From Verrucomicrobiota bacterium (GTDB lineage Bacteria > Verrucomicrobiota > Verrucomicrobiae > Limisphaerales > UBA11358): a DNA stretch of 62,054 nucleotides. The notes beneath the pieces are model-generated. The model was not told the origin of the DNA. It did no database searches and saw only the letters and a list, made by a program, of their open reading frames with translations. Location: the NCBI GenBank assembly GCA_014860005.1, contig JACZKP010000149.1:1-62054 (forward strand), in the 5' to 3' direction. The translations under genes and the position numbers were made by a program. Shown one piece after another: positions 1-62,054 of the stretch (positions are counted from its first letter, which is position 1; every line of letters begins with the position of its first letter).

Positions 1-91
1 AACCCAGAGTGCCGACGATTTGCTCGGCGTAGCGTTGAGTCAGCAGTTCGACTTGCGGGGTGTTGGCGGGAGCAGGTGTCGGTTCAGACAT
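1..91 (-). CDS. N-terminal fragment of an unrecognised protein, cut by the window edge
   Basis: An ATG at 91 on the minus strand opens a frame that stays open to the left edge, giving 30 residues. It begins MSEPTPAPANTPQ and continues with a helix-like stretch containing LLTQRYAEQIVGTLG. The proline/alanine-rich leader followed by a regular amphipathic segment looks like a genuine protein start. From memory, the RYAEQIVG part resembles the opening of a large conserved family of unknown function that is repeated in verrucomicrobial and planctomycete genomes; this cannot be confirmed here. The gene lies head to head with the PEP-CTERM remnant that follows and may have displaced that gene's 5' end. 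No good Shine-Dalgarno sequence is visible. Confidence 0.5.
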   Translation of the reverse strand, partial: MSEPTPAPANTPQVELLTQRYAEQIVGTLG

Positions 92-139
92 GCCACCCGA
101 TTTACCAGAAACTCTTGGTTCCGGCTACGCCGGGTTAGG

Positions 140-625
140 GATTTCGGTCCCTTTCCGTTCGGCCCCACAGTGACTGTGGCAGATGTAACCTTCACAGGGC
201 GCGATCTCGCATTGCATGGCATCAATTCCGGATTGGCGCTATACAACTTTGATTCAGGCTTTCCCATGGGCATCTCCTTTGCCAATGGCACACGCGCGTT
301 TGGCGCCGATTTTTCGAGCCAGTTGTCACCCTATTACTCATCTTTCACGGCATCGCTATCCTTGGATAGCGGAGAGGTGCTCACTTTCACGGCTTCAACG
401 GATCCAAACTCGACATTTTTCGGCTTCATATCGCCGACACCGATCAAGAACTTGACGTTCAGTGATGGCGGCCTTTTCCCGTCACCGAACATTGGTCACC
501 AGGAATTGATCGGCAACCTCTATGTCGTGATGGAAGTTCCCGAACCGAGCGTGTTGAGTTTGTTCGCCTTTAGCGCCTTGCTCCTCGGCTGGCGTCTGTC
601 AAGGAGAGGTAAGCGAATGGGCTGA
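140..625 (+). pseudogene. PEP-CTERM protein, 5' end missing
   Basis: The frame encodes about 160 plausible residues of an extracellular beta-rich protein and ends in a PEP-CTERM sorting signal: VPEPS, a hydrophobic helix (LFAFSALLLGW) and a basic tail (RLSRRGKR). Such proteins are processed by exosortase and retained in or secreted through the envelope; no exosortase gene is in this window. No signal peptide is found upstream. The frame stays open to the left edge, but the residues encoded before about 140 are basic, unlike a secreted protein, and partly overlap the antisense of the gene at 1-91. Another frame at 110-172 reads GSGYAGLGISVPF before a stop, so a frameshift is possible. I read it as a truncated or frameshifted remnant. 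Confidence 0.55.
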
Positions 626-659
626 TCATGTAAACGGGTCACCCTTGCCATGAACCGGA

Positions 660-717
660 GTGGCACAGGCGTCCCGCCTGTTCGATTCGATTCGAACGGG
701 CGAGACGCCCGTGCCAC
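660..717. repeat. 58-bp palindromic element, family A, intergenic copy
   Basis: The element has near-perfect inverted arms: GTGGCACAGGCGTC at the left and GACGCCCGTGCCAC at the right, around a centre rich in TTCGATTCGA. An element of the same length with the same arms and centre lies at 39726-39783, inside an ABC permease gene. Translated, both copies give a peptide of the form A-S-R-x-x-x-S-I-R-T-G-x-T-P-V-P-L. Confidence 0.85.
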
Positions 718-806
718 TACCGTCGCGGGTCGTCGTCGGTTCATGGTCCCAGTGCGCGCCCAATTTGGGGTGGAGTCTCCCCGTGAATCCCCCGGCCCTT
801 TGGGCC

Positions 807-871
807 ACCACTTCGTATGAAAATAACCGGTATTGGCGCACAACGACTTGCTCCTACTTTCGGGGTAACCG
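807..871. repeat. Dispersed repeat family B, copy 1
   Basis: About 65 bp starting ACCACTTCGTATGAAA and containing ACGACTTGCTCCT and CTTTCGGGGTAACCG. A clearly related copy lies at 48017-48084 on the same strand (ACCACTTCGCATGAAA, ACGACTTGCTGCTG, CTTTCGGGATAACCG). Neither copy is inside a supported gene. Confidence 0.75.
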
Positions 872-882
872 CCTGTCGGTAA

Positions 883-926
883 CGCCGACTTTCCAGTCGG
901 CGCGTGCGCCGGTTGGAAAACCGGCG
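883..926. repeat. Two tandem short hairpins
   Basis: CGCCGACT-TTCC-AGTCGGCG (883-902) is followed after 4 bp by CGCCGGTT-GGAA-AACCGGCG (907-926). Both have perfect 8-bp stems and their loops are complementary (TTCC/GGAA), so the pair could also fold as one larger structure. This is part of the palindrome cluster filling 626-1258, which holds no supported gene. Confidence 0.75.
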
Positions 927-997
927 TTTCGCCCTTGCGGTTCACGGTCTCGATGCGCGATCCGGAAATTTTGCAGACTCTCCATGAACAATTACCC

Positions 998-1064
998 GGA
1001 GCGCGGACAGCTATGTCCGCGCGAACCTGGTTTTGGAACTCGCGGACAAGGCTGTCCGCGCTCC
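998..1064. repeat. 67-bp palindromic element with perfect 14-bp ends
   Basis: GGAGCGCGGACAGC at 998-1011 is the exact reverse complement of GCTGTCCGCGCTCC at 1051-1064. Each arm carries an additional partial copy of the CGCGGACA motif just inside. Its design is the same as the 58-bp family A element, but the sequence differs. Confidence 0.8.
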
Positions 1065-1161
1065 GGGGCCATGGCCTCAATGCGCGATTTCAAGACCGTC
1101 AAACCTTTCCGCGACCTCAGCGGCGGCTTGCAGCCGGATTTGTGCGCTGGCAATGCCCAAA

Positions 1162-1178
1162 GCCGGTCACAGACCGGC
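1162..1178. repeat. Short hairpin, GCCGGTC-ACA-GACCGGC
   Basis: A perfect 7-bp stem with a 3-nt loop, the last clear member of the palindrome cluster upstream of the aldo/keto reductase. Confidence 0.6.
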
Positions 1179-1258
1179 GCTCCCGGTTCGCCCTGCCGGT
1201 GAAGCCCGGCTCAAGTCGCCAAGGATTCGGGAGGGTCCGCCCTCAACTGCCGGCCAAC

Positions 1259-1287
1259 TTGCCACGTCGCCGCATCCTGCCTATCTT
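1259..1287 (+). promoter_or_regulatory. Candidate sigma70-type promoter for the aldo/keto reductase
   Basis: TTGCCA (1259-1264), 17-bp spacer, TATCTT (1282-1287). The -10 box ends only 7 bp before the ATG at 1295, so a transcript would be leaderless or nearly so. A box pair with the same TATCTT and the same spacing occurs upstream of mdh. Confidence 0.4.
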
Positions 1288-1294
1288 CGGCGCG

Positions 1295-2476
1295 ATGAAA
1301 TACCGCCGCTTTGGCCGCACCGGATTGAACATGCCTGTCATTTCCTGTGGCGGCATGCGTTATCAGCACAAGTGGCAGGATGTGCCGCCGGGGGAAATAC
1401 CGTCCGACAACCAGGCCAACCTGGAAGCCACGATCCAGCGCGCGCTCGAACTCGGCATCACGCACATCGAAACGGCGCGCGGTTATGGCACGTCGGAAAT
1501 GCAGTTGGGCCGCATTCTGCCCACGCTCCCGCGTGATCAAATCATCGTCCAAACCAAGGTGGCGCCCAAGGCCACCGTGGCCGAGTTCCGGCAAACGTTT
1601 GAAACCTCGATGAAGTATCTCCAACTGGAGTACGTGGACCTGCTTGCCTTGCACGGCATCAACAATCGCGAGTTGCTCGAGTGGTCACTGCGGAAGGATG
1701 GTTGTCTGGCAGCGGCGCGCCAGCTTCAGCGCGAGGGCCGCTGCCGCTTCGTCGGTTTTTCCACGCACGCCACCACGGACATCATTCTCGAAACCATCAC
1801 GCAGGCGGATTTCGATTACGTGAACCTGCACTGGTATTTCGTCAATGATCTCAACTGGCCGTGTATCGAGGCGGCCACGGCGCGCGACATGGGCGTGTTC
1901 ATCATCAGCCCGAACGACAAGGGCGGCAAACTTTACGAACCGCCCAAAAAACTCGTGGACTTGTGCGCGCCGTTGACGCCGATGCAATTCAACGCGCTGT
2001 ATTGCCTGGCGCGGCCCCAGGTTCACACGCTCAGTTGCGGCGCCAGCAAACCCGGCGATTTTGACGAGCACCTTGGCGCGCTCGCGTATTACGATCAAAT
2101 CCCGGAAACGATTGAGCCGATCGAGAAAAGACTGCGCGCCGAAATGGAACGAGCGCTGGGCGCAAACTGGTGCGAACGCTGGTTCGAGGGCCTGCCGCAG
2201 TACGTGGACGTGCCGGGCGAAATCAATGTGCTGGAGATCCTGCGACTATGGACTTACGCGAAATCGCTCGATCTCGTGGCGTGGGGCAAGATGCGTTACA
2301 ACCTGCTGGGTCAGGGCGACCACTGGTTTCCCGGTGAGAACGCGGCAAACGTCCATGAACTGAAGCTGGCATCGGCGCTGACACAAAGTCCATTTGCCGG
2401 ACGCATTCCTGAGATTCTGGAGGAAACCCACCGGCTGCTGTTTGAGAAGCCGGTGAAGCGATTAAGCGAAAGTTGA
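1295..2476 (+). CDS. Aldo/keto reductase family oxidoreductase
   Basis: 393 residues. The start [20 protein letters not shown] is typical of aldo/keto reductases; the upstream open frame is repeat DNA and was excluded. The family folds as a TIM barrel and reduces carbonyls with NAD(P)H. Tetrad residues are seen as Y64 (ARGYGTSE), K88 (QTKVAPKA) and H120 (LALHG). The usual Asp of the D-T-A-x-x-Y-G motif is Glu here (IETARGYG, E59). A long C-terminal tail after about residue 290 is typical of the larger cytosolic branch often annotated as predicted oxidoreductase. The substrate cannot be inferred. It stands alone, convergent with the ompH gene. Confidence 0.85.
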
Positions 2477-2556
2477 ACCCGGACCAGCGATGGTCATAGA
2501 AAGATCACAGCGATCTTCCAGTAGCGGACTTCGCTCGCTGGCACTTCCACTTCGGA

Positions 2557-3165
2557 TCACTTCTGCGGCGGACTGGTGCTCTCCTTGGGGGCATCGGCGT
2601 TCAATTGAGCGAGCACGTCGCTGGTGATGTCGTTCTCGCCACCGTTATACACCACCACGGGCGTGAGGTTGGGCGTCTCGGCAGCCGAATCCAACACCAA
2701 CGCGTAACCCGCCGACTTGGCGCGCGCGGTGACCGCCGTGCGAATCACTTCGAGGATGTTTTCCCGCATGCGGCGACGTTGCTCGGCGAGGGAGGCATCC
2801 GCCTGGCTCACGAACTGTTTGATGACATCCTCGTTTTCTTTGAGGCCCTTGAGCCTCGCCTCCGCGGTGCGCTTGCGCTTGTCGCGTTCCTCGGCGGACA
2901 CGGCCTGGTCGTTTACGTCCAGGAGCAATTGTTGGTAATCATCCACGAGCTTTTTGTGACCTTCGCGCAGGCTGGCGAGTTCCTTTTTGAGGTCCGCCTC
3001 GCGTTCCTTCAACGCGGCGTCCGCCTGTTTGGTCTTGTAGTAACCATCAAAGAGCTTGCGCAAATCCACCGTGGCAATCCGCGTCTGCGCCTCGACCGTG
3101 CCGTGCATCACGAAGAGCAGCACCAGCACCGGGATCAACTTTTTCAACCAATTTGTCATTTTCAT
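2557..3165 (-). CDS. OmpH/Skp-family periplasmic chaperone
   Basis: 202 residues with a signal peptide (basic start, hydrophobic LIPVLVLLFVMHG, cleavage near VEAQ). The mature start RIATVDLRKLFDGYYKTKQAD is the standard OmpH opening and is followed by a long charged coiled coil (about 45-140), as in Skp. The family holds unfolded outer-membrane proteins in the periplasm and delivers them to the BAM complex. It is the last gene of the minus-strand run dnaB-bamA-SBBP-ompH, and linkage to bamA supports the call. A second in-frame ATG two codons downstream is an equally possible start. Confidence 0.88.
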   Translation of the reverse strand: MKMTNWLKKLIPVLVLLFVMHGTVEAQTRIATVDLRKLFDGYYKTKQADAALKEREADLKKELASLREGHKKLVDDYQQLLLDVNDQAVSAEERDKRKRTAEARLKGLKENEDVIKQFVSQADASLAEQRRRMRENILEVIRTAVTARAKSAGYALVLDSAAETPNLTPVVVYNGGENDITSDVLAQLNADAPKESTSPPQK

Positions 3166-3316
3166 AGAGAATCAAACTTTACCCGTCAAGCCAACTTCAA
3201 ATTCCGTATCGCTGAGAGACCAGCCCGCCGCAGCGGCAGACGCCGCATACACCTACCGCGGCCATGAGACAATTGTGCGGGGAAAACGTTCATCGAAGCG
3301 CGCGACCATCCGGTCA

Positions 3317-5752
3317 TCAGGGCCGATGCAGACGGAAGAACCACGGGCCGTTGGTTGCTCCCAACGTGACCGTATGCCAGCCGTTGGTCAGCACAGGCGT
3401 CTGAGGCACGTTGTTCCAAACCACTGGCGCGATGATGTTCGTGGTGGTTTGCAGGACGAAGTCCGGCGCAAAAGCTCGCCACGCCACCTGGACTTCACCG
3501 TCGGCCTCGGTCACGGTGAGCGTCGGCTCCACGGTGAGCTTGGCCAGAAAGGCGTCTTTCACACCGCCAAAGATGGCCTGAAACGGCGCGTTCGTCGGGA
3601 AGTTGGCGGAGGCGGTTTCGCCCACCACGTACACGTTCCCGGCGGCATCCAGGGCAAGGCCGCGGGCAAAGTCCGTGCCGCGGCCACCGAGGTAAGCGGA
3701 GAAGCGAAGTTGCTGGGCGTTGGCGTCCAGTTGCGCCACGAAGGCATCGATGCCGCCGGCGTTCTGGTCGCGCAGGAAACCGGAAGTGCCCTGGGTCGGA
3801 AAATTTGGCGACGCGGTAAGTCCGACAATGTACGCCTCGCCATGGCCATCCACGGCCACATCCCAGCCTTCGTCCGCATCGCGCCCCCCAAACATCACTG
3901 AATAGACGCGTTGGCCGTTCGTGTCGAATTTGGTCACGAAGACATCGGAGGAGGAACTGCCATTGGCGACGGGGGAAAACAGGTTCGTGGACGAGCGGGA
4001 AAAATCTTTGGAGCGGGTCTGTCCGGTCACATACACCCCGGCGTTGGCGTCCAGCGCAAGCCGGTAACCAACGTCATGGCTCTCGCCACCCAGGAAGGTG
4101 GAAAAGACCAGCGCCTCGCCAGCGGGCATGAGTTTCGTCAGGAACGCGTCGAAGGCGGTCGTGGCGTTGGTGCGATTATTCAGGTGACTTTGCACCGCGT
4201 TGGTGATCGGAAAGTTCGTTGAAACGGTGTAACCAGTGATGTAAGCGAAGCCGGCAGCATCAGTGGCAATGTCATTGGCCACATCCTGATTCGTTCCACC
4301 CAGAAACATGGAATAGACGAGACTCGTGCCCGCGGCATCCAGCTTGGCAATGAAGCCATCGCCGCGCCCGCCATAATTTGTGTAGGCCGTGTTCCAGGTC
4401 GGAAAATTGGTGGACTCAGTGTAACCCGCGACGTAGGCATTGCCGGCCGCGTCGAGCGCGATGCCGATACCCTCGTCCAGCGCCTCGCCGCCCAGGTAAG
4501 TTGAATAAACAAGCTGCGAACCCGACGCATCGAGTTTGGCGACGAACGCGTCCAGCGGATAAAGATTCACACTGGGGTAAGGGCTGCCGCTGAGGTTGGT
4601 GTAAAGCGCAGACACCACGGGAAAATTCGTTGAGTCCGTGTAACCCGTCACATACGCGTTTCCCGCCGCGTCCACCTTCAGCGCGAGCGCCCCGTCACTG
4701 GTTCGTCCACCCAGATAAGTCAGATAAACGAGACTCGTGGCCGAATTGTCGAACTTGGCTATGAAAGCATCGCCCGCCGCGGAAGTGCCGCCGGCGTAAT
4801 TAGTGCCGAATGCGCCCGGCGTGGTCGGCAACGCACCGGACATGGTTTCACCCGCCACATAAACAAAGCCGGCGTCATCCACGGCAACCGCGCGCGCAAC
4901 GTCGGAGCCGCTGCCACCGAAATAAGTCGAATAACTTAAAACGGGATCAATCACCAACGGCTGCGAGCGATCATATTCGCCGATCTGGATTGCCACGGTG
5001 CGCGTGTCGGTGAAACGGTAGCTGCCAGCGATTTCCCTCCGGACTCCGCCGATCTCCTGATAAAGCACGGGCTTGGGTTGCCGGATTTCCTCCGCGCCGA
5101 CGCGCAGGAGCAGATCACCTTGCCCGTCCACGCGGATTTCCTCCGGGCCGTCGAAGCGAACGGCAATGAGGCCGGGGTCGGCGTTCGGGCTGACCACGAA
5201 GTCGTATTCCAAGCGGCGCTGGTTGCCATAATAAACGAGGTCCACGCCCGGATAGATTTCCGTGACGCGCACGCGCGTGAACGTTGTGACTCCCGTGTGC
5301 CACCGCACCGGATCGTTGCCGAGCAGATAATTTATCTTCCCCGGCAACTCGCCTTCCCCCGTGACTTGGGCATGTGGATTCGCGCCCAGGAATTCCAGAA
5401 ACACGGAGCGGTACGGCACGGCGCGCGATTCCGTTGGATGCGCGCGTCCGTGGCGGCCGCGCGCCGTCTGTCCGGTCATTTTGCTCAGGGTTAAAATCGC
5501 CCGGGTCGGAGCCACCATGAACTGACACGCCTGACCGCGCGCGAGAAACTGGACCTCGCCGCCAGCCTGGCCGTGGTTGGCCTCGAAGTACAGCGGCAAA
5601 CTGGCGAACAACGGGGTGCGGGATTCAGGCGTCACGACCCCTTCGTGCGCCACAACCGCCAGCGCGCACAGCATCGCGGCGCCGCTCGCAAGAACCCACC
5701 GGAGTGTCGTTCGGAAGCGTGCCGCTGAGTGGATGGTTCGTGAGCGGTGCAT
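3317..5752 (-). CDS. Secreted SBBP beta-propeller repeat protein
   Basis: 811 residues. The N-terminus has a basic stretch and a hydrophobic segment (about 18-35), consistent with export. Residues about 45-265 match the domain that usually precedes SBBP repeats (PLYFEANHGQAGGEVQFLARG, then YYGNQRRLEYDFVVSP). From about 270 to 730 there are repeated units of the form YSTYLGG...D...A.D.AGN.YV.G.T.S.NFP. The C-terminal 70 residues form an Ig/Fn-like module ending WFFRLHRP, a frequent tail of verrucomicrobial secreted proteins. The family role is unknown and probably concerns adhesion or the cell surface. The start lies 2 bp after the bamA stop, so the two are almost certainly cotranscribed. Confidence 0.85.
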   Translation of the reverse strand: MHRSRTIHSAARFRTTLRWVLASGAAMLCALAVVAHEGVVTPESRTPLFASLPLYFEANHGQAGGEVQFLARGQACQFMVAPTRAILTLSKMTGQTARGRHGRAHPTESRAVPYRSVFLEFLGANPHAQVTGEGELPGKINYLLGNDPVRWHTGVTTFTRVRVTEIYPGVDLVYYGNQRRLEYDFVVSPNADPGLIAVRFDGPEEIRVDGQGDLLLRVGAEEIRQPKPVLYQEIGGVRREIAGSYRFTDTRTVAIQIGEYDRSQPLVIDPVLSYSTYFGGSGSDVARAVAVDDAGFVYVAGETMSGALPTTPGAFGTNYAGGTSAAGDAFIAKFDNSATSLVYLTYLGGRTSDGALALKVDAAGNAYVTGYTDSTNFPVVSALYTNLSGSPYPSVNLYPLDAFVAKLDASGSQLVYSTYLGGEALDEGIGIALDAAGNAYVAGYTESTNFPTWNTAYTNYGGRGDGFIAKLDAAGTSLVYSMFLGGTNQDVANDIATDAAGFAYITGYTVSTNFPITNAVQSHLNNRTNATTAFDAFLTKLMPAGEALVFSTFLGGESHDVGYRLALDANAGVYVTGQTRSKDFSRSSTNLFSPVANGSSSSDVFVTKFDTNGQRVYSVMFGGRDADEGWDVAVDGHGEAYIVGLTASPNFPTQGTSGFLRDQNAGGIDAFVAQLDANAQQLRFSAYLGGRGTDFARGLALDAAGNVYVVGETASANFPTNAPFQAIFGGVKDAFLAKLTVEPTLTVTEADGEVQVAWRAFAPDFVLQTTTNIIAPVVWNNVPQTPVLTNGWHTVTLGATNGPWFFRLHRP

Positions 5753-5754
5753 TT

Positions 5755-8277
5755 TTAGAAAGGACGCGTCCAGCCGACGCCGAATTGGAACCGGCCCGAG
5801 CCGCTGGCATTCTTGTCGTGGTGGATGGGAATACCGTAATCGAGCCGCAACGGACCGATCGGCAGATTGAGCCGCAAGCCGAATCCCCAGTTGTCGCTGA
5901 AATTGCTGGTGGTGAAATCGTAGGAGTCGCTCACGACATTACCGATGTCATAAAACACAGCGAAACGCACGCCGCCGGCCTGCTCGCGCTGGATGATCGG
6001 GATGCTATATTCCAGTGAGCCAAGCCAATAGGTGTTGCCACCAATCGGCTCGTCGAAGCCCGGTTCGCGCGGGCTGATGTCGCGATAACGGAAACCGCGC
6101 AACGAGGTTAGGCCGCCCAGATAGTAGCGTTCATAGAACGGGACGTCATCCCCGTTGAAACCCTCCACCACCCCGGTCTTGCCAACCACTTCCAACACGT
6201 GACCCTTGACGAAGCCGCGGAAATACCAGGCGGAACTCACATCCAGTTTGTAAAAGTCCCGCTCTCCGCCGAGGTAGCTGGAGGCGACTTCGCCAAATAA
6301 TTCAGTGCGTTGGCCAGCATCCGGAAGAAATGTGTTGTTGCGTGTGTCGTAAGCCAGCCCGACGCCCACTTTGGTCAGCAGCGAGTAGCCGTCTTCATTG
6401 AGAATCGCTTGGGGAGCGTTGGCCGGGTCAAAGACCGGCACGCCCCCGCCGGGCCCGGCCGGGCCGCCGCCAATGATACGATCTCCATGCACGGAATTGT
6501 CCAGCCGGATGCCGACGTTCTCGATGTTGTAACTCAGGCTGCCAATGAGGAAATCGCTGCCCAAGGCGCGGGTCAGGCTGAGACGGCCTCCCGTTCGCAC
6601 CTCGTCGTAAAGATCGTCCTGACTCTGAAAGTTCAACTCCCGGTGATAGAGATCCACCCCGAGGGAAAGCTTGCGATCAAGAAACCAGGGTTCGATGAAC
6701 GAGATTTCGTAATCCTGACGTTGGGTGCCCAACTGAACGCGCAACCGGAGTTTCTGGCCGGCGCCGGTGAAACGCGGCGGATTGAACAAGTCAAAGTTGC
6801 CTTGACTTACGACCACGAAACCCACCAACGAGTCCACGGAACTGAAGCCGGTACCGAGAGTCACATTGCCGGTATTCTGCTCCTCGACGCTGATGACCAG
6901 GTCTTTGCGCCCGACGATTGGGGGATCAGTGGGTTCGGCCCGCGCGTCCACTTTGCCCGGCTCAAAGAACCGGGTGCCTTCGAGGCGATTGCGGCTGCGT
7001 TTAACCGCCACCATGTTGAACACTTCACCCGGGGAAACGGCCAACTCGCGGCGGATGACTTTATCCTTGGTCTTCACGTTGCCACGGATATCAATCTTCT
7101 CGATGTACGACGGCTGACCTTCATTCACCTCGAACTCCAGATCCATGGTGCCAGCTTCAGTATTGGCGATGCGCCTGACCCGCAGCCCGCCGGTGGAAGT
7201 CACCACGTCAATGTGCCCTTTGATGCCGTAAAAGTTTTCCACCGCTTCGATGTTCCGGCCCAGATTTCTCAGCGTGAAGGTCTCGCCCTCGCGCATGGGG
7301 AAGGCGCGCAACAAACCCTGGCTCTCCTGCCAGGCGGTGCGCTCCGGGCCAGCCGGCGGCATGGGGCCGGGATCAAAGCCGGCGCTCACGAAATTGGTCG
7401 GCATCATGGTGGTGCCTTTGAACGTGATGTTGCCGACGCGGTATTGTCGGCCTTCGTAAACCTGGAAGCGGATGACCATGGTATTGGGCGTCGGCCGCTC
7501 GAACTGCACGTCCTTGAGTTCAAAATCAATGTAGCCCTTGTCGCGATAAAACATCGTCAGCTTTTCCTTGGCCTCCGCGAATTTATCATCCTTGAACAGG
7601 CCGCTGCGGGTCAGCCAGGAAAACATCCAGTAATTGCGCAATGACTTCTTGATGACCTTGCGCAGTTCCTTTTCCGAGAAGGCCTGGGCCCCGGGGAATT
7701 CCACCCGGGCGATTTTGATCTTGGGGCTTTCGGTGATTTCAAAGGTCGCCACCCCGCGCCCGGTTTCCTCGATGATACTTGAACTGGCGTGAACCTCGGT
7801 ACCGGGATAACCGGCCTTCTGATAAAGCTCCTTGATGGCCTGTTTGTCGGTGAACAGTTTTCGCTCCTCCAAGGGTTCGCCGATTTTGGAAGTGAGCTTC
7901 TTTCTGATTTTTGAATCCTTCAGCTTCTGATTTCCCTGGAGCGTGATATCCGTCAAACGGGGCAAGCCCTGGACGCTATAGATCAACACCATGCCGTCCT
8001 CGACCCGCTCCGGGGCCACCCGAATGTTGTAGAACAGACCGGTGGCGTAGAGGTTGTGGATGTCTTCGGTGGTACCCTCCGGTCGATACACATCGCCGGG
8101 CCTGGTGCGAATGTTGGCCCGGATCACTGCGTCACTGGCGGCCGGCGGGCCGACGTGGCGGATTTCAACGCGGACCACTCTGAGGGCAGCCGGCTGGGTG
8201 ATCGGTTGCGCAATTGCCATCCCGCGAGAGAACAGCAGCAACGCGCAAAGTCCGCAAAAGCCAAACCATCGGTTCAT
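5755..8277 (-). CDS. bamA: Outer-membrane protein assembly factor BamA
   Basis: 840 residues with a signal peptide (FCGLCALLLFSRGMAIAQ). POTRA domains fill about 30-410 (LTDITLQGNQKLKDSKIRK and IEKIDIRGNVKTKDKVIRR are typical strand-helix units). A 16-stranded barrel follows, with the conserved L6 motif in LGGLTSLRGFRYRD and a terminal Phe (GWTRPF). BamA inserts beta-barrel proteins into the outer membrane, so the organism is diderm. The gene starts 6 bp after dnaB and is followed at 2 bp by the SBBP gene. Linkage to ompH is a common arrangement; linkage to dnaB is not. Confidence 0.95.
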   Translation of the reverse strand: MNRWFGFCGLCALLLFSRGMAIAQPITQPAALRVVRVEIRHVGPPAASDAVIRANIRTRPGDVYRPEGTTEDIHNLYATGLFYNIRVAPERVEDGMVLIYSVQGLPRLTDITLQGNQKLKDSKIRKKLTSKIGEPLEERKLFTDKQAIKELYQKAGYPGTEVHASSSIIEETGRGVATFEITESPKIKIARVEFPGAQAFSEKELRKVIKKSLRNYWMFSWLTRSGLFKDDKFAEAKEKLTMFYRDKGYIDFELKDVQFERPTPNTMVIRFQVYEGRQYRVGNITFKGTTMMPTNFVSAGFDPGPMPPAGPERTAWQESQGLLRAFPMREGETFTLRNLGRNIEAVENFYGIKGHIDVVTSTGGLRVRRIANTEAGTMDLEFEVNEGQPSYIEKIDIRGNVKTKDKVIRRELAVSPGEVFNMVAVKRSRNRLEGTRFFEPGKVDARAEPTDPPIVGRKDLVISVEEQNTGNVTLGTGFSSVDSLVGFVVVSQGNFDLFNPPRFTGAGQKLRLRVQLGTQRQDYEISFIEPWFLDRKLSLGVDLYHRELNFQSQDDLYDEVRTGGRLSLTRALGSDFLIGSLSYNIENVGIRLDNSVHGDRIIGGGPAGPGGGVPVFDPANAPQAILNEDGYSLLTKVGVGLAYDTRNNTFLPDAGQRTELFGEVASSYLGGERDFYKLDVSSAWYFRGFVKGHVLEVVGKTGVVEGFNGDDVPFYERYYLGGLTSLRGFRYRDISPREPGFDEPIGGNTYWLGSLEYSIPIIQREQAGGVRFAVFYDIGNVVSDSYDFTTSNFSDNWGFGLRLNLPIGPLRLDYGIPIHHDKNASGSGRFQFGVGWTRPF

Positions 8278-8283
8278 GGTGTT

Positions 8284-9744
8284 TCACTCGGCGGGCACGT
8301 CTTCATCACTGACTTTGGCGGCACTTTCAAAGCGGGTGTACGGTTTCAAAAAGGTTAAATTTACGTCGCCGGTCGGCCCGTTGCGCTGTTTGGCGATCAA
8401 CAGGTTCACCGGCACCCCGTCCGGTTCTTCCCCGCCGCCGGCTTCGTCGTCTTCGGCGCTGGGCTTATACAACAGACCCACAACGTCCGCATCCTGTTCA
8501 ATGGCGCCCGATTCGCGCAAGTCGGACAAACGCGGCTTGCGGTTTTTTTCCCGCTCCAATTCGCGATTCAACTGGCTCAAAACGATCACCGGCACGTTGA
8601 GTTCCTTGGCCAGCGCCTTGATCCCACTGGAAATGTCCGCGATCTCCTGCTGCCGGTTCTCCTGCGACCGGCGCGCAGTAGAATGGAGCAACTGGAGGTA
8701 GTCAACCACGAAAAGCTTGATGTTGTATTGCTGCCACAGGCGCCGCGCCCGCGCACGCAACTGCAGGATCGAGAGCGCCGGCGTGTCGTCAATGAACAGC
8801 GGCGCGCTGGACATCCGCCCCGCCGCGCTGGTCAGTTTGGGGAAGTCTGCCTCGGTCATGAATCCTTCGCGGATGTTGCGCAAATTGACCCGCGCGTTGG
8901 AGCACAACATGCGCAGCACCAGCGATTCCGCCGTCATCTCCAGGCTGAACACGCCCACGGGAATCTTGTTGGCGAGCACGACGTGCTCGGCAATGTTCAT
9001 GGCTAAGGACGTCTTGCCCATGGAAGGCCGGGCCGCGATCACGATCATTTCCCCGCCGTGCAACCCGTCCGTCATACGGTCCAGGTCGGCAAAGCCGGTG
9101 GCCAGTCCGCCCAGCACGCCCTGCCGGTTGAAGTAGTTTTCCACCGTGCCAATGGCGCTGTGAACCAGTTGCTTGATGGTTTGCGTGGCGCCTTGCGCGC
9201 GGGATTCGCTGATCCGCAGGACATCCCGCTCCACTTCGTCCATCAACGCGTCCACTTCGCCTTCGTAATCATAGACCCGCCCCACCACCTCGGTGCAGGT
9301 CTGGATCATTTTGCGCAGCAAAAATTTCTCCAGCACGATCTCGAGATAGTAACTGAGGTTGGCGGCGGACGGCACCGCGTCCTGCAAAGCGCTCAGATAG
9401 GGAATGCCGCCAATCTGCTCGAGCAATTGCTTGTCCTTGAGGCGCTGCTGCAGCGTGATGAGGTCAATCGCTTCCCGGTGATCATACATCTCGATCACCG
9501 CACTGTAGATGGTCTGATGGCGCAGATCGTAAAACACCTCCGGCCCGGTCTGGAGTTTCTCAATGCACTGGCCGAGGCAGTCGTTGGGGGAGAGCAGCAC
9601 GCAACCCAGTACGCCCTGCTCGGCTTCCAGCGCGTGCGGCGGGAGCCGGTCGGTCCGTACCGCGTCGCTTACACCGGCCTTGCGTCGCCGGGTTCGCTTC
9701 AAATCCGCCGCGGTGCCGGCGCTGTCAGAAACTGAATCAATCAT
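8284..9744 (-). CDS. dnaB: Replicative DNA helicase DnaB
   Basis: 486 residues. The N-terminal DnaB domain opens at RLPPHALEAEQGVLGCVL (33-50), which also matches the primase-interaction region. The RecA-like C-terminal domain has Walker A ARPSMGKTS (238-246), Walker B LFVVDYLQLL (344-353) and the family signature LSDLRESGAIEQDAD (406-420). DnaB unwinds DNA ahead of the fork as a hexamer. The first 30 residues are a polar extension. No intein is present. It heads the dnaB-bamA-SBBP-ompH run. Confidence 0.96.
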   Translation of the reverse strand: MIDSVSDSAGTAADLKRTRRRKAGVSDAVRTDRLPPHALEAEQGVLGCVLLSPNDCLGQCIEKLQTGPEVFYDLRHQTIYSAVIEMYDHREAIDLITLQQRLKDKQLLEQIGGIPYLSALQDAVPSAANLSYYLEIVLEKFLLRKMIQTCTEVVGRVYDYEGEVDALMDEVERDVLRISESRAQGATQTIKQLVHSAIGTVENYFNRQGVLGGLATGFADLDRMTDGLHGGEMIVIAARPSMGKTSLAMNIAEHVVLANKIPVGVFSLEMTAESLVLRMLCSNARVNLRNIREGFMTEADFPKLTSAAGRMSSAPLFIDDTPALSILQLRARARRLWQQYNIKLFVVDYLQLLHSTARRSQENRQQEIADISSGIKALAKELNVPVIVLSQLNRELEREKNRKPRLSDLRESGAIEQDADVVGLLYKPSAEDDEAGGGEEPDGVPVNLLIAKQRNGPTGDVNLTFLKPYTRFESAAKVSDEDVPAE

Positions 9745-9911
9745 GGCCCATCAAATGAAATTCCATACGCTCAAACAATTCGGAGTTATTGAAACTTAGT
9801 GACAGGTTCTTCACAAGCGCGAAGGCTGAAGCAGGATTCGGCGAGTTGGTTCACAGAGTCACCCTGACTTTCGGCCAACGGCCAAATCTGACCTGCGAAA
9901 GTCGGCAAACG

Positions 9912-9947
9912 AAAAAGGCGGACGGAGCGCAAAGCGCCCCGCCCGCC
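9912..9947 (-). terminator. Rho-independent terminator after the response regulator
   Basis: Read on the minus strand: GGCGGGCGGGGCGC, loop TTT, GCGCTCCGTCCGCC, then TTTTT. The 14-bp stem is complete if two G-U pairs are allowed; on the plus strand those two positions would mismatch, so it acts for minus-strand transcription. It lies 39 bp past the stop of the regulator at 9986 and insulates it from dnaB. Confidence 0.85.
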
Positions 9948-9985
9948 CGTCGCCGAATGACCCTGCGATGAAAGCAGCCGCAGGT

Positions 9986-10696
9986 TCAGACGGACAATTC
10001 CTGGCCCAGCGACACCAAGCCTTTGGCAATGGCGTAGCGGGTCAACCCGGCGACCGAGTGAAGGTCCAGTTTGCGCATCACGCGCTCGCGATGGGTCTCC
10101 ACCGTGCGGATTCCCACGCCAAGGACACACGCGATTTCCTTGTTACTGAGGCCCTCGGCAATGTGGATGAGCACCTCGTTCTCACGGCATGTCAGCCGCG
10201 AGGCTTCCGGCGGTTGCCGCTGGTTTTGGACGAATTGGTTGAGCGCCACCCGGGCAACATCCGGGCTGAAATACGCGTCCCCGGCATTTACGATTTCGAT
10301 GGCGCGGACCAATTCCTCCGCCGGCGCTTCCTTGAGCACGAACCCACGGGCGCCGGACTGGATGATTCGGAGCACGTATTCCGTGTTGCTGTGCATGGAG
10401 AGGATCAACACCTTTACCTGGGGTAATTCGCGGTGCATCCATTCGGCCGCGGCCAGGCCGCTCATCTCCGGCATGTCAATATCCATGAGCGCGATGTCGG
10501 GCTGCAGTTCACGCGCCCGCCGCATGGCTTCGCGGCCATCGCCGGCTTCGCCGACAACTTCCATCTGCGGGTGCCGCGCCAGACAGAGGCTGATCCCTTT
10601 GCGCACGACGGGATGATCATCCACGATCAATAATCGGACACGCGTTTGCTTGGCGCTGTCGGTGGGCGAGGCGAGGAGTGGGATTACAGAAGACAT
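9986..10696 (-). CDS. NarL/FixJ-type response regulator, orphan
   Basis: 236 residues from the ATG at 10696; a GTG at 10732 would add 12 residues with no family support. The receiver domain has acidic D26/D27 in LLIVDDHPV, phospho-acceptor Asp about 72 in ALMDIDMPEMSG and the Lys in FVLKEAP. The C-terminal LuxR HTH contains LTCRENEVLIHIAEGLSNKEIA and GIRTVETHRERVMRKL. It is a DNA-binding regulator activated by phosphorylation. No histidine kinase is adjacent. A similar regulator lies upstream on the same strand. Confidence 0.92.
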   Translation of the reverse strand: MSSVIPLLASPTDSAKQTRVRLLIVDDHPVVRKGISLCLARHPQMEVVGEAGDGREAMRRARELQPDIALMDIDMPEMSGLAAAEWMHRELPQVKVLILSMHSNTEYVLRIIQSGARGFVLKEAPAEELVRAIEIVNAGDAYFSPDVARVALNQFVQNQRQPPEASRLTCRENEVLIHIAEGLSNKEIACVLGVGIRTVETHRERVMRKLDLHSVAGLTRYAIAKGLVSLGQELSV

Positions 10697-11121
10697 GGGT
10701 GGATCAGGGTTGCCGAAAGTAGCCGCGCACACGTTCTGAAGCGACTTTGACAGGAATCAAGCGCGGCCAGCTGGCGGCCAATAGGGCTTGAACCCTCGCT
10801 GAGGCCAACCCCATGCAATTGCTTAAGATTCGGAGCGGCGACCAACCGAGGGACAGTTCGCTCCAGGGGAATGACAGGTTGCGTCTCATAGTTTGCGTGT
10901 GTGTGAGTGTGTGTTCCTCGCCTTTCAATGGTGCATCCTAGGCGGAGCGGGACTGGGTCACAATCGGGGGGTGCCAGGTATGTCGTCCCGGTGCAAGTAA
11001 GGAGCCGCTACCCGGAGAGTTCCGGGGTCGAGCCACACTGATCAGGTTGCCGGTTGTAGCGACTACGCTCCGGCAACAACTGCCAGAAGTGCAGGAACGA
11101 AGAGGTGGGTCGCGGGCGCTA
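10697..11121. other. Intergenic region between two response regulators
   Basis: 425 bp without a supported gene. A GT-rich tract (GTGTGTGAGTGTGTGT) lies near 10897-10912. An imperfect hairpin, TTGCCGG...CCGGCAA (11047-11076) with inner AGCG/CGCT pairs, follows the stop of the second regulator on the minus strand. It has no T-run, so termination is only a possibility. Confidence 0.4.
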
Positions 11122-11910
11122 CTAAATCGGGACTTCGCGCGCCGCCCAGGCAGTGGCGTATTGGGTCAGTTCCGAGGCGTCTTTAAGGTTCAGCTTCCGT
11201 TTAATCTGCTCGCGATAGTACTCGACAGTCTTGACGCTCAGATGCAGTTCGTGAGCGATTTCCTTGGTGCGTTTCCATTGACCGATCATCTGGAATACCT
11301 CCAGTTCGCGGTCGCTCAACGCCTGCACGGAGGATTCCTCCACATCAACCTGTCCGCGGATGCGCTGCTGGAGCATCTTGGCCGCAAGGGCGTCGCTCAC
11401 ATAAACGTCGCCCTGCAAAACCCGACGAATGGCGACCAGAGTTTTCTCCAGCGCCTCTTGTTTCATCAGATAGCCCAGCGCGCCCGCTCGAAAAGCGATC
11501 TCCGCATAAATTGCTTCATCATGCACACTCACCACGAGCACCGGAAGGCGCGGGTACTGGGCCTTGAGGTTGCGCATCAACTCGAGCCCGCTGCTGTCCT
11601 TGAGCGTGATGTCCGCGATCACCAGATCTGGCAAAAATGACTCGATCGCGGCCATGGCACGCGATCCGTCCTCCGCCTCACCACAAACGACCATATCGCT
11701 CTGCCGATTGATGAGTTGCGCAATGCCAAACCGGACCACCGCGTGATCGTCCACCAACAAGATGCGCTTGCGGCGATCCGTTGCCTCGAGAGCGGGCCCG
11801 GAGGACCCACTATTCAGGGGCAGATCGTCCGAGCCTGGGAATCTCCCCGCCCTGCGTTCTGGCATCGCCTTGGCCAAAACCCCGCAATTCTTGTTGGAAC
11901 TTAACGCCAT
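11122..11910 (-). CDS. NarL/FixJ-type response regulator with N-terminal extension, orphan
   Basis: 262 residues. A polar extension of about 45 residues precedes the receiver (RILLVDDHAVVRFG, D54/D55; phospho-acceptor D100 in LVIADITLKDSSG; Lys in YLMKQE). The C-terminal LuxR-type HTH has LSDRELEVFQMIGQWKRTKEIA and LSVKTVEYYREQIKRKLNL. It is similar to but distinct from the regulator at 9986. The pair lies in tandem and neither has a linked sensor kinase, so the input signal is unknown. The extension could be spurious if translation starts internally, but no better ATG precedes the receiver. Confidence 0.9.
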   Translation of the reverse strand: MALSSNKNCGVLAKAMPERRAGRFPGSDDLPLNSGSSGPALEATDRRKRILLVDDHAVVRFGIAQLINRQSDMVVCGEAEDGSRAMAAIESFLPDLVIADITLKDSSGLELMRNLKAQYPRLPVLVVSVHDEAIYAEIAFRAGALGYLMKQEALEKTLVAIRRVLQGDVYVSDALAAKMLQQRIRGQVDVEESSVQALSDRELEVFQMIGQWKRTKEIAHELHLSVKTVEYYREQIKRKLNLKDASELTQYATAWAAREVPI

Positions 11911-12156
11911 AACTTACTCGGCACTGCAATTTAGGCGCCAAACCAGAGGGACTCACAGTTTCTTCGGGTACGCCGCATCAGAAATTGCCACGGCTGCTTG
12001 GTTTTGTCTCTGGTCGGGACATTCGCGTGCGAAAGAGGGACAGAGCCGCCGCTGATTCTCTCCCAGTCCGGAAGTCTGGTCTGGCGACCGCAGGCTTGCT
12101 TGGCTCTCGGCAGGCTTGGGAATCAATCCAGCCTGCCGTTGCCTGCTGTCGCCCGC

Positions 12157-12184
12157 TTGACTCGCCACCGTCCGCAACTAGACT
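12157..12184 (+). promoter_or_regulatory. Candidate promoter for the MFS transporter
   Basis: TTGACT (12157-12162), 16-bp spacer, TAGACT (12179-12184), about 60 bp before the ATG. The rest of the 11911-12243 gap shows no gene; a frame running through it into the transporter has no membrane or family character. Confidence 0.35.
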
Positions 12185-12243
12185 CGCGCGATGTCATTTC
12201 AAGTTTACCGCCGCGCCGCGATCATTGCGCTGACCTTCAACGC

Positions 12244-13548
12244 ATGAGGAAGCCTTCCGTCCTTTTCATCTTTCTGACCGTTTTCATTGACCTCATCGGC
12301 TTTGGCATTGTGGTGCCGCTCGTGCCGTTATTCAGCAAGAGCTTCGGCGCACACGGCTTTGTCATTGGCGTAATCATTGCGTCCTTCTCGGCGGCGCAGT
12401 TTGTCTTTTCCCCGATCTGGGGACGCTTGTCCGACCGCATCGGGCGTCGGCCGGTATTGTTGTTCAGCACCTTGGGTGCGGCCGGATCGTACGTCCTGTT
12501 TGCATTCGCCTGCGGCCTGGACAATCACACCACGGGACTGTGGCTGATGGTGCTCTCGCGGGTGTTCGCCGGCATTTGCGGCGGTAACATCACCGTCGCT
12601 CACGCATACATCGCCGACATTACACCGCCGGAACATCGCTCGAAAAAGATGGGATTGCTCGGGATGGCTTTTGGACTGGGGTTCATCTTTGGGCCCATCA
12701 TCGGAGGGGTGAGTCTGAACACGCTTGGTCCCACCGGCCCCGGTTGGGTGGCCGCCGGGCTCTGCGCGGCGAACTTCCTCCTTGCACTGGGAATTCTCAA
12801 AGAGAGCCGCAAACCCACTTCCGAACACGTCGCCCGGCGACCGCACCTTGATCAATTTCTGCACACGCTGCGCGAGCCAAAGGTTGGATTGCTGGTCATC
12901 GTCTTTTTCCTGGCCACGTTTTGCTTCAGTTGCTTTGAAAGCACGCTGCCACTGCTGGTGAGCGACAATTTTCAACTCGATATCCGGAACGATGAAGGCT
13001 CCGCCGCCACCGTAATGTACCTGTTCGCCTATTGCGGGATCATCGGCGCCGTGATCCAGGGCGGCGCCATTGGACGCCTCGTGAAAAAAATGGGGGAGTC
13101 AAAACTCATCACGTTGAGCCTCGTGCTAACCGCCATCAGCCTCGCCCTGTTGCCCTTCATCAAAGGTACGACGCAGCTATCCTGGAAAGTGTTATTGGGG
13201 GCGCAAGGCTTGCCATGGATCCTCATGCTGGTAGCGCTGGGATTGCTGGCCATCGGCACCAGCTTGACGCGCCCGCCGTTGTTTGGGTTGCTCTCAAATC
13301 TCACGCCGGCGCACGAACAAGGTGCAACCATCGGCGTCGCCCAAAGCGCCGGGAGTCTGGCCCGCATCATCGGCCCGATTTTTGCCACCACCACCCTGCA
13401 TTACGTTCCCGCCCTGCCCTATTTGATTTGCACAGGCGTGTTGCTCCTCACCGCCGTCGTCTTTGCGCGAAGAATGGGATCGCAAGCCCGGGCCGACGCG
13501 CACGCCCAAGCAGCGAGTGTGGCCAAATCGCAGCAAAGCGGAATTTGA
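12244..13548 (+). CDS. MFS transporter, TetA-like drug/H+ antiporter family
   Basis: 434 residues with 12 predicted membrane helices. The start MRKPSVLFIFLTVFIDLIGFGIVVPLVP is the standard opening of TCR/Tet-type efflux pumps; 82 extra codons upstream were rejected. Motif A is present after helix 2 (WGRLSDRIGRRPVLL, about 59-73), with motif C-like glycines in helix 5 (GMAFGLGFIFGPIIGG). Proteins of this class export small molecules in exchange for protons from the inner membrane. Many chromosomal homologues do not confer tetracycline resistance, so the substrate is left open. It is a single gene; no tetR-type regulator is adjacent. Confidence 0.88.
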   Translation: MRKPSVLFIFLTVFIDLIGFGIVVPLVPLFSKSFGAHGFVIGVIIASFSAAQFVFSPIWGRLSDRIGRRPVLLFSTLGAAGSYVLFAFACGLDNHTTGLWLMVLSRVFAGICGGNITVAHAYIADITPPEHRSKKMGLLGMAFGLGFIFGPIIGGVSLNTLGPTGPGWVAAGLCAANFLLALGILKESRKPTSEHVARRPHLDQFLHTLREPKVGLLVIVFFLATFCFSCFESTLPLLVSDNFQLDIRNDEGSAATVMYLFAYCGIIGAVIQGGAIGRLVKKMGESKLITLSLVLTAISLALLPFIKGTTQLSWKVLLGAQGLPWILMLVALGLLAIGTSLTRPPLFGLLSNLTPAHEQGATIGVAQSAGSLARIIGPIFATTTLHYVPALPYLICTGVLLLTAVVFARRMGSQARADAHAQAASVAKSQQSGI

Positions 13549-13809
13549 CTCCTCGGTGGCTCTGCCCGGTTGCCACTGGTCGCACTTTTCGTCCGTCGTC
13601 TGGAAGCGCCAAGGTTGTCGTAGAACCAGCCGGTTTGCCAGGCCTCCCGACGACAATTTTCGAGTCCTCTCCGCTGAAGCAAAGCCTGGCCGCCGCAATT
13701 GGCCGTCACGAACAGCACACTTGGGCAAATCGCCAATTTACTTCCTTGCGTGCAACCGGTGTGCTGGCTTAAAATTGACCCGCTGTTTCAGTCAACGAAA
13801 GGGGGCTTT

Positions 13810-16398
13810 ATGGCAGTCAGAAAAAATGACACGGGCATCAAGCGGAGGGAATTCCTCAAACTCTCGGCTACCACCATCGGCGCGCTTGGCGTCGCAGGCG
13901 TTGCGCCTCCTGCGGCGGCGCAAATGGGCGGCGGCTCTGCGTCCGTCTCGTCCACTCGAAGTCGTGCGCGCGGGAAGTCCAGATACAACGCCACGTATGC
14001 CGGCGAACGTCTGAGTCGCGTCGCGTTTCCGATGGGCGGCATCGGCGCGGGGATGATTTGCCTCGAAGGCTCGGGCGCGCTGTCGCACGTCTCGTTGCGT
14101 CACCGGCCCGAAGTTTTTCACGAACCAGTCACTTTCGCAGCGTTATGCGTGAAGGGCGAACGCAACGTGGCGCGGGTGCTGGAAGGCCCGGTGCCCATCT
14201 GGAAAAAATTCGGCCAGGGCGGCAGCGGCAACGGCGCCTCCGGTTCCGCGTTCGGCCTGCCGCGCTTTCGCGATGCGGAATTTAGCGCTCGGTTTCCATT
14301 CGCCACCATTGACTTGAAGGACAAAGACGTGCCGCTGACTGTTGAGATCACCGGCTGGAGTCCGTTTGAACCGGGCGATGCAGACAACGCCAGCCTGCCC
14401 GTGGCCGCACTGGAATATCGGTTCACGAATCCAGGCAGCAAACCGCGCGAGGCGGTGTTCTCCTGGAGCGCAAAGAATTTCATGGCGTTCGGCAAGAATT
14501 CCAGCGGCGTCAAATTCGCGCCGGGAGGCTTCATGCTCTGGTGTACCGCGCCGCAGGAACGCGGCTGGGAGGAGGGCGCGTTTACGGCCACAGTGGATGA
14601 TCCGGCAGTGAAGGTGAATCACGCGTGGTTCAGGGGCGGCTGGTTTGATTCGATGACCATGGCGTGGAAGGACATTGCCGAGGGCAAATGCTTCGACCGT
14701 CCGTCCGTCACCGAAGGCGGATCGTCGCCGGGCGCGACCTTGTTCGTGCCGTTTAGCTTGGCGCCGCGCGCGTCGAAAACCATCGTGCTGCAGCTCGCGT
14801 GGCATGTGGGTGAAACGAGCCTCCGCCTTGGTCGCGACCCGGAGGCGAAGCCCGGTCAGGAAACGGTGCCGGGCAACTACAAACCATGGTATGCCGGACG
14901 CTTTGCCAACATCGGCGATATCACTCACTACTGGCGGAATCATTACGCCGACCTGCGCGAGAAATCCCAACGCTTCAGCGATTGTTTCTACGACTCAACG
15001 CTGCCGCCGGAAGTCATCGAAGCCGTGGCCGCGAACCTGACAATTTTGAAATCGCCGACGGTTATGCGCCAAGCCGATGGAAAACTCTGGGGCTGGGAAG
15101 GTTGCTCGGACGGCGGCGGTTGCTGTCACGGTTCCTGCACGCACGTCTGGAATTATGCGCAGGCGGTTCCACATTTGTTTCCGGCGCTGGAGCAAACCTT
15201 GCGCGAAACGGAGTTTGGCCCGTCGCAGGACGAGCGCGGCCACCAGCAGTTCCGCAGCGCGCTGCCGATCCGACCCTTGATCCATGATTTCCACGCGGCA
15301 GCGGACGGCCAGTTGGGCGGCATCATGAAAGTCCATCGCGAGTGGCGCATTAGCGGCGACACCGAATGGTTGCGGCGTCTCTGGCCCAGGGTGCAAACGA
15401 GCCTGAATTACTGCATCGAGTTGTGGGATCCGGGCCACAAAGGCTGGCTCGAAGAGCCGCATCACAACACCTACGACATCGAATTCTGGGGGCCGGACGG
15501 CATGTGTACGAGTTTCTACCTCGGCGCGTTGAAAGCTGCCACGCTCATGGGTCAGGCGTTGGGCGACGCCGTTCCGCTTTACACCGAGTTACTCGAAAAA
15601 GGTCTGCGGCGGATGGAAAGCGAGTTGTTCGACGGCGAATACTTCATTCAGAAAGTCGAATGGAAAAACCTGCATGCACAGAATCCGCTGGAAGTGAAAA
15701 GCATGGTGGGCAGTTACACGCCGGAAGCGCGTGAGCTCCTTGAGAAGGAAGGCCCGAAATATCAATACGGCCTGGGATGTCTCTCCGACGGCGTGCTGGG
15801 TGAATGGCTGGCGCTGGTTTGCGGCGTCGGTCAGGTGGTGGATGCGCGGAAGATTGCCAGCCATCTCAAGGCGATCCACAAATACAACCTAAAGCACGAC
15901 CTCACCGCGCATCCGAACCCGCAACGTCCCAGTTACGCCTGTGGTGCCGAAGGCGGATTGTTGCTTTGCACCTGGCCCAAGGGCGGCGAATTGTCGCTGC
16001 CCTTCGTCTATTCCAACGAAGTCTGGACCGGCATCGAGTATCAGGTCGCGTCGCATCTGATGCTGATGGGGCAGGTGGAGGAGGGCCTCGACGTCGTGCG
16101 GGCCGCCCGCGACCGCTACGATGGCCGCGTGCGCAATCCGTTCAACGAATACGAGTGCGGCCACTGGTATGCGCGGGCCATGTCCAGTTACGGGCTGCTG
16201 CAAGGACTGAGTGGCGCGCGATACGATGCCGTGGAAAAAGTATTGTATCTTCAGCCGAGTCTGAAGGGCGACTTCCGCAGTTTTCTTTCCACCGCAACCG
16301 GCTACGGCACCGTGGGCGTGAAGCGCGGCAAACCGTTTCTGGAGGTCAAAGCGGGCAACATTGAGGTGAAGGAAATCAAGTTTGCCAAGCGGGTATAG
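13810..16398 (+). CDS. Tat-exported GH116-like glycoside hydrolase
   Basis: 862 residues from the ATG at 13810, preceded by GGGGG about 10 bp upstream. A twin-arginine signal is visible (KRREFLKLSATTIGALGVAG, 11-30). The N-terminal region (about 55-370) begins LSRVAFPMGGIGAGMICLEGSGALSHVSLRHRPEV, as in the beta-sandwich domain of GBA2-like enzymes. The second half is an (alpha/alpha)6 barrel (GGCCHGSCTHVWNYAQA, then EEPHHNTYDIEFWGPDGMC). GH116 enzymes cleave beta-glucosides, beta-xylosides or glucosylceramide by a retaining mechanism. I did not assign the catalytic Glu and Asp with certainty. It probably acts in the periplasm on plant or algal glycans. Confidence 0.85.
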   Translation: MAVRKNDTGIKRREFLKLSATTIGALGVAGVAPPAAAQMGGGSASVSSTRSRARGKSRYNATYAGERLSRVAFPMGGIGAGMICLEGSGALSHVSLRHRPEVFHEPVTFAALCVKGERNVARVLEGPVPIWKKFGQGGSGNGASGSAFGLPRFRDAEFSARFPFATIDLKDKDVPLTVEITGWSPFEPGDADNASLPVAALEYRFTNPGSKPREAVFSWSAKNFMAFGKNSSGVKFAPGGFMLWCTAPQERGWEEGAFTATVDDPAVKVNHAWFRGGWFDSMTMAWKDIAEGKCFDRPSVTEGGSSPGATLFVPFSLAPRASKTIVLQLAWHVGETSLRLGRDPEAKPGQETVPGNYKPWYAGRFANIGDITHYWRNHYADLREKSQRFSDCFYDSTLPPEVIEAVAANLTILKSPTVMRQADGKLWGWEGCSDGGGCCHGSCTHVWNYAQAVPHLFPALEQTLRETEFGPSQDERGHQQFRSALPIRPLIHDFHAAADGQLGGIMKVHREWRISGDTEWLRRLWPRVQTSLNYCIELWDPGHKGWLEEPHHNTYDIEFWGPDGMCTSFYLGALKAATLMGQALGDAVPLYTELLEKGLRRMESELFDGEYFIQKVEWKNLHAQNPLEVKSMVGSYTPEARELLEKEGPKYQYGLGCLSDGVLGEWLALVCGVGQVVDARKIASHLKAIHKYNLKHDLTAHPNPQRPSYACGAEGGLLLCTWPKGGELSLPFVYSNEVWTGIEYQVASHLMLMGQVEEGLDVVRAARDRYDGRVRNPFNEYECGHWYARAMSSYGLLQGLSGARYDAVEKVLYLQPSLKGDFRSFLSTATGYGTVGVKRGKPFLEVKAGNIEVKEIKFAKRV

Positions 16399-16458
16399 GA
16401 CTGGCACGACGATTCACGGTTGCTTGTCTCGCGCGCAGGACTCGGCTAAGTTGCGCGC

Positions 16459-17652
16459 GTGATTCACGACGCTACACTCGATGATTTGCTGCAACGGGTC
16501 TGGAACGGCCAACGCGTTACGCCATCCGATGCTTCGCGTCTCTATCACCTGGCGCTAGAGGAACTGGGCGCGCTGGCGGATCGGCGGCGCCAACTCGCCA
16601 AAGCCAACGCCTACCAGGGGCGCGGCAACGCCATCGTGACCTACAACGTTGACCGCAACGTCAATTACACCAACATCTGCAATGTCTATTGCAAGTTCTG
16701 CGCTTTCTATCGCACGGAGAAGGACGACGACGCCTACGTAATTTCTCTCGAAGAAATGGATCGCAAGATCGAGGAAACAGTTGCGCTCGGCGGCACGCAG
16801 ATTTTGATGCAAGGCGGACACCATCCCAAGCTCACCAAACAGTGGTATCTGGATTTGCTCGCGCACATCAAAGCGAAGTTTCCGCAGGTAAATATCCACG
16901 GGTTCAGTCCCAGCGAGTTCATCCACTTCCGCGAAGTGTTCAACGAGCCGTTGGAAGAGATCATCGGCGAGTTCAAAGCGGCCGGGCTTGGCTCGATTCC
17001 CGGCGGCGGCGGGGAGATTCTTGTGGACCGCGTGCGCCAGCGCATTGCGCCGCTCAAAGCCATGAGCGACGACTGGCTCGCAGTCATGGACGTGGCGCAT
17101 CAGTTGGGACTGCATTCGAGCGCCACGATGATGTTTGGGCACGTCGAGACGATTGAGGATCGCATCGCGCACTTGGAAAGGTTGCGCGCGCAGCAGGACA
17201 AGTCACTGCAACGTGCTTCCGGCATCGTGCCGGAAGATCAAGTTTCAGTCCCCGCAATGGCTGAAAACAAATTGGCTCTGCCGGCGGGAAGTGCGGCAAC
17301 ACGTTATGGCCATTTCACCGCGTTCATCTGCTGGACGTTTCAAGCCGAGCACACCAAGCTCCGCGCACCCACCGTCGGCGCGCATGATTATCTGCGCACG
17401 CAGGCGCTTGGCCGCATCTATCTCGACAACTTCGAGAACGTGCAAAGTTCGTGGGTCACGCAAGGACCGGAGATCGGCCAGATCGCGCTTAAATTCGGCG
17501 CGAACGATCTCGGCAGCATCATGATCGAGGAAAATGTCGTCTCGCAGGCCGGCACAACCTTCCGCATGACCGTGGCCGACATGCACCGGCTCATCACCGA
17601 GCTGGGTTACGAACCGCGCCAACGGGATAATTGGTATCGGTTGGTGAACTGA
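16459..17652 (+). CDS. mqnC: Cyclic dehypoxanthinyl futalosine synthase MqnC, with an in-frame insertion
   Basis: 397 residues. A radical SAM enzyme with C74-x3-C78-x2-C81 (CNVYCKFC) binding the 4Fe-4S cluster, plus GGTQILMQGGHHP and GLGSIPGGGGEILVDRVR. It cyclises dehypoxanthine futalosine in the futalosine route to menaquinone. Most of the sequence follows the family closely, but residues about 248-285 replace what is normally a 3-4 residue turn before the FTAF-WTFQ motif, making the protein about 35 residues longer than usual. The DNA of that insert carries a palindrome. Flanking conserved motifs stay in frame, so the protein is probably made. No other mqn genes are nearby. GTG is the start codon. 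Confidence 0.93.
   Translation: MIHDATLDDLLQRVWNGQRVTPSDASRLYHLALEELGALADRRRQLAKANAYQGRGNAIVTYNVDRNVNYTNICNVYCKFCAFYRTEKDDDAYVISLEEMDRKIEETVALGGTQILMQGGHHPKLTKQWYLDLLAHIKAKFPQVNIHGFSPSEFIHFREVFNEPLEEIIGEFKAAGLGSIPGGGGEILVDRVRQRIAPLKAMSDDWLAVMDVAHQLGLHSSATMMFGHVETIEDRIAHLERLRAQQDKSLQRASGIVPEDQVSVPAMAENKLALPAGSAATRYGHFTAFICWTFQAEHTKLRAPTVGAHDYLRTQALGRIYLDNFENVQSSWVTQGPEIGQIALKFGANDLGSIMIEENVVSQAGTTFRMTVADMHRLITELGYEPRQRDNWYRLVN
17200..17313. repeat. Palindrome-bearing in-frame insertion inside mqnC
   Basis: A segment of about 114 bp with no counterpart in the expected MqnC sequence. Near its left end is a perfect hairpin, CTTCCGGCA-TCG-TGCCGGAAG (17216-17236). The insert encodes a polar, low-complexity peptide (SGIVPEDQVSVPAMAENKLA) and keeps the frame. 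The exact borders are uncertain by a few codons. Confidence 0.7.
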
Positions 17653-18262
17653 GATGTCCACCTTCCTCCTGGTCGTCACGCCTGAAGGTACTCAGACTGT
17701 TTTTCCAATGATTAACAATGAACCGCAGCCGAGCGCTGCTTCTTGTAATCCTCGCGCGAACCTCGAAAAACGCACCGCCGCAGCATTTGCCTCGTTTGAA
17801 ATGACATAGCCACCACCAAGACTGCATGAACCCACCTCGCGTCAACCAACCTTTGCAGCAACGCCAGCCCTTTGACGCCCCACCCCGTACCACCGTCATC
17901 CGCGGCCTCCGCCCCGATGGAGACTTCTACTGCCTTCGCCAAGCTCCCCATCCCAAAGCATAACCCATCGTCCTGCGCCATTGCCCGGGGTTCTGAAACC
18001 CTGCCAGTCTGGTTCGCACGCGCTCTTCCAACTTTGATCGCTACACGACAAGGCCGGGCAAGGCCGGGGCTTATGCTTGCGTTCGTCGAGCACTTTGTGA
18101 TAGGGTGTTGCCCGTTGCGAACGATGATTCGACATCCGGTGACGGGGTTTCCCTGGGTTGCAGGGAGTTTGGTCGGCTTTCACGCGCTTAAAGTGGCGCA
18201 GAATGTGGCACATGTTCAAGCGGCGGCCCGGGTCGTATTCTCAAGTTGTTTGCAGTCAGGTT
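17653..18262. other. Gene-poor stretch before the tRNA
   Basis: 610 bp. Longer open frames on either strand (for example a plus-strand frame that runs into the tRNA gene) have no recognisable protein character. One short candidate gene lies at 17826-17963. No terminator was seen after mqnC. Confidence 0.4.
17826..17963 (+). CDS. Possible small protein of 45 residues
   Basis: ATG to TAA, MNPPRVNQPLQQRQPF followed by RTTVIRGLRPDGDFYCLRQ. The second half alternates charged and hydrophobic residues like a small folded domain, and the frame ends cleanly. No homologue is recognised, no ribosome binding site is obvious, and it could be chance. Confidence 0.25.
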   Translation: MNPPRVNQPLQQRQPFDAPPRTTVIRGLRPDGDFYCLRQAPHPKA

Positions 18263-18347
18263 GCCCGCGTGGCGGAATTGGCAGACGCGCTAGATTCAGG
18301 TTCTAGTGAGTAACATCGTACAGGTTCAAGTCCTGTCGCGGGCACCA
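18263..18347 (+). tRNA. tRNA-Leu (anticodon CAG), CCA encoded
   Basis: The acceptor stem GCCCGCG pairs with CGCGGGC, followed by discriminator A and an encoded CCA. D-arm TGGCGGAATTGGCAGACGC; anticodon arm CTAGA-TTCAGGT-TCTAG with anticodon CAG; a long class II variable arm (TGAGTAACATCGTA); T-arm ACAGG-TTCAAGT-CCTGT. It reads CUG codons. An integrase gene begins 97 bp downstream in the same direction, so the 3' end is the likely attachment site of the following island. A second copy of the 3' end was not found in the window. Confidence 0.96.
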
Positions 18348-18443
18348 TTTTAATCATCCAATAGAATCAGGAGAAAATAGCGTAGACGATCCCCCTAAAA
18401 AGCCCTTTCAGTACTCTGGCAGTACAAGTTCAATGGGGCTGGC

Positions 18444-19763
18444 ATGGAGCCGCCAAAACCAAAGAAGAAGGTGATTCAGGTGACTCACCACGGTCATGCT
18501 TGGCAAGTGTACCCGCTCAAATGCAGGGACAAGGTGGTGTTTCGGGTGTTCCATCGGGTCAACGGGGAGCGCCGGGCCAAGAATTTCACCACCCTGGCAA
18601 AAGCCAAAGCTGACGCCCGCAGCATCCTCAAGGAGATTTACAAACAAGGGCGAAGTGCCATCCACCTGACCGACGATGAGAAACGTGACTGGCACGCCGC
18701 TGTGACCGTGCTCCAGCAGTCCGGCATACGGTCGAGTTTTGAAACAATCATCCGGCACTACGCTGACCTCGCCGCAACCGCTGGTGGGGAGGAGTTGTTG
18801 ACCGACATCGTGCGTAAACAGGTTGCCGCCCGCAAACGGGCGTTGACGCCGATCAAACTGGCTGATTTGCGGGCCACTTATCTGGCTGCGCTGAAAAAGA
18901 AAGAACGCTCCGAGCGGTGCATCGACGCTCAGGGTTCGCACACCGGGCAGTTCACGAACCATGTTGGGGATGTAATGTCCGACAAAATCACTCGTGAGAG
19001 GCTTCAAGACTTTATCGACGGCAAGAAAGGCGTTGATGCCCGCACGAAAAGGAACCTGTTGGAGGCAATCAAGGCGATGATGAAGTTCGGCAAGTCCCAC
19101 CGAAGCGTCCCCGCCGATTGGGACGAGGCCGATCATGTCGTGATGCCAGCGGTAAGATCGAAAAAAGTGTCAACTTTTACCGCCGAGGAACTCAAGAAAC
19201 TTTTCGCATCGGCCCCTGCTAAATTTCGGCCGATCCTGGCGTTGGCGGCATTTGCCGGAATCCGCTCCAGCGAGATTGAAGCCCTGGAGTGAAAGCACAT
19301 TCGCCTGCTTGAGCAAGACCCGAAAGACAAGATCATCAAATTGGACGACGACGTGACCGAGGAGTCCAGCAAGCGGTCGGTGGAGATTCACGACACGCTT
19401 TGTGAGTGGTTGATGGGGCCGTTCAAGGCTAAAGGCAAGCTCTGGACTGGTAGCCACGATGAATTTTACCGGATGCAGCAGGAGATTGCGAAGACCTCTG
19501 GAGTCGTTTGGAAACAAAACGCACTGCGTCACACTTGCATTTCCGCAAAGGTCGCAATCACGAAGAACGTGCCGCAGGTTGCGTATGAATCCGGCAACTC
19601 GGTCGCTGTGATCAAGCAGCACTACCTCGACCTTATGACGCCCAGCCTGGCACAGGCTTGGTTCAACGTGACCGTTGGCGCCGTTTCTGACTACAAGAAA
19701 GGGCTGACGAAAGCTGCGGAGGTCGCCAAGCAACCTCAATCCAGCGAGGACGACGGCGGGTGA
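18444..19763 (+). pseudogene. Tyrosine recombinase (integrase) interrupted by one in-frame TGA
   Basis: A single continuous frame of 439 codons broken only by TGA at 19290-19292. N-terminal part: an arm-type and core-binding region with AGIRSSEIEALE holding the first catalytic Arg (R274). After the stop the same frame continues KHIRLLEQDP, then NALRHTCIS (second Arg/His; the first His of the usual HxLR box is Asn) and IKQHYLD with the nucleophilic Tyr. The stop falls where related integrases usually have Trp (EALEWKHI), so a single TGG-to-TGA change explains it. It lies just downstream of tRNA-Leu and presumably mobilised the island. It is inactive unless the TGA is read through. Confidence 0.88.
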
Positions 19764-19787
19764 CCGACGCCGAGATTACGTGTCGCC

Positions 19788-19943
19788 GTGGCACTGGAAA
19801 GTGCGTCTACGGTGCCCCGCTGCCCGCTGGGGACGCTTTCGCCGGTCGGCGGTCTGGTTTGGGTATGGGTGTCGCTGGCGAAGGCGCTGCGGGCCGGTCT
19901 GGATTTCTGGTTCCACTTCGATCACGATCTTCACGGCACATGA
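19788..19943 (+). CDS. Possible small protein of 51 residues after the integrase
   Basis: GTG start, in the same frame as the integrase and just past its stop. It encodes a segment (GGLVWVWVSLAKALRAGLDF) that would form an amphipathic or membrane-associated helix, then WFHFDHDLHGT. There is no family match and no clear ribosome binding site; competing frames on both strands are open here too. Confidence 0.2.
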   Translation: MALESASTVPRCPLGTLSPVGGLVWVWVSLAKALRAGLDFWFHFDHDLHGT

Positions 19944-19977
19944 GCAACAGGCGTCAAGGCGGCAATCGTCGGCTCCC

Positions 19978-20229
19978 TTAACAGCGACCGTCTTTGGTCG
20001 CTCGCTTTCCCGGATACAAAGCAATGATCTCGACCCGCAGAGCCTTCGCCAGGATTTCCAACTCGGCATCGGTGACGCACCGAAGCTGTGCCTCGATCTT
20101 CGACAGCGTGCCTCGACTCAAATCCCATCCCAGCACACCGCAGCGTGCGGCGAGGTCTTCCTGCTTTAGCCCCTGCTGGTAGCGCAGCCTGCGCACCTGC
20201 GGGCCGACGATGTTTTGCGATTTGGCCAT
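19978..20229 (-). CDS. XRE (Cro/CI-type) transcriptional regulator
   Basis: 83 residues, almost entirely one HTH_3 domain: VRRLRYQQGLKQEDLAARCG and LSRGTLSKIEAQLRCVTDAE. Such small repressors control genes of integrative elements. Upstream lie two matching 16-bp palindromes (20232-20247, 20278-20293), the nearer ending 3 bp before the ATG and containing the GGAG that would serve as ribosome binding site. This points to autorepression. The regulator could also act on the divergent LamG gene 172 bp away. Confidence 0.88.
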   Translation of the reverse strand: MAKSQNIVGPQVRRLRYQQGLKQEDLAARCGVLGWDLSRGTLSKIEAQLRCVTDAELEILAKALRVEIIALYPGKRATKDGRC

Positions 20230-20231
20230 TT

Positions 20232-20247
20232 GCTCCAGTTTTGGAGC
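20232..20247. promoter_or_regulatory. Operator palindrome 1 of the XRE regulator
   Basis: GCTCCAGTTTTGGAGC: inverted GCTCCA/TGGAGC with a 4-bp centre. On the minus strand its right arm supplies GGAG about 7 bp before the regulator's ATG, so bound protein would cover the ribosome binding site region. Confidence 0.7.
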
Positions 20248-20277
20248 TTGACCGTACGAAACCGCAGGAGCCTAATT

Positions 20278-20293
20278 GCTCCAATATCGGAGC
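20278..20293. promoter_or_regulatory. Operator palindrome 2 of the XRE regulator
   Basis: GCTCCAATATCGGAGC: the same GCTCC-N6-GGAGC layout as the first palindrome, 46 bp away centre to centre. That distance is a little over four helical turns, suitable for two dimers bound across a promoter. Confidence 0.7.
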
Positions 20294-20400
20294 GCAGACG
20301 CTTCGAGGGGACTTGGCTGGTTTTGGAAATGCGCTCGGCGTGGGTGTCGGGTTGCTGATCAGCGGTCAAGTTTCGGGGCGGATACAGAAAGCAACGCAAG

Positions 20401-21366
20401 ATGAAGACCATACTCAATCAGCAACATTCCATCAACCTGTTCGCTATGCTCACGCTGGCCACTGCTGCCTTCTGCAATGTCTGCCGGGGTCAACCCATGA
20501 ACCGGGTGGCCGCACTGACCAATACGGCCTACGTGGGGATTCCAAGTGCCGCAGCCTTACAGCCCTCCAGTGCGATAACGATTGAGGCTTGGGTGAATCC
20601 CTTTTCGGTCGCAGCCGTATTGAGCAAGAGCGACGGGATTGGCGTTGCTACCGACCGCTCTTATGAACTTGGGGCCGGTGGTAATGCTGTGGGCGCAAGT
20701 TTGTTTTTGGGTGCGAATGTCTGGGCAGGGTGCCAGGCCACGAACATCGCCAGCTTCAACAACAAGTGGACGCACATGGCCGTCACGTTCAGTAGTGCCG
20801 AGGGAACGATCCGGTTGTACGTAAACGGCATTTTGGCGGCACAGGCAACCACCGATTGGGGTGGAACCATACCCCTAACCGGATTGACAGTCAGACAATC
20901 CTCTCAGCCATTGATCCTGGGGTACAACTCCATCGTGGGTTCTCCCGCATCGCTGCTGCTGGATGAGGTCAGAATTTGGAACGTGGTACGCACCGATTCA
21001 GAGATTCAACAGAACATGTCTAGCAAGCTGACCGGAAACGAGCCGGGTTTGGCGGGCTACTGGAACTTTGACCTCGGTACGGCCGCAGACGGCACAGCAA
21101 ATCACTTCGATGGGACTTTCTACAACGGCGCAACCACGATCACCGACAACATCCCAGTGGCCGTTCAGATTTCCGTTGCCTCCGTTGCCATTTCATTCCC
21201 CACTGGCTCACCGCTGACGACCTACCAGGTTCAGTATTCGACGAACGTGGCTGCAACTAACTGGATCAACCTCGGCAGTCCGCTGCCGGGTAACGGCGCA
21301 GTTCAGAGCGTCATGGATTCAGTTTACGGTGAGCCGAAGAAGTTCTACCGGGTGGTGTTCTACTGA
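20401..21366 (+). CDS. Secreted LamG (concanavalin-like) domain protein
   Basis: 321 residues. A signal peptide is likely (INLFAMLTLATAAFCNVCRGQ). Residues about 40-230 form a LamG jelly roll: SSAITIEAWVNPF, NNKWTHMAVTFSSAEGTIRLYVNGIL, SLLLDEVRIWNVVRTDSEIQQNM and GLAGYWNFD are the standard strand motifs. The C-terminal 70 residues (TYQVQYSTNVAATNWINLG ending FYRVVFY) resemble the tail modules of verrucomicrobial secreted proteins. It presumably binds carbohydrate outside the cell. The position inside a restriction island is unusual. Its last codons overlap the hsdR stop by 7 bp (convergent). Confidence 0.85.
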   Translation: MKTILNQQHSINLFAMLTLATAAFCNVCRGQPMNRVAALTNTAYVGIPSAAALQPSSAITIEAWVNPFSVAAVLSKSDGIGVATDRSYELGAGGNAVGASLFLGANVWAGCQATNIASFNNKWTHMAVTFSSAEGTIRLYVNGILAAQATTDWGGTIPLTGLTVRQSSQPLILGYNSIVGSPASLLLDEVRIWNVVRTDSEIQQNMSSKLTGNEPGLAGYWNFDLGTAADGTANHFDGTFYNGATTITDNIPVAVQISVASVAISFPTGSPLTTYQVQYSTNVAATNWINLGSPLPGNGAVQSVMDSVYGEPKKFYRVVFY

Positions 21367-24300
21367 TTCGTCGGCTTGCCTGCCCTCGCCCTTACATACC
21401 GCTCGAACATCCAGGACAAGAAATCCTCGGCGAAGTCGGCGTTGTCGGTGATCTGCTTGTAGAACTTGAAGTTGGAATCCACCATGTCCTGGAGCTTGTC
21501 GTTCACCACCTGGTTGAACGTCAGCCGGGCGTCTTCAGTCGGGTTGACCTTGATGCTGGCCTCCAGCGCCGGGTCGTTAGCGATGCGTTGCTCAAGCTGT
21601 CGGATGAACACCTTATCTTCCTCGGTGAAGTCCGTGCCAAATCGTTCGTTCAGTTCGTGGATGATCTGTGACAGCGGTTCCTTTTCCTCCGGCCTGGCAG
21701 CGCCGTCGTCCTTGGGCATCATCGGATCAAGTTCCTTGGTGCCCTTCTCCAGCGTGATCTTGCCGCTGCTGGTCCTCTTTACCCGGAACGCATCCAGGTC
21801 AATGTTCTGCTGAACCTCCACCGGCAGCGGCTCACGATTCACCGGTAACAACCGCCATAGCAACTTGGCGAACACATACAACTTCTCTAGGTCGGCGTCG
21901 GCGAACGTGATGACCTGCGACAGGAAGGCGTAGAGCCGGACGCAATCCACCAGGCATCCCCGGAACTCGGACTGCGCATCCAACGGCGCATCCTTGTAGC
22001 GATCCACCACGGGCGACAGCGCAAACTTGAGTTTGTCCTGCGTGCCCTTGGGATCGAAGTAAATGGCGGCGAACTTCTCGACCTCGGCCCCGGTGAAAAG
22101 GTGGAAGCCATCCAGCTTGTTCTGCAAATCGTAAAGCAGATTCGGATCGGTCGCTTCCTTGAGCAACGTGCGCTCGTAGTAAGGCTGGAACGCCTTTTGG
22201 ATTTCCTCCGCCTCGTTGGCGAAGTCCAAGACCATCGTGTCTTCCTTGTCGGGCGGGCAGATGCGGTTCAGCCTGGACAGCGTTTGCACGGCGTTGACGC
22301 CGCCGAGTTTCTTGTCCACGTACATCGTGTGGAGCAACGGTTGATCGAAGCCCGTCTGGAACTTGCTCGCCACGATCAGCAGCCGATACTCGTTGTGCTT
22401 GAACGTCTCCGCCGTAGCCGTTTCGGGGATGGACTTGCCTGCTGCCGCCGTGTTCATGCCCGCCTCGGTGTAATCCTTGCAGCCGTCCTTCACGGTGCCG
22501 GAGAAAGCGACCAGCGATTTGAACGAGCAGCCCTGCGCCTTGAGATACTCATCCACCGCCAGCTTGAACCGGACGGCGTGAAGCCGTGACCTCGTGACGA
22601 TCATCGCCTTCGCCTTCCCGCCGATGCGTTGCATGACGTGATTGCGGAAGTGCTCGACCATGATGGCGACCTTCTTGTTGATCGTGTGCTTGCTCAGGCC
22701 GACGAACGACTTGAGCAGATACGCCGCCTTTTCCCGGTCGTAGGCAGGGTCATCCTTGATCTTCTTCAGCAACGCCCAGTAGCTCTGGAACGTCGTGTAA
22801 TTATCCAGCACATCCAGGATGAACTTTCCCTCGATGGCCTGGCGCATGGAATACAGGCTGAACGGCTCGAACTTCCCGTCGCCCCGCTTGCGCCCGAACA
22901 TTTCCAGCGTCTTGTTCTTCGGCGTGGCGGTAAACGCAAAGTAACTGACGTTCTTCAATCGCCCCCGCCGCTTCATCTCGGCAACGATGCGGTCTTCCAG
23001 GTCGTCTCCTGGTTTGCCGTCCTGTTTCTCCGCCTCGTCCAGCGAGTTCGTGGCCAGCACTTCCTTCAGGCTCTTGGTACTCTCGCCCGACTGACTGGAG
23101 TGCGCCTCGTCAATGATGACGGCGAACCGCTTACCCTTGAGGGCACTCATCTGGTCGGCGATCACGGGAAATTTCTGAAGCGTTGTAACGATGATCGTCT
23201 TGCCATCTTCGAGCGCCTGCTTCAACTGCCGGGAGGTCGTGTCAATGTTCTCCACCACGCCGAGCGTCTGTTCAAACTGGCGCACGGTGCGTTGAAGCTG
23301 CCGATCCAGCACACGCCGGTCGGTGATGACGATGATCGAATCAAAGATGCGCTCGTCATTGGCGTCATGGAGCACGGACAACTGGTGCGCCAGCCAGGCG
23401 ATGGTGTTCGACTTGCCGGAGCCTGCGCTGTGCTGAACCAGGTAGCATTGCCCTACACCACAGCCCAGCGCATCGGCCACGATCCGGCGCACGCAGTCCA
23501 GTTGATGAAAGCGGGGGAACAACAGCTTCTTCTCGCCGGTCTTGTTGCCCTTGCCGTCCTCCAGTTCGACGACGTGAATGAAATTCTGGAGTAGATCGAG
23601 CACGCTGTCTCGTGCCCACACTTGTTCCCACAAGTAGGCCGTGGAAAAACCTTTCCACGACGGCGGATTGCCAGCGCCCAGGTTGTAGCCCTGGTTGAAC
23701 GGCAGGAACACCGTCCTGCCGCCCCGTAACTCGGTGCTGACATACACCAGCGACGGATCAACGGCGAAGTGCGCCAGGCACCGACCGAACTGGAGCAGCG
23801 GCTCCTTCGGATCACGATCCAACCGGTACTGCCTTACGCCATCCTGGACAGACTGGCCCTTGAACGGATTCTTGAGTTCCGCCGTGAACAGCGGCAGCCC
23901 GTTCAGGAAGATCGCCATGTCCAGGCTCTTTTCGTTCTTCCCGCTGTATTTGAGTTGGCAGACGATGGTGAACTGGTTGCCCAGATGAAGTTCCTGCGCC
24001 GACTCGTTGAGGCCGGACGACGGCTTGAAATAAGCCAGCCGGAATTTGCAGCCGTTGGCTTTGATACCTTTGCGCAGGACGTGAAGGGTGCCGTGCTTGT
24101 GAATCTCCGACGCCAGGCGCTTCAACAACATCGGCTTGGCATGGGCACCGTGCTGCGTCGTCATCTTCTGCCATTCCTTGGGCTGCGTGGCGTAGATAAA
24201 ATCCAGCACGTCCTTCGGGATCAGGCAAAGTTCCCTGTCGTAGTCGGTGGTTTCACGACGGCGGAAGCCGCCCGACAGGTAAGCGCCAGTGGAAGCGTCC

Positions 24301-24395
24301 GCCAGCGCCGAGACATCCTGCGGCCCACTGCTCAACGGATCACGCAGCAGGCCCGCCTCGATGCTCGCTTCAAAGTTCTTTTCGCTCGTGTCCAT
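21360..24395 (-). CDS. hsdR: Type I restriction enzyme R subunit HsdR
   Basis: 1,011 residues from the ATG at 24395 (MDTSEKNFEASIEAGLL, the usual HsdR start); a TTG at 24449, directly after the upstream gene, would add 18. A PD-(D/E)xK nuclease lies in the N-terminal part (D159, E173-x-K175 in LFTAELKNP). The SF2 translocase has Walker A HSAGSGKSN (322-330), DEAH (429-432), FAFTATPKNKT and QTLSRLNRI. HsdR pumps DNA and cuts it at random sites, but only in complex with HsdM2-HsdS. Here hsdM is missing and hsdS is a half-gene, so this subunit is probably idle although its own frame is intact. Confidence 0.95.
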   Translation of the reverse strand: MDTSEKNFEASIEAGLLRDPLSSGPQDVSALADASTGAYLSGGFRRRETTDYDRELCLIPKDVLDFIYATQPKEWQKMTTQHGAHAKPMLLKRLASEIHKHGTLHVLRKGIKANGCKFRLAYFKPSSGLNESAQELHLGNQFTIVCQLKYSGKNEKSLDMAIFLNGLPLFTAELKNPFKGQSVQDGVRQYRLDRDPKEPLLQFGRCLAHFAVDPSLVYVSTELRGGRTVFLPFNQGYNLGAGNPPSWKGFSTAYLWEQVWARDSVLDLLQNFIHVVELEDGKGNKTGEKKLLFPRFHQLDCVRRIVADALGCGVGQCYLVQHSAGSGKSNTIAWLAHQLSVLHDANDERIFDSIIVITDRRVLDRQLQRTVRQFEQTLGVVENIDTTSRQLKQALEDGKTIIVTTLQKFPVIADQMSALKGKRFAVIIDEAHSSQSGESTKSLKEVLATNSLDEAEKQDGKPGDDLEDRIVAEMKRRGRLKNVSYFAFTATPKNKTLEMFGRKRGDGKFEPFSLYSMRQAIEGKFILDVLDNYTTFQSYWALLKKIKDDPAYDREKAAYLLKSFVGLSKHTINKKVAIMVEHFRNHVMQRIGGKAKAMIVTRSRLHAVRFKLAVDEYLKAQGCSFKSLVAFSGTVKDGCKDYTEAGMNTAAAGKSIPETATAETFKHNEYRLLIVASKFQTGFDQPLLHTMYVDKKLGGVNAVQTLSRLNRICPPDKEDTMVLDFANEAEEIQKAFQPYYERTLLKEATDPNLLYDLQNKLDGFHLFTGAEVEKFAAIYFDPKGTQDKLKFALSPVVDRYKDAPLDAQSEFRGCLVDCVRLYAFLSQVITFADADLEKLYVFAKLLWRLLPVNREPLPVEVQQNIDLDAFRVKRTSSGKITLEKGTKELDPMMPKDDGAARPEEKEPLSQIIHELNERFGTDFTEEDKVFIRQLEQRIANDPALEASIKVNPTEDARLTFNQVVNDKLQDMVDSNFKFYKQITDNADFAEDFLSWMFERYVRARAGKPTNQ

Positions 24396-24449
24396 GCGCC
24401 CCGGCGACAATCGCCGCCCTGTGATACCAACTTTGTCCGCCGCCGACAA

Positions 24450-24851
24450 CTAACGCTTCTTCAACTGTTCCGCCGTCAGGCTGCGGCTGAACTCCCGCAG
24501 TTCCTTGGCCTCTACATCGCTGGCGGTTCCGGCGACGACGTGGCCCAGCAAACTGCGGATGACGTGCGCCTCGTCCGCCTTGAGCTTGAGCGTATCCACC
24601 AGGCTGCGGGCGATGGCGGCAAAGGTGTTGCCGTTGAAATTGCAGAACGGGACGAGCCGATGACATTCCCGGCACAAATCCGCCGCCTCATCGAGGAACA
24701 TCTCCCGCCGATGGTTCTTCTCCCAAAGCTGGCGGGTGCGGTCGTGGCCGTCGCTGGTGGGTTTGTGGAGCGCCTGCTTGGGCTGGCACAGGGCGGCGTT
24801 CGTGGCGGTCACGAACTCCCAGTCGAACAGTTCAAGCCACGGTCTTTTCAC
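24450..24851 (-). CDS. Hypothetical protein between hsdS and hsdR, Cys-containing
   Basis: 133 residues from a GTG at 24851 that overlaps the end of the upstream gene by 20 bp, suggesting translational coupling; further-upstream starts would overlap that gene in another frame and give a basic low-complexity leader. Visible features: KRPWLELFDWEFVTATN, a cysteine/histidine cluster LCRECHRLVPFCNFNGNTF (C60, C63, C70) that could bind zinc, and a helical C-terminus ending LTAEQLKKR. The stop abuts the hsdR region. Small accessory genes in this position are common in type I loci but I recognise no family. Confidence 0.6.
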   Translation of the reverse strand: MKRPWLELFDWEFVTATNAALCQPKQALHKPTSDGHDRTRQLWEKNHRREMFLDEAADLCRECHRLVPFCNFNGNTFAAIARSLVDTLKLKADEAHVIRSLLGHVVAGTASDVEAKELREFSRSLTAEQLKKR

Positions 24852-25017
24852 GCCGCTGCTTGAGATTCCGTTTGATCTTCTGGAGCGTGCCCACGCCCTC
24901 GCTTTGGAGATGGCCCTTGCCCGTGACGGCATACACCGGCGCTGCGGAGAAACGGTGTTGAATCTTCAACCCGTCCCGCACGACGCTCTGGAGTAATTTG
25001 CGTTGCGCTTCCGTCAC
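24832..25017 (-). CDS. Hypothetical 61-residue protein of the type I locus
   Basis: GTG start, MTEAQRKLLQSVVRDG, then IQHRFSAAPVYAVTGKGHLQ and a basic C-terminus (KIKRNLKQRREKTVA). It lies between the hsdS remnant (42 bp away) and the next small gene, which it overlaps by 20 bp. The balanced composition and tight packing favour a real gene. No family is recognised; the basic tail suggests nucleic acid contact, which is only a guess. Confidence 0.55.
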   Translation of the reverse strand: MTEAQRKLLQSVVRDGLKIQHRFSAAPVYAVTGKGHLQSEGVGTLQKIKRNLKQRREKTVA

Positions 25018-25059
25018 AGGGAAAATTTACCATTCATGCCCACGGCTCACAAGGCGCAA

Positions 25060-25779
25060 TCAGCGGCCCGAACGCACATCAATCTGGCCGGTGACGGCGG
25101 CGGAGATAAGCGCCGTCCGGTATTCCCGCAACCGCTCAATCGCCGTCCGCACCTTCGCCAGCAGGGCGTCCAGCTTGGCGGTTTCACCGTCGAGATATTC
25201 GGCAATGCCCTGTTGCTCATCTGTCGGCGGGCAAGCCACGCTGTAGTGGTTCAGGTCTGACATCCGCAAGGACGGCTGCATGTATGATGGAATCGCCGCC
25301 CGCTCGTAGGCAAACAGCGGATGCAGTTGATAGAACACGTAGCGGACACAGACCCGTCCATTGCGGGGGCGCATGATGAGGCAATTCTGCGACAGGCTGA
25401 AACGTCCCTTAAAAACCAAAGGGGTCATCACTCTCGCTCCGACCGTCGTAGTGAAGATGACTTTAGGCACATCGTAGGCGTAAGAGGAAATTCGTCCCAT
25501 CACGCCGTCGTTTTCAGTTTGGCCGCTGTAAACCGGATACTCGCCTGGGTGATCGGCGATATACTCGGCTGTCAGTTCTTGAGCATTACTTCCCTTGCCA
25601 AAACCGAAAAAGGTTTTGAGCGGTTTGATTTCCCAATGCTTCGGGATGTGGCCGAGCCATGGGTCGCGTTTCTCGGTGGTCACCGTGAGCAGGACAATGT
25701 TGGATTGACCGAGGTTGATGTGAACACCGGGTGATGGATTCTGACGGTGCGGGAGTTCATCATCAGCGGAGTTCGGCAT
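25060..25779 (-). pseudogene. Chimera: start of a RAYT transposase joined to the C-terminal half of HsdS
   Basis: 239 residues from the ATG at 25779. Residues about 10-42 (HRQNPSPGVHINLGQSNIV, then VTTEKRDPWL) match the opening of verrucomicrobial REP-associated tyrosine transposases (GQPTIVFLTVCTKDRxPWLA, from memory). From about residue 40 it is HsdS: PWLGHIPKHWEIKPLK is the usual lead into the second target-recognition domain, and EQQGIAEYLDGETAKLDALLAK is the distal coiled coil. HsdS normally has two recognition domains and about 400-450 residues; the first half and hsdM are absent. The junction falls at 25650-25662, where both families share the residues PWL. Probably non-functional as a restriction specificity subunit. 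Confidence 0.75.
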
Positions 25780-26092
25780 GGGCAAAAGCTACAGAGATGT
25801 TAGTTGAAACGAAAGGCTCGTCAGTAGCCTCGCCCCACCTTGCTCGCCTACCGGTGGCGCTGCTGCCCTTCGCGCTACTGGACTTGATCTTGGGAACATT
25901 GTTCCTAGCCGCGTTTCGGAAGACGCGCGCCTCAGCCCGATCAGTCTGGCTGACTGCTGGTTCGAGTTTTTCAGCGGCCGGCGGCGATGCAGGGTTGCGT
26001 TGCGCGCGGTTTTGCGGGACTGTGTTGTAGCAGCCTTGCCGACGATTCGGAGTTGGTTGGAGCCGGCCAGGCCGCAAGTGAAGGCAAAGCGT
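25780..26092. other. Intergenic region right of the island
   Basis: 313 bp with no supported gene. It should contain the promoter of the lost RAYT gene. A T-arm-like string (CTGGTTCGAG, near 25958) was examined as a possible right attachment site but does not match the tRNA-Leu 3' end. The right border of the island is probably here or at the hsdS/RAYT junction. Confidence 0.35.
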
Positions 26093-26401
26093 ATGGAAGT
26101 CTATTTTGAAAACTTGACGGCGGAGAACGCCTCTTTGGACAAACTGGCCGACGATGTGTGCCTCCTTTTGCAGGATGCCGAAGCCTTGGTGAAAGCCACC
26201 GGCGCGCAACTGTCAGAGGAATCCAAAGCGGAACTGGAGAACGCGCTCGCGCGGGTGAAAACCCGCGGGGAACGCATCAAACAACAGGCGTTGACCAGCG
26301 CCCGCGCGACGGACCGGATCATTCGCCAGTATCCATATCAGTCGCTGGGCGTGGTGTTCGGCGTGGGCGTGCTGCTAGGGGCGTTGATCAATCGGAAGTA
26401 A
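26093..26401 (+). CDS. YqjD/ElaB-like DUF883 membrane-anchored protein
   Basis: 102 residues from the ATG at 26093; a longer upstream frame lacks family character. A helical charged body (LDKLADDVCLLLQDAEALVKATGAQ) leads to YPYQSLGVVFGVGVLLGALINRK, a C-terminal membrane helix preceded by the typical Tyr-Pro-Tyr/Asn-Pro-Trp-like turn. Proteins of this family sit on the inner membrane, and E. coli YqjD binds ribosomes in stationary phase. The function here is inferred only from the family. It is the first chromosomal gene to the right of the island. Confidence 0.8.
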   Translation: MEVYFENLTAENASLDKLADDVCLLLQDAEALVKATGAQLSEESKAELENALARVKTRGERIKQQALTSARATDRIIRQYPYQSLGVVFGVGVLLGALINRK

Positions 26402-26452
26402 GGTTGGCCTTTGGCTGGGAAGATCGAATTTTTGCGGCGGCATCGACCGGTT

Positions 26453-27430
26453 CTATTCTGATACAAAATCCAGCACCGCCGTAATGGCATCGCCACTACC
26501 CTGCCAGACTTGGAGCGCGCAACCATTTCCCTTCTTCCATCGGCGGAATTCCTCCGGCAACGCGCGTTTGGTCAGGTGACGCTCGCGCACCCCGTCGGCA
26601 TCGCATCCGAGCAACAGTGCGTGCGCCTTGTAAACCCGCGGATGGCCTATGACGCGCGCCGCGCCGGACGGCAGGGGCGCAACGGATCGCTTGTCGAGCA
26701 CCAGAAAACTCAGCGGCAGATCGCGCAAATCAATCCCAATCAGATTGGCAAAACGCGCCCAGAGCCCGTCCGTGAAAACTGCCGCCGGCGGCCTGGCAAA
26801 GTGATGGCACCAATGCCGTTGATTCTGCAAGGCCAACATTCCACACGCTGTCTGATGCGTACAGGGCGCGACGACGTCAAAGACGCCGCGTAGCCGTTCG
26901 CGAATGGCAATCAACGCGCGGCTGGCTTCGTTAGTTCCCGGCTCGACCCAGAGCACACATTCCGCGCGCGCCGCCAGTTCAACCAATGAGCTTGCAGCTT
27001 CTGGATTCAATTCGGTGAGGACGTGACTCAGCAGCAGCACCGCCGGCGAATCGGGCAGGCTGCTGGCGATCTTCAGCCCCGGATACTTGGTCCGAGCGCG
27101 GCGCGCGGCGAATTCCATCGCCAACGTTGAGCGATCCCAGACGTGCAGCTTGCGCCCGGCATCTGTGCCGAAATGATCCAGGAAAGCGCGCGCTGCGATA
27201 CCGCTGCCGCAGCCCCAATCGAGCAGTTCTCCTTTGGGCGGCGACCAACCGCGCCGGGTCAGTTCCGCCAGCGCGTAATCCCACTTCCAACCGATGCGCT
27301 GGGCGAACGTGGCGTCGTAGCTCGCCAGGTCGGCTTCGCTCTGCCAGTAATCGTCCGCGCCCGCCGTGCCCGCGAGAAACGCCGTGCGCAGACGCTCAAG
27401 CGCGCTCCAGTCAATCGTATTTCCGTCCAT
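26453..27430 (-). CDS. Rsm22-like SAM-dependent methyltransferase
   Basis: 325 residues. The Rossmann SAM site is GELLDWGCGSGIAARAFLDHFG (about 67-88). The second half carries the Rsm22/METTL17 signature: APCTHQTACGMLALQNQRHWCHHF supplies cysteines that coordinate an iron-sulfur cluster in characterised relatives, followed by LSFLVLDKR, GHPRVYKAHALLLGCDADG and ERHLTKR. Relatives act in small ribosomal subunit assembly. It runs in the same direction as the methyltransferase at 27472, 41 bp apart, so they are probably cotranscribed. Confidence 0.82.
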   Translation of the reverse strand: MDGNTIDWSALERLRTAFLAGTAGADDYWQSEADLASYDATFAQRIGWKWDYALAELTRRGWSPPKGELLDWGCGSGIAARAFLDHFGTDAGRKLHVWDRSTLAMEFAARRARTKYPGLKIASSLPDSPAVLLLSHVLTELNPEAASSLVELAARAECVLWVEPGTNEASRALIAIRERLRGVFDVVAPCTHQTACGMLALQNQRHWCHHFARPPAAVFTDGLWARFANLIGIDLRDLPLSFLVLDKRSVAPLPSGAARVIGHPRVYKAHALLLGCDADGVRERHLTKRALPEEFRRWKKGNGCALQVWQGSGDAITAVLDFVSE

Positions 27431-27471
27431 TGATCGAAACGTTGATTCGTTGAGTGGTCAAATTGGGCGGG

Positions 27472-28716
27472 TCATGCGCCATTGAGAAGATCATCGAGCG
27501 TGTGTTGTTTGATGCCGTAGAACTTCTTCAAGTCGTCAATGCGCTGCTTGATGGTTTGGTCCTGAAAGGGCTGGTTTTCCCGCACGGCGGCAATCATCAG
27601 GTTTTTCGGCGTGTGCCCGGCATCCACAAATTCCATCACCTTGGTGCGGTAACCAGCCCATTCAAGAAACAACGCACGCAGGCCGTCCGTGACCCACTCG
27701 GCCATCCGTTCGGCCATCACGCCGTGACGCAGCACTGAGGCGAGCGGTTCCGGCGGGCTGAGTTGCGGACGCAATTCCTGATGGCAGCACGGCGCCACGA
27801 TGATGAGCTTCGCGCCAAGTTCGATACCCCGGCGGATGGCGTCGTCGGTGGCAGTGTTGCAGGCGTGCAAGGCGATCAGCGCGTCCAAGGGCGGCAGCTT
27901 GGCGGATTGAATTGAGCCGGCAACAAACTCCAGTCCTTCGGCTTTAAGCTGTCGGGCGAGTCGGTTGGTGGCCGCGACCAAATCCGGTCGCGCTTCGACC
28001 CCCATGATGCGCACTGGTTGCTTTGCAACGCGGTGGAACAAGTGCCACGCGCCAAAAGTGAGGTAGCCTTTGCCGCAGCCCATGTCAGCAAAGACGAGCG
28101 ACTGCTTGGTCGCCGGTGGAACCGGAGCTTCGGTTTGCTCGGTGTCGTGAACCGGTGTTTCAATCCAGCCACATTCCTTTGCTAGGTGGGAAATGATTTC
28201 GAGGTAATGATTGATCTGTCGGTGTTTGTCGGCCATCGAGGCGCGGACCTGGCCGGCGGCATCCATGATGCCCAAACCCTGCAACCAATCGCGCGCCGAG
28301 GCATCGAGGAAACCCGCCCGCTTGCGGTCATGCGTGCGCGGAGGCGTGGTTTTGCTCGAAGGTTTGTGATCAACCAGTCGCGCCGCGCCGCCTTCGACGG
28401 AAATGAACTGCCAGTCGCGGACGGTTGTGCAAAGCAACGCGCTGCGGAACGCGTGCTCCAACTGATCGCGCAGCCAGCCGGCGCATTCGGCCAGCGGAAG
28501 ATTTTTTGTCAGGTCCTGAGTCGCGTGACGCAGCGTTAGCGAAAGATGCGGAACGCCCTTCAACATTACACAACGGCCCAGAATCTTTTGTGGGCCTTCG
28601 TCTGCATTGACGGGGGCGGACAGCACCACCCGCACGAAGGTCCCGTCCGCCAGACTGGCGGCAAGCTTCGCACAGAGTTGTTCGCAGGGTGTAGCCGGCA
28701 TCACAGAAGCAAGCAT
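27472..28716 (-). CDS. Class I methyltransferase, Methyltransf_32 (RRNAD1/METTL25-like) family
   Basis: 414 residues. The N-terminal 170 residues are a variable domain. The catalytic part has VFADMGCGKGYLTFGAWHLF (SAM site, about 205-224), MGVEARPDLV, ALIALHACNTATDDAI and IIVAPCCHQEL, which together define this family. Eukaryotic relatives modify RNA or proteins; the bacterial substrate is unknown. An in-frame ATG five codons downstream is an alternative start. It lies just upstream of the Rsm22-like gene, and a joint translation-related role is possible. Confidence 0.8.
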   Translation of the reverse strand: MLASVMPATPCEQLCAKLAASLADGTFVRVVLSAPVNADEGPQKILGRCVMLKGVPHLSLTLRHATQDLTKNLPLAECAGWLRDQLEHAFRSALLCTTVRDWQFISVEGGAARLVDHKPSSKTTPPRTHDRKRAGFLDASARDWLQGLGIMDAAGQVRASMADKHRQINHYLEIISHLAKECGWIETPVHDTEQTEAPVPPATKQSLVFADMGCGKGYLTFGAWHLFHRVAKQPVRIMGVEARPDLVAATNRLARQLKAEGLEFVAGSIQSAKLPPLDALIALHACNTATDDAIRRGIELGAKLIIVAPCCHQELRPQLSPPEPLASVLRHGVMAERMAEWVTDGLRALFLEWAGYRTKVMEFVDAGHTPKNLMIAAVRENQPFQDQTIKQRIDDLKKFYGIKQHTLDDLLNGA

Positions 28717-28824
28717 GCCCGCCCGCGGACCGCTGGGCGAGCGAATTGGAAAGGCCTGGCAAATCGCAGAGCCTCCCCGGCAAGCTTCGCACGCGAACTC
28801 AGTCCCAACCGTTCGAAATGGTGA

Positions 28825-29724
28825 TCAAGCGGACTGGCTCACGGATTTGGCTTCCTCTTCCAGCACCATCAGCACCGTGGCGGCAACGGCGGCAACCATG
28901 CCGGCTGCGTTGACGAAGTGGGGCATGGTCTGGCTTATCAGGAGCGACAGAATGATCGTAATAACCGGCGCGCCGGCGTTGATAAGCGGCGACACGATGA
29001 TCGCTTTGCCGTAACGGAAGGCATAAACCAGCAGGAGAGCGCCGACCGCGTTAAGAATCTGGATGCATGCCGCGAGATACGGCCCTTTGAATCCCCAGTT
29101 GATCGTCTGCTTGAAGTCAGTCATGGCTAGCGCCACCGGAATCAAAAGGATTCCGGTGAGCATCATGTAACAGAAAATGCTTTCCGCCTTCATGACCTTG
29201 TTGGCGTGCGAGATGACAAATCCCTGAATCCCCCAGGCCAGAAAAACCAGCAGCGCCAAAAGAACCCAGACAAACTCCGCCTTCCCCTCTTTGACCGGCG
29301 GCGCGTATGACAGGAGTACACCGGCCACCAGCGCCAGGAAAATGCCGAGCCAGCCTTTGAGCGACGCGCGCTCGCGGGAAATGATCAGCGCCATCACAAT
29401 CGTGACCAGTGGCGACAACGCGATGAACGGAAAGACCAGGTAAGCCGGCGCGATGCGCAACGTTTTGAAGAGAATCAACTGACCGCCGGCGCCGAGCAAG
29501 CCCGCCGCGCAGCCGAGAAGAACGGCCCGCAAGTTGTAATCCAGCTTCCATCCAACGAGACGCAACGCCACCAGCGCCGGCGGAATCATCGTCAAGGCCC
29601 AGACCACATAGCCCAGCGTTTCCGGAAAGCCGGCATCGGCGGTCAGGTTCATGACCGCGCCCCAGAGGCCCCACGCGAGCATGGTGACGACGGTGTAAAC
29701 GAACCAGAGTCTGCTTGGTTTCAT
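28825..29724 (-). CDS. EamA/DMT-family transporter
   Basis: 299 residues with ten predicted membrane helices arranged as two EamA repeats (first from LWFVYTVVTMLAWGLWGAV, second from FVWVLLALLVFLAWGIQGFV). The loop IISRERASLKGWLGIFLALVAGVLL is the usual link between helices 4 and 5. Such proteins export amino acids, nucleobases or other metabolites, or take them up; no substrate is visible. It lies upstream of the methyltransferase pair on the same strand. Confidence 0.87.
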   Translation of the reverse strand: MKPSRLWFVYTVVTMLAWGLWGAVMNLTADAGFPETLGYVVWALTMIPPALVALRLVGWKLDYNLRAVLLGCAAGLLGAGGQLILFKTLRIAPAYLVFPFIALSPLVTIVMALIISRERASLKGWLGIFLALVAGVLLSYAPPVKEGKAEFVWVLLALLVFLAWGIQGFVISHANKVMKAESIFCYMMLTGILLIPVALAMTDFKQTINWGFKGPYLAACIQILNAVGALLLVYAFRYGKAIIVSPLINAGAPVITIILSLLISQTMPHFVNAAGMVAAVAATVLMVLEEEAKSVSQSA

Positions 29725-30034
29725 GGTAATAGATTTGTCTGTGACATCGCCAACACGATGGCCATCTCACGATCCTGTACTTGCACTACGAACGCGCAGA
29801 ATGGAGACGGTTCGTACGCCAAGTTGCCGGCGCAGGACGTTGTTTGATCGGCTGGCATAAATGGAACAGGAGGCTTTTGTCGGGCAATAGTTCGCGTCAA
29901 TTGCCGGGAACATGTCAACCCGGAATTGCGGCATTGCGGTACGGTGGAGAATCACAGCACCGTCAGTCACACATCACGCTTTTGGTGCTTGCGGCAGGAT
30001 TGACGAATGGATGCCGGCGTGGTGAAGTTCCCGC
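29725..30034. other. Divergent intergenic region
   Basis: 310 bp between the DMT transporter (minus) and the GH39-like gene (plus). It should hold both promoters; no convincing box pair, hairpin or small gene was identified. Confidence 0.4.
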
Positions 30035-31339
30035 ATGAGCAAGAAGCTGCTGGCTTGGTTGGTGTGCCTGCCCCTGGCGCTATCCGCGCAAATCCCCGAT
30101 CCCGTCCTGCCCGAAGGTGTGGGCGTGAACATCCATTTTGTCCAAGGCCACGAGCGCGATCTCGATATGATCGCGGCGGCGGGTTTCAAGTTCGTGCGGA
30201 TGGATTTCACCTGGGCCGGTATCGAGCGCAGAAAGGGAGAATACGACTGGTCGGGTTATGATGAATTGACGGCGAACCTGGAAAAGCGCGGCCTCCGCGC
30301 GCTCTACATCCTGGACTACTCGAATTCGCTCTACGAGGAAACCGTTGTTAGCCCAAACCCGATCACGGGGCAGCCGCACAAGACCACCGCCTCGCCGCAG
30401 CGGCCGGAGAGCGTGGCGGCATTTGCGCAATGGGCGGGCGCCGCCGCCAGGCATTTTCGCGGGCGCAAAATCATTTGGGAAATCTGGAACGAGCCGAACA
30501 TTCGTTTCTGGCAGCCCAAACCGGACGTGCAGCAATACACGACGCTGGCGCTGGCCACGATCAAGGCGATTCGCGCGGCCGATCCCGGGGCCACCATCGT
30601 CGCACCCGCAACGTCGGAATTTCCGTGGACGTTCCTGGAGACATTTTTCAAAGCTGGCGTGCTGGAACATCTCGACGCCGTCAGCGTGCATCCGTATCGC
30701 AATTACGCAAAAGCACCGGAGACGGTCGCTCCCGATTACGAGAAACTGCGGGCGCTGATTGACCGTTACGCGCCGGCGGGCAAACAGGGCAAGATTTCGA
30801 TCCTCAGCGGCGAGTGGGGTTACGCCACGCACACAAAAGGTTTGTCGCTGGAAGTCCAGGCCCAGTTCGCGGTGCGGCAACAACTGGTCAACCTGCTGCA
30901 CAACGTTCCGCTCTCAATCTGGTACGACTGGAAAAACGACGGCAACGATCCGAATGAACGCGAGCACAACTTTGGCACCGTGATGCCGGACCTGACGCCG
31001 AAGCCGGCGTACACGGCGATTCAAACCCTCACGCGCGAACTGGCGGGCTACCGCATTGTTCGCCGCGTGCCAACGGGCAACGCATTGGATTATGTGATTC
31101 TGTTGGGTGACTCCCAAGCCCGGTTCAAAGTCGCCGCCTGGACAATCGGGGAACCTCACCAGGTCAGGTTGGAACTTCAGAGTGATGCAGGTTTGAAGAC
31201 GGCTGGCGTGACCCTGCCCGCAACCAAAGGTGACGGACAACCCGGCAAGGTGGAACTCCTGCAAGGCAGATTGGTCCTGGAATTGACCCAATGGCCGCAG
31301 TACATCGCCCTGCCGCCGAAAGCGAGGTTGATGGAATGA
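30035..31339 (+). CDS. Secreted GH39/GH5-like glycoside hydrolase
   Basis: 434 residues. Signal peptide KKLLAWLVCLPLALSAQ. A TIM-barrel clan A enzyme: FVRMDFTWAGIERRKGEYDW, the acid/base motif IWEIWNEPNIRFW (E153), SVHPYRNY and the nucleophile ILSGEWGYAT (E260) are in the right order and spacing. A C-terminal beta module (about 350-430) follows. Family candidates are GH39 and related GH5/GH53-like groups; the substrate, perhaps xylan or mannan, is not visible. It likely acts in the periplasm or outside, together with the other secreted hydrolases of the window. Confidence 0.83.
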   Translation: MSKKLLAWLVCLPLALSAQIPDPVLPEGVGVNIHFVQGHERDLDMIAAAGFKFVRMDFTWAGIERRKGEYDWSGYDELTANLEKRGLRALYILDYSNSLYEETVVSPNPITGQPHKTTASPQRPESVAAFAQWAGAAARHFRGRKIIWEIWNEPNIRFWQPKPDVQQYTTLALATIKAIRAADPGATIVAPATSEFPWTFLETFFKAGVLEHLDAVSVHPYRNYAKAPETVAPDYEKLRALIDRYAPAGKQGKISILSGEWGYATHTKGLSLEVQAQFAVRQQLVNLLHNVPLSIWYDWKNDGNDPNEREHNFGTVMPDLTPKPAYTAIQTLTRELAGYRIVRRVPTGNALDYVILLGDSQARFKVAAWTIGEPHQVRLELQSDAGLKTAGVTLPATKGDGQPGKVELLQGRLVLELTQWPQYIALPPKARLME

Positions 31340-31400
31340 ACCCGGTGGCAGGAAGAATTGCATTGTCTTGGCCGGCAGATTCACGAACCTCCCGCCAGCC

Positions 31401-32276
31401 ATGAGTGCCACACGCCTCGACGTAAAAAAGACCTACAAACTTTTCATCGGCGGCAAGTTTCCCCGCAGCGAAAGTGGACGCTATTTGTCGGCCAGGTCCG
31501 CAGGCGGCGATCATCTCGACAATTATTCCCACGCTGCGCGCAAGGATTTCCGGGACGCGGTTGGGGCGGCGCGGGCAGCGGTGGACGGCTGGAGCAAAGC
31601 CACGGCCTATAACCGTGGACAGATTCTTTATCGCGCCGCCGAGCTGCTGCAGAATCGCGCACCTGAACTGGTCGCAGAAATCATCCGCTCTACTGGAGTC
31701 AGCGCCGCAAAAGCCAGACGCGAAGTTACGCTGGCGATTGACCGGCTTGTGCATTTTGCCGGCTGGACCGACAAGTACTCACAGATCTTCGGCAGCGTGA
31801 ATCCCGTGGCGAGTTCGCATTTTAATTTCACCATTCCCGAACCCACGGGCGTAGTTGTGGTGCTCGCGCCGGACGAACCTTCATTGCTCGCGCTGATATC
31901 GCTCACCGCCCCGGTGATGCTCAGCGGCAATGCCGCCGTCGTGATCGCATCGGACAAGTTTCCGCTCCCGGCGGTGACGTTCACCGAGATCCTCGCCACC
32001 AGCGATCTCCCGGGCGGCGTCATCAACCTGCTGACGGGCAAACGCGCCGAACTCGTTCCTCACATCGCCGGCCATCTGGACGTGAACGCCGTGGTGGACG
32101 GGACGGGGATCGCGGAATTGGGATCACCATTGCAGGCCGGCACCGCCATCAATCTGAAGCGATACTCCCATCACTCGCTGGCCACGCGTGACTGGTTTAC
32201 GGCGCAGGCCGAAGACCCGTATTGGATTCTCGATACGATTGAATTCAAGACGGCCTGGCATCCCGTCGGACTTTGA
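31401..32276 (+). CDS. Short aldehyde-dehydrogenase homologue without the catalytic cysteine region
   Basis: 291 residues from the ATG at 31401. It opens like an ALDH (RLDVKKTYKLFIGGKFPRSESGR; FRDAVGAARAAVDGWSKATAYNRGQILYRAAELLQ) and keeps part of the cofactor domain (EPTGVVVVLAPDEPSLLALI), but ends where the catalytic domain should begin. The Cys and Glu active-site motifs are absent, against about 480 residues for a full enzyme. The C-terminal 60 residues are clean coding sequence, so this looks like a true short paralogue rather than a break. In some bacteria a short ALDH of this kind is encoded beside a full ALDH and deoC; here an odd deoC lies 2.7 kb away and the full ALDH is absent. Confidence 0.78.
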   Translation: MSATRLDVKKTYKLFIGGKFPRSESGRYLSARSAGGDHLDNYSHAARKDFRDAVGAARAAVDGWSKATAYNRGQILYRAAELLQNRAPELVAEIIRSTGVSAAKARREVTLAIDRLVHFAGWTDKYSQIFGSVNPVASSHFNFTIPEPTGVVVVLAPDEPSLLALISLTAPVMLSGNAAVVIASDKFPLPAVTFTEILATSDLPGGVINLLTGKRAELVPHIAGHLDVNAVVDGTGIAELGSPLQAGTAINLKRYSHHSLATRDWFTAQAEDPYWILDTIEFKTAWHPVGL

Positions 32277-32313
32277 GTCGGACTGAAAAGCTTGCTCACT
32301 TCAGGATTAGAAC

Positions 32314-32342
32314 GTGACTCGAATCACAACCCCTCTTATCTT
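32314..32342 (+). promoter_or_regulatory. Candidate promoter for mdh
   Basis: GTGACT (32314-32319), 17-bp spacer, TATCTT (32337-32342), giving a leader of about 30 nt before the ATG at 32379. The -10 box and spacing equal those proposed for the aldo/keto reductase. Confidence 0.4.
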
Positions 32343-32378
32343 CAGCCACGATTTGACGATTTATCAATTCATTCGACT

Positions 32379-33374
32379 ATGAACGCAACACCCATTCGCG
32401 TGGCGGTCACCGGCGCAGCCGGCCAGATCGGTTATTCCCTGTTGTTCCGGATCGCCTCCGGCGAGGTTTTCGGACCGAACCAGCCGGTGATCCTTCACTT
32501 GATTGAAGTGGACGTACCGGAGATCCTGGAAAGGCTCAAGGGCACCGTAATGGAGATCGAAGATTGCGCGTTCCCGCTGCTCAAAGGCATCGTCGCCACC
32601 GGTAATCTCGACGAAGGTTTCAAGGACGTGAACTGGTGTCTGCTCGTCGGCGCCGCGCCGCGCAAGGCCGGCATGGAACGTAAGGATCTGCTCGGCGCCA
32701 ACGGAAAGATATTTGTCGGCCAAGGCAAGGCCATCCAGAAGAATGCCGCCAGTGACGTGCGGGTGCTCGTCGTCGGCAATCCCTGCAATACCAACGCGTT
32801 GATTTGCATGAACAACGCGCCCAACGTCCCGCGCGACCGTTTCTTCGCCATGACGCGCCTGGACGAGAACCGCGCCAAGGCGCAGCTTGCAAAGAAGGCC
32901 AGCGTGGATACCACCGCCGTGACCAATCTCGCCATCTGGGGCAATCACAGTTCAACGATGTATCCGGATTTCTACAACGCAAAGATCGGCACGCGCCCGG
33001 TACCGGACATCATCAAGCACACCGAATGGCTGGAGAAGGATTTTATCAACACCGTGCAGCAGCGCGGCGCGGCCATCATCAAGGCGCGCGGCGCATCGAG
33101 CGCCGCCAGCGCGGCGAATGCGGCGATTGACACGGTTCGTTCGCTCGTAAATCCGACGCCCGCGGGGGATTGGAACAGCGTGGCGGTCTGTTCGGATGGC
33201 AGCTACGGCATCGAAAAGGATTTGCTGTTCAGTTATCCCATCCGCAGCAACGGGAAGTCCTGGGAGATCGTTCAGGGCGTGACGCTCAATGAATTCAGCC
33301 GCGGCAAAATCGCCATCACCGAGAACGAACTGAAGGAAGAGCGGGCGTTGGTGGCGGAGTTACTGGGCAAGTAA
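32379..33374 (+). CDS. mdh: Malate dehydrogenase
   Basis: 331 residues from [26 protein letters not shown]; 29 upstream codons were excluded. NAD site GAAGQIG (11-17). The sequence belongs to the cytosolic-type MDH group ([44 protein letters not shown], catalytic His in [13 protein letters not shown]). It interconverts malate and oxaloacetate in the TCA cycle. Length equals the family norm. It is followed after 210 bp by pfk on the same strand. Confidence 0.96.
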
Positions 33375-33584
33375 GCCCTATTTCTCGCCGGAAAACCCTA
33401 AACTGGAAAGCCGGACGGCCGTCGGCGGAGGCTGATGCCTTGCGCCTCGGCGTGCGCATCCTCTGCCGGCCCCAAACTGCCTTTGACCTTTCCCGTCGGA
33501 TTCGCCAGAATTCGCCATGGGTGCGCTATTCCGACAATGAAGACGGGTTGGCCCCCGCAATTAAAACTGAACTTGGATTGAATT

Positions 33585-34883
33585 ATGGCAAATGGAATGA
33601 AACGAGGGAAATTGGGAATATTGGTGGGGGGCGGCCCGGCGCCGGGCATCAACGGCGTCATTGCGGCGGCCACCATTGAAGGCATCAATCAGGGGTTTGA
33701 AGTCATTGGTTTTCGCGACGGCTTCAAATGGCTCGCCGCGGGCGACACGCAGCACTACACCAAGCTGACGATTGACGACGTGAAGCGCATTCACCTGCGC
33801 GGCGGCTCGATCCTGGGCACGGCGCGAACCAATCCGGCAAAGTCCGAAACCAGCATGCACAACCTGCTGGATGTGCTCCAGAAACTGGGTGTGGGCGCGC
33901 TGGTAACCATCGGCGGCGATGACACGGCCTTCTCCGCCAGTCATGTCTATCGCAAGGGCGCCGGCGCCATTCGCGTCGCGCACGTGCCCAAGACCATCGA
34001 CAACGATTTGCCGCTGCCCGGGGCCACGCCGACCTTCGGCTTTGAAACGGCGCGGCATCATGGCGTTTATATTCTCCGCAATCTGGCCGAGGACGCACGC
34101 ACCACGTCGCGCTGGTATATCATCATCAGCATGGGCCGGGCAGCGGGCCATCTCGCGCTCGGCATCGGCAAAGCCGCCGCGGCGGCATTGACCATCATCC
34201 CCGAGGAGTTCCGTGGCAAACCCATCACCGCCGAAGAAGTCGCTGACATCATCATCGGCGCGATTATCAAGCGGCGTTCCTACGGCTCGCACTACGGCGT
34301 GGCGGTGCTCGCGGAAGGATTGATCGAATCCATGGGCGAGAAAGGCCTCGTCAACGCCGTTCCGGGCGGCAGCCTGGAACGTTACGGCAAAGTGATTCGC
34401 GACGACCACGGGCATCTGCGGCTTGGCGAAATCGAGTTCGGCCGGCTGATGAAAGACCTCGTCACCCATCGCCTGGAGGAGCTGGGTTTGAAGATGACGC
34501 TCATAGACAAAGACCTTGGCTACGAATTGCGCTGTGCCGATCCCATCCCGTTTGACGCGGAATACACGCGCGACCTCGGTTATGGCGCGGTGAAGTTCCT
34601 GCTCTCCTCGGAAGCGGGCAAATACGGCGCCATCATCAGTTTTGAGGACGGCAAGATGGTGCCGCTGCAATTCGAGAAGATGCTCAATCCACAAACCGGG
34701 CGTTTCCAGGTCCGCAAAGTCAACGTGGAGGGCGAATCCTACGAGTGCGCCTGCCATTACATGATCCGCTTGGAGAAACCTGATTTCCAGGATGTGAGCC
34801 AATTAGACAAGCTGGCCGCCACCGTGGCGATGACGCCGGATCAGTTTCGCGCGCGGTTTGGCTATCTCGTAAGTTTGAAGTAA
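33585..34883 (+). CDS. Pyrophosphate-type 6-phosphofructokinase
   Basis: 432 residues. LGILVGGGPAPGING opens the phosphate donor site. TIGGDDTAFSAS (GGDD at 110-113, where ATP enzymes have GGDG) and PKTIDNDLPLP (135-145, Lys where ATP enzymes have Gly) are the two markers of pyrophosphate use, so the reaction is probably reversible phosphorylation of fructose 6-phosphate with PPi. A group III-like enzyme by length. A strong hairpin (34899-34926) follows the stop. Confidence 0.92.
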   Translation: MANGMKRGKLGILVGGGPAPGINGVIAAATIEGINQGFEVIGFRDGFKWLAAGDTQHYTKLTIDDVKRIHLRGGSILGTARTNPAKSETSMHNLLDVLQKLGVGALVTIGGDDTAFSASHVYRKGAGAIRVAHVPKTIDNDLPLPGATPTFGFETARHHGVYILRNLAEDARTTSRWYIIISMGRAAGHLALGIGKAAAAALTIIPEEFRGKPITAEEVADIIIGAIIKRRSYGSHYGVAVLAEGLIESMGEKGLVNAVPGGSLERYGKVIRDDHGHLRLGEIEFGRLMKDLVTHRLEELGLKMTLIDKDLGYELRCADPIPFDAEYTRDLGYGAVKFLLSSEAGKYGAIISFEDGKMVPLQFEKMLNPQTGRFQVRKVNVEGESYECACHYMIRLEKPDFQDVSQLDKLAATVAMTPDQFRARFGYLVSLK

Positions 34884-34898
34884 CCCTGCCCTCTCCCG

Positions 34899-34937
34899 GC
34901 GGCGGCGGGAATCGTCCTGCCGCCGCTGGTTTGTTTT
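34899..34937 (+). terminator. Terminator-like hairpin directly abutting the deoC start
   Basis: GCGGCGGCGGGA, loop ATCG, TCCTGCCGCCGC (12-bp stem with one G-T pair), then TGGTTTGTTTT. The T-rich tail ends at the base before the deoC ATG (34938). It can terminate pfk transcription, but it leaves no space for a deoC leader or ribosome binding site, so it may work as an attenuator or reduce deoC expression. Confidence 0.7.
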
Positions 34938-35591
34938 ATGCCATCGCTTTCGTCCATTGAACTGGCTGCCCGGCTCGACGCCACGCTTTGGAATCCCGTC
35001 GCCACCGCCGGTGACATCGAAGCCTTCTGCGCCGAGGCGCGCCATCACAAACTTCGCGCCGTGTGCGTGAACGGTTCGCGCGTTGAACTGGCATGCGCCC
35101 GGCTGGAAGACAGCAGTGTGCAAGTCGTCGCGCTTGTCAGTTTTCCGCTGGGCACGGCGGACGCGGACGTGAAGCGTTACGAAGTGGAGGCGGCCATTGA
35201 CCATGGCGCTCAGGAAATCGAACTGCCGTTGAACTGCGGACTGCTCAAGGATGGCGCCCATAAGGCCTTGCTGCGCGAACTGCGCGATGTGGTGGAAGCG
35301 GCCGACCAACGCCCCGTGTGCGTCACACTCGAAACTGCGCTGCTCACCCGGGAGGAAATCAATCTCGCCTGCGAGTTGATCGTGGAAGCCGGCGCGCAGG
35401 GTGTCTCCAGCAGCACAGATTTCCGCCCGGACGCCCGCGTCTCCGCTGACGACGTCAAGGCGCTACGCGAAGCGGTGGGACCGAAATTCATCGTGAAGGC
35501 TGCTGGCGGGATTTCCGACCCGCAAACCGCGTGCATTCTGCTCGATGCCGGCGCCAGCCGCCTGGGTTCAAGCGACGTTTGTGCGCTCTGA
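34938..35591 (+). CDS. DeoC-family protein lacking key catalytic residues
   Basis: 217 residues covering the whole TIM barrel of deoxyribose-phosphate aldolase: IELAARLDATLWNP, LRAVCVNGSRVELA, ALVSFPLGTADADVKRYE, KAAGGISDPQTACILLDAG. In E. coli DeoC the catalytic residues are D102, the Schiff-base K167 and K201. Here the D102 position is Glu (QEIELPL, E95), the K167 position is Ser (AGAQGVSSST, S157), and only the K201 equivalent remains (IVKAAGG, K187). A normal aldolase reaction through Schiff-base Lys167 is therefore unlikely. The frame is intact and well conserved elsewhere, so it may have another function. Confidence 0.8.
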   Translation: MPSLSSIELAARLDATLWNPVATAGDIEAFCAEARHHKLRAVCVNGSRVELACARLEDSSVQVVALVSFPLGTADADVKRYEVEAAIDHGAQEIELPLNCGLLKDGAHKALLRELRDVVEAADQRPVCVTLETALLTREEINLACELIVEAGAQGVSSSTDFRPDARVSADDVKALREAVGPKFIVKAAGGISDPQTACILLDAGASRLGSSDVCAL

Positions 35592-35697
35592 CGCCAGTTA
35601 ATCGAGGACTGACCCCGTCGCGTGCTGCGACCGCCCCGGGGGCAGCCCACAGATTTTTCTCCATTTCACGCCGTCCTTTGCGGTATGGTTGCCGCCG

Positions 35698-36759
35698 ATG
35701 AACATCGCCACGCATCGCAAAGCCATTGATCAACTGGACGCGCAGATCGTGCGCCTGCTCAACGAGCGCACCAACCACGTCCTGGCCATCGGCGAAATCA
35801 AGCTCAAGGCCGGCGAAGAAATTTATGTGCCGCATCGCGAGCGCAGTGTGCTCCAGCGCATCTGCCAATTGAACCAGGGGCCGATGACCGCCGACCAACT
35901 GCGCGCGGTGTATCGCGAAATCATGTCCAGCGCGCTGGCGCTCGAAAAGACCCTCACGATTGCCTATCTCGGACCGGAAGCCACGTTCACGCATCAGGCG
36001 GCGATCCGGCGCTTCGGATCAAGCCTGCATTACTCGGCGCAAAAAACCATTGGCGACGTATTCACCGAGGTCAGCAAGAACCGCGCGGATTACGGCGTCG
36101 TGCCGGTGGAGAATTCCACCGAAGGCGTTGTTACGCACACGCTCGACATGTTTGTGGACAGCGACCTGAAAGTGGTTTCGCAGATCATCCTGCCCGTGCA
36201 GCAATGCCTGTTGAGCAAGTCGCCGCGCACGAAGATTCAAAAGCTGTTTGCGCATCCGCAATCGCTCGCGCAATGCCGCGGCTGGATTCAGAACCATCTG
36301 CCGCGCGTGGAGATCATCGAGACGTCGTCCAACGCGCGTTCCGCCGAGTTTGCCGCGAAGGAGAAGAACACCGCCGCCATTGCAGGTCTGCTCGCCGCCG
36401 AGAAATACGGTTTGCCCGTGCTCGAATACGATATTCAGGACAACGCCGCCAACGCCACGCGCTTCCTGGTGCTGGGCCGCCAGTGCAGTCCGCCCACCGC
36501 CAACGACCGCACCAGTCTCATGGTAAGCATCATGGACAAGGTGGGCGCGCTGCATCGTGCGCTGGATGCGTTCCGCCGCTACCGCATCAATCTCACGAGA
36601 ATCGAGTCGCGCCCCAGCAAGCGTAAGGCGTGGGCGTATTTCTTCTTCATTGATTGCGACGGCCACATGCAGGACGGGAAAGTCACCAAGGCCATCCGGT
36701 TGCTCGAAGAGCAATGTAGTTTTGTGAAAGTACTGGGTTCGTATCCAAATACGGAATAG
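35698..36759 (+). CDS. pheA: Bifunctional chorismate mutase/prephenate dehydratase (P-protein)
   Basis: 353 residues from the ATG at 35698. Chorismate mutase of the AroQ type (1-88: HRKAIDQLDAQIVRLLNERTNHVLAIGEIK). Prephenate dehydratase (about 90-275: IAYLGPEATFTHQAA, YGVVPVENSTEGVV, NAATRF-type motif ANATRFLVLG). ACT domain (about 280-350) with ESRPSKRKAWAYFFFID, the phenylalanine-binding ESRP motif. It makes phenylpyruvate from chorismate in phenylalanine synthesis and is expected to be inhibited by Phe. It is followed after 44 bp by kdsD. Confidence 0.95.
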   Translation: MNIATHRKAIDQLDAQIVRLLNERTNHVLAIGEIKLKAGEEIYVPHRERSVLQRICQLNQGPMTADQLRAVYREIMSSALALEKTLTIAYLGPEATFTHQAAIRRFGSSLHYSAQKTIGDVFTEVSKNRADYGVVPVENSTEGVVTHTLDMFVDSDLKVVSQIILPVQQCLLSKSPRTKIQKLFAHPQSLAQCRGWIQNHLPRVEIIETSSNARSAEFAAKEKNTAAIAGLLAAEKYGLPVLEYDIQDNAANATRFLVLGRQCSPPTANDRTSLMVSIMDKVGALHRALDAFRRYRINLTRIESRPSKRKAWAYFFFIDCDGHMQDGKVTKAIRLLEEQCSFVKVLGSYPNTE

Positions 36760-36803
36760 GGGCGGGTTGAAACAGTCATGCGGATCCGCACCGCCGAAGC
36801 ATC

Positions 36804-37775
36804 ATGAGTCATCTGGCCAAAGCCCGCGCCGTGTTCGACATCGAGCTTGCCGCGCTCCGCCGAGTGCGCGCGCAGCTCGACGCGTCGTTTGATCGCGCCG
36901 TGGATTGCATTGTTCAGGCGCTCCGGCAACACGGGAAGGTTGTGATCGTGGGGATCGGCAAGTCCGGCAACGTCGGACAAAAGATCGCCGCCACCCTCAC
37001 CAGCACCGGTTCGACCAGTGTGGTGCTCAACAGCGTGGACGCGTTGCACGGCGACCTGGGCATCGTAAACGACGGCGACGTGATCCTGGCGCTGAGTTAT
37101 TCCGGCGAATCAGAGGAGTTGTTGAGCTTGCTGCCAGCTTTGAAGCGGTTTTCCATCAAAGTCATTGCGCTGACGGGCGGGGTGAAATCGTCACTCGCGC
37201 GGCACAGCGACGTGGTGTTGAACGCGCGCGTGCCCCGGGAAGCGTGTCCATTCAACCTCGCCCCCACAGCCAGCACCACCGCCATGCTGGTGTTGGGCGA
37301 CGCGCTGGCCGTTGCCGTGCTACAGGCGCGCGGCTTTACGCAAAAGGATTTTGCCCGGTATCATCCGGCGGGCGCGATTGGCCGCGCCATGCTGCTGCAC
37401 GTGGGCGACATCATGCGCACCGGCAACCGCAACGCCGTGGCCAGCGAGAACCTGCCCGTCAAGCAGGCGTTGCTCGTGATGACGCAGGCCAAATCCGGAA
37501 GTCTTAGCGTGGTGAACGCCCGCGGCAGACTGGTGGGTGTGTTCACCGACGGCGATTTCCGCCGCCGCATGGCGACGGATGAAACCTTGCTGGCGAGACC
37601 GTTGAAGGCGGTGATGACGCGCAAGCCGGTTTGTATTCGCGAAACGGCGCTTGCGGTCGAGGCGCTCAAAGTTTTTGATGAACGGAACATTGACGATTTG
37701 ATCGTCGTCAACGCGAAGCACGAGCCAGTGGGGCTGGTGGATTCGCAGGATTTACCGAAACTCAAGATCATGTAA
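36804..37775 (+). CDS. kdsD: D-arabinose 5-phosphate isomerase KdsD/KpsF
   Basis: 323 residues. A SIS domain (about 30-190: VVIVGIGKSGNVGQKIAATLTSTG, LALSYSGESEELL, APTASTTAMLVLGDALAVAVL, KDFARYHPAGAIGR) and two CBS domains (about 200-255 and 265-320). It converts ribulose 5-phosphate to arabinose 5-phosphate, the first step to KDO for lipopolysaccharide, consistent with a diderm cell. It runs with pheA and the following esterase on the same strand. Confidence 0.95.
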   Translation: MSHLAKARAVFDIELAALRRVRAQLDASFDRAVDCIVQALRQHGKVVIVGIGKSGNVGQKIAATLTSTGSTSVVLNSVDALHGDLGIVNDGDVILALSYSGESEELLSLLPALKRFSIKVIALTGGVKSSLARHSDVVLNARVPREACPFNLAPTASTTAMLVLGDALAVAVLQARGFTQKDFARYHPAGAIGRAMLLHVGDIMRTGNRNAVASENLPVKQALLVMTQAKSGSLSVVNARGRLVGVFTDGDFRRRMATDETLLARPLKAVMTRKPVCIRETALAVEALKVFDERNIDDLIVVNAKHEPVGLVDSQDLPKLKIM

Positions 37776-37815
37776 CGGCTGGCGGCAATTCTGCCGGCCA
37801 CAATCGTAATCCAAA

Positions 37816-38580
37816 ATGACAACGCAATTGAAATACCTGGCCGCCCTTACGCTGGCGCTGGTGTCGGTCACGCCCATGAAAGCCAAAGCTCAAAGCTCCC
37901 CTACCGTCCTTGCGGCCAAGTCGCTGAATTGGACCGTCACCCGCACCGAGGAAACGAAGTATCTGATCTACCTGCCGCAGGATTACAATGCGCAGTCGGG
38001 CAAACGCTGGCCACTAATGGTGTTCCTGCACGGTGCCGGTGAACGCGGCACGGACCTCCAGCGCGTCGCCATTCACGGTCCGCCGATGCTGGTCAAGCAG
38101 GGCAAGGATTTTCCCTTCATCATCATCGCGCCGCAGTGTCTGGACGACCGGCGCTGGGAAAACGACGGCTTGCTGCAATTGCTCGACCACGCCATCGCCA
38201 GCCACGCGGTGGACACGAACCGCGTTTATCTTACCGGCCTGAGCATGGGCGGTTACGGCACGTGGCGGCTGGGATTGACCCATCCCGAACGGTTTGCGGC
38301 CATCGCTCCCATCTGCGGTGGCGGTGAATTCATTGACGTCCTCCTCTCCAACCGCAGCAAGGCCGCGGCGTTGCGCAGCCTGCCCGTCTGGGCGTTCCAC
38401 GGAGCGAAAGACCAGGTCGTGCCGCTGGACGAATCCGAGCGGATGGTGAACGTGCTCAAGAAGGTTGGCGTCAAGGACGTGAAACTGACGGTATATCCGG
38501 AGACAGACCACAATTCGTGGACGGAAACCTACAACAACCCGGAGTTTTACGAGTGGTTGTTGAAGCACGCGCGGAAGTGA
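37816..38580 (+). CDS. Secreted alpha/beta-hydrolase (carboxylesterase/PHB-depolymerase-like)
   Basis: 254 residues with a signal peptide (YLAALTLALVSVTPMKAKAQ). Fold motifs: WPLMVFLHGAGERGTD (oxyanion region), nucleophile elbow GLSMGGYGTW (S143), Asp in FHGAKDQVVP, His in PETDHNSW. Homologues are peptidase-like or feruloyl/acetyl esterases exported to act on polymers. The substrate is unknown. The gene starts 41 bp after kdsD. Confidence 0.85.
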   Translation: MTTQLKYLAALTLALVSVTPMKAKAQSSPTVLAAKSLNWTVTRTEETKYLIYLPQDYNAQSGKRWPLMVFLHGAGERGTDLQRVAIHGPPMLVKQGKDFPFIIIAPQCLDDRRWENDGLLQLLDHAIASHAVDTNRVYLTGLSMGGYGTWRLGLTHPERFAAIAPICGGGEFIDVLLSNRSKAAALRSLPVWAFHGAKDQVVPLDESERMVNVLKKVGVKDVKLTVYPETDHNSWTETYNNPEFYEWLLKHARK

Positions 38581-38736
38581 ATCCGGTCAGGCCGTGAAGC
38601 GCACGGGTAACTACACCAATCCATGGGGACCCAGTGGTAACGTCCACTTGTCGCTCTCTTCAAGGATTCGGCCTCCCACACCACCTTGCGAAGCAGCGCG
38701 TCATGACACGCAACGCGGCTTCCAATAGCGGCAAAT

Positions 38737-40506
38737 TCAGTGGTGCCGGCTCCGGGCGAAGGCAAACGGAGCGAGGCTCACCCGCACCAACGGCAGCGCG
38801 AGCACGGCCAGGAGGGCCAGCAAGTGGCTCATCGCCCCACTGACGGGCGCGATCAAAACCAGCAGGAGCAAAGCTTCGGTGCCGAACAGCCAAGCGGTGA
38901 AATACTTCAGGGCGGTTCGCGCTGAAACCATTCCCCGCTGCATCGCAACGCTGCACAGACGCGCGGCCAATCCCAGCTTGAGCAGACAGCAAATGGCCAA
39001 CGTCCACGGCAGCCAGGCCGGTTCCAGCAGGAGTCGCTCGAATTCCACGGGATGCTGGAGACACCACATGCCCAGCCCGGGTGCCGAGAAGAGAGTGATG
39101 AAGACAACAATGCACACGGAGAGATTGAAAAGGTATTTGTTTTCCAACACTCCAAGGTAAATGTTCGCCGCCAACAATCGCCACGTTAGCAGGATCAGAG
39201 TTGCGAAGACGAACAGGACCACCACCGCCGACAGCACCACGATTCCGGTCAAAAGGTCCGGTTGAAAAGTTTGCAGCACAAAGAAGGAATTGACCGGCAA
39301 CCGGCTCCAGTCCACGCACGCTGCAAGCCAGAGAGCGGTCATCACGAAAACCAGCAGCCAGGTGACGAAGGCGCTCCACGCCGCGGTCTTGAGTTTCGCC
39401 GCGCACCAGACTTCCCCGGTCATCGGGCGCATGGCGTGAAACAGGGTCAGGCCAAGTTCCTTCCCCCAGAAATTCGTTTTACCAAATCCTTGTCCGATGA
39501 TGAAGGCGAGCGCAAAGGGCAGAACGAAGATCCAGAATAGAATCCAAAGGATCAGGTTTGCCGACAGTGGTTCGCCTGCCGAATAGCGGACCAGTGTGGC
39601 CGGGAGGACGATCAGCAGCAGCACCACGCCGACGCTGGCGGGCAACAGGATGCCGTTGCGACGCCACTCGAACCAGGATTGGGCGGCCTCCGCCGAGGCA
39701 AAAGGTTTTGGCCGCGCCGGCGACAGTGGCACGGGCGTCGCGCCCGTTCGAATCGAAACGCACGAGCGGGACGCCCATGCGACTAACAGGTTCATTGAAA
39801 CAAGCCGAATTCGGGGCCAGGTGATTTTGAAACTCGCGCCATGCCGTTGTCGCCCCACGGCCCAGCAGGCGGCGCAATACGACGCGACACTCAACGCACA
39901 CAAAACGCCCATTTGGATCGTATGCAGGTTCACGAACCGGGAGCGTTCCGTGCCTGGCATTAAGAAGCGGAGGATGTCCGCGCTGAACAGTATCCATCCG
40001 AAAGTCAGGACGGTGCCGAACACGCCCAGGACAATCAGGCGGGTGATGCGGAAATTGGCCAACGCCCAGACGATGGCTTGGAAACAAACCATCCCGGTCG
40101 CCAGATAAAGGCACGGCCAGCCGAAGGGAAATGGTACGGACCTATGCCGGAAGACCAAGCCCGCCCAGCCGAGATAAATCAGGCTGACGGTCGCCGCACC
40201 GAAGAGCATAGGGTGGATGACCAGTTGCCAGGTCCGCACCGGCAAGGTGAATAGTCGCACTGGAAACCCCGTGAACCGCTGTTTCCGATCACTCTCGGTG
40301 AATTTGAGACGGACGAAGACCACTGCGAGCGACAGCGCCATCGGCAACGTGCAAAAATCAACAAACCTTTTGCTTGCAGCCGGTGTTCCGGACAGGAACT
40401 GCTGAACAATAGCGCAAGCGGGAATAGCCGCGAGCACGGCCAGAAACGTAAAGCGGCTTTCCCGGCAGATTTCCCAAACCATGGCGGCCCCCGGGGAACG
40501 GGTCAT
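38737..40506 (-). CDS. ABC-2 type transporter permease with an inserted palindrome
   Basis: 589 residues from the ATG at 40506; earlier in-frame starts overlap the ATPase gene. A dozen or more hydrophobic segments form two halves (first about 15-240, second about 275-589). Between them, residues 242-260 are encoded by a 58-bp palindromic repeat also found at 660-717, giving WASRSCVSIRTGATPVPL in a polar linker. The permease is the membrane part of an exporter with the ATPase at 40533. It is the last gene of the gntR-ATPase-permease operon. The cargo is unknown. Confidence 0.82.
   Translation of the reverse strand: MTRSPGAAMVWEICRESRFTFLAVLAAIPACAIVQQFLSGTPAASKRFVDFCTLPMALSLAVVFVRLKFTESDRKQRFTGFPVRLFTLPVRTWQLVIHPMLFGAATVSLIYLGWAGLVFRHRSVPFPFGWPCLYLATGMVCFQAIVWALANFRITRLIVLGVFGTVLTFGWILFSADILRFLMPGTERSRFVNLHTIQMGVLCALSVASYCAACWAVGRQRHGASFKITWPRIRLVSMNLLVAWASRSCVSIRTGATPVPLSPARPKPFASAEAAQSWFEWRRNGILLPASVGVVLLLIVLPATLVRYSAGEPLSANLILWILFWIFVLPFALAFIIGQGFGKTNFWGKELGLTLFHAMRPMTGEVWCAAKLKTAAWSAFVTWLLVFVMTALWLAACVDWSRLPVNSFFVLQTFQPDLLTGIVVLSAVVVLFVFATLILLTWRLLAANIYLGVLENKYLFNLSVCIVVFITLFSAPGLGMWCLQHPVEFERLLLEPAWLPWTLAICCLLKLGLAARLCSVAMQRGMVSARTALKYFTAWLFGTEALLLLVLIAPVSGAMSHLLALLAVLALPLVRVSLAPFAFARSRHH
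39726..39783. repeat. 58-bp palindromic element, family A, copy inside the permease gene
   Basis: Arms GTGGCACGGGCGTCGCG and, at the other end, CGGGACGCCCATGCGAC, imperfectly inverted, with GTTCGAATCGAA in the middle. Same length and plan as 660-717. It is read without a stop in the permease frame. Confidence 0.85.
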
Positions 40507-40532
40507 CCGTCTCGCAATGGAAGCCGGCGGAT

Positions 40533-41447
40533 TCACACGGAATGTTTTTGAGCCGCTCGCGCGACGAAAATTTCGTCCAACGTCGGGATTTGTTCGGAAA
40601 CGACGCGAGCGCCGAGCGTCACCACGTCGGCGATCAGTTCCTCGCGAGCCCCGTTGCAGAGCGCAGTCCATTCGCGGCCCGAACCCGTGAGACTCAGGGC
40701 CTGAACAATTTTCGGCGGTGCGGATTGCGGTTCGTTAAAGCGCAACACCAGCCGGCGGTGGGTGGACTTGACGTCGTCCAATTGGCCGCACAGGACAACT
40801 TTGCCCTGATGAATCATCGCGAGTTGGTCGGACACGCGCTCGATCTCGTCCAGCAAATGTGAGGAGAAAAAAACCGTGCGTCCTTCCTCGGCCACCGTGC
40901 GGATGACCGCTTCCAGAATGTCGCGGCGCACGATTGGGTCGAGGCCGGTGCTCGGTTCATCCAGCAGCAGCAACTCGGGCCGGAACGCGAGGGCGAGGAG
41001 CAATCCCGCCTTGGCCTGCTGGCCTTGCGAGAGCGTTTTGACCTGCGCCGCCGGATCAAGGCCGAATTGCTCGCGCAGTTCTTCCGCGTAGGTTTCATCC
41101 CACTTGGGATAAAAGGCCTGCGTATAGCGAAGTAGGTGATCCACCCGCATCCAGCCGGGCAAATCGCGATACTCAGAGAGATAGCCAGTCCGGCTCAGGA
41201 CGCCCACTGGCTCCGCCACGGGATTCAGCCCGAAGACGCGAACCGATCCCGCTTCGGCTTTTAGTAAACCGAGGATGTGCTTGATCAGCGTGGTCTTGCC
41301 GGCCCCGTTCTCACCGACAAGGCCGAACACGCAGCCGCGCGGCACATAGAGCGACACGTTGTCCAAGGCGATTTTCGCGCCGAATCGGCGGCGCAACTCC
41401 GTGATCGCGATCACGGCGTCAGCGGAAGATGGGGAAGGAAATTTCAT
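40533..41447 (-). CDS. ABC transporter ATP-binding protein
   Basis: 304 residues. Walker A VGENGAGKTTLIKHIL (about 39-54), Q-loop region GYLSEYRDLP, signature TLSQGQQAKAGLLLALAF, Walker B ELLLLDEPSTGLDP, H-loop FFSSHLL. A C-terminal extension of about 80 residues (MIHQGKVVLCGQ onward) is typical of ABC-2 exporters. The start ATG overlaps the GntR stop in ATGA, so the two are translationally coupled. It powers the permease at 38737. Confidence 0.94.
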   Translation of the reverse strand: MKFPSPSSADAVIAITELRRRFGAKIALDNVSLYVPRGCVFGLVGENGAGKTTLIKHILGLLKAEAGSVRVFGLNPVAEPVGVLSRTGYLSEYRDLPGWMRVDHLLRYTQAFYPKWDETYAEELREQFGLDPAAQVKTLSQGQQAKAGLLLALAFRPELLLLDEPSTGLDPIVRRDILEAVIRTVAEEGRTVFFSSHLLDEIERVSDQLAMIHQGKVVLCGQLDDVKSTHRRLVLRFNEPQSAPPKIVQALSLTGSGREWTALCNGAREELIADVVTLGARVVSEQIPTLDEIFVARAAQKHSV

Positions 41448-41836
41448 TTTCCGGCCTGGGAATGGATGGCCTCGTGACGCTCTTGCAGCAACTCAGAGAC
41501 TTCCGCCAATTCGACGTCGAGTTGATACGCTTCCGCCAGCAAAGCGTCCACGCGCTGAGCCAGCAGCTTGCGTTTCTCGCGTTGAGTAAGCGGCGACGGG
41601 ATTTCGGAAACATACGTTCCGGAGCCGTGGCGTTTGGTGACCAGGCCAGCGCGTTCCAATTCCAGATAAGCCCGCGCCACAGTGTTGGGATTGACGACGA
41701 GTTGCTCGGCCAGCACGCGGATGGGCGGAATCTCCTCACCTGCGGCCAGGCGACCGGCAGCGGCAAGGTGCTTTACCTGGTTGACGATCTGGAGATAGAT
41801 CGGGACGCCGTCATGGGAATTGATATGAATTTGCAA
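41444..41836 (-). CDS. GntR-family regulator, YtrA type
   Basis: 130 residues. The start is TTG (a stop codon lies three codons upstream, and no ATG precedes the domain). Winged HTH: GVPIYLQIVNQVKHLAAAGRL, IPPIRVLAEQLVVNPNTVARAYLELERAGLV, HGSGTYVSE. The C-terminal 50 residues are a short helical dimerisation region, as in the YtrA subgroup, which usually sits at the head of ABC exporter operons and represses them. That matches the coupled ATPase downstream. A candidate operator lies 38 bp upstream. Confidence 0.9.
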   Translation of the reverse strand: MQIHINSHDGVPIYLQIVNQVKHLAAAGRLAAGEEIPPIRVLAEQLVVNPNTVARAYLELERAGLVTKRHGSGTYVSEIPSPLTQREKRKLLAQRVDALLAEAYQLDVELAEVSELLQERHEAIHSQAGK

Positions 41837-41874
41837 AAGCGTTCAGTGGTTGGCGGATGTTGTCGTCGCACAAA

Positions 41875-41896
41875 GTGTATTACTCTACTAGCACAC
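41875..41896. promoter_or_regulatory. Candidate operator of the GntR/YtrA regulator
   Basis: Inverted repeat GTGT-AT-TA, CTCTAC, TA-GC-ACAC: six of eight positions match in each arm. On the minus strand TTGACC lies upstream (about 41909-41914), compatible with a -35 box, so a bound regulator would cover the promoter. Confidence 0.45.
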
Positions 41897-41964
41897 GCTA
41901 CGCACAAGGGTCAAATGTTTCTTTCGCGTGTTTGGGACAATGGTGGGGCGCAACCACGGGCTCC

Positions 41965-42108
41965 AGAAATGTAGAAGTTGAAGATCGGCGCGGACTCGGC
42001 GCGCGGCGCGTATTCCATTTTGCTCAAGCGCATTTCTTTGCCGATGAATTGCGCGAGTTCTTTCTGGCTGATTTCGCCCAGACCTTTGAAGCGCGTGATT
42101 TTCGGTTT
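41965..42108 (-). pseudogene. Fragment of a ParE/GyrB type II topoisomerase subunit
   Basis: 48 codons read KPKITRFKGLGEISQKELAQ, FIGKEMRLSKMEYAP and IFNFYIS, matching the conserved Toprim/C-terminal stretch of ParE/GyrB (ITRFKGLGEISP...FIGKDIRL...FYMGKNTP). The sequence stops matching where the family continues with MGKNTPER and has no upstream part, so it is a short relic. Confidence 0.75.
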
Positions 42109-42115
42109 TTGGCCT

Positions 42116-42997
42116 GACGATCTGCAATTCCTCGAGAAGGTTCCGCTGGCCGCCGCTCTAAACCGCAGAGAATTCACCAAAGCTGAAATCGATGAGGGGA
42201 GTTACGTTGCGATGGGCGGCATCCTCACAGACGATTTGGCTAGCCAGATTCGGTCTGAGAGCAGAAGCAAGTTTGGCCGCGGGTTTAAGCCGCAATTGGT
42301 TCCGAACCCTTCCGGTGATCCTGAGCTCTTCTTCTATGCGTCCCTGAGCAAAAATCTGGCCTTCGACAAGCACTTCCAAGTCAGCGATCATCCCATGAGG
42401 TTTGGCACTAACGAGGTGGTCGCCTTTGGTATCGAACGCTCGCACTTGGCCAATGGAGATTACGTGGACACGGACCCGTTGTGGCGGCAGGTGCGCCTGT
42501 TGAACTTCCGAACAACGAACAATTTCATCATCGAACTGAAAACCAAATCAGAGAACGACACGCTGATTCTCGCCAAGATGACTCCGCAGAGCACGCTGGC
42601 CGAAACGGTGGGAGAAGTCCTCCAGCGAACCAAGACAGCTGCCACACCGGAAGCTGACCTTGTCAAACTGCTTGTTCCCAAGATGGACTTTTCTCTGACG
42701 CGAACTTATGACGAGTTGCTGGGGAAGCATTTGGCTTTCGGGATGACAAACCGAGCGAATACGCTTCAAATTGTTGCGGCTGATCAGATCACCCGCTTTC
42801 GTCTCGACGAAAGGGGAGCGTTGCTGGAATCCGAGGCGAGACTGGTTGCCACGGCAGAGACACCTCCTCAAGTGCGAGTGGATTTGATTTTCGACCGGCC
42901 GTTTCTGGTGCAGCTGCAGCGTGTCGGCGCTCGCACGCCTTACTTCGCACTGTGGATTGACAATGCGGAACTGCTGGCGCCGTGGAGCGGGCAGTGA
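42116..42997 (+). CDS. Serpin-like protein, 5' end lost or uncertain
   Basis: The frame is open from 41978, but its first 46 codons are antisense to the topoisomerase relic, so the true coding part starts at or after 42116; an ATG at 42212 (MGGILTDDLASQIRSE) is the first sensible start. Features: ELFFYASLSKNLAFDKHF, FIIELKTKSENDTLILAKM, LLVPKMDFSLTRTYDELLG, ITRFRLDERGALLESEA and DLIFDRPFLVQLQR...YFALWIDNAELL. The last three match serpin strand 5A and reactive-loop surroundings (VDE.G.EA, FDRPF). I infer a divergent serpin-superfamily protein that lost its N-terminus next to the relic. Confidence 0.5.
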   Translation, partial: DDLQFLEKVPLAAALNRREFTKAEIDEGSYVAMGGILTDDLASQIRSESRSKFGRGFKPQLVPNPSGDPELFFYASLSKNLAFDKHFQVSDHPMRFGTNEVVAFGIERSHLANGDYVDTDPLWRQVRLLNFRTTNNFIIELKTKSENDTLILAKMTPQSTLAETVGEVLQRTKTAATPEADLVKLLVPKMDFSLTRTYDELLGKHLAFGMTNRANTLQIVAADQITRFRLDERGALLESEARLVATAETPPQVRVDLIFDRPFLVQLQRVGARTPYFALWIDNAELLAPWSGQ

Positions 42998-43031
42998 GCA
43001 CGGCTCCCGCTACATTGCAGCGCCGCGCGGC

Positions 43032-43829
43032 TCAGTATCTCTTCGTTTCCAGCACAGTGACCTGCACCGGCAACGGATGCTCCAGCATGTTGGCCAGGCC
43101 AAATGCTTCGGCCAGGTCAAAGTCTCCTGTGATTTGCGCCCGACCGGTGTCGATCGGGCTGCGGATCACCGGTGCAGTTTGCACTTCGCCGTCCAGGACC
43201 ATTGCCAGCCGACGGCCCACATTGTCACGCGTGACCCGGGCAAAAGCCGCTGCGCCCGCCGGCGTCAGCACAAAATCAATCTGCGGCATACCGAGGTGGT
43301 CGTGCGCCACCACCGCCATCTTGATGAGAATTCCCGTCAATCCTGGCTCAGGAGATTCTTTGACGAGCAACCTTTCGGTGCGTTTGACTCCGGACTGCGG
43401 CGCGACCTCGTGCGCAAGCAGTTCATAACCGGGAGGAACTTCACCGGCGGCAAGTAATCCATCGTTATCCTCATGTAAGATCCTGAATTCGAGAAGCCCG
43501 CGATGAAACAGGGCGCGGGAAATGGATTCGGAATCGTCCACGCTCCCGGCGTTAACGGTTACGCGGGTACGCGTTTCCGGGAGGGCTTCCCAGTAAACGC
43601 GATAGCCCAGTTTGGTGGCTCGCTGGTGGATGGCGTGCTTAAGTTCGGCGAGCGCGTTTGTGCTCTGACCCCCCGATGAGACATCCACTTCAATAACGAA
43701 TGTCAATCCGTGGTCCGGTGGGTGGGCGAGGAATCCCGGCGAACGATTGGGGAAATAAATCGTCAGCAGCACGATCAATAGAGTGAGCAACGACACGAGC
43801 GCGCAGACGATGAGAATCGCTCTTTTCAT
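43032..43829 (-). CDS. Membrane-anchored SecD P1-head-like protein
   Basis: 265 residues. One N-terminal membrane helix (AILIVCALVSLLTLLIVLLTIYF), then a periplasmic part resembling the P1 domain of SecD: GLTFVIEVDVSS, LKHAIHQRATKLGYRVYWEALPETRTRVTV, LLEFRILHEDN, IDFVLTPAGAAAFARVTRDNVGRRLAMVLDGEVQTAPVI, FDLAEAFGLANMLEHPLPV. The five further membrane helices of SecD are absent and the frame ends naturally, so it is a stand-alone head domain, not a Sec motor. The start is 35 bp after the trpS stop; it is probably cotranscribed with trpS. Confidence 0.78.
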   Translation of the reverse strand: MKRAILIVCALVSLLTLLIVLLTIYFPNRSPGFLAHPPDHGLTFVIEVDVSSGGQSTNALAELKHAIHQRATKLGYRVYWEALPETRTRVTVNAGSVDDSESISRALFHRGLLEFRILHEDNDGLLAAGEVPPGYELLAHEVAPQSGVKRTERLLVKESPEPGLTGILIKMAVVAHDHLGMPQIDFVLTPAGAAAFARVTRDNVGRRLAMVLDGEVQTAPVIRSPIDTGRAQITGDFDLAEAFGLANMLEHPLPVQVTVLETKRY

Positions 43830-43864
43830 TTATCAAGATTCAAAGGATGTCACACACACTCTGA

Positions 43865-44830
43865 TCACTCCAGCCCGCTTGCTTTGCGCGCCCGCTTGAG
43901 AACTTCCCGCGCTTTCGCCCGTGCCTTGGCCGCACCGTCGAGCAAGACCCGGTTCACGTGGTCCAGGTTCGCCACCAACTCGGCGCGGACCTTGCGGGCT
44001 TCGGCGAAGTAATTCCAGTAGTGCTCGAACAAAGTCTTTTTCAAATCGCCGTAACCCAAACCACCAGCGCGGAGACGATCCTCAAAATCTCTTGCGACCG
44101 CTGGGGGGGCGACGAGTTTCAGAATTTGAATGGCGAGATTTTGTTCGGCGTCTGGTTTCGGCTCGGCCGGTTGGCGGCTGTCCATCTTGATGGCCATGAC
44201 CTTTTTGCGAAGCGCTTTCTCATCGCCAAAGATCTCGATGGTGTTGCCGTAGCTTTTACTCATCTTCTCGCCGTCAATGCCCGGCACCTTCGCTGTCTCG
44301 CCTTTGATCTGCGGCTCGGGAGTCACGAATGTCTCGCCGTATTGCTCGTTGAACTTGATGGCGATGTCGCGCGTCATCTCGACGTGCTGTTTCTGGTCCT
44401 GCCCGACGGGCACAACATTCGAGTCGTAAATCAATATGTCCGCCGCCATCAAGACCGGGTAGGCGAACAGACCGTGGCTCGCGGCGATGCCCTTGGCGGT
44501 CTTGTCTTTGTAGCTGTGGGCGCGTTCGAGCAGGCCCATCGGCGTGACCGTCGAGAGCAACCAGGTCAATTCAGTGACCTCCGGCACGTCGGATTGCTTG
44601 AAGAACACGGCGCGCTTCGGGTCGAGTCCGCACGCGAGAAAATCCAGCGCCACGTCCAGCGTGTTCCGTCGCCGCTCGTCAGGATCGAACAGCGACGTCA
44701 TCGAGTGATAGTCGGCGATGAAATAATAGGCCTCGCCCTTTTCCTGAAGCTCGATGGCTGGGCGCATCATCCCAAAGAAATTCCCGAGGTGTAACGCGCC
44801 CGAAGGCTGGATGCCGGACAAAATTCGCAT
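43865..44830 (-). CDS. trpS: Tryptophanyl-tRNA synthetase
   Basis: 321 residues. Class I motifs: SGALHLGNFFG (HIGH equivalent, 10-20) and GEKMSKSYGNTIEIFGDE (KMSKS). VPVGQDQKQHVEMTRDIA is the Trp/ATP-site stretch of bacterial TrpRS. It charges tRNA-Trp. A large inverted repeat (44902-44961) lies between it and recF, which is upstream on the same strand. Confidence 0.96.
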   Translation of the reverse strand: MRILSGIQPSGALHLGNFFGMMRPAIELQEKGEAYYFIADYHSMTSLFDPDERRRNTLDVALDFLACGLDPKRAVFFKQSDVPEVTELTWLLSTVTPMGLLERAHSYKDKTAKGIAASHGLFAYPVLMAADILIYDSNVVPVGQDQKQHVEMTRDIAIKFNEQYGETFVTPEPQIKGETAKVPGIDGEKMSKSYGNTIEIFGDEKALRKKVMAIKMDSRQPAEPKPDAEQNLAIQILKLVAPPAVARDFEDRLRAGGLGYGDLKKTLFEHYWNYFAEARKVRAELVANLDHVNRVLLDGAAKARAKAREVLKRARKASGLE

Positions 44831-44901
44831 GGGCGCAGCATAAAAGAGCGAACACGAATTGCACGAAATTTCACGAAATTAGGCGCGGATATGTTGTCAA
44901 A

Positions 44902-44961
44902 ATGATGAGGTCAGAATAATCAAGCCCAGACTAATCTGTCCCATTATTCTGACCGCATCAT
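44902..44961. repeat. Large inverted repeat between recF and trpS
   Basis: ATGATGAGGTCAGAATAAT (44902-44920) and ATTATTCTGACCGCATCAT (44943-44961) pair over 19 bp with one mismatch and a 22-nt loop. An additional TTCTGACCC follows. There is no T-tract; it could slow transcription between recF and trpS or be another dispersed palindrome. Confidence 0.8.
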
Positions 44962-44972
44962 TCTGACCCGGG

Positions 44973-46049
44973 TTAAGCAACGGTCAGCGAGCCGAGCACC
45001 ACTTTCCACCGCTGCAATTCCCGCCCCAGTTCACGCGGCCAGTTTTCCTCGGTCGCCGTCATGAACACCTGGCCGCTGGTTTCGCGGGCGCGTTCAAGCA
45101 AGGGCAGCAGGCCGCTGCGGCGTTTCACGTCCAGTTCACCCATCACATCGTCAATCAACAGCACTGGCGCGTGGCCGTGAAGGCCGGTGAGGTATTCGGC
45201 CTGGGCCATCTTGAGGGCGATGGCGAGCGTGCGTTTCTGCCCTTCGCTGCCGAACTGCGCGGCGGACTTTTCGTTGAGCAACAACTGGAGATCGTCCCGA
45301 TGCGGACCCACCAGGGTCAGGCGGGTGCGGCGTTCGCGCTCGCGCATCTGCGCCAGTTCCACCGCAAAGTCGCCCTTCACGTTCGGCTCGTAGGCAATGC
45401 GCAATTCCTCGGCGTCATTGGAAATTCGGCGATACGCCAGCCGCGCGAGGGGCGAGAGTTTGGGAATCAGTTCGCGCCGTTGCCGGATGATTTCCCCGCC
45501 CCGCTTCACGAGTTCGGCGGAGAAGCTGTCGAGCAGCGCGGGATCGGGCGCGGGTTGCTTGAGCAGCGCGTTGCGCGAGCGGACGGCGTGCATGTAACTT
45601 TGCAGCAGCGCGAGATAGCCGGGCCGGGTTTGCGACAGCAGCAGGTCGAGAAAGCGGCGGCGCACGCGGCTCGTGCCCTTGACCAGTTGCAGGTCTTCCG
45701 TGCAAAAGACCACCGTGCGCAGCGTGCCGAGGTAGTCGGATAACCTTTTCACCGGCCGCCCGTCGTGCGTGAGATTACGTTCGCGCGCCGACCAATACAT
45801 TTTGATCTCATGGTCACCTTGGCCGACGACCTTGCCGCCGACGAAATAGCCTTTCTGCCCGTGCCGGATCATTTGCGCGCCGCCCACGCCGCGAAACGAG
45901 CGCAACGTGGCCATGAGGTAAATCGCTTCGAGGATGTTCGTCTTGCCCTGAGCGTTGTCGCCGAGCAACAAGTGGAAGCCGGGCGAAAAGTCGGCATCCA
46001 ACCGCGGGTAATTGCGGAAGTCGCGAAGCCTCAGATGCGCCAGATGCAC
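44973..46049 (-). CDS. recF: DNA replication and repair protein RecF
   Basis: 358 residues. MHLAHLRLRDFRNYPRLDADFSPG start, Walker A LGDNAQGKTNILEAIYL (29-45), ABC-type signature region EGQKRTLAIALKMAQ, Walker B VLLIDDVMGELD. RecF loads RecA at gaps through RecFOR. The usual neighbours dnaA, dnaN and gyrB are not here; instead it follows the DtxR-metallopeptidase pair at 75 bp. Confidence 0.95.
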   Translation of the reverse strand: MHLAHLRLRDFRNYPRLDADFSPGFHLLLGDNAQGKTNILEAIYLMATLRSFRGVGGAQMIRHGQKGYFVGGKVVGQGDHEIKMYWSARERNLTHDGRPVKRLSDYLGTLRTVVFCTEDLQLVKGTSRVRRRFLDLLLSQTRPGYLALLQSYMHAVRSRNALLKQPAPDPALLDSFSAELVKRGGEIIRQRRELIPKLSPLARLAYRRISNDAEELRIAYEPNVKGDFAVELAQMRERERRTRLTLVGPHRDDLQLLLNEKSAAQFGSEGQKRTLAIALKMAQAEYLTGLHGHAPVLLIDDVMGELDVKRRSGLLPLLERARETSGQVFMTATEENWPRELGRELQRWKVVLGSLTVA

Positions 46050-46124
46050 GGGCCAAGCTTGCGGGGCCGCGCGCTGGCGGGCGAGAAGTTTTCCATTGAG
46101 AACGTGGAGGCGATCGGCGGCGGC

Positions 46125-46496
46125 TCACTCCAGCCCGCGCTCGGTCAGATCGTCCTCGTCCAGGCCGAGATAATGGCCCAGCTCATGCAGGATAGTGGTG
46201 TGGACTTCCTCGCAGAAGATTTCTTCGTCGCCTTCGGCAAAGTCCCAGAGGTTTTCGAGAAACAGAATGATCTGCGGCGGCATCGGCACGTCGCTTTCAT
46301 GTGCGAACTCAGGCCCGACAAACAACCCCAGCGTGTCCGGCTCAATGCCGTCGTCCTGCAATCCCTGATTCGGCTGGCGCTCGAAGGTGACGGGCAGTTT
46401 GCGCGCCTGTTCGCGCAACGGCGCCGGCAACGCGGCGAGCGTGGTTTCCACTTCCGCCGCCGCCAGCGTTTGCAGGTGTTGCCAGTCCGGTTCCAT
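46125..46496 (-). CDS. Small zincin-like metallopeptidase (DUF1025 family)
   Basis: 123 residues from the ATG at 46496; upstream codons overlap the regulator gene in another frame. The zinc site is HELGHYLGLDEDDL near the C-terminus (HExxHxxGxDE), preceded by IILFLENLWDFAEGDEEIFCEEV, the standard layout of this family of minimal metalloproteases. The biological role of the family is unknown. It starts 40 bp after the DtxR-type gene, and a metal-linked operon is plausible. Confidence 0.85.
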   Translation of the reverse strand: MEPDWQHLQTLAAAEVETTLAALPAPLREQARKLPVTFERQPNQGLQDDGIEPDTLGLFVGPEFAHESDVPMPPQIILFLENLWDFAEGDEEIFCEEVHTTILHELGHYLGLDEDDLTERGLE

Positions 46497-46536
46497 GGCG
46501 AGATCGCAAGAAATAGAGGTGCCGTCAGCGCAAGCT

Positions 46537-46974
46537 TCAACGCTTGCGGCGGCGTTTGCGCGATTGCTGAAAAGCCCGCAGCAAATCGGGATTGGCCTCA
46601 AAGAAATTCGCCAGGTCCGCCAGCATCTCCAGCGTGGCCGGGCTGAGGTGATGTTCAATGCCTTCGATGTCCAGCCGCTGCGTGTCGGCGTCGAGGCCGA
46701 ACAAGGAGAAGAAGCGGGAGAGCGTCACGTGCCGGTGCTGAATTTTGCGCGCCACCTTGCGGCCCGATTCGGTGAGCACCAACCCGCGATATTTTTCGTA
46801 GTTCAGATAACCCGCTTCGCCGAGCTTCTTGACCATGTTGGTGACGGACGCCTGGCGCACCTTGAGCGAGGAGGCGATGTCCACCACACGGGCGTAACCT
46901 TTGCCCTCGATCAGTTCGTGGATGCGCTCCAAATAATCTTCGGCGCTCTGGCTCGGCGATGCGTGCGTCGGCAT
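46537..46974 (-). CDS. DtxR/MntR-family metal-dependent regulator
   Basis: 145 residues from the ATG at 46974. Winged HTH: SAEDYLERIHELIEGKGYARVVDIASSLKVRQASVTNMVKKLGEAGYL (split over 8-55), KYRGLVLTESGRKVARKIQHRHVTLSRFF. Dimerisation part: IEGIEHHLSPATLEMLADL, carrying Glu/His metal ligands. It lacks an SH3 domain, as in MntR. It probably senses Mn or Fe and represses uptake genes. It is divergent from the Sco gene; an inverted repeat lies between them. Confidence 0.88.
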   Translation of the reverse strand: MPTHASPSQSAEDYLERIHELIEGKGYARVVDIASSLKVRQASVTNMVKKLGEAGYLNYEKYRGLVLTESGRKVARKIQHRHVTLSRFFSLFGLDADTQRLDIEGIEHHLSPATLEMLADLANFFEANPDLLRAFQQSRKRRRKR

Positions 46975-47030
46975 GACGCAGGCATTAAACACGGTTTTCG
47001 CGCAGGCGCAAGCCGGGGTGCATGGCACGG

Positions 47031-47058
47031 CTTGCCGCTGATGCAGGATTACGGCAAG
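47031..47058. promoter_or_regulatory. Inverted repeat in the regulator/Sco divergent region
   Basis: CTTGCCG (47031-47037) and CGGCAAG (47052-47058), perfect 7-bp arms 14 bp apart, ending 8 bp before the Sco start. It could be a binding site of the divergent DtxR-type regulator; this is inference from position. Confidence 0.3.
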
Positions 47059-47066
47059 ATTGGCCC

Positions 47067-47990
47067 GTGAAAACTACCTGGCTTTTCCTGGCCGCACTGG
47101 CCGCGCTGGCGTTTACGGTATCCTGTTCGAAGCAAGCCGCGCCGCCGCCAGCGCCGCAAACCATTCAAATCGGGGGCACCAATGCCCAGGTCTTTCAAGT
47201 CAAAGGCACGGTCGTGGAATTGAAGCTCGCCGCCAACACTGTCCGCATCAAGCACGAGGAAATCCCCGGTTACATGCCGGCCATGACGATGCCTTTCGAG
47301 GTGAAGGATCTCCGGGAACTGGACAAACTGGAAGCTGGCGATCCCGTGAGCTTCCGTATGATTGTCACGGAAAACGATGCGTGGATTGACCAGGTCAAAA
47401 AACTCAACGCACCGGTGAATACCAATCTCCCCACCACCGGCCCATTCCGCGTGGTGCGCGATGTGGACCCGCTGGACATCGGCGATTTGTTGCCGGATTA
47501 CCGGTTCACCAACCAGCTTGGCCAGGCCGTGAACTTGCATCAGTTCCGCGGGACTGCCCTGGCGATTACGTTCATTTTTACGCGTTGCCCGTTGCCCACG
47601 TACTGCCCGCTGATGTCGAATAATTTCCGCGAGATGCAGGAAGCGCTGCTAAGGGTGCCCAACACGCCGACCAACTGGCATTTGCTTACGATCTCTTTTG
47701 ATCCGGAGTTCGACACTCCCGCGCGGTTGAAGGGTTACGCGGAGACGTATCGCCACGATCATAAGCACTGGAGTTTTCTCACCGGTGAACTGATTGACAT
47801 TACGGCCATCGCCGAGCAGTTCGGCATGCTGTTCTGGCGCGACCAGGACGGCTCGATCAGCCACAATTTGCGCACCGTAGTGGTGGACGCCAATGGGCGC
47901 GTGCAAGCCAATCTCGCCGAGAACAAGTGGACGAGCGAGGAATTGGTGCAGGAGATTGTGAAAGCGGCGGGTGCGGCGAATGCGAGATAG
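47067..47990 (+). CDS. Lipoprotein with CusF-like copper domain fused to Sco1/SenC
   Basis: 307 residues from a GTG. Lipoprotein signal (FLAALAALAFTVSC). Residues about 40-110 resemble the CusF/CopC-linked copper-binding domain (VVELKLAANTVRIKHEEIPGYMPAMTMPFEV, with the Met residues of the M-x-M site). Residues about 135-300 are a Sco1/SenC thioredoxin fold: LAITFIFTRCPLPTYCPLMS with a CX5C pair instead of the usual CX3C, and the copper His in GSISHNLRTVVVD. Sco proteins deliver copper to cytochrome oxidase or act as thiol reductases. Confidence 0.86.
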   Translation: MKTTWLFLAALAALAFTVSCSKQAAPPPAPQTIQIGGTNAQVFQVKGTVVELKLAANTVRIKHEEIPGYMPAMTMPFEVKDLRELDKLEAGDPVSFRMIVTENDAWIDQVKKLNAPVNTNLPTTGPFRVVRDVDPLDIGDLLPDYRFTNQLGQAVNLHQFRGTALAITFIFTRCPLPTYCPLMSNNFREMQEALLRVPNTPTNWHLLTISFDPEFDTPARLKGYAETYRHDHKHWSFLTGELIDITAIAEQFGMLFWRDQDGSISHNLRTVVVDANGRVQANLAENKWTSEELVQEIVKAAGAANAR

Positions 47991-48509
47991 CCTCCCAAGA
48001 ATCCACCATCCCTGATACCACTTCGCATGAAAGTAGCGGGTCTTGGCGAACCACGACTTGCTGCTGCTGCTTTCGGGATAACCGAAATTCAACCATCAAG
48101 TGGTGGATTTTCAACCACTTTGATGCCGACCAGTCGTGAGGACAGGACCTTGAACGGGAAGCGGCACAGTTAGCGAATCACCCCTCTCGACAAGAACACT
48201 GACCGCCGCCGGCAACAGGCTCGGGCTGCGAATCCAGCGTCCGATCAACAGAGCAGTCTCGAAACTGCAACGGGGGGCGGCGGTTTGGTGCATCTACTTG
48301 CTGAGCCGGCGGGGTGTGGGCGCCGTGGGCCAAAACGGTGCCGGCGCGCCGTGGCGGGGACGGTCGGGACGCAAGAAAGAAGTCGGCGCTGCGGCGTTGG
48401 CGGAGGGGCGGCCGCGGGCGGCGGTGAGACAACGCGCGTCCCGCAGACGCCACGGGGGGCCAGAAGCAAAAGGCAAGGAGGAGGACTTCAGCCCGTCCGA
48501 CGAGCGGGC
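47991..48509. other. Gene-poor region with repeat B and a GC-rich, T-poor tract
   Basis: 519 bp. The left part holds the second copy of dispersed repeat B (48017-48084). From about 48300 to 48500 the plus strand is very rich in G and A and poor in T, which opens frames in all phases; none has protein character that I recognise. No RNA gene was identified. Confidence 0.4.
48017..48084. repeat. Dispersed repeat family B, copy 2
   Basis: Starts ACCACTTCGCATGAAA, contains ACGACTTGCTGCTG and ends GGGATAACCG; it is colinear with 807-871 apart from a few substitutions and a 3-bp length difference. Confidence 0.75.
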
Positions 48510-49226
48510 TCAGTCCTTTGCAATCCTTTGGCGGTGAGGCGACCGTGTAAACGCGGCGACCAATACGATTCCGAGAATGCTTAGGGACAGGGCTGATGGC
48601 TCCGGAATTGGGCTAGGCGAAAACTGGATACTGTCGAGCATGCCTGAGCCGAGCCAAGGCACTGCAAAACGTAGTTCCCCCGATTGTCCAGCGTATGGAG
48701 AAACATCTATACCCCATCTCGTATAAGTCGGCGTGCTGTCCAAAGCGACCCGAGAAAGAAATTGGCCGTTGAAAGAAACCTGAAAACCAATGCTTCCCAA
48801 GTAGATCAATGACTGTGCATTAACGGGAATCTGTCCGGTTTGAAACACCGCCGCGCCGCCGAATTGCGGCGGTGAAAACTGCGATCCGCCTTGCAGCAGG
48901 ATTGAGTAATTCCCCGAAAGTGCAGGTCTAAATGAGCCTCTTCCGTGAAGTGTTACTGCCGCTGCGTCAAGCGCCATGTTATTGAACGCTACGGTAGTAT
49001 TCGGATCTCCGTGCCCAAAGGTTTCATGGGGCGACCAATCCCACCCAGGGACCGTTGCGTTGGTGGCATAATAAGGGCCCCAAGGATTAACAAGAGAGAT
49101 CGTGAGGGTTGTGTTCTCAAAGCCCAGATTCTGGAAAGTGCCTTGTCCTGACGCGCCCAGCGCACATAGCAGGAGCAAGCTGGAACATGCCGCTGCTCGG
49201 ACGTTACGTTGCATTATGGTTCTCAT
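48510..49226 (-). CDS. PEP-CTERM sorting-domain protein
   Basis: 238 residues from the ATG at 49226 (another at 49214). Signal peptide AACSSLLLLCALGASGQG. The body starts TFQNLGFENTTL and is beta-rich, without catalytic motifs. The C-terminal sorting signal is IPEPSALSLSILGIVLVAAFT followed by RSPHRQR. Exosortase substrate by family rule; role unknown, probably an envelope or matrix protein. It is the second PEP-CTERM gene in the window; this copy is intact. Confidence 0.88.
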   Translation of the reverse strand: MRTIMQRNVRAAACSSLLLLCALGASGQGTFQNLGFENTTLTISLVNPWGPYYATNATVPGWDWSPHETFGHGDPNTTVAFNNMALDAAAVTLHGRGSFRPALSGNYSILLQGGSQFSPPQFGGAAVFQTGQIPVNAQSLIYLGSIGFQVSFNGQFLSRVALDSTPTYTRWGIDVSPYAGQSGELRFAVPWLGSGMLDSIQFSPSPIPEPSALSLSILGIVLVAAFTRSPHRQRIAKD

Positions 49227-49468
49227 AGCGGCGCCCTTCGCCAATGTCCAATATGGGTTATCCGCAGTGAATCAACGGCGGGGCGGTGGGCCGCAGGGTT
49301 GCAACCCGCCGCCAACGCGGTGTGGGACTTCGGATGGCCGCAGTTCGTCATCTGCTTTATCGCTCAACGACTCCTCAAGCGGGCGTTGCTTAACTGCAGG
49401 ACGACTCTTCTAAATTGCCGTCGCCGGGTCAAGCCTGCTCCGACACAATCTCCTTCACCCAACTCCTT

Positions 49469-51859
49469 TCACGACAGGCTCACCGGATCAATATCCACCG
49501 TCAGTGTCACATCGTCCGGTAGCGCGAGTGTGGTCATCATCGTTGCCAGGGCCCGGCTCAATTTACTCATCGCGCGGGTGCGAAGCATCAGTTGATAGCG
49601 ATAGAAAGTCTCGGCGCGCAGCAACGGCGCGGGCGCGGGCCCGGCGATGACCAAGTCGTGAAAGTGGGTGGGTGGGAAAGTGGGTGGGTGGGAAATCCCG
49701 CCAGCCGATTTCGTCTCGTTCTTCTCACGTTCCCACTTTCCCACTTTCCCACTTTCTTTGTCTCCGCTCGACGTGAGTTTATCCAGTTCGCGTCGGACGT
49801 GCTCGGCCGAGAACTTCACCTTCTCCTCGTTGCGGCCTTTGAGCGTGAGCAGGGCCACGCGGCTGACGGGCGGATATTTGAGTTGCTCGCGAAATTCGAT
49901 CTCCTGTTCATAGAAACCCACGAAGTCATGCCGGCGTGCGTATTGGATCGCGGGATGAAACGGCGTAAACGCCTGCACGAACACCTCGCCCTCCACGTCG
50001 CCCCGGCCCGCGCGTCCGGCCACTTGCGTCAGAAGTTGAAACGTCCGTTCGCCCGCGCGAAAGTCCGGCTGATGCAACGCCAGGTCCGCGTAAATGATGC
50101 CCACGAGTGTCACGTTTGGAAAATGCAGCCCCTTGGCGATCATTTGCGTGCCGACGAGAATATCAATCTTCCCGGTGCGGAAGTCACCGAGCACGCGCCG
50201 GTAGTCGTCTTTGCGCTTCATCACGTCGGCGTCCATGCGCTTGACCCGGGCGTGCGGAAACAGTTTGGCGAGCGTATCCTCAACTCGCTGCGTACCCAGG
50301 CCGGAATAGCGGATGGCCGGATTCCGGCATTTCTCGTTGGGGCAGGCAGCCGGCACAGGCTCAACGTGCCCGCACAGGTGGCAACGCAAATTCTGCTCTG
50401 GACGATGGTAGGTAAGCGACAGACTGCAATTGGGGCACTCGGCCACATAGCCGCACAACAGACATTGCAGCGAAGTCGAATAGCCGCGCCGGTTCAGAAA
50501 GAGAATCGTCTGTTCGCCGCGTTCCAGGCGCTGCGTGATGGCTTCCTTTAGTTGCGGCGAAAAAATCAAATTGCCCTTCTCCTTGCGCGCGGCCTGGCGC
50601 ATGTCCACCACGCGCACATGCGGCATCTTCTGATTGTCCACGCGCTCGGGCAGTTCCAGCAGGGTGTATTTGCCGCGTTTGCAGTTGTAGAAGCTTTCGA
50701 GCGACGGCGTGGCCGATCCGAGCACGACCACCGCGTTCTCCATCTGGCCGCGCACGATGGCCACGTCGCGGGCGTGATAGCGCGGGGCTTCCTCCTGCTT
50801 GTAGGTGTGTTCGTGCTCCTCATCCACGATGATGAGGCCCAGCGGTTCAATGGGCGCAAAGATCGCTGATCGCGCACCGATGGCGATCCGCGCGCGGCCC
50901 TGGCGAATCTTGTGCCACTCATCATGCCGTTCGCCGGCGGACAAATGACTGTGCAACACGGCGACCAGCGTTTGCTGCGGCCCATGACAAAAGCGCGCCT
51001 TGAAACGCTCCACCGTTTGCGGTGTGAGGGAAATCTCCGGCACGAGCACGATGGCGCCCTTCCCTTTCGACAAGGCGTAGTCGAGGGCCTGCAAATAAAT
51101 CTCCGTCTTTCCGCTGCCGGTTACACCGTGGAGGAGGAACGTGTGAGTGGGTGAGTGGGTGAGTGGGGGCGCGTTTGGCGTGGCGTGCGACTTCCCGCTC
51201 ACCCGCTCACCCACAAACTCACTCACCGGACCCATCGCCGTGGTGACCATTCGGAGGGCGGCAGCCTGCGCCTCATTCAATGCCAGCGTCTGACTGGGCA
51301 GGATGTGTTCGCGCGCATAAGGATCACGCTCGGAAATCTGCGGCGCGATCTCAATCAGGCCGCGGTCTTCCAGCCGCCGCACGGTCGCCGCGGTGGTTTC
51401 GACCAACGCCAGCAAATCTGTCAGCGGCAACTCGCGACGCTCCTCGATGATGTTCCACACTTCCTGCTGTCGTTTGGGCAGTTTGGGAAACTCGCCGCTG
51501 ACCGGCAAAGCGCGCACGAACAAGCGCTCGCGCCAGCCACTCTCCTCGCGGCGCACGACTTCGGGCAGCACGCTCTTGAGCGCAATCTCCGGCGCGCAGC
51601 AATAGTAATCCGCAATCCAACGCGCGAGCCTGAGCACCTTGGGGGTGACGAGCGTCTGCGCGCCGATGACCTTGATGATCGGTTTGAGTTTCGCATGGGC
51701 GGATTCCTCGGCGAGGGCGGTGACCACGCCCAGGACTTTGCGCGGGCCGAATGGCACCTGCACGCGGCTGCCCACATCCACCCTGCCGGCCAGGCCGGAT
51801 GGCACGAGATAATCAAACTCCTTGCGGAGGGCGATTTCCAGGCTGACACGCGCGATCAT
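49469..51859 (-). CDS. priA: Primosomal helicase PriA with two in-frame repeat insertions
   Basis: 796 residues, against about 730 usually. N-terminal 3'-end binding domain (EFDYLVPSGLAGRVDVGSRVQVPFG). SF2 helicase: LLHGVTGSGKTEIYLQALD, LIIVDEEHEHTYKQEE, VVLGSATPSLESF. Zinc sites with eight Cys (LLCGYVAECPNCSLSLTYH...CHLCGHVEPVPAACPNEKC). Then GTQMIAKGLHFPNVTLVG and QVAGRAGRGDVEGEV. Residues about 211-239 and 701-733 interrupt conserved stretches and are encoded by inverted GTGAGTGGG-type and GTGGGTGGG-type repeats. All catalytic motifs survive in frame. PriA restarts stalled forks. Confidence 0.94.
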   Translation of the reverse strand: MIARVSLEIALRKEFDYLVPSGLAGRVDVGSRVQVPFGPRKVLGVVTALAEESAHAKLKPIIKVIGAQTLVTPKVLRLARWIADYYCCAPEIALKSVLPEVVRREESGWRERLFVRALPVSGEFPKLPKRQQEVWNIIEERRELPLTDLLALVETTAATVRRLEDRGLIEIAPQISERDPYAREHILPSQTLALNEAQAAALRMVTTAMGPVSEFVGERVSGKSHATPNAPPLTHSPTHTFLLHGVTGSGKTEIYLQALDYALSKGKGAIVLVPEISLTPQTVERFKARFCHGPQQTLVAVLHSHLSAGERHDEWHKIRQGRARIAIGARSAIFAPIEPLGLIIVDEEHEHTYKQEEAPRYHARDVAIVRGQMENAVVVLGSATPSLESFYNCKRGKYTLLELPERVDNQKMPHVRVVDMRQAARKEKGNLIFSPQLKEAITQRLERGEQTILFLNRRGYSTSLQCLLCGYVAECPNCSLSLTYHRPEQNLRCHLCGHVEPVPAACPNEKCRNPAIRYSGLGTQRVEDTLAKLFPHARVKRMDADVMKRKDDYRRVLGDFRTGKIDILVGTQMIAKGLHFPNVTLVGIIYADLALHQPDFRAGERTFQLLTQVAGRAGRGDVEGEVFVQAFTPFHPAIQYARRHDFVGFYEQEIEFREQLKYPPVSRVALLTLKGRNEEKVKFSAEHVRRELDKLTSSGDKESGKVGKWEREKNETKSAGGISHPPTFPPTHFHDLVIAGPAPAPLLRAETFYRYQLMLRTRAMSKLSRALATMMTTLALPDDVTLTVDIDPVSLS
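49661..49757. repeat. In-frame inverted repeat element 2 inside priA
   Basis: The left arm has AAAGTGGGTGGGTGGG repeated twice; the right arm has TTCCCACTTTCCCACTTTCCC. The arms are complementary around a 45-bp centre. The element encodes the polar segment KVGKWEREKNETKSAGG before the conserved C-terminal AGPAPAPLLR. Confidence 0.8.
51143..51227. repeat. In-frame inverted repeat element 1 inside priA
   Basis: Left arm GTGAGTGGGTGAGTGGGTGA, right arm CCCGCTCACCCGCTCACCCA then ACTCACTCACC. It is made of 7-8 bp units and inverted. It encodes residues about 211-239, immediately before the Walker A strand. Confidence 0.8.
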
Positions 51860-51916
51860 GGGTGGCGAGGGTCGAGGCTTCCGCCAGACGAGTCAAGCAA
51901 CGCGAAGTTGCCGCGG

Positions 51917-52648
51917 TTAATCGCGGGTGATACGGCGCAATTCCTCCTCCAGCCGCTGCCGGGCCGCCTCGCGTTCATCCGCCGTCGCCTCGCGCGGCAC
52001 TCTGATGGGCGGACCAGTGACCACGTCACACCGGCAAAATGGCAGTGGAATCTGGAACCGGTCCCAGCTCTTGAGTTCGATCCTCCAATTCAGATGATAG
52101 GCAACGGGAACAATGGCGAGACCGGTCAGTTGGGCCGCGGAAATGACTCCCTCCTGCACGACATAGCGCGGACCGCGCGGACCGTCGGGAGTGAGCGCCA
52201 AGTCGTGTCCAGCCCGACCCAAAGTAACCAGCTCCCGCAAGGCTTGCGCTCCGCGGCGCGAAGAGGAACCGCGCACGGGTCGAACTTCAAACAACTCCAA
52301 CACCCGTGTCAGCAGACCACCATCCCGGCTGGCACTCACCAAAGCCACCAGCCGCCGTGTGCGATCCCGCCGCGCGACGTAGCGCCGATAGAGAATCAGC
52401 GACAGCGCGAGCCGATTGTGCCAGATGGCGAAGATGATCTTGTCCTGAGGCAAATGGGAAAAGTATCCGCCCAGATCATCCATTTTGAAGCGAATGGTCG
52501 CCGCGATGCCACGAGCGAGGGCAAAGATCAAGGTCGCCGCAAGCCGTTGATGCCACTTGGCCCGATGCGGCACCACGGGCGCACCGCTCTTGCGAACCGG
52601 CGCGGGTGCGGCGGAGTGGATCTCAATATTCTGGCCAGAAGCCGCCAT
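51917..52648 (-). CDS. DUF374 lysophospholipid acyltransferase-like protein
   Basis: 243 residues from the ATG at 52648, which overlaps the ruvA stop as TGATG. LPLAT fold motifs of the DUF374 group: IIFAIWHNRLALSLILYR (His of the catalytic HX4D-like box), VALVSASRDGGLLTRVLELF, VRGSSSRRGAQALREL, LALTPDGPRGPRYVVQEG, GLAIVPVAYHLNW. Relatives are thought to attach acyl chains in lipid A or a related envelope lipid. It precedes priA at 57 bp. Confidence 0.88.
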   Translation of the reverse strand: MAASGQNIEIHSAAPAPVRKSGAPVVPHRAKWHQRLAATLIFALARGIAATIRFKMDDLGGYFSHLPQDKIIFAIWHNRLALSLILYRRYVARRDRTRRLVALVSASRDGGLLTRVLELFEVRPVRGSSSRRGAQALRELVTLGRAGHDLALTPDGPRGPRYVVQEGVISAAQLTGLAIVPVAYHLNWRIELKSWDRFQIPLPFCRCDVVTGPPIRVPREATADEREAARQRLEEELRRITRD

Positions 52649-53253
52649 CACGCGCCCTTCTTCAATGCCGCGCGCACCAGGGCCTCCACCGTGGCCTGGG
52701 CTCCCAGCGCCGCCTGCGCCTGGCGGACGGTTTCGTGCGCCTCGACTTGTTTGAAGCCCAGCGCCATCAATGCGAGCACCGCGTCGTTGACTTTCTGATC
52801 GGCTGGCGAAAGGGCGCGCTGCGCGCTGGCGGCTTCCCACGCGCCCGCCGCGCCAATCTTGTCCCGCAACTCGACAATGATGCGCTCGGCGGTCTTCCTT
52901 CCAACGCCGGAAATTTGTGAAAGTGCTTTCACGTCGCCGCCCGCGACCGCGCCGCGAAAAGTCACCGCATTCATGCCGCTCAAAATGTTCAGCGCGATCT
53001 TCGGTCCAATGCCGCTGACGGTGTTGACGAGCAGGCGGAACAAGTCGCGCTCGGGCGCGGACATGAAACCATACAGCGTGTGGGCGTCTTCACGAATGAC
53101 CAATTGCGTGAGCAATTTTACTTCGCTGCCCGGCGGCGGGAGTTTATCGAAGGAAGACAATGGAATGAGCGCCTCATAGCCGACGCCGTTCACGTCCACG
53201 ATTATTTGCGTGGGTAGGGCTTCAACCAGTTTGCCGTAAAGAAAGGTGATCAT
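52648..53253 (-). CDS. ruvA: Holliday junction branch migration protein RuvA
   Basis: 201 residues. Domain I OB fold (MITFLYGKLVEALPTQIIVDVNGVGYEALIP), tandem helix-hairpin-helix motifs (LVNTVSGIGPKIALNIL and LSQISGVGRKTAERIIVELRDK) and a C-terminal domain III (VNDAVLALMALGFKQVEA) that binds RuvB. RuvA tetramers hold four-way junctions. It follows ruvC by 10 bp; ruvB is not in the window. Confidence 0.96.
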   Translation of the reverse strand: MITFLYGKLVEALPTQIIVDVNGVGYEALIPLSSFDKLPPPGSEVKLLTQLVIREDAHTLYGFMSAPERDLFRLLVNTVSGIGPKIALNILSGMNAVTFRGAVAGGDVKALSQISGVGRKTAERIIVELRDKIGAAGAWEAASAQRALSPADQKVNDAVLALMALGFKQVEAHETVRQAQAALGAQATVEALVRAALKKGA

Positions 53254-53263
53254 AGTTGCACTC

Positions 53264-53881
53264 TCAAATCCGCTTGGGCGCGCTCAAGCTGTGACGACCG
53301 GCCGCCTGGGCATGCGTCAATGCCAGCGCGAGGGCGTCGGCGGCATCGGGCGCGGGCGCCTCGGAAAGCTGCAACATCCGTTGCACCATTTTGCCGACGG
53401 CTGACTTTTGGGCGGCGCCGTAACCGACGATGGCTTGTTTCACTTTGCGCGGCGCGATTTCGAAAATTTCCAGGCCCGCCTCGCCCAGAACCGCCAGCGC
53501 CGCGCCGCGTGCTTCGCCCATGATAATGGCGGTTTGCAGATTCTGCGCGAAGAACAGGCCTTCCACGATGGCGACGGTGGGTTGGTGTTCGCGGATTACG
53601 TCGCGCAAAACCTCCGCAATCCGCGCCAGACACCGCGAACGTTCCCAACCTGGCGGACAGGAGATGGTGCCTTGGGTGAGTGTTTGCGGACAGGGCCGGG
53701 CCAGGCGAATCACGCCGAATCCGGTGCCACGCAACGAAGGGTCCAAACCCAGAATGATCTGATGCACTTTCGCGCTCGCACGGGGCGACGGGTCAATCAC
53801 CCGCCCGGTCTTACGGCGCGACGACGACCGGCCACCCAGGCGGTCTTGCATTTGCTGGAATTGCTGGAGCGTGATGCCCAC
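53264..53881 (-). CDS. ruvC: Holliday junction endonuclease RuvC
   Basis: About 205 residues if translation starts at the GTG at 53881 (ATG at 53851 is the alternative); the longer open frame upstream overlaps no family sequence. The core starts IILGLDPSLRGTGFGVIRL (first catalytic Asp), with VAIVEGLFFAQNLQTAIIMGEARG (Glu), KQAIVGYGAAQKSAVGKMVQ and APDAADALALALTHA (the acidic pair). RuvC resolves junctions held by RuvAB. The N-terminal 40 residues are a polar extension beyond the normal RuvC start. Operon with ruvA. Confidence 0.92.
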   Translation of the reverse strand: MGITLQQFQQMQDRLGGRSSSRRKTGRVIDPSPRASAKVHQIILGLDPSLRGTGFGVIRLARPCPQTLTQGTISCPPGWERSRCLARIAEVLRDVIREHQPTVAIVEGLFFAQNLQTAIIMGEARGAALAVLGEAGLEIFEIAPRKVKQAIVGYGAAQKSAVGKMVQRMLQLSEAPAPDAADALALALTHAQAAGRHSLSAPKRI

Positions 53882-53970
53882 GCGCGGCAATGTGCCAGCG
53901 CGGGGAACGCCGCAAAAGTAGAAAACGGAGGCGCGCAGGGTGCGCGGCCGTGCCGTGACCGGCAGCAGTT

Positions 53971-54498
53971 TTAGGATTCGACTTTCGCCTCGGCGGCCAT
54001 GCGGGCGGTTCTGCCGTGCGAGCGCGTCAGATAATCCTCCACGTGGATGAGATTGTTCTCCCCGGCGCGCTGCACAACCTTCATGAGATTGTCCATGCTG
54101 GAAACCTCCTCCAATTGCTCGTTCACGAACCACGCCAGCATGTTGTTGGTGATGTGGTCGGATTCCTTGATGGCCAGGTCCACCAGCTTGTTGATCTGGC
54201 TGGTCACGGTCAGTTCGTGATTAAGCGCGAGGCGAACTGCCTCGGCGGCATTCTTGAAGGTGGCGCGCGGCGACGCGATCGCCGGGATTTCGACTCTTCC
54301 GCCGGCATCCACCAGGTAGCGAACAAAGCGCATGGCATGATCGCGCTCTTCCTCGGCCTGTTCGTAGAAATGGGCGGCGAGCGCGGTCAATCCTTCATTC
54401 GCGAAGTGCGCCGCGATGGCGACGTATTGGAGCGACGCGCCAAACTCATTGCCGACCTGTTGGTTGATCGCCGAATTCATTTTCTTGCTGATAAGCAT
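53971..54498 (-). CDS. Bacterial non-haem ferritin
   Basis: 175 residues. Four-helix bundle: NQQVGNEFGASLQYVAIAAHFANEG, HFYEQAEEERDHAMRFVRYLVDAGG (E-x-x-H ferroxidase ligands), LTVTSQINKLVDLAIKESDHITNNMLAWFVNEQLEEV. It oxidises and stores iron in a 24-mer. It heads the minus-strand run ferritin-ruvC-ruvA-DUF374-priA; the 89-bp gap to ruvC leaves room for a separate promoter. Confidence 0.92.
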   Translation of the reverse strand: MLISKKMNSAINQQVGNEFGASLQYVAIAAHFANEGLTALAAHFYEQAEEERDHAMRFVRYLVDAGGRVEIPAIASPRATFKNAAEAVRLALNHELTVTSQINKLVDLAIKESDHITNNMLAWFVNEQLEEVSSMDNLMKVVQRAGENNLIHVEDYLTRSHGRTARMAAEAKVES

Positions 54499-54727
54499 AA
54501 TAGTTCTAAGCCTTGGGGTTCAGTTAAACTGCCGGGAGCTTACGCCGGAAACCGGAGGTTGCAAGTGCGGGATTGGCCGGAAAAGGAGGACGGTTGACGA
54601 CAACCCCGTCAAATCCTCGGTTCAGCCGTTGCTCACCGCGCGACCACTTCCAGTCCGGCCGCGATGGCGATGGCGAAGACTCAAGCACCAACTACAGGTT
54701 TAGTCCACACGGATCACGCCAACGATA

Positions 54728-56761
54728 TCACTCTGCCGCCGCTGCGGCCATTTCCATGGCCTGCGAGAATTCCACCACCTTGAGCACATTCAGATAGTCT
54801 GGCCGGGGCGTCTCGGGCAAGACCTGATCCTTGGTCAGCAACAACCTTGCGCCGGGTTCGAAGAGAGACGCGAAGCCCGCGTTCACTGCCATGACACCGC
54901 TACCAGACAAGTCCACTCTGGCCGATTCCGATTCGCGCACAAAGTGAATCATCTGCACCGCCCGGCGGATGTCCCACACGCGCATCCCGTCAAGCGTTTG
55001 TCCCAGCAACATGAAGCGACGGCGGATCTGCGTGCGCTTTCTCTCGTCGCCGCCCCATGCGGTCAGGCCCACTCCGCGCGGCGCGAGGAAAGCCTGCACG
55101 GCGTAATTCACCGGCGACTCACTGCGGGCGGAGGAAGGCGCTCGCTCCGGAGTTGCCCAAAGCTTCTTGAGACTGGCAAACGCCTCTGCGTTTGCCTGCG
55201 GCGCATTCGTCGAGGCGAGTTCATCCGCGAGTTGATCCGCGAAACCCGCGCGCACTCCGGTCAGCCAGTTTCGCCAGCCGTCGTCGTCCAATACGTTCAA
55301 ATTCACGACTCCGGTGGCACGGCGGTTGCCGGCGGGTTCAAGCAAGTAAAGGCGCAGCCGCACGTGCTCCTGGCTCGTGAAATCCCAGGCGCTGAATTTC
55401 AATCCCTCACGCTCGACTGAGAACGCAGGCTTTGCATCGAGCGGCGCATTCTCGGCCGGCCAACCGCCAAAAGACTTCTCCCGGAGCGCGGCCAGCAATA
55501 GCCCCCTTTGGCTTTTCAATTCGCCGGTCGCCAGCAGTTTGGCTTCAGGAACGAACAGAGACTGAATGTTCGTGTTTACTGCGTCAGCCGGCAACTGATC
55601 GAACACGCGAAGTTGTGCAGGCTCGAAAAACTTTTGCGCCGCCATCTCGATGAGCGGCTCCTCGCCTTTCAAAAACCGGTTGAACCAGCGAAACACGGGC
55701 ACCTGCAAATCCTGCGTGTCCTGGTGCGGCCCTTCGGTGATGAGCAGACCGAGGTGCGCCGGTTTGCCATAAAGCTGGTAAACTCGCCGCGTCTGTTCAT
55801 GAAACCGCACCACGCCGTCCAGCGGGAAGATTCTGTCCTTGTCCGAATTGCCGATCAGCAAGGGGCGGGGCGCGATCAGCGCAGCCACCGGCGCAAAATC
55901 CCAGCGGTAGGTGTTCACAAAAAACATGCAGTCGCAGTGGCCTTCCACCGCGCCGTCCACGACCTGATTCTGCAGGTCCGTGATCCCCGCAATCGGCGCA
56001 ACGACTTTCACGCGATCATCCAGCGCCGCCACGGTCCAGCTATACGAACCGCCGCCCGAGCGGCCCGTCATGCCGATGCGTTGCGCATCCACCTCGGGGC
56101 GTGAGCAGAGGTAATCAAGCGCGCGGATGCCAAACCATGCCTCCACACCCGCCGGCGTGTAGCCGCGCGAATTCCACCACCACTGACTCAGCCGGTGCGT
56201 GCCGTGATGCAGGCCCTCGATTTCCCCGAGTTGCAGCGTGTCAATCAGCAGACACACGTAACCGTTACGGGCAAACCACGCGCCGTGATGCTGGTATCCG
56301 GTTTTGTTTCCGAAACTCACACCGTCCTTGAACTGCCGCGAATGACCGCACACGTAGAGTATCGCCGGCGCAGGACGCTCCAGCTTTTTCGGCAGATACA
56401 AATTCGCCGTGACGTAAAGCTTCGGCGACGCCTGGAAATGCAGTTTCTCGACCGTGAATTCCTCGTGTTCCAGGGTGCCCGTGATGACCGGGTTCAAGTC
56501 CGTGCGCTCCGGCATGGGCCAGAGACCGAGCATCTCCTGCAACTGCCGGCGGTATTCCGTCCGCCGCGCTTCCCAATCCGCCAGCGTATGAATCTCGCTC
56601 AGGCACTGCTCAGCCAGCTTGGCGGTTTCGGTGCGGAAATAGGCGGCGAGCATCTCGTCACCACGAGTCAGCGGATTGGTGGCCCCTGAAGTCTGTGCGT
56701 TTGCTACCAGTCCTGAAACCAGAACACCAACTGCGGCGAGAAGAGGAATTGTCTGCTTCAT
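54728..56761 (-). CDS. Secreted acetyl-xylan-esterase-like alpha/beta-hydrolase
   Basis: 677 residues from the ATG at 56761 (an ATG four codons upstream is possible). Signal peptide QTIPLLAAVGVLVSGLVANAQ. The hydrolase core (about 95-390) has APAILYVCGHSRQFKDG, the nucleophile elbow GMTGRSGGGSYSW, APRPLLIGNSDKDRIFP (Asp) and EGPHQD (His). A second region (about 430-677) has beta-rich sequence and a degenerate hydrolase-like stretch. Relatives deacetylate xylan or related glycans. It is divergent from the HEAT-deacetylase/GH9 pair. Confidence 0.82.
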   Translation of the reverse strand: MKQTIPLLAAVGVLVSGLVANAQTSGATNPLTRGDEMLAAYFRTETAKLAEQCLSEIHTLADWEARRTEYRRQLQEMLGLWPMPERTDLNPVITGTLEHEEFTVEKLHFQASPKLYVTANLYLPKKLERPAPAILYVCGHSRQFKDGVSFGNKTGYQHHGAWFARNGYVCLLIDTLQLGEIEGLHHGTHRLSQWWWNSRGYTPAGVEAWFGIRALDYLCSRPEVDAQRIGMTGRSGGGSYSWTVAALDDRVKVVAPIAGITDLQNQVVDGAVEGHCDCMFFVNTYRWDFAPVAALIAPRPLLIGNSDKDRIFPLDGVVRFHEQTRRVYQLYGKPAHLGLLITEGPHQDTQDLQVPVFRWFNRFLKGEEPLIEMAAQKFFEPAQLRVFDQLPADAVNTNIQSLFVPEAKLLATGELKSQRGLLLAALREKSFGGWPAENAPLDAKPAFSVEREGLKFSAWDFTSQEHVRLRLYLLEPAGNRRATGVVNLNVLDDDGWRNWLTGVRAGFADQLADELASTNAPQANAEAFASLKKLWATPERAPSSARSESPVNYAVQAFLAPRGVGLTAWGGDERKRTQIRRRFMLLGQTLDGMRVWDIRRAVQMIHFVRESESARVDLSGSGVMAVNAGFASLFEPGARLLLTKDQVLPETPRPDYLNVLKVVEFSQAMEMAAAAAE

Positions 56762-56930
56762 GCGCGCCAGCATGTTTCGTCCGGCAATCCACCGCAAGCT
56801 GTTTGGAACGACGCTGATTCCCACTGCCCCCGCCCGCCCAAGCCTTCCCCTCGCTCTCAGCAGTCTTGCAAGTCAACTGAACAAAAATAATCTCGCCGTT
56901 TGGCGGCTTTAGGCGAAAAATAGGCCTGTT

Positions 56931-58538
56931 GTGAATACTCGTTGGCGCATCACTTTGGGCGCAGTGGCAGTGGTGATGGTCTTTCTGGCCGTGACGGCAG
57001 TCGTGTTTCCCCGTGAGCCGGTGTATGAAGGCCGGCGTTTGAGCGCGTGGTTGCGCGACCTTGACGTAAGCCGGGGCACTGGAGTCAACGTTCAACCTCC
57101 CGCGCGACAGGCGGTGAAGCAGATCGGCACCAACGCCCTGCCGTTCCTGCTCAGGATGCTCAAGTCCCAGGACCCGGAATGGAAAAGCCAGTCGGTCACC
57201 TGGTTGCAAGACACGTGCGATCTGGACCTGAGCGCATCGCTGGCCGAAGCACAACGGCGACGGGCGTTGCGCGGTTTTCAAGCGCTGGGTCGCGACGCGG
57301 AACCCGCCATCCCGGAGTTGCGCGCCCTCGCGTTTGGGAACGACAATTTGGCGGCACTCCATGCGTTGGAAGCGTTACGCGGCATCGGTGGGCCGCAGAT
57401 CCTGCCCGTGCTGTTCGAGGCGCTTAATCTCACCAATCCGCCTTTGCGCGCGGAGGCCATTGCCGCGCTCGGCAGTGCCCGCAGCCGGGCGCGCGATGCC
57501 GTGCCGCAACTTCTGAAGGAATTTGAATCTCCGGACAGTCTGACGCGCATTCAAGCCGCGCAAGCCTTGGGAGAAATTGCCACGCATCCCGAGTTGACCA
57601 TCCCCGCTTTGACGCGCTGCCTGGCCGACTCGGAAACGGGCGTCAAAACGGCGGCGGCAATGGCCCTGGGTTCTTTCGGGACCAGGGCGATTTCCGCCCT
57701 GCCCGCCTTGCGCACGCTGGCCGAAAGCCCGATGAATGAAGTCCAGCGCTTCGCTCGCGTGGCCGTTGTACGCGTGCAGTGCGAAATGCATGACGGCGCG
57801 ATCATCCGCGGCCCCAAGGATCAACGCCGACTGGCTTTGGTGTTCACCGCCCACGAGTATGCCGAGGGCGCGGAAACCATACTCAATGAACTGGCGCGGC
57901 ACGAGGCGCGGGCTTCCTTCTTTCTGACCGGCGCGTTTCTGACCAACGCGCAGTTCAGCAGCCTGCTTGACCGCCTCGAATACGAGCGGCACCACCTCGG
58001 CCCGCACTCGGATCAACACCTCCTGTATTGCGATTGGGATCAAGCCGGGACCCTGCTGGTGACGGAGGAGGAATTCCACGCGGACCTCGCGGCGAACGTG
58101 GCCAAAATTCCCGGTGGCTGGAGCGAGGGCCGCCGGTTCTCGCGCTACTTCCTGCCACCCTACGAACACTACAACCGCGACATCGCCGACTGGACGCGGG
58201 CACATGGCTGGGTGCTGATCAACTTTACCTCCGGCACACGGTCAAATGCCGATTACACCGGCGAGGCGGACAAAAACTTTGTTTCCTCGCAGAAGATTTT
58301 TGACAGCATCATCGCCCGCGAACGCGAGGATCCCGATGGGTTGAACGGTTTCCTGCTGCTGTTGCACCTCGGCGCGGGACCGGGTCGCACGGACAAATTC
58401 CACACGCGCTTCGGCGAATTGCTCGACTACCTCGCCCTGCGGGGGTATGAGTTTGTGCGTGTTGATGAATTGCTCAGACCACCCCGCGATCCGAATTTCC
58501 CCGGTGGCTTCCGTCCTCCGGGCAGGTCGAAAGGTTAG
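56931..58538 (+). CDS. Membrane-anchored HEAT-repeat protein fused to a polysaccharide-deacetylase-like domain
   Basis: 535 residues. N-terminal anchor (ITLGAVAVVMVFLAVTAVVF). Residues about 55-285 are HEAT-type repeats (AEPAIPELRALAFGNDNLAALHALEALRGIG; PLRAEAIAALGSARSRARDAVPQLL). Residues about 300-525 resemble NodB-fold deacetylases: LALVFTAHEYAEGAETILNELARH, ASFFLTGAF, GPHSDQHLLYC (H359-S-x-x-H363 metal motif), YFLPPYEHYN (the RPPY loop). The usual first motif TFDDG is FTAHE, so the metal/base Asp is missing. In Bacteroidetes this domain type is found joined to GH9 enzymes; a GH9 gene follows directly here. Confidence 0.8.
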   Translation: MNTRWRITLGAVAVVMVFLAVTAVVFPREPVYEGRRLSAWLRDLDVSRGTGVNVQPPARQAVKQIGTNALPFLLRMLKSQDPEWKSQSVTWLQDTCDLDLSASLAEAQRRRALRGFQALGRDAEPAIPELRALAFGNDNLAALHALEALRGIGGPQILPVLFEALNLTNPPLRAEAIAALGSARSRARDAVPQLLKEFESPDSLTRIQAAQALGEIATHPELTIPALTRCLADSETGVKTAAAMALGSFGTRAISALPALRTLAESPMNEVQRFARVAVVRVQCEMHDGAIIRGPKDQRRLALVFTAHEYAEGAETILNELARHEARASFFLTGAFLTNAQFSSLLDRLEYERHHLGPHSDQHLLYCDWDQAGTLLVTEEEFHADLAANVAKIPGGWSEGRRFSRYFLPPYEHYNRDIADWTRAHGWVLINFTSGTRSNADYTGEADKNFVSSQKIFDSIIAREREDPDGLNGFLLLLHLGAGPGRTDKFHTRFGELLDYLALRGYEFVRVDELLRPPRDPNFPGGFRPPGRSKG

Positions 58539-58584
58539 CCGACTCCATCCAATGACACAGGGAGCGCACGCGGCCCGCGTGTGG

Positions 58585-58605
58585 TTTTCGGCGGCGCGCC
58601 GAAAA
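58585..58605. repeat. Palindrome between the HEAT-deacetylase gene and GH9
   Basis: TTTTCGGCG-GCG-CGCCGAAAA, a perfect 9-bp stem. It is followed by a looser pair, TTCCACCAA/TTTGGTGGGAA (58611-58643). The whole 58539-58713 gap looks like repeat DNA of the kind at 626-1180, and it gives the GH9 frame a spurious N-terminal extension. Confidence 0.65.
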
Positions 58606-58713
58606 CTTCATTCCACCAATGTTCGCGCCCTCCTTTGGTGGGAAAGGAAATGTTGGAACGAAGGGTCTGGCAGGTCGCTGCTCTCTGCAAGCCGGCGTCC
58701 TGCGCTCTTGTCC

Positions 58714-60636
58714 ATGTTGCTGCTCGTTTTTTTAGGGCTAACGCTTTGCCTGGCCAACACCCAAGCCGGCGAAATCTTCATTCGCGCCAACCAAGTCGGC
58801 TACGGCACGCGCGACGTGAAGAACGGCATCGCGTTCTCGAAATCGGCTCTGCCCCAAAGCTTCACCGTGACGGAAGTCGAATCTGGAAGGATTGCTTTCA
58901 CCGGCCACACGCGGAGCGTTGAAGGCGTGCGCTGGGGACAATTCGAGTTGCACTCCGAATTGGATTTCACGCCCCTGCGCCAACCGGGACGCTACGAACT
59001 GCGCGTGGGCGATGCCGTTTCGCATCCGTTCACGATTGGCGAAGCCTACGCGGCGTTGCCGGCGCAACTGCTGGAGTTCATGCGGCAGCAACGCTGCGGC
59101 TACAATCCCTGGCTCGACGCAGTGTGCCATCCCTTCGATGGCCGCACCGCTTACGGGCCTTTGACCAACGGCACCTACCTGGACGCACGCGGCGGCTGGC
59201 ACGACGCGGCCGATCAACTTAAATACCTGCTCACCTCGGCCAACGCCACCGCGCAGATGCTACTTGCTTATCAACTTGCGGAACCCTCTTCGCGTCCTCC
59301 CTCACCCCAGCCCTCTCCCGCTGGGAGAGGGAGAAGCAATCAAAGCACTAAGAATAGCTCTTACGTCGCCGAGCTTTCGCAGACAGCCGACAGTCGCTCC
59401 CTTCCCCCAAGGGAGAGGGACGGGGTGAGAGGAGAGCGTGCATCCATGCTTGCCGACGATTTCAATGCCCTCGGCCAGCCCGCCGCCAACGGCATCCCGG
59501 ACCTGCTCGACGAGGCGCGCTGGGGACTCGAATGGATGCTCAAACTCCATCCCGCGCCCGATCAGCTTTATCATCAGGTCGCCGATGACCGCGACCACGT
59601 CGGCCGCCGTCTGCCGCAACACGAGATTGCCGATTACGGCTGGGGCAAGGGCAGTTATCGCGTCGTCTATTTCGCGGACGGGCAGCCGCAGGGTTTGCAG
59701 CAATATCAGAGCGCTTCGACTGGGGTCGCGAATCTCGCCGGGCGTTACGCGGCGGCCATGGCACTGGCGTATCAGATTTGGAAGGACGATCCCGCCCAGC
59801 GCGCGTTCGCGATGCGCTGTCTTCAGGCGGGTCAGGAAGTCTATGCCTTGGGTCGCGCGCAGGAAGGCGTGCAACAGGGTAATTCCTACAAAGCCCCGTA
59901 TCGCTACGAGGAAACCACCTGGGCCGACGACATGGAATGGGGCGCGGCGGAACTCTATCGCGCCACGCGTGAACGGCGTTATCTCGACGACGCCAAACGT
60001 TACGCCAGGCTCGCCGCGGACGAAGGCTGGATGGGCCGCAAACAGACCGGTCATTACCAGTATTACCCCTTCATGAACGCCGGCCACTTCCGGCTGTACG
60101 ATCTGGTGAACCGGTCCTTCAAGAAAACGCTGGCCGGCTACTACCGCGACGGCATCGAACGCTGCGTGCAGGCCGGCGAAAAAAATCCATATCGCGCCGG
60201 CGTGCCGTTTATATGGTGCTCGAACAACCTCCTCGTGGCGCTGGTCACGCAATGCCTGATGTACGAGCGCATGACGGGCGACCCGCGCTATCGCGAATTC
60301 GCCGCCCAGCAACGCGACTGGTTGCTGGGCCGCAATCCGTGGGGTTACACGATGTTCACGGAAATCGGCACGCTATTTCCGAAAGACCCGCACCTGATGA
60401 CCATGCAGATCACCCGGCGCACCGTGCCGGGCGGACTGGTGGACGGGCCGGTGTATGAACGCATTTTCAAATCGTTGCGCGGCGTGGCCATTACCGAACC
60501 GGACCCGCTGGCGGCGTTTCAAGGCGAACTGGCCGTGTACCACGACGACGTGCAGGATTACTCGACCAACGAACCTACCATGGACGGCACCGCCTCGGCG
60601 ATTCTGATGTTCGTGCTGGGAACTGGCAATCGCTAA
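58714..60636 (+). CDS. GH9 endoglucanase-like enzyme with an in-frame repeat insertion
   Basis: 640 residues from the ATG at 58714 (MLLLVFLGLTLCLANTQAGE is a signal peptide); the longer frame upstream is repeat DNA. CelD-type Ig domain (IFIRANQVGYGTRDVKNGIAF). Catalytic (alpha/alpha)6 domain: GGWHDAADQLKYLL (the two acidic residues), GIPDLLDEARWGLEWMLKLHP, GRNPWGYTMFTEIG and the acid YSTNEPTMDGTASAIL. Residues 194-240 (SRPPSPQPSPAGRGRSN onward) interrupt the fold and are encoded by a palindromic element, yet the frame is kept. It probably cleaves beta-1,4-glucan outside the cytoplasm. Confidence 0.88.
   Translation: MLLLVFLGLTLCLANTQAGEIFIRANQVGYGTRDVKNGIAFSKSALPQSFTVTEVESGRIAFTGHTRSVEGVRWGQFELHSELDFTPLRQPGRYELRVGDAVSHPFTIGEAYAALPAQLLEFMRQQRCGYNPWLDAVCHPFDGRTAYGPLTNGTYLDARGGWHDAADQLKYLLTSANATAQMLLAYQLAEPSSRPPSPQPSPAGRGRSNQSTKNSSYVAELSQTADSRSLPPRERDGVRGERASMLADDFNALGQPAANGIPDLLDEARWGLEWMLKLHPAPDQLYHQVADDRDHVGRRLPQHEIADYGWGKGSYRVVYFADGQPQGLQQYQSASTGVANLAGRYAAAMALAYQIWKDDPAQRAFAMRCLQAGQEVYALGRAQEGVQQGNSYKAPYRYEETTWADDMEWGAAELYRATRERRYLDDAKRYARLAADEGWMGRKQTGHYQYYPFMNAGHFRLYDLVNRSFKKTLAGYYRDGIERCVQAGEKNPYRAGVPFIWCSNNLLVALVTQCLMYERMTGDPRYREFAAQQRDWLLGRNPWGYTMFTEIGTLFPKDPHLMTMQITRRTVPGGLVDGPVYERIFKSLRGVAITEPDPLAAFQGELAVYHDDVQDYSTNEPTMDGTASAILMFVLGTGNR
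59295..59433. repeat. 139-bp palindromic element inside the GH9 gene
   Basis: Ends TCCTCCCTCACCCC and GGGGTGAGAGGA are inverted. Each side has an inner hairpin: CTCTCCCGCTGGGAGAG on the left, and TCCCTTCCCCCAAGGGA on the right. The core CCCTCACCCCAGCCCTCTCC is a type of dispersed repeat seen in many GC-rich genomes. Confidence 0.85.
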
Positions 60637-60743
60637 GTCTGCAATTCAACGCCACCACCTGCGAAGGATGACAATCTTGTCGCTTGGATAGCCCGGCAGG
60701 TCGTTCATGGCCTTACCAAATCAACGACTCCGAATACGCACGG

Positions 60744-61370
60744 CTACTCCGCGTTGATGACCTGTCCGCTGGACATTAGTTTCACCGTAATGGCCGGAAA
60801 TTCGACTAGCAGCGCGTTCACCGTGTTGGTGTCCACCTTGTAGAGCAGAGGAGATATTTTTATTATGTAGTCATTTGTCATCAAAATTGGAAACGCCGAT
60901 TCGAGTGTGAAGAATGTCGCCTCCCCGCCCCGGCCTGCTTTTACCGGCGATCCTATGCTCCACCATTGATACCCGCGTTTGTTCCGGGGATAAACACTAT
61001 GGGAGATGATTTCCGACACGGTTGTTTGCTTTGGAATATGAAACGCTGAAAGAACGTCGCGATTCGTTGAAACGACTGCGACACCATTGGTTCTCCAAAG
61101 CTCCATTCGCGAACCGACTCGATTGGTGACTTTAATCCATGCCCGTGCCGGAAAATCAACTTGAGCAGAGTAGCTTAAACTGATTTCCCAGCCAGTGCTG
61201 GAATGCCAGAAGTTAACGAACGGCCGCATCTCATTTGTAGGATTACCCCAAACTCCCCAACCGGAGTCCCCCCTTTTAAGAACACCGTCTTCTTTGGATG
61301 TCTGAGCTTCGGTGGGAATAGTCGAACAACTGAAGGTGAACCAGCACAGGTAAAGACAGAAAAAGCGCAT
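60744..61370 (-). CDS. Secreted protein of unknown function
   Basis: 208 residues. Signal peptide FFCLYLCWFTFSCSTIPTEAQ; the Cys could make it a lipoprotein. The mature part is beta-rich with many aromatic residues (GDSGWGVWGNPTNEMRPFVNFWHSS, RGYQWWSIGSPVKAG) and no catalytic motif. Base composition is visibly poorer in G and C than its neighbours, so recent acquisition is possible. It lies beside transposase remnants. Confidence 0.6.
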   Translation of the reverse strand: MRFFCLYLCWFTFSCSTIPTEAQTSKEDGVLKRGDSGWGVWGNPTNEMRPFVNFWHSSTGWEISLSYSAQVDFPARAWIKVTNRVGSRMELWRTNGVAVVSTNRDVLSAFHIPKQTTVSEIISHSVYPRNKRGYQWWSIGSPVKAGRGGEATFFTLESAFPILMTNDYIIKISPLLYKVDTNTVNALLVEFPAITVKLMSSGQVINAE

Positions 61371-61430
61371 AATCTTAAAGGGGGCGCCAATCAGGGCGGT
61401 TACCAGTTCCGGCCATTGTAGAGAATGATT

Positions 61431-61859
61431 TCATCGCTTCAGGCAATTGGCCACGGTATGCCGACAGCCCATTGGCAGCCGTTGGGCAATCCATTCCATC
61501 GTCATCACCGTCCCGCCTCGCAGGCGCGCTGCCATCTCCACCTTGCCCGCACGCGTCGTGCGGCGCTGCTTCAACTCTCGTTCCGTCCACCTTCGCTTCC
61601 GTAATTCGTCCAACACCAGCCGCTGCGTTTTGTGTTCATCGGTCTCCTGCTCTTCCTCGCCCCCAATGACGCTTTCCCATGTCCGATCTAACGGCCAGTT
61701 TGAGTTCACGATCAAAAGCGCAAAGGGGACACTACTGCCTAATGTTTGATAATGTTCGTCATCTTTTGCCCGAACACGAGAACCTAATTCAAGTTCTTCA
61801 CAGTTGCGCGAAGATGTCGCGGTAAAACTCGGGATGGCTTTCCCAGGTTTACGACGTGA
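61431..61859 (-). pseudogene. C-terminal remnant of a RAYT (Y1 transposase-like) gene
   Basis: The last 60 residues read LDELRKRRWTERELKQRR, AGKVEMAARLRGGTV and MTMEWIAQRLPMGCRHTVANCLK, which match the C-terminal helical extension of verrucomicrobial REP-associated transposases (GWTEADLxxRRKGDPxKVxxAxRLRxETTMTxxWIAxRLxMG, from memory). The Y1 nuclease domain (HUH motif and Tyr) is absent. Upstream the frame is open to 61859 without a start codon; a neighbouring frame reads WESHPEFYRDIFAQL before a stop, hinting at a frameshift. Up to 61973 nothing else is supported. Confidence 0.65.
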
Positions 61860-61973
61860 TCAAGCGGCCTTTCGTCTCGATTGACAAGCCTTCGGAGCAC
61901 GTGCCGCTCCTCTCTAGTGTAGTGTAACAGTTAAAGCTTTACAATACGGCTGAGAGATGTCAACCTCAGCGGC

Positions 61974-62054
61974 ATGTGGGAATCTGCCGATTCACTTCCT
62001 TTAACCGACGAGCAGAAGCATCAACTGGAGAAGTGGGTTGCGGCTCCGTCGACT
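61974..62054 (+). CDS. Start of an IS630-type transposase, cut by the window edge
   Basis: 27 codons from the ATG at 61974: MWESADSLPLTDEQKHQLEK, then WVAAPST, open to the right edge. The string LTxEQRxxLExWVxxPSTPQ is the typical opening of IS630-family transposases, just before their HTH. The insertion sequence end should lie a little upstream; TGTAA and TTTACA copies around 61926-61947 are possible terminal sequence but are too weak to define the end. Confidence 0.65.
   Translation, partial: MWESADSLPLTDEQKHQLEKWVAAPST

Follow-up and report, generated by a model that had tools for sequence, protein, structure and literature searches.

In-frame palindromic inserts in a GH9 gene and other conserved genes of a Verrucomicrobiota bacterium, and RAYT transposases nested in host enzymes of related bacteria

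Repeats inserted in genes are usually pictured as damage, whereas the conserved proteins from environmental genomes described here carry lineage-specific repeats as loops. The case that raises the question lies in a stretch of 62,054 nucleotides from a Verrucomicrobiota bacterium (contig JACZKP010000149.1; the whole stretch is called the window below), where a GH9 enzyme gene is interrupted by palindromic DNA and stays open. What is this element, how did it come to be kept inside an enzyme gene, and is the case a single one? We consider it highly probable that an old in-frame BoxC insertion has become a tolerated, disordered loop of the GH9 protein, and that several palindromic families recurrently fill permissive loops. 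The features of the gene are as follows.

58714..60636, plus strand: GH9 gene (Pfam GH9 9.6e-75, CelD_N 1.6e-12); the stop-free frame extends up to 58345, and the listed ORF has its first ATG at 58447
59295..59433, no strand: BoxC-type composite palindromic insert, read in frame, defined by its arms, folding and inverted-repeat score; copies at the same place in related genomes G001, G002 and G003
59299..59331, minus strand: left motif CCCTCTCCCAGCGGGAGAGGGCTGGGGTGAGGG, exact TM_ECO/BoxC consensus (PMC4666352)
59334..59396, no strand: spacer of the composite; 15, 20 and 18 of 63 sites differ from the three compared GH9 copies
59397..59430, plus strand: right copy of the motif, inverted and imperfect, recognised by comparison of the arms

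The BoxC-type composite in the GH9 gene

A sequence-only reading of the window had described a 139-bp palindromic repeat with a nested hairpin and inverted ends at 59295-59433, and the element proved to have this structure. Its arms of 33 nt each (59301-59333 and 59397-59429) form an imperfect inverted pair that is 79% complementary, with 63 nt between them, and the left arm contains a perfect 9-bp hairpin, CCCTCTCCC/GGGAGAGGG. Single-strand folding of 59285-59445 was stronger than that of all 200 shuffles (z -4.4), and the inverted-repeat score of the loop DNA (z 9.6) was equalled in none of 60. The open frame runs across the element, whose translation is a stretch rich in Pro, Arg and Ser with TAQMLLAYQL on one side and NGIPDLLDEARW on the other, as that reading had also noted. 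The consensus CCCTCNCCCN3-6GGGNGAGGGN3GGGNGAGGG, taken for TM_ECO/BoxC from PMC4666352, had one exact match in the window, at 59299-59331 on the minus strand, and none in 100 shuffles; the exact motif occurred in 60 of 446 loci, and the element is a repeated one in each related genome given below. The element ends, read by eye, bear no GTAG tag, and without it the GH9 element does not qualify as a RAYT-mobilised REP. Beside the inverted arms no clear target-site duplication, as would be expected of a MITE, was seen by eye. When plasmids were searched by BLAST with the element, short matches were obtained in 82 records, 73 of them from Klebsiella, Escherichia, Enterobacter or Citrobacter, and none covered more than 80% of the query. 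A phage origin was rejected because none of 50,697 phage records was matched in blastn, and so was a known RNA element, as Rfam found only a tRNA across the window.

Structure prediction, which the sequence-only reading had proposed as a check, supported the picture of an added loop. The AlphaFold model of the GH9 protein built from a diverse alignment had a pLDDT of 86.2, and its sole segment below 50 was residues 192-243, corresponding to window positions 59287-59442; an earlier model from close homologues was poor (pLDDT 58.5) and was set aside. Foldseek assigned the model to the GH9 fold, with 3x17_A, a GH9 endoglucanase, as top match (E 1.6e-31).

Relatives were drawn from genome contigs, using the best 80 of 252. 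Three of them (L001, L002 and L004, in genomes G001, G002 and G003) have the element at the same place of the GH9 gene and in frame, so the insert is real beyond one assembly. Over each whole genome the element found at least 55 (G001), at least 18 (G002) and at least 67 (G003) matches, arms and strands being counted apart. Alignment across most of its length was confined to the GH9 copies in all three genomes, the other matches spanning about 21-57 nt, and the copies in the window and the three relatives therefore most simply represent one and the same old insertion. An intact paralogue elsewhere, which would have spoken against the original interpretation, was not seen among close sequences, since G001 and G003 each gave a single GH9 match at E<=1e-80. 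The dN/dS of the insert compared with the rest of the gene was 0.97 versus 0.09 for L131 (G001), 0.62 versus 0.16 for L082 (G002), and 1.09 versus 0.14 for L132 (G003). As protein, the insert thus drifts almost neutrally, and the remainder of the gene is constrained.

Loop contents and the reading frame of dispersed repeats

The GH9 loop was compared in 120 homologues and the window, with labels assigned by our own sequence patterns. A BoxC-type peptide was present in 8 of the 120, one of them a short variant, as well as in the window, and its length was kept in P0001, P0006 and P0007. Three closer homologues (P0002-P0004) are without the element and have SPSP at the site, perhaps a remnant of it. 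In the remaining homologues the loop was either filled by other repeat-like peptides or short, 28 rows being labelled "other" and 35 "short". As to whether GH9 received one BoxC insertion or several, the BoxC-type label required 5 changes on the homologue tree, despite which the spacers of several BoxC-type copies look related. Great variation among the homologues marks the loop as an insertion hotspot. Tandem-repeat-like peptides also occupy it (P0010, P0079 and the SPKSKVQS-type rows), and the loop therefore seems to accept repeats generally, beyond palindromes.

Further inserts of the window are listed below, GATPV being a family name coined in this analysis.

51140..51232, minus strand: PriA loop 1, palindromic insert (z 7.0); in G214 and G082 this loop is occupied by an entire RAYT
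49658..49783, minus strand: PriA loop 2, palindromic insert (z 10.1)
17209..17310, plus strand: MqnC loop, with a weakly palindromic insert (z 2.0) that four relatives lack
39715..39790, minus strand: permease insert, a copy of the GATPV palindrome family, shared with G001 (L348)
659..718, plus strand: second GATPV palindrome copy, outside the genes listed for the classifier described below

Five in-frame palindromic inserts had been counted in the sequence-only reading. Four of them, in GH9, the two PriA loops and the permease, stand as described; that in MqnC holds as an insert, with 34 residues against 1-5 in four relatives, and is weak as a palindrome, since 5 of 60 shuffles scored as high and z 2.0 gives no support for a strong one. 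In the permease, the insert is 77% identical to its reverse complement over 60 nt and is a member of a dispersed family; G001 alone among 11 genomes has an orthologue, which carries the same insert, so no empty site was seen. Two other strong palindromes lie at 995-1067, towards the upstream end of ORF 935-2476, and at 44896-44967, between two genes. Inverted repeats of that strength numbered five in the window and none in 10 shuffles.

Comparison of orthologues, gathered for the family of G001 (PriA from 11 of 11 genomes, MqnC from 10), found different families in the same loops. The MqnC loop holds different palindromic families by species and is reduced to 1-5 residues in four species, and both PriA loops differ in content among species. 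An inverted-repeat z above 3 was reached by 15 of 39 loops of at least 18 residues, a count which includes the two PriA loops of G001 twice, compared with 1 of 117 control segments. The families in the MqnC, PriA and permease loops are dispersed repeats. One palindromic family had at least 80 matches in G001, at least 80 in G011 and at least 82 in G012, with fewer or none in the other eight genomes; the GATPV family, present in 5 of 11, had at least 19 in G001, at least 22 in G005 and at least 8 in G003; and a third had 9-76 matches listed per genome in all 11. Since palindromes are often matched on both strands, the places are fewer than the matches.

The relation of such copies to coding sequence was determined with a codon-usage classifier, which had 94.6% frame accuracy on 221 test pieces and a sensitivity of 0.86. 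Among 211 sampled copies of four families, 66 were in frame in coding sequence (query copies included, and site L301 counted under two families), one shifted the frame and none introduced an in-frame stop; the rest were between opposite genes (1), coding on one side (45), noncoding (94) or too near an end (4). Against an assumed 1/3, the binomial p for this frame filter is 1.5e-30. Three other settings gave 53-75 copies in frame and 0-1 shifts, and an earlier, smaller pass, superseded by the 211-copy set, gave 17 of 79 and no shift. BoxC copies were in frame in 9 of 55 cases. The 31% in frame is probably an overestimate, because the sampled copies are the best matches to intragenic queries, and for this reason only the scarcity of frame breakers is claimed, not the exact share; random 66-bp stretches passed through the same classifier gave 45% (G001), 40% (window) and 34% (L001-L080). 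Inside coding sequence, then, frame-breaking copies are scarce, and a frame filter on repeat insertions is measurable in these genomes. The elements are not specially stop-free, as open frames per copy were about equal to or below those of shuffles.

Of the ORFs hosting the 66 in-frame copies, 40 were chosen and 38 of these have a Pfam domain; the hosts include leucyl-tRNA synthetase, RecG, RecJ, UvrA, UvrB, UvrD and anthranilate synthase. Other copies of these families are translated in another frame or from the opposite strand, giving unrelated peptides. The general acceptance of palindromic DNA as protein segments, for which the sequence-only reading had argued from this window, is supported by these counts and by the occurrence of different families in one and the same loop. 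The inserts also show, as a map drawn by nature, where enzymes such as DnaE, PriA and MqnC tolerate insertions, and annotators may note that repeat DNA can be the source of Pro/Arg/Ser-rich "insertions" in proteins of this kind.

In the account that we favour, a BoxC-type composite would have entered the GH9 loop long ago, its length and frame keeping the gene open, and would add about 50 residues to the protein as a disordered loop, with the enzyme fold kept, the loop near-neutral and the gene still under selection. Several palindromic families would meanwhile disperse through the genomes of this bacterial group; frame-breaking copies would be lost and in-frame copies in permissive loops of conserved proteins would persist, so that the same loops would be refilled repeatedly with different elements. 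We infer that the GH9 product is made and is stable with its insert, and that insertion took place by transposition through some BoxC mobilising enzyme.

Pure neutrality is insufficient for the left arm. It has 2 of 35 sites changed in each of three comparisons, against 15-20 of 63 in the spacer, and 1 of its 8 four-fold sites is changed, against 128 of the 214 elsewhere in the gene (window 59299-59333 versus L131, L082 and L132; binomial about 0.009, post hoc and by our own arithmetic), while the dS of the insert is below that of the gene (0.27 versus 1.13, G003). The arm (59299-59333) is thus synonymously more conserved than the rest of the GH9 gene, with gene conversion or structure as candidate causes. 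The motif forms a triplex in vitro (PMC4666352), and a DNA or RNA hairpin or triplex could itself be selected, for example in transcription or translation pausing, with the peptide as by-product. We think this unlikely, since the right arm has decayed (5/34, 8/34 and 7/23 sites changed), three close relatives keep just a short remnant-like peptide, earlier work cited in PMC4666352 detected no effect of these elements in vivo, and gene conversion from dispersed copies could also have preserved the arm.

The recurrence of the peptide in 8 homologues and the window, with its length kept in three, could instead point to a selected functional loop making, for example, substrate or wall contacts. 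This is improbable given an insert dN/dS of 0.6-1.1, orthologues with unrelated repeat-like stretches or short loops at the site, and the unrelated peptides that the same families encode elsewhere; near-neutral drift and unrelated contents in orthologues led us to reject peptide function as the main reading. Removal of the inserts after transcription or translation, by splicing or bypass of a new type, would explain tolerance in many proteins, and no support for it was found. Rfam gave only the tRNA over the window, and the frame was kept in 66 of the 67 cases with same-strand coding on both sides, which counts against RNA removal, as that would not need the frame; such a mechanism is very hard to credit. 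An assembly artefact or a pseudogene is just as far from likely, as three further genomes have this insert, each on its own contig (the length of one is 472,895 bases), with dN/dS of 0.09-0.16 in the rest of the GH9 gene.

Relation to known intragenic repeats

The sequence-only reading had also called the feature undescribed, and this does not stand, because in-frame palindromic repeats as a kind are already published: the Rickettsia RPE, reviewed in PMC10969869 and also cited in PMC3733652, and the REPs that PMC3733652 describes in Opitutus terrae and other species. RPE are palindromes of about 100-150 bp lying in frame in unrelated genes (Ogata 2000, 2002, via PMC10969869 and PMC3733652). 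The GH9 element, a palindrome in frame inside a conserved gene, resembles them in behaviour, and differs in that another lineage and several families are involved and orthologous loops are refilled by different families. Intragenic GTAG/CGTC REPs are most numerous in Opitutus terrae and R. conorii, frequent hosts being the uvr, rec, DnaE2 and tRNA synthetase genes, and Xanthomonas recB has different REPs at about the same site (PMC3733652). These too lie within ORFs, but they are units of 20-40 bp or groups of such units, and the accessible text of that paper mentions neither a BoxC composite nor an in-frame whole RAYT. Enterobacterial RU-1/2/3 (ERIC) repeats fused to ORFs are likewise small repeats translated as protein parts, but belong to other sequence families and are often at one protein end (PMC2759123).

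With BoxC, PIT or TM_ECO of E. coli the element shares the exact consensus, its repetition and, in some cases, inverted pairs about 100 bp apart. E. coli K-12 has 23 copies, which are always intergenic, whereas the copies here lie in frame inside genes (PMC4666352). BoxC and RPE families are both listed in PMC2267715.

RAYT transposases nested in host enzymes

The DnaE of G001, one of the hosts of GATPV palindromes, is a single open frame of 1526 residues in which PHP, NTPase and finger domains are followed by a Y1/RAYT domain and then by HHH and OB. Its RAYT is flanked by perfect 28-nt inverted ends beginning GTAG. The GATPV family thus has the mark of a RAYT-mobilised REP, GTAG-tagged palindromes flanking a RAYT in the DnaE case, and its mobiliser is likely a RAYT transposase; in the clearest cases a RAYT stands between matching GTAG-tagged palindromes. 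At this site of DnaE, G003 likewise has a RAYT, and other species have short stretches, a peptide that we read as GATPV-type, or almost nothing. G001 and G003 each possess one RAYT-bearing DnaE and one distant relative of 33% and 35% identity. Between the two genomes RAYT dS is 1.94 and host dS 0.44, which argues against simple common descent and makes replacement or separate insertion at one site likely. In both RAYT-bearing DnaE genes (L349 2-4582, G001:C37; L400 594-5285, G003:C148) a BoxC-type stretch lies further upstream in the same frame.

A search with the G001 DnaE RAYT found matches in 111 of 313 genomes of the order, and among the matches listed 45 of 150, including all of the best 22, were held by open frames of at least 500 residues (one through a stop). 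The hosts of 25 in-frame RAYT loci, assigned by Pfam or sequence (L425 and L426 by sequence only), were a DinG-like helicase (8), DnaE (6), a UDPGP-like protein (5), PriA (2), SNF2 (2), a methylase (1) and one without assignment; L419 and L423 start at a contig end within the RAYT. In the two PriA cases (L434 and L444, in G214 and G082) a complete RAYT occupies the loop where the window has its small palindrome. Several species have an in-frame RAYT in a DinG-like helicase (L402 254-3211, L421, L425, L426, L431, L433, L435 and L436), and where the flank was inspected (L402/L428, L425, L426, L433 and L436) the RAYT comes after the MTSATL motif. A Y1_Tnp domain was present in 22 of 23 long ORFs scanned, and a narrow HUH pattern in 81 of the best 120 database proteins. 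In 24 in-frame cases the longest exact inverted stretch was 9-33 nt, with GTAG/CTAC in 8, of which 4 were only 11-13 nt.

When 44 RAYTs were placed on a tree, 5 changes of the in-frame label were needed; shuffled labels needed 14.4, and in none of 500 shuffles was the number so small. The DnaE RAYTs, six in all, clustered with a support of 86. Of six RAYT pairs one was saturated, and the other five had a dN/dS of 0.08-0.19; in-frame RAYTs are thus under purifying selection in all five informative pairs. We regard as evenly balanced the proposal that this RAYT lineage would be an in-frame nested domain of host enzymes (DnaE, DinG-like, PriA, SNF2, UDPGP-like and others), inherited with the host gene under purifying selection and dispersing GTAG palindromes that fill the same kind of loops. 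The element would then persist as a tolerated part of an essential protein, and the loops would be shared landing sites for anything from about 60 bp to a whole transposase.

With RAYT/TnpA_REP and REPtrons (PMC6006769, PMC8266576, PMC3733652) these genes share the Y1 domain and adjoining GTAG palindromes; what sets them apart is the position of the transposase, in frame within a host enzyme. Searches of full-text literature, chiefly the main text of papers outside subscription, turned up neither a translated BoxC nor a host enzyme with a RAYT nested in its frame; a translated BoxC composite, loop refilling by different families at this scale and, above all, in-frame transposases were thus not found in print. 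In-frame RAYTs would be a little-noticed transposase lifestyle, and one RAYT survey discarded unexpectedly long proteins as arising from fusions or annotation errors (PMC6006769).

A length-restricted protein search returned 1597 long proteins with a RAYT domain at E<=1e-15 among 3109 candidates. In 116 of the best 120 of these the RAYT is nested, with at least 100 residues on both sides, and the hosts of the best 120 are DinG-like (42), DnaE (36), UDPGP-like (29), SNF2 (1) and others (12). A RAYT-like domain also occurs in a protein named alanine-tRNA ligase-related from Planctomycetota (set P0125, P0132-P0134, P0151 and P0217), and further hosts in that set have Pfam accessions which we take to be those of methionine synthase, IspG and glycogen debranching.
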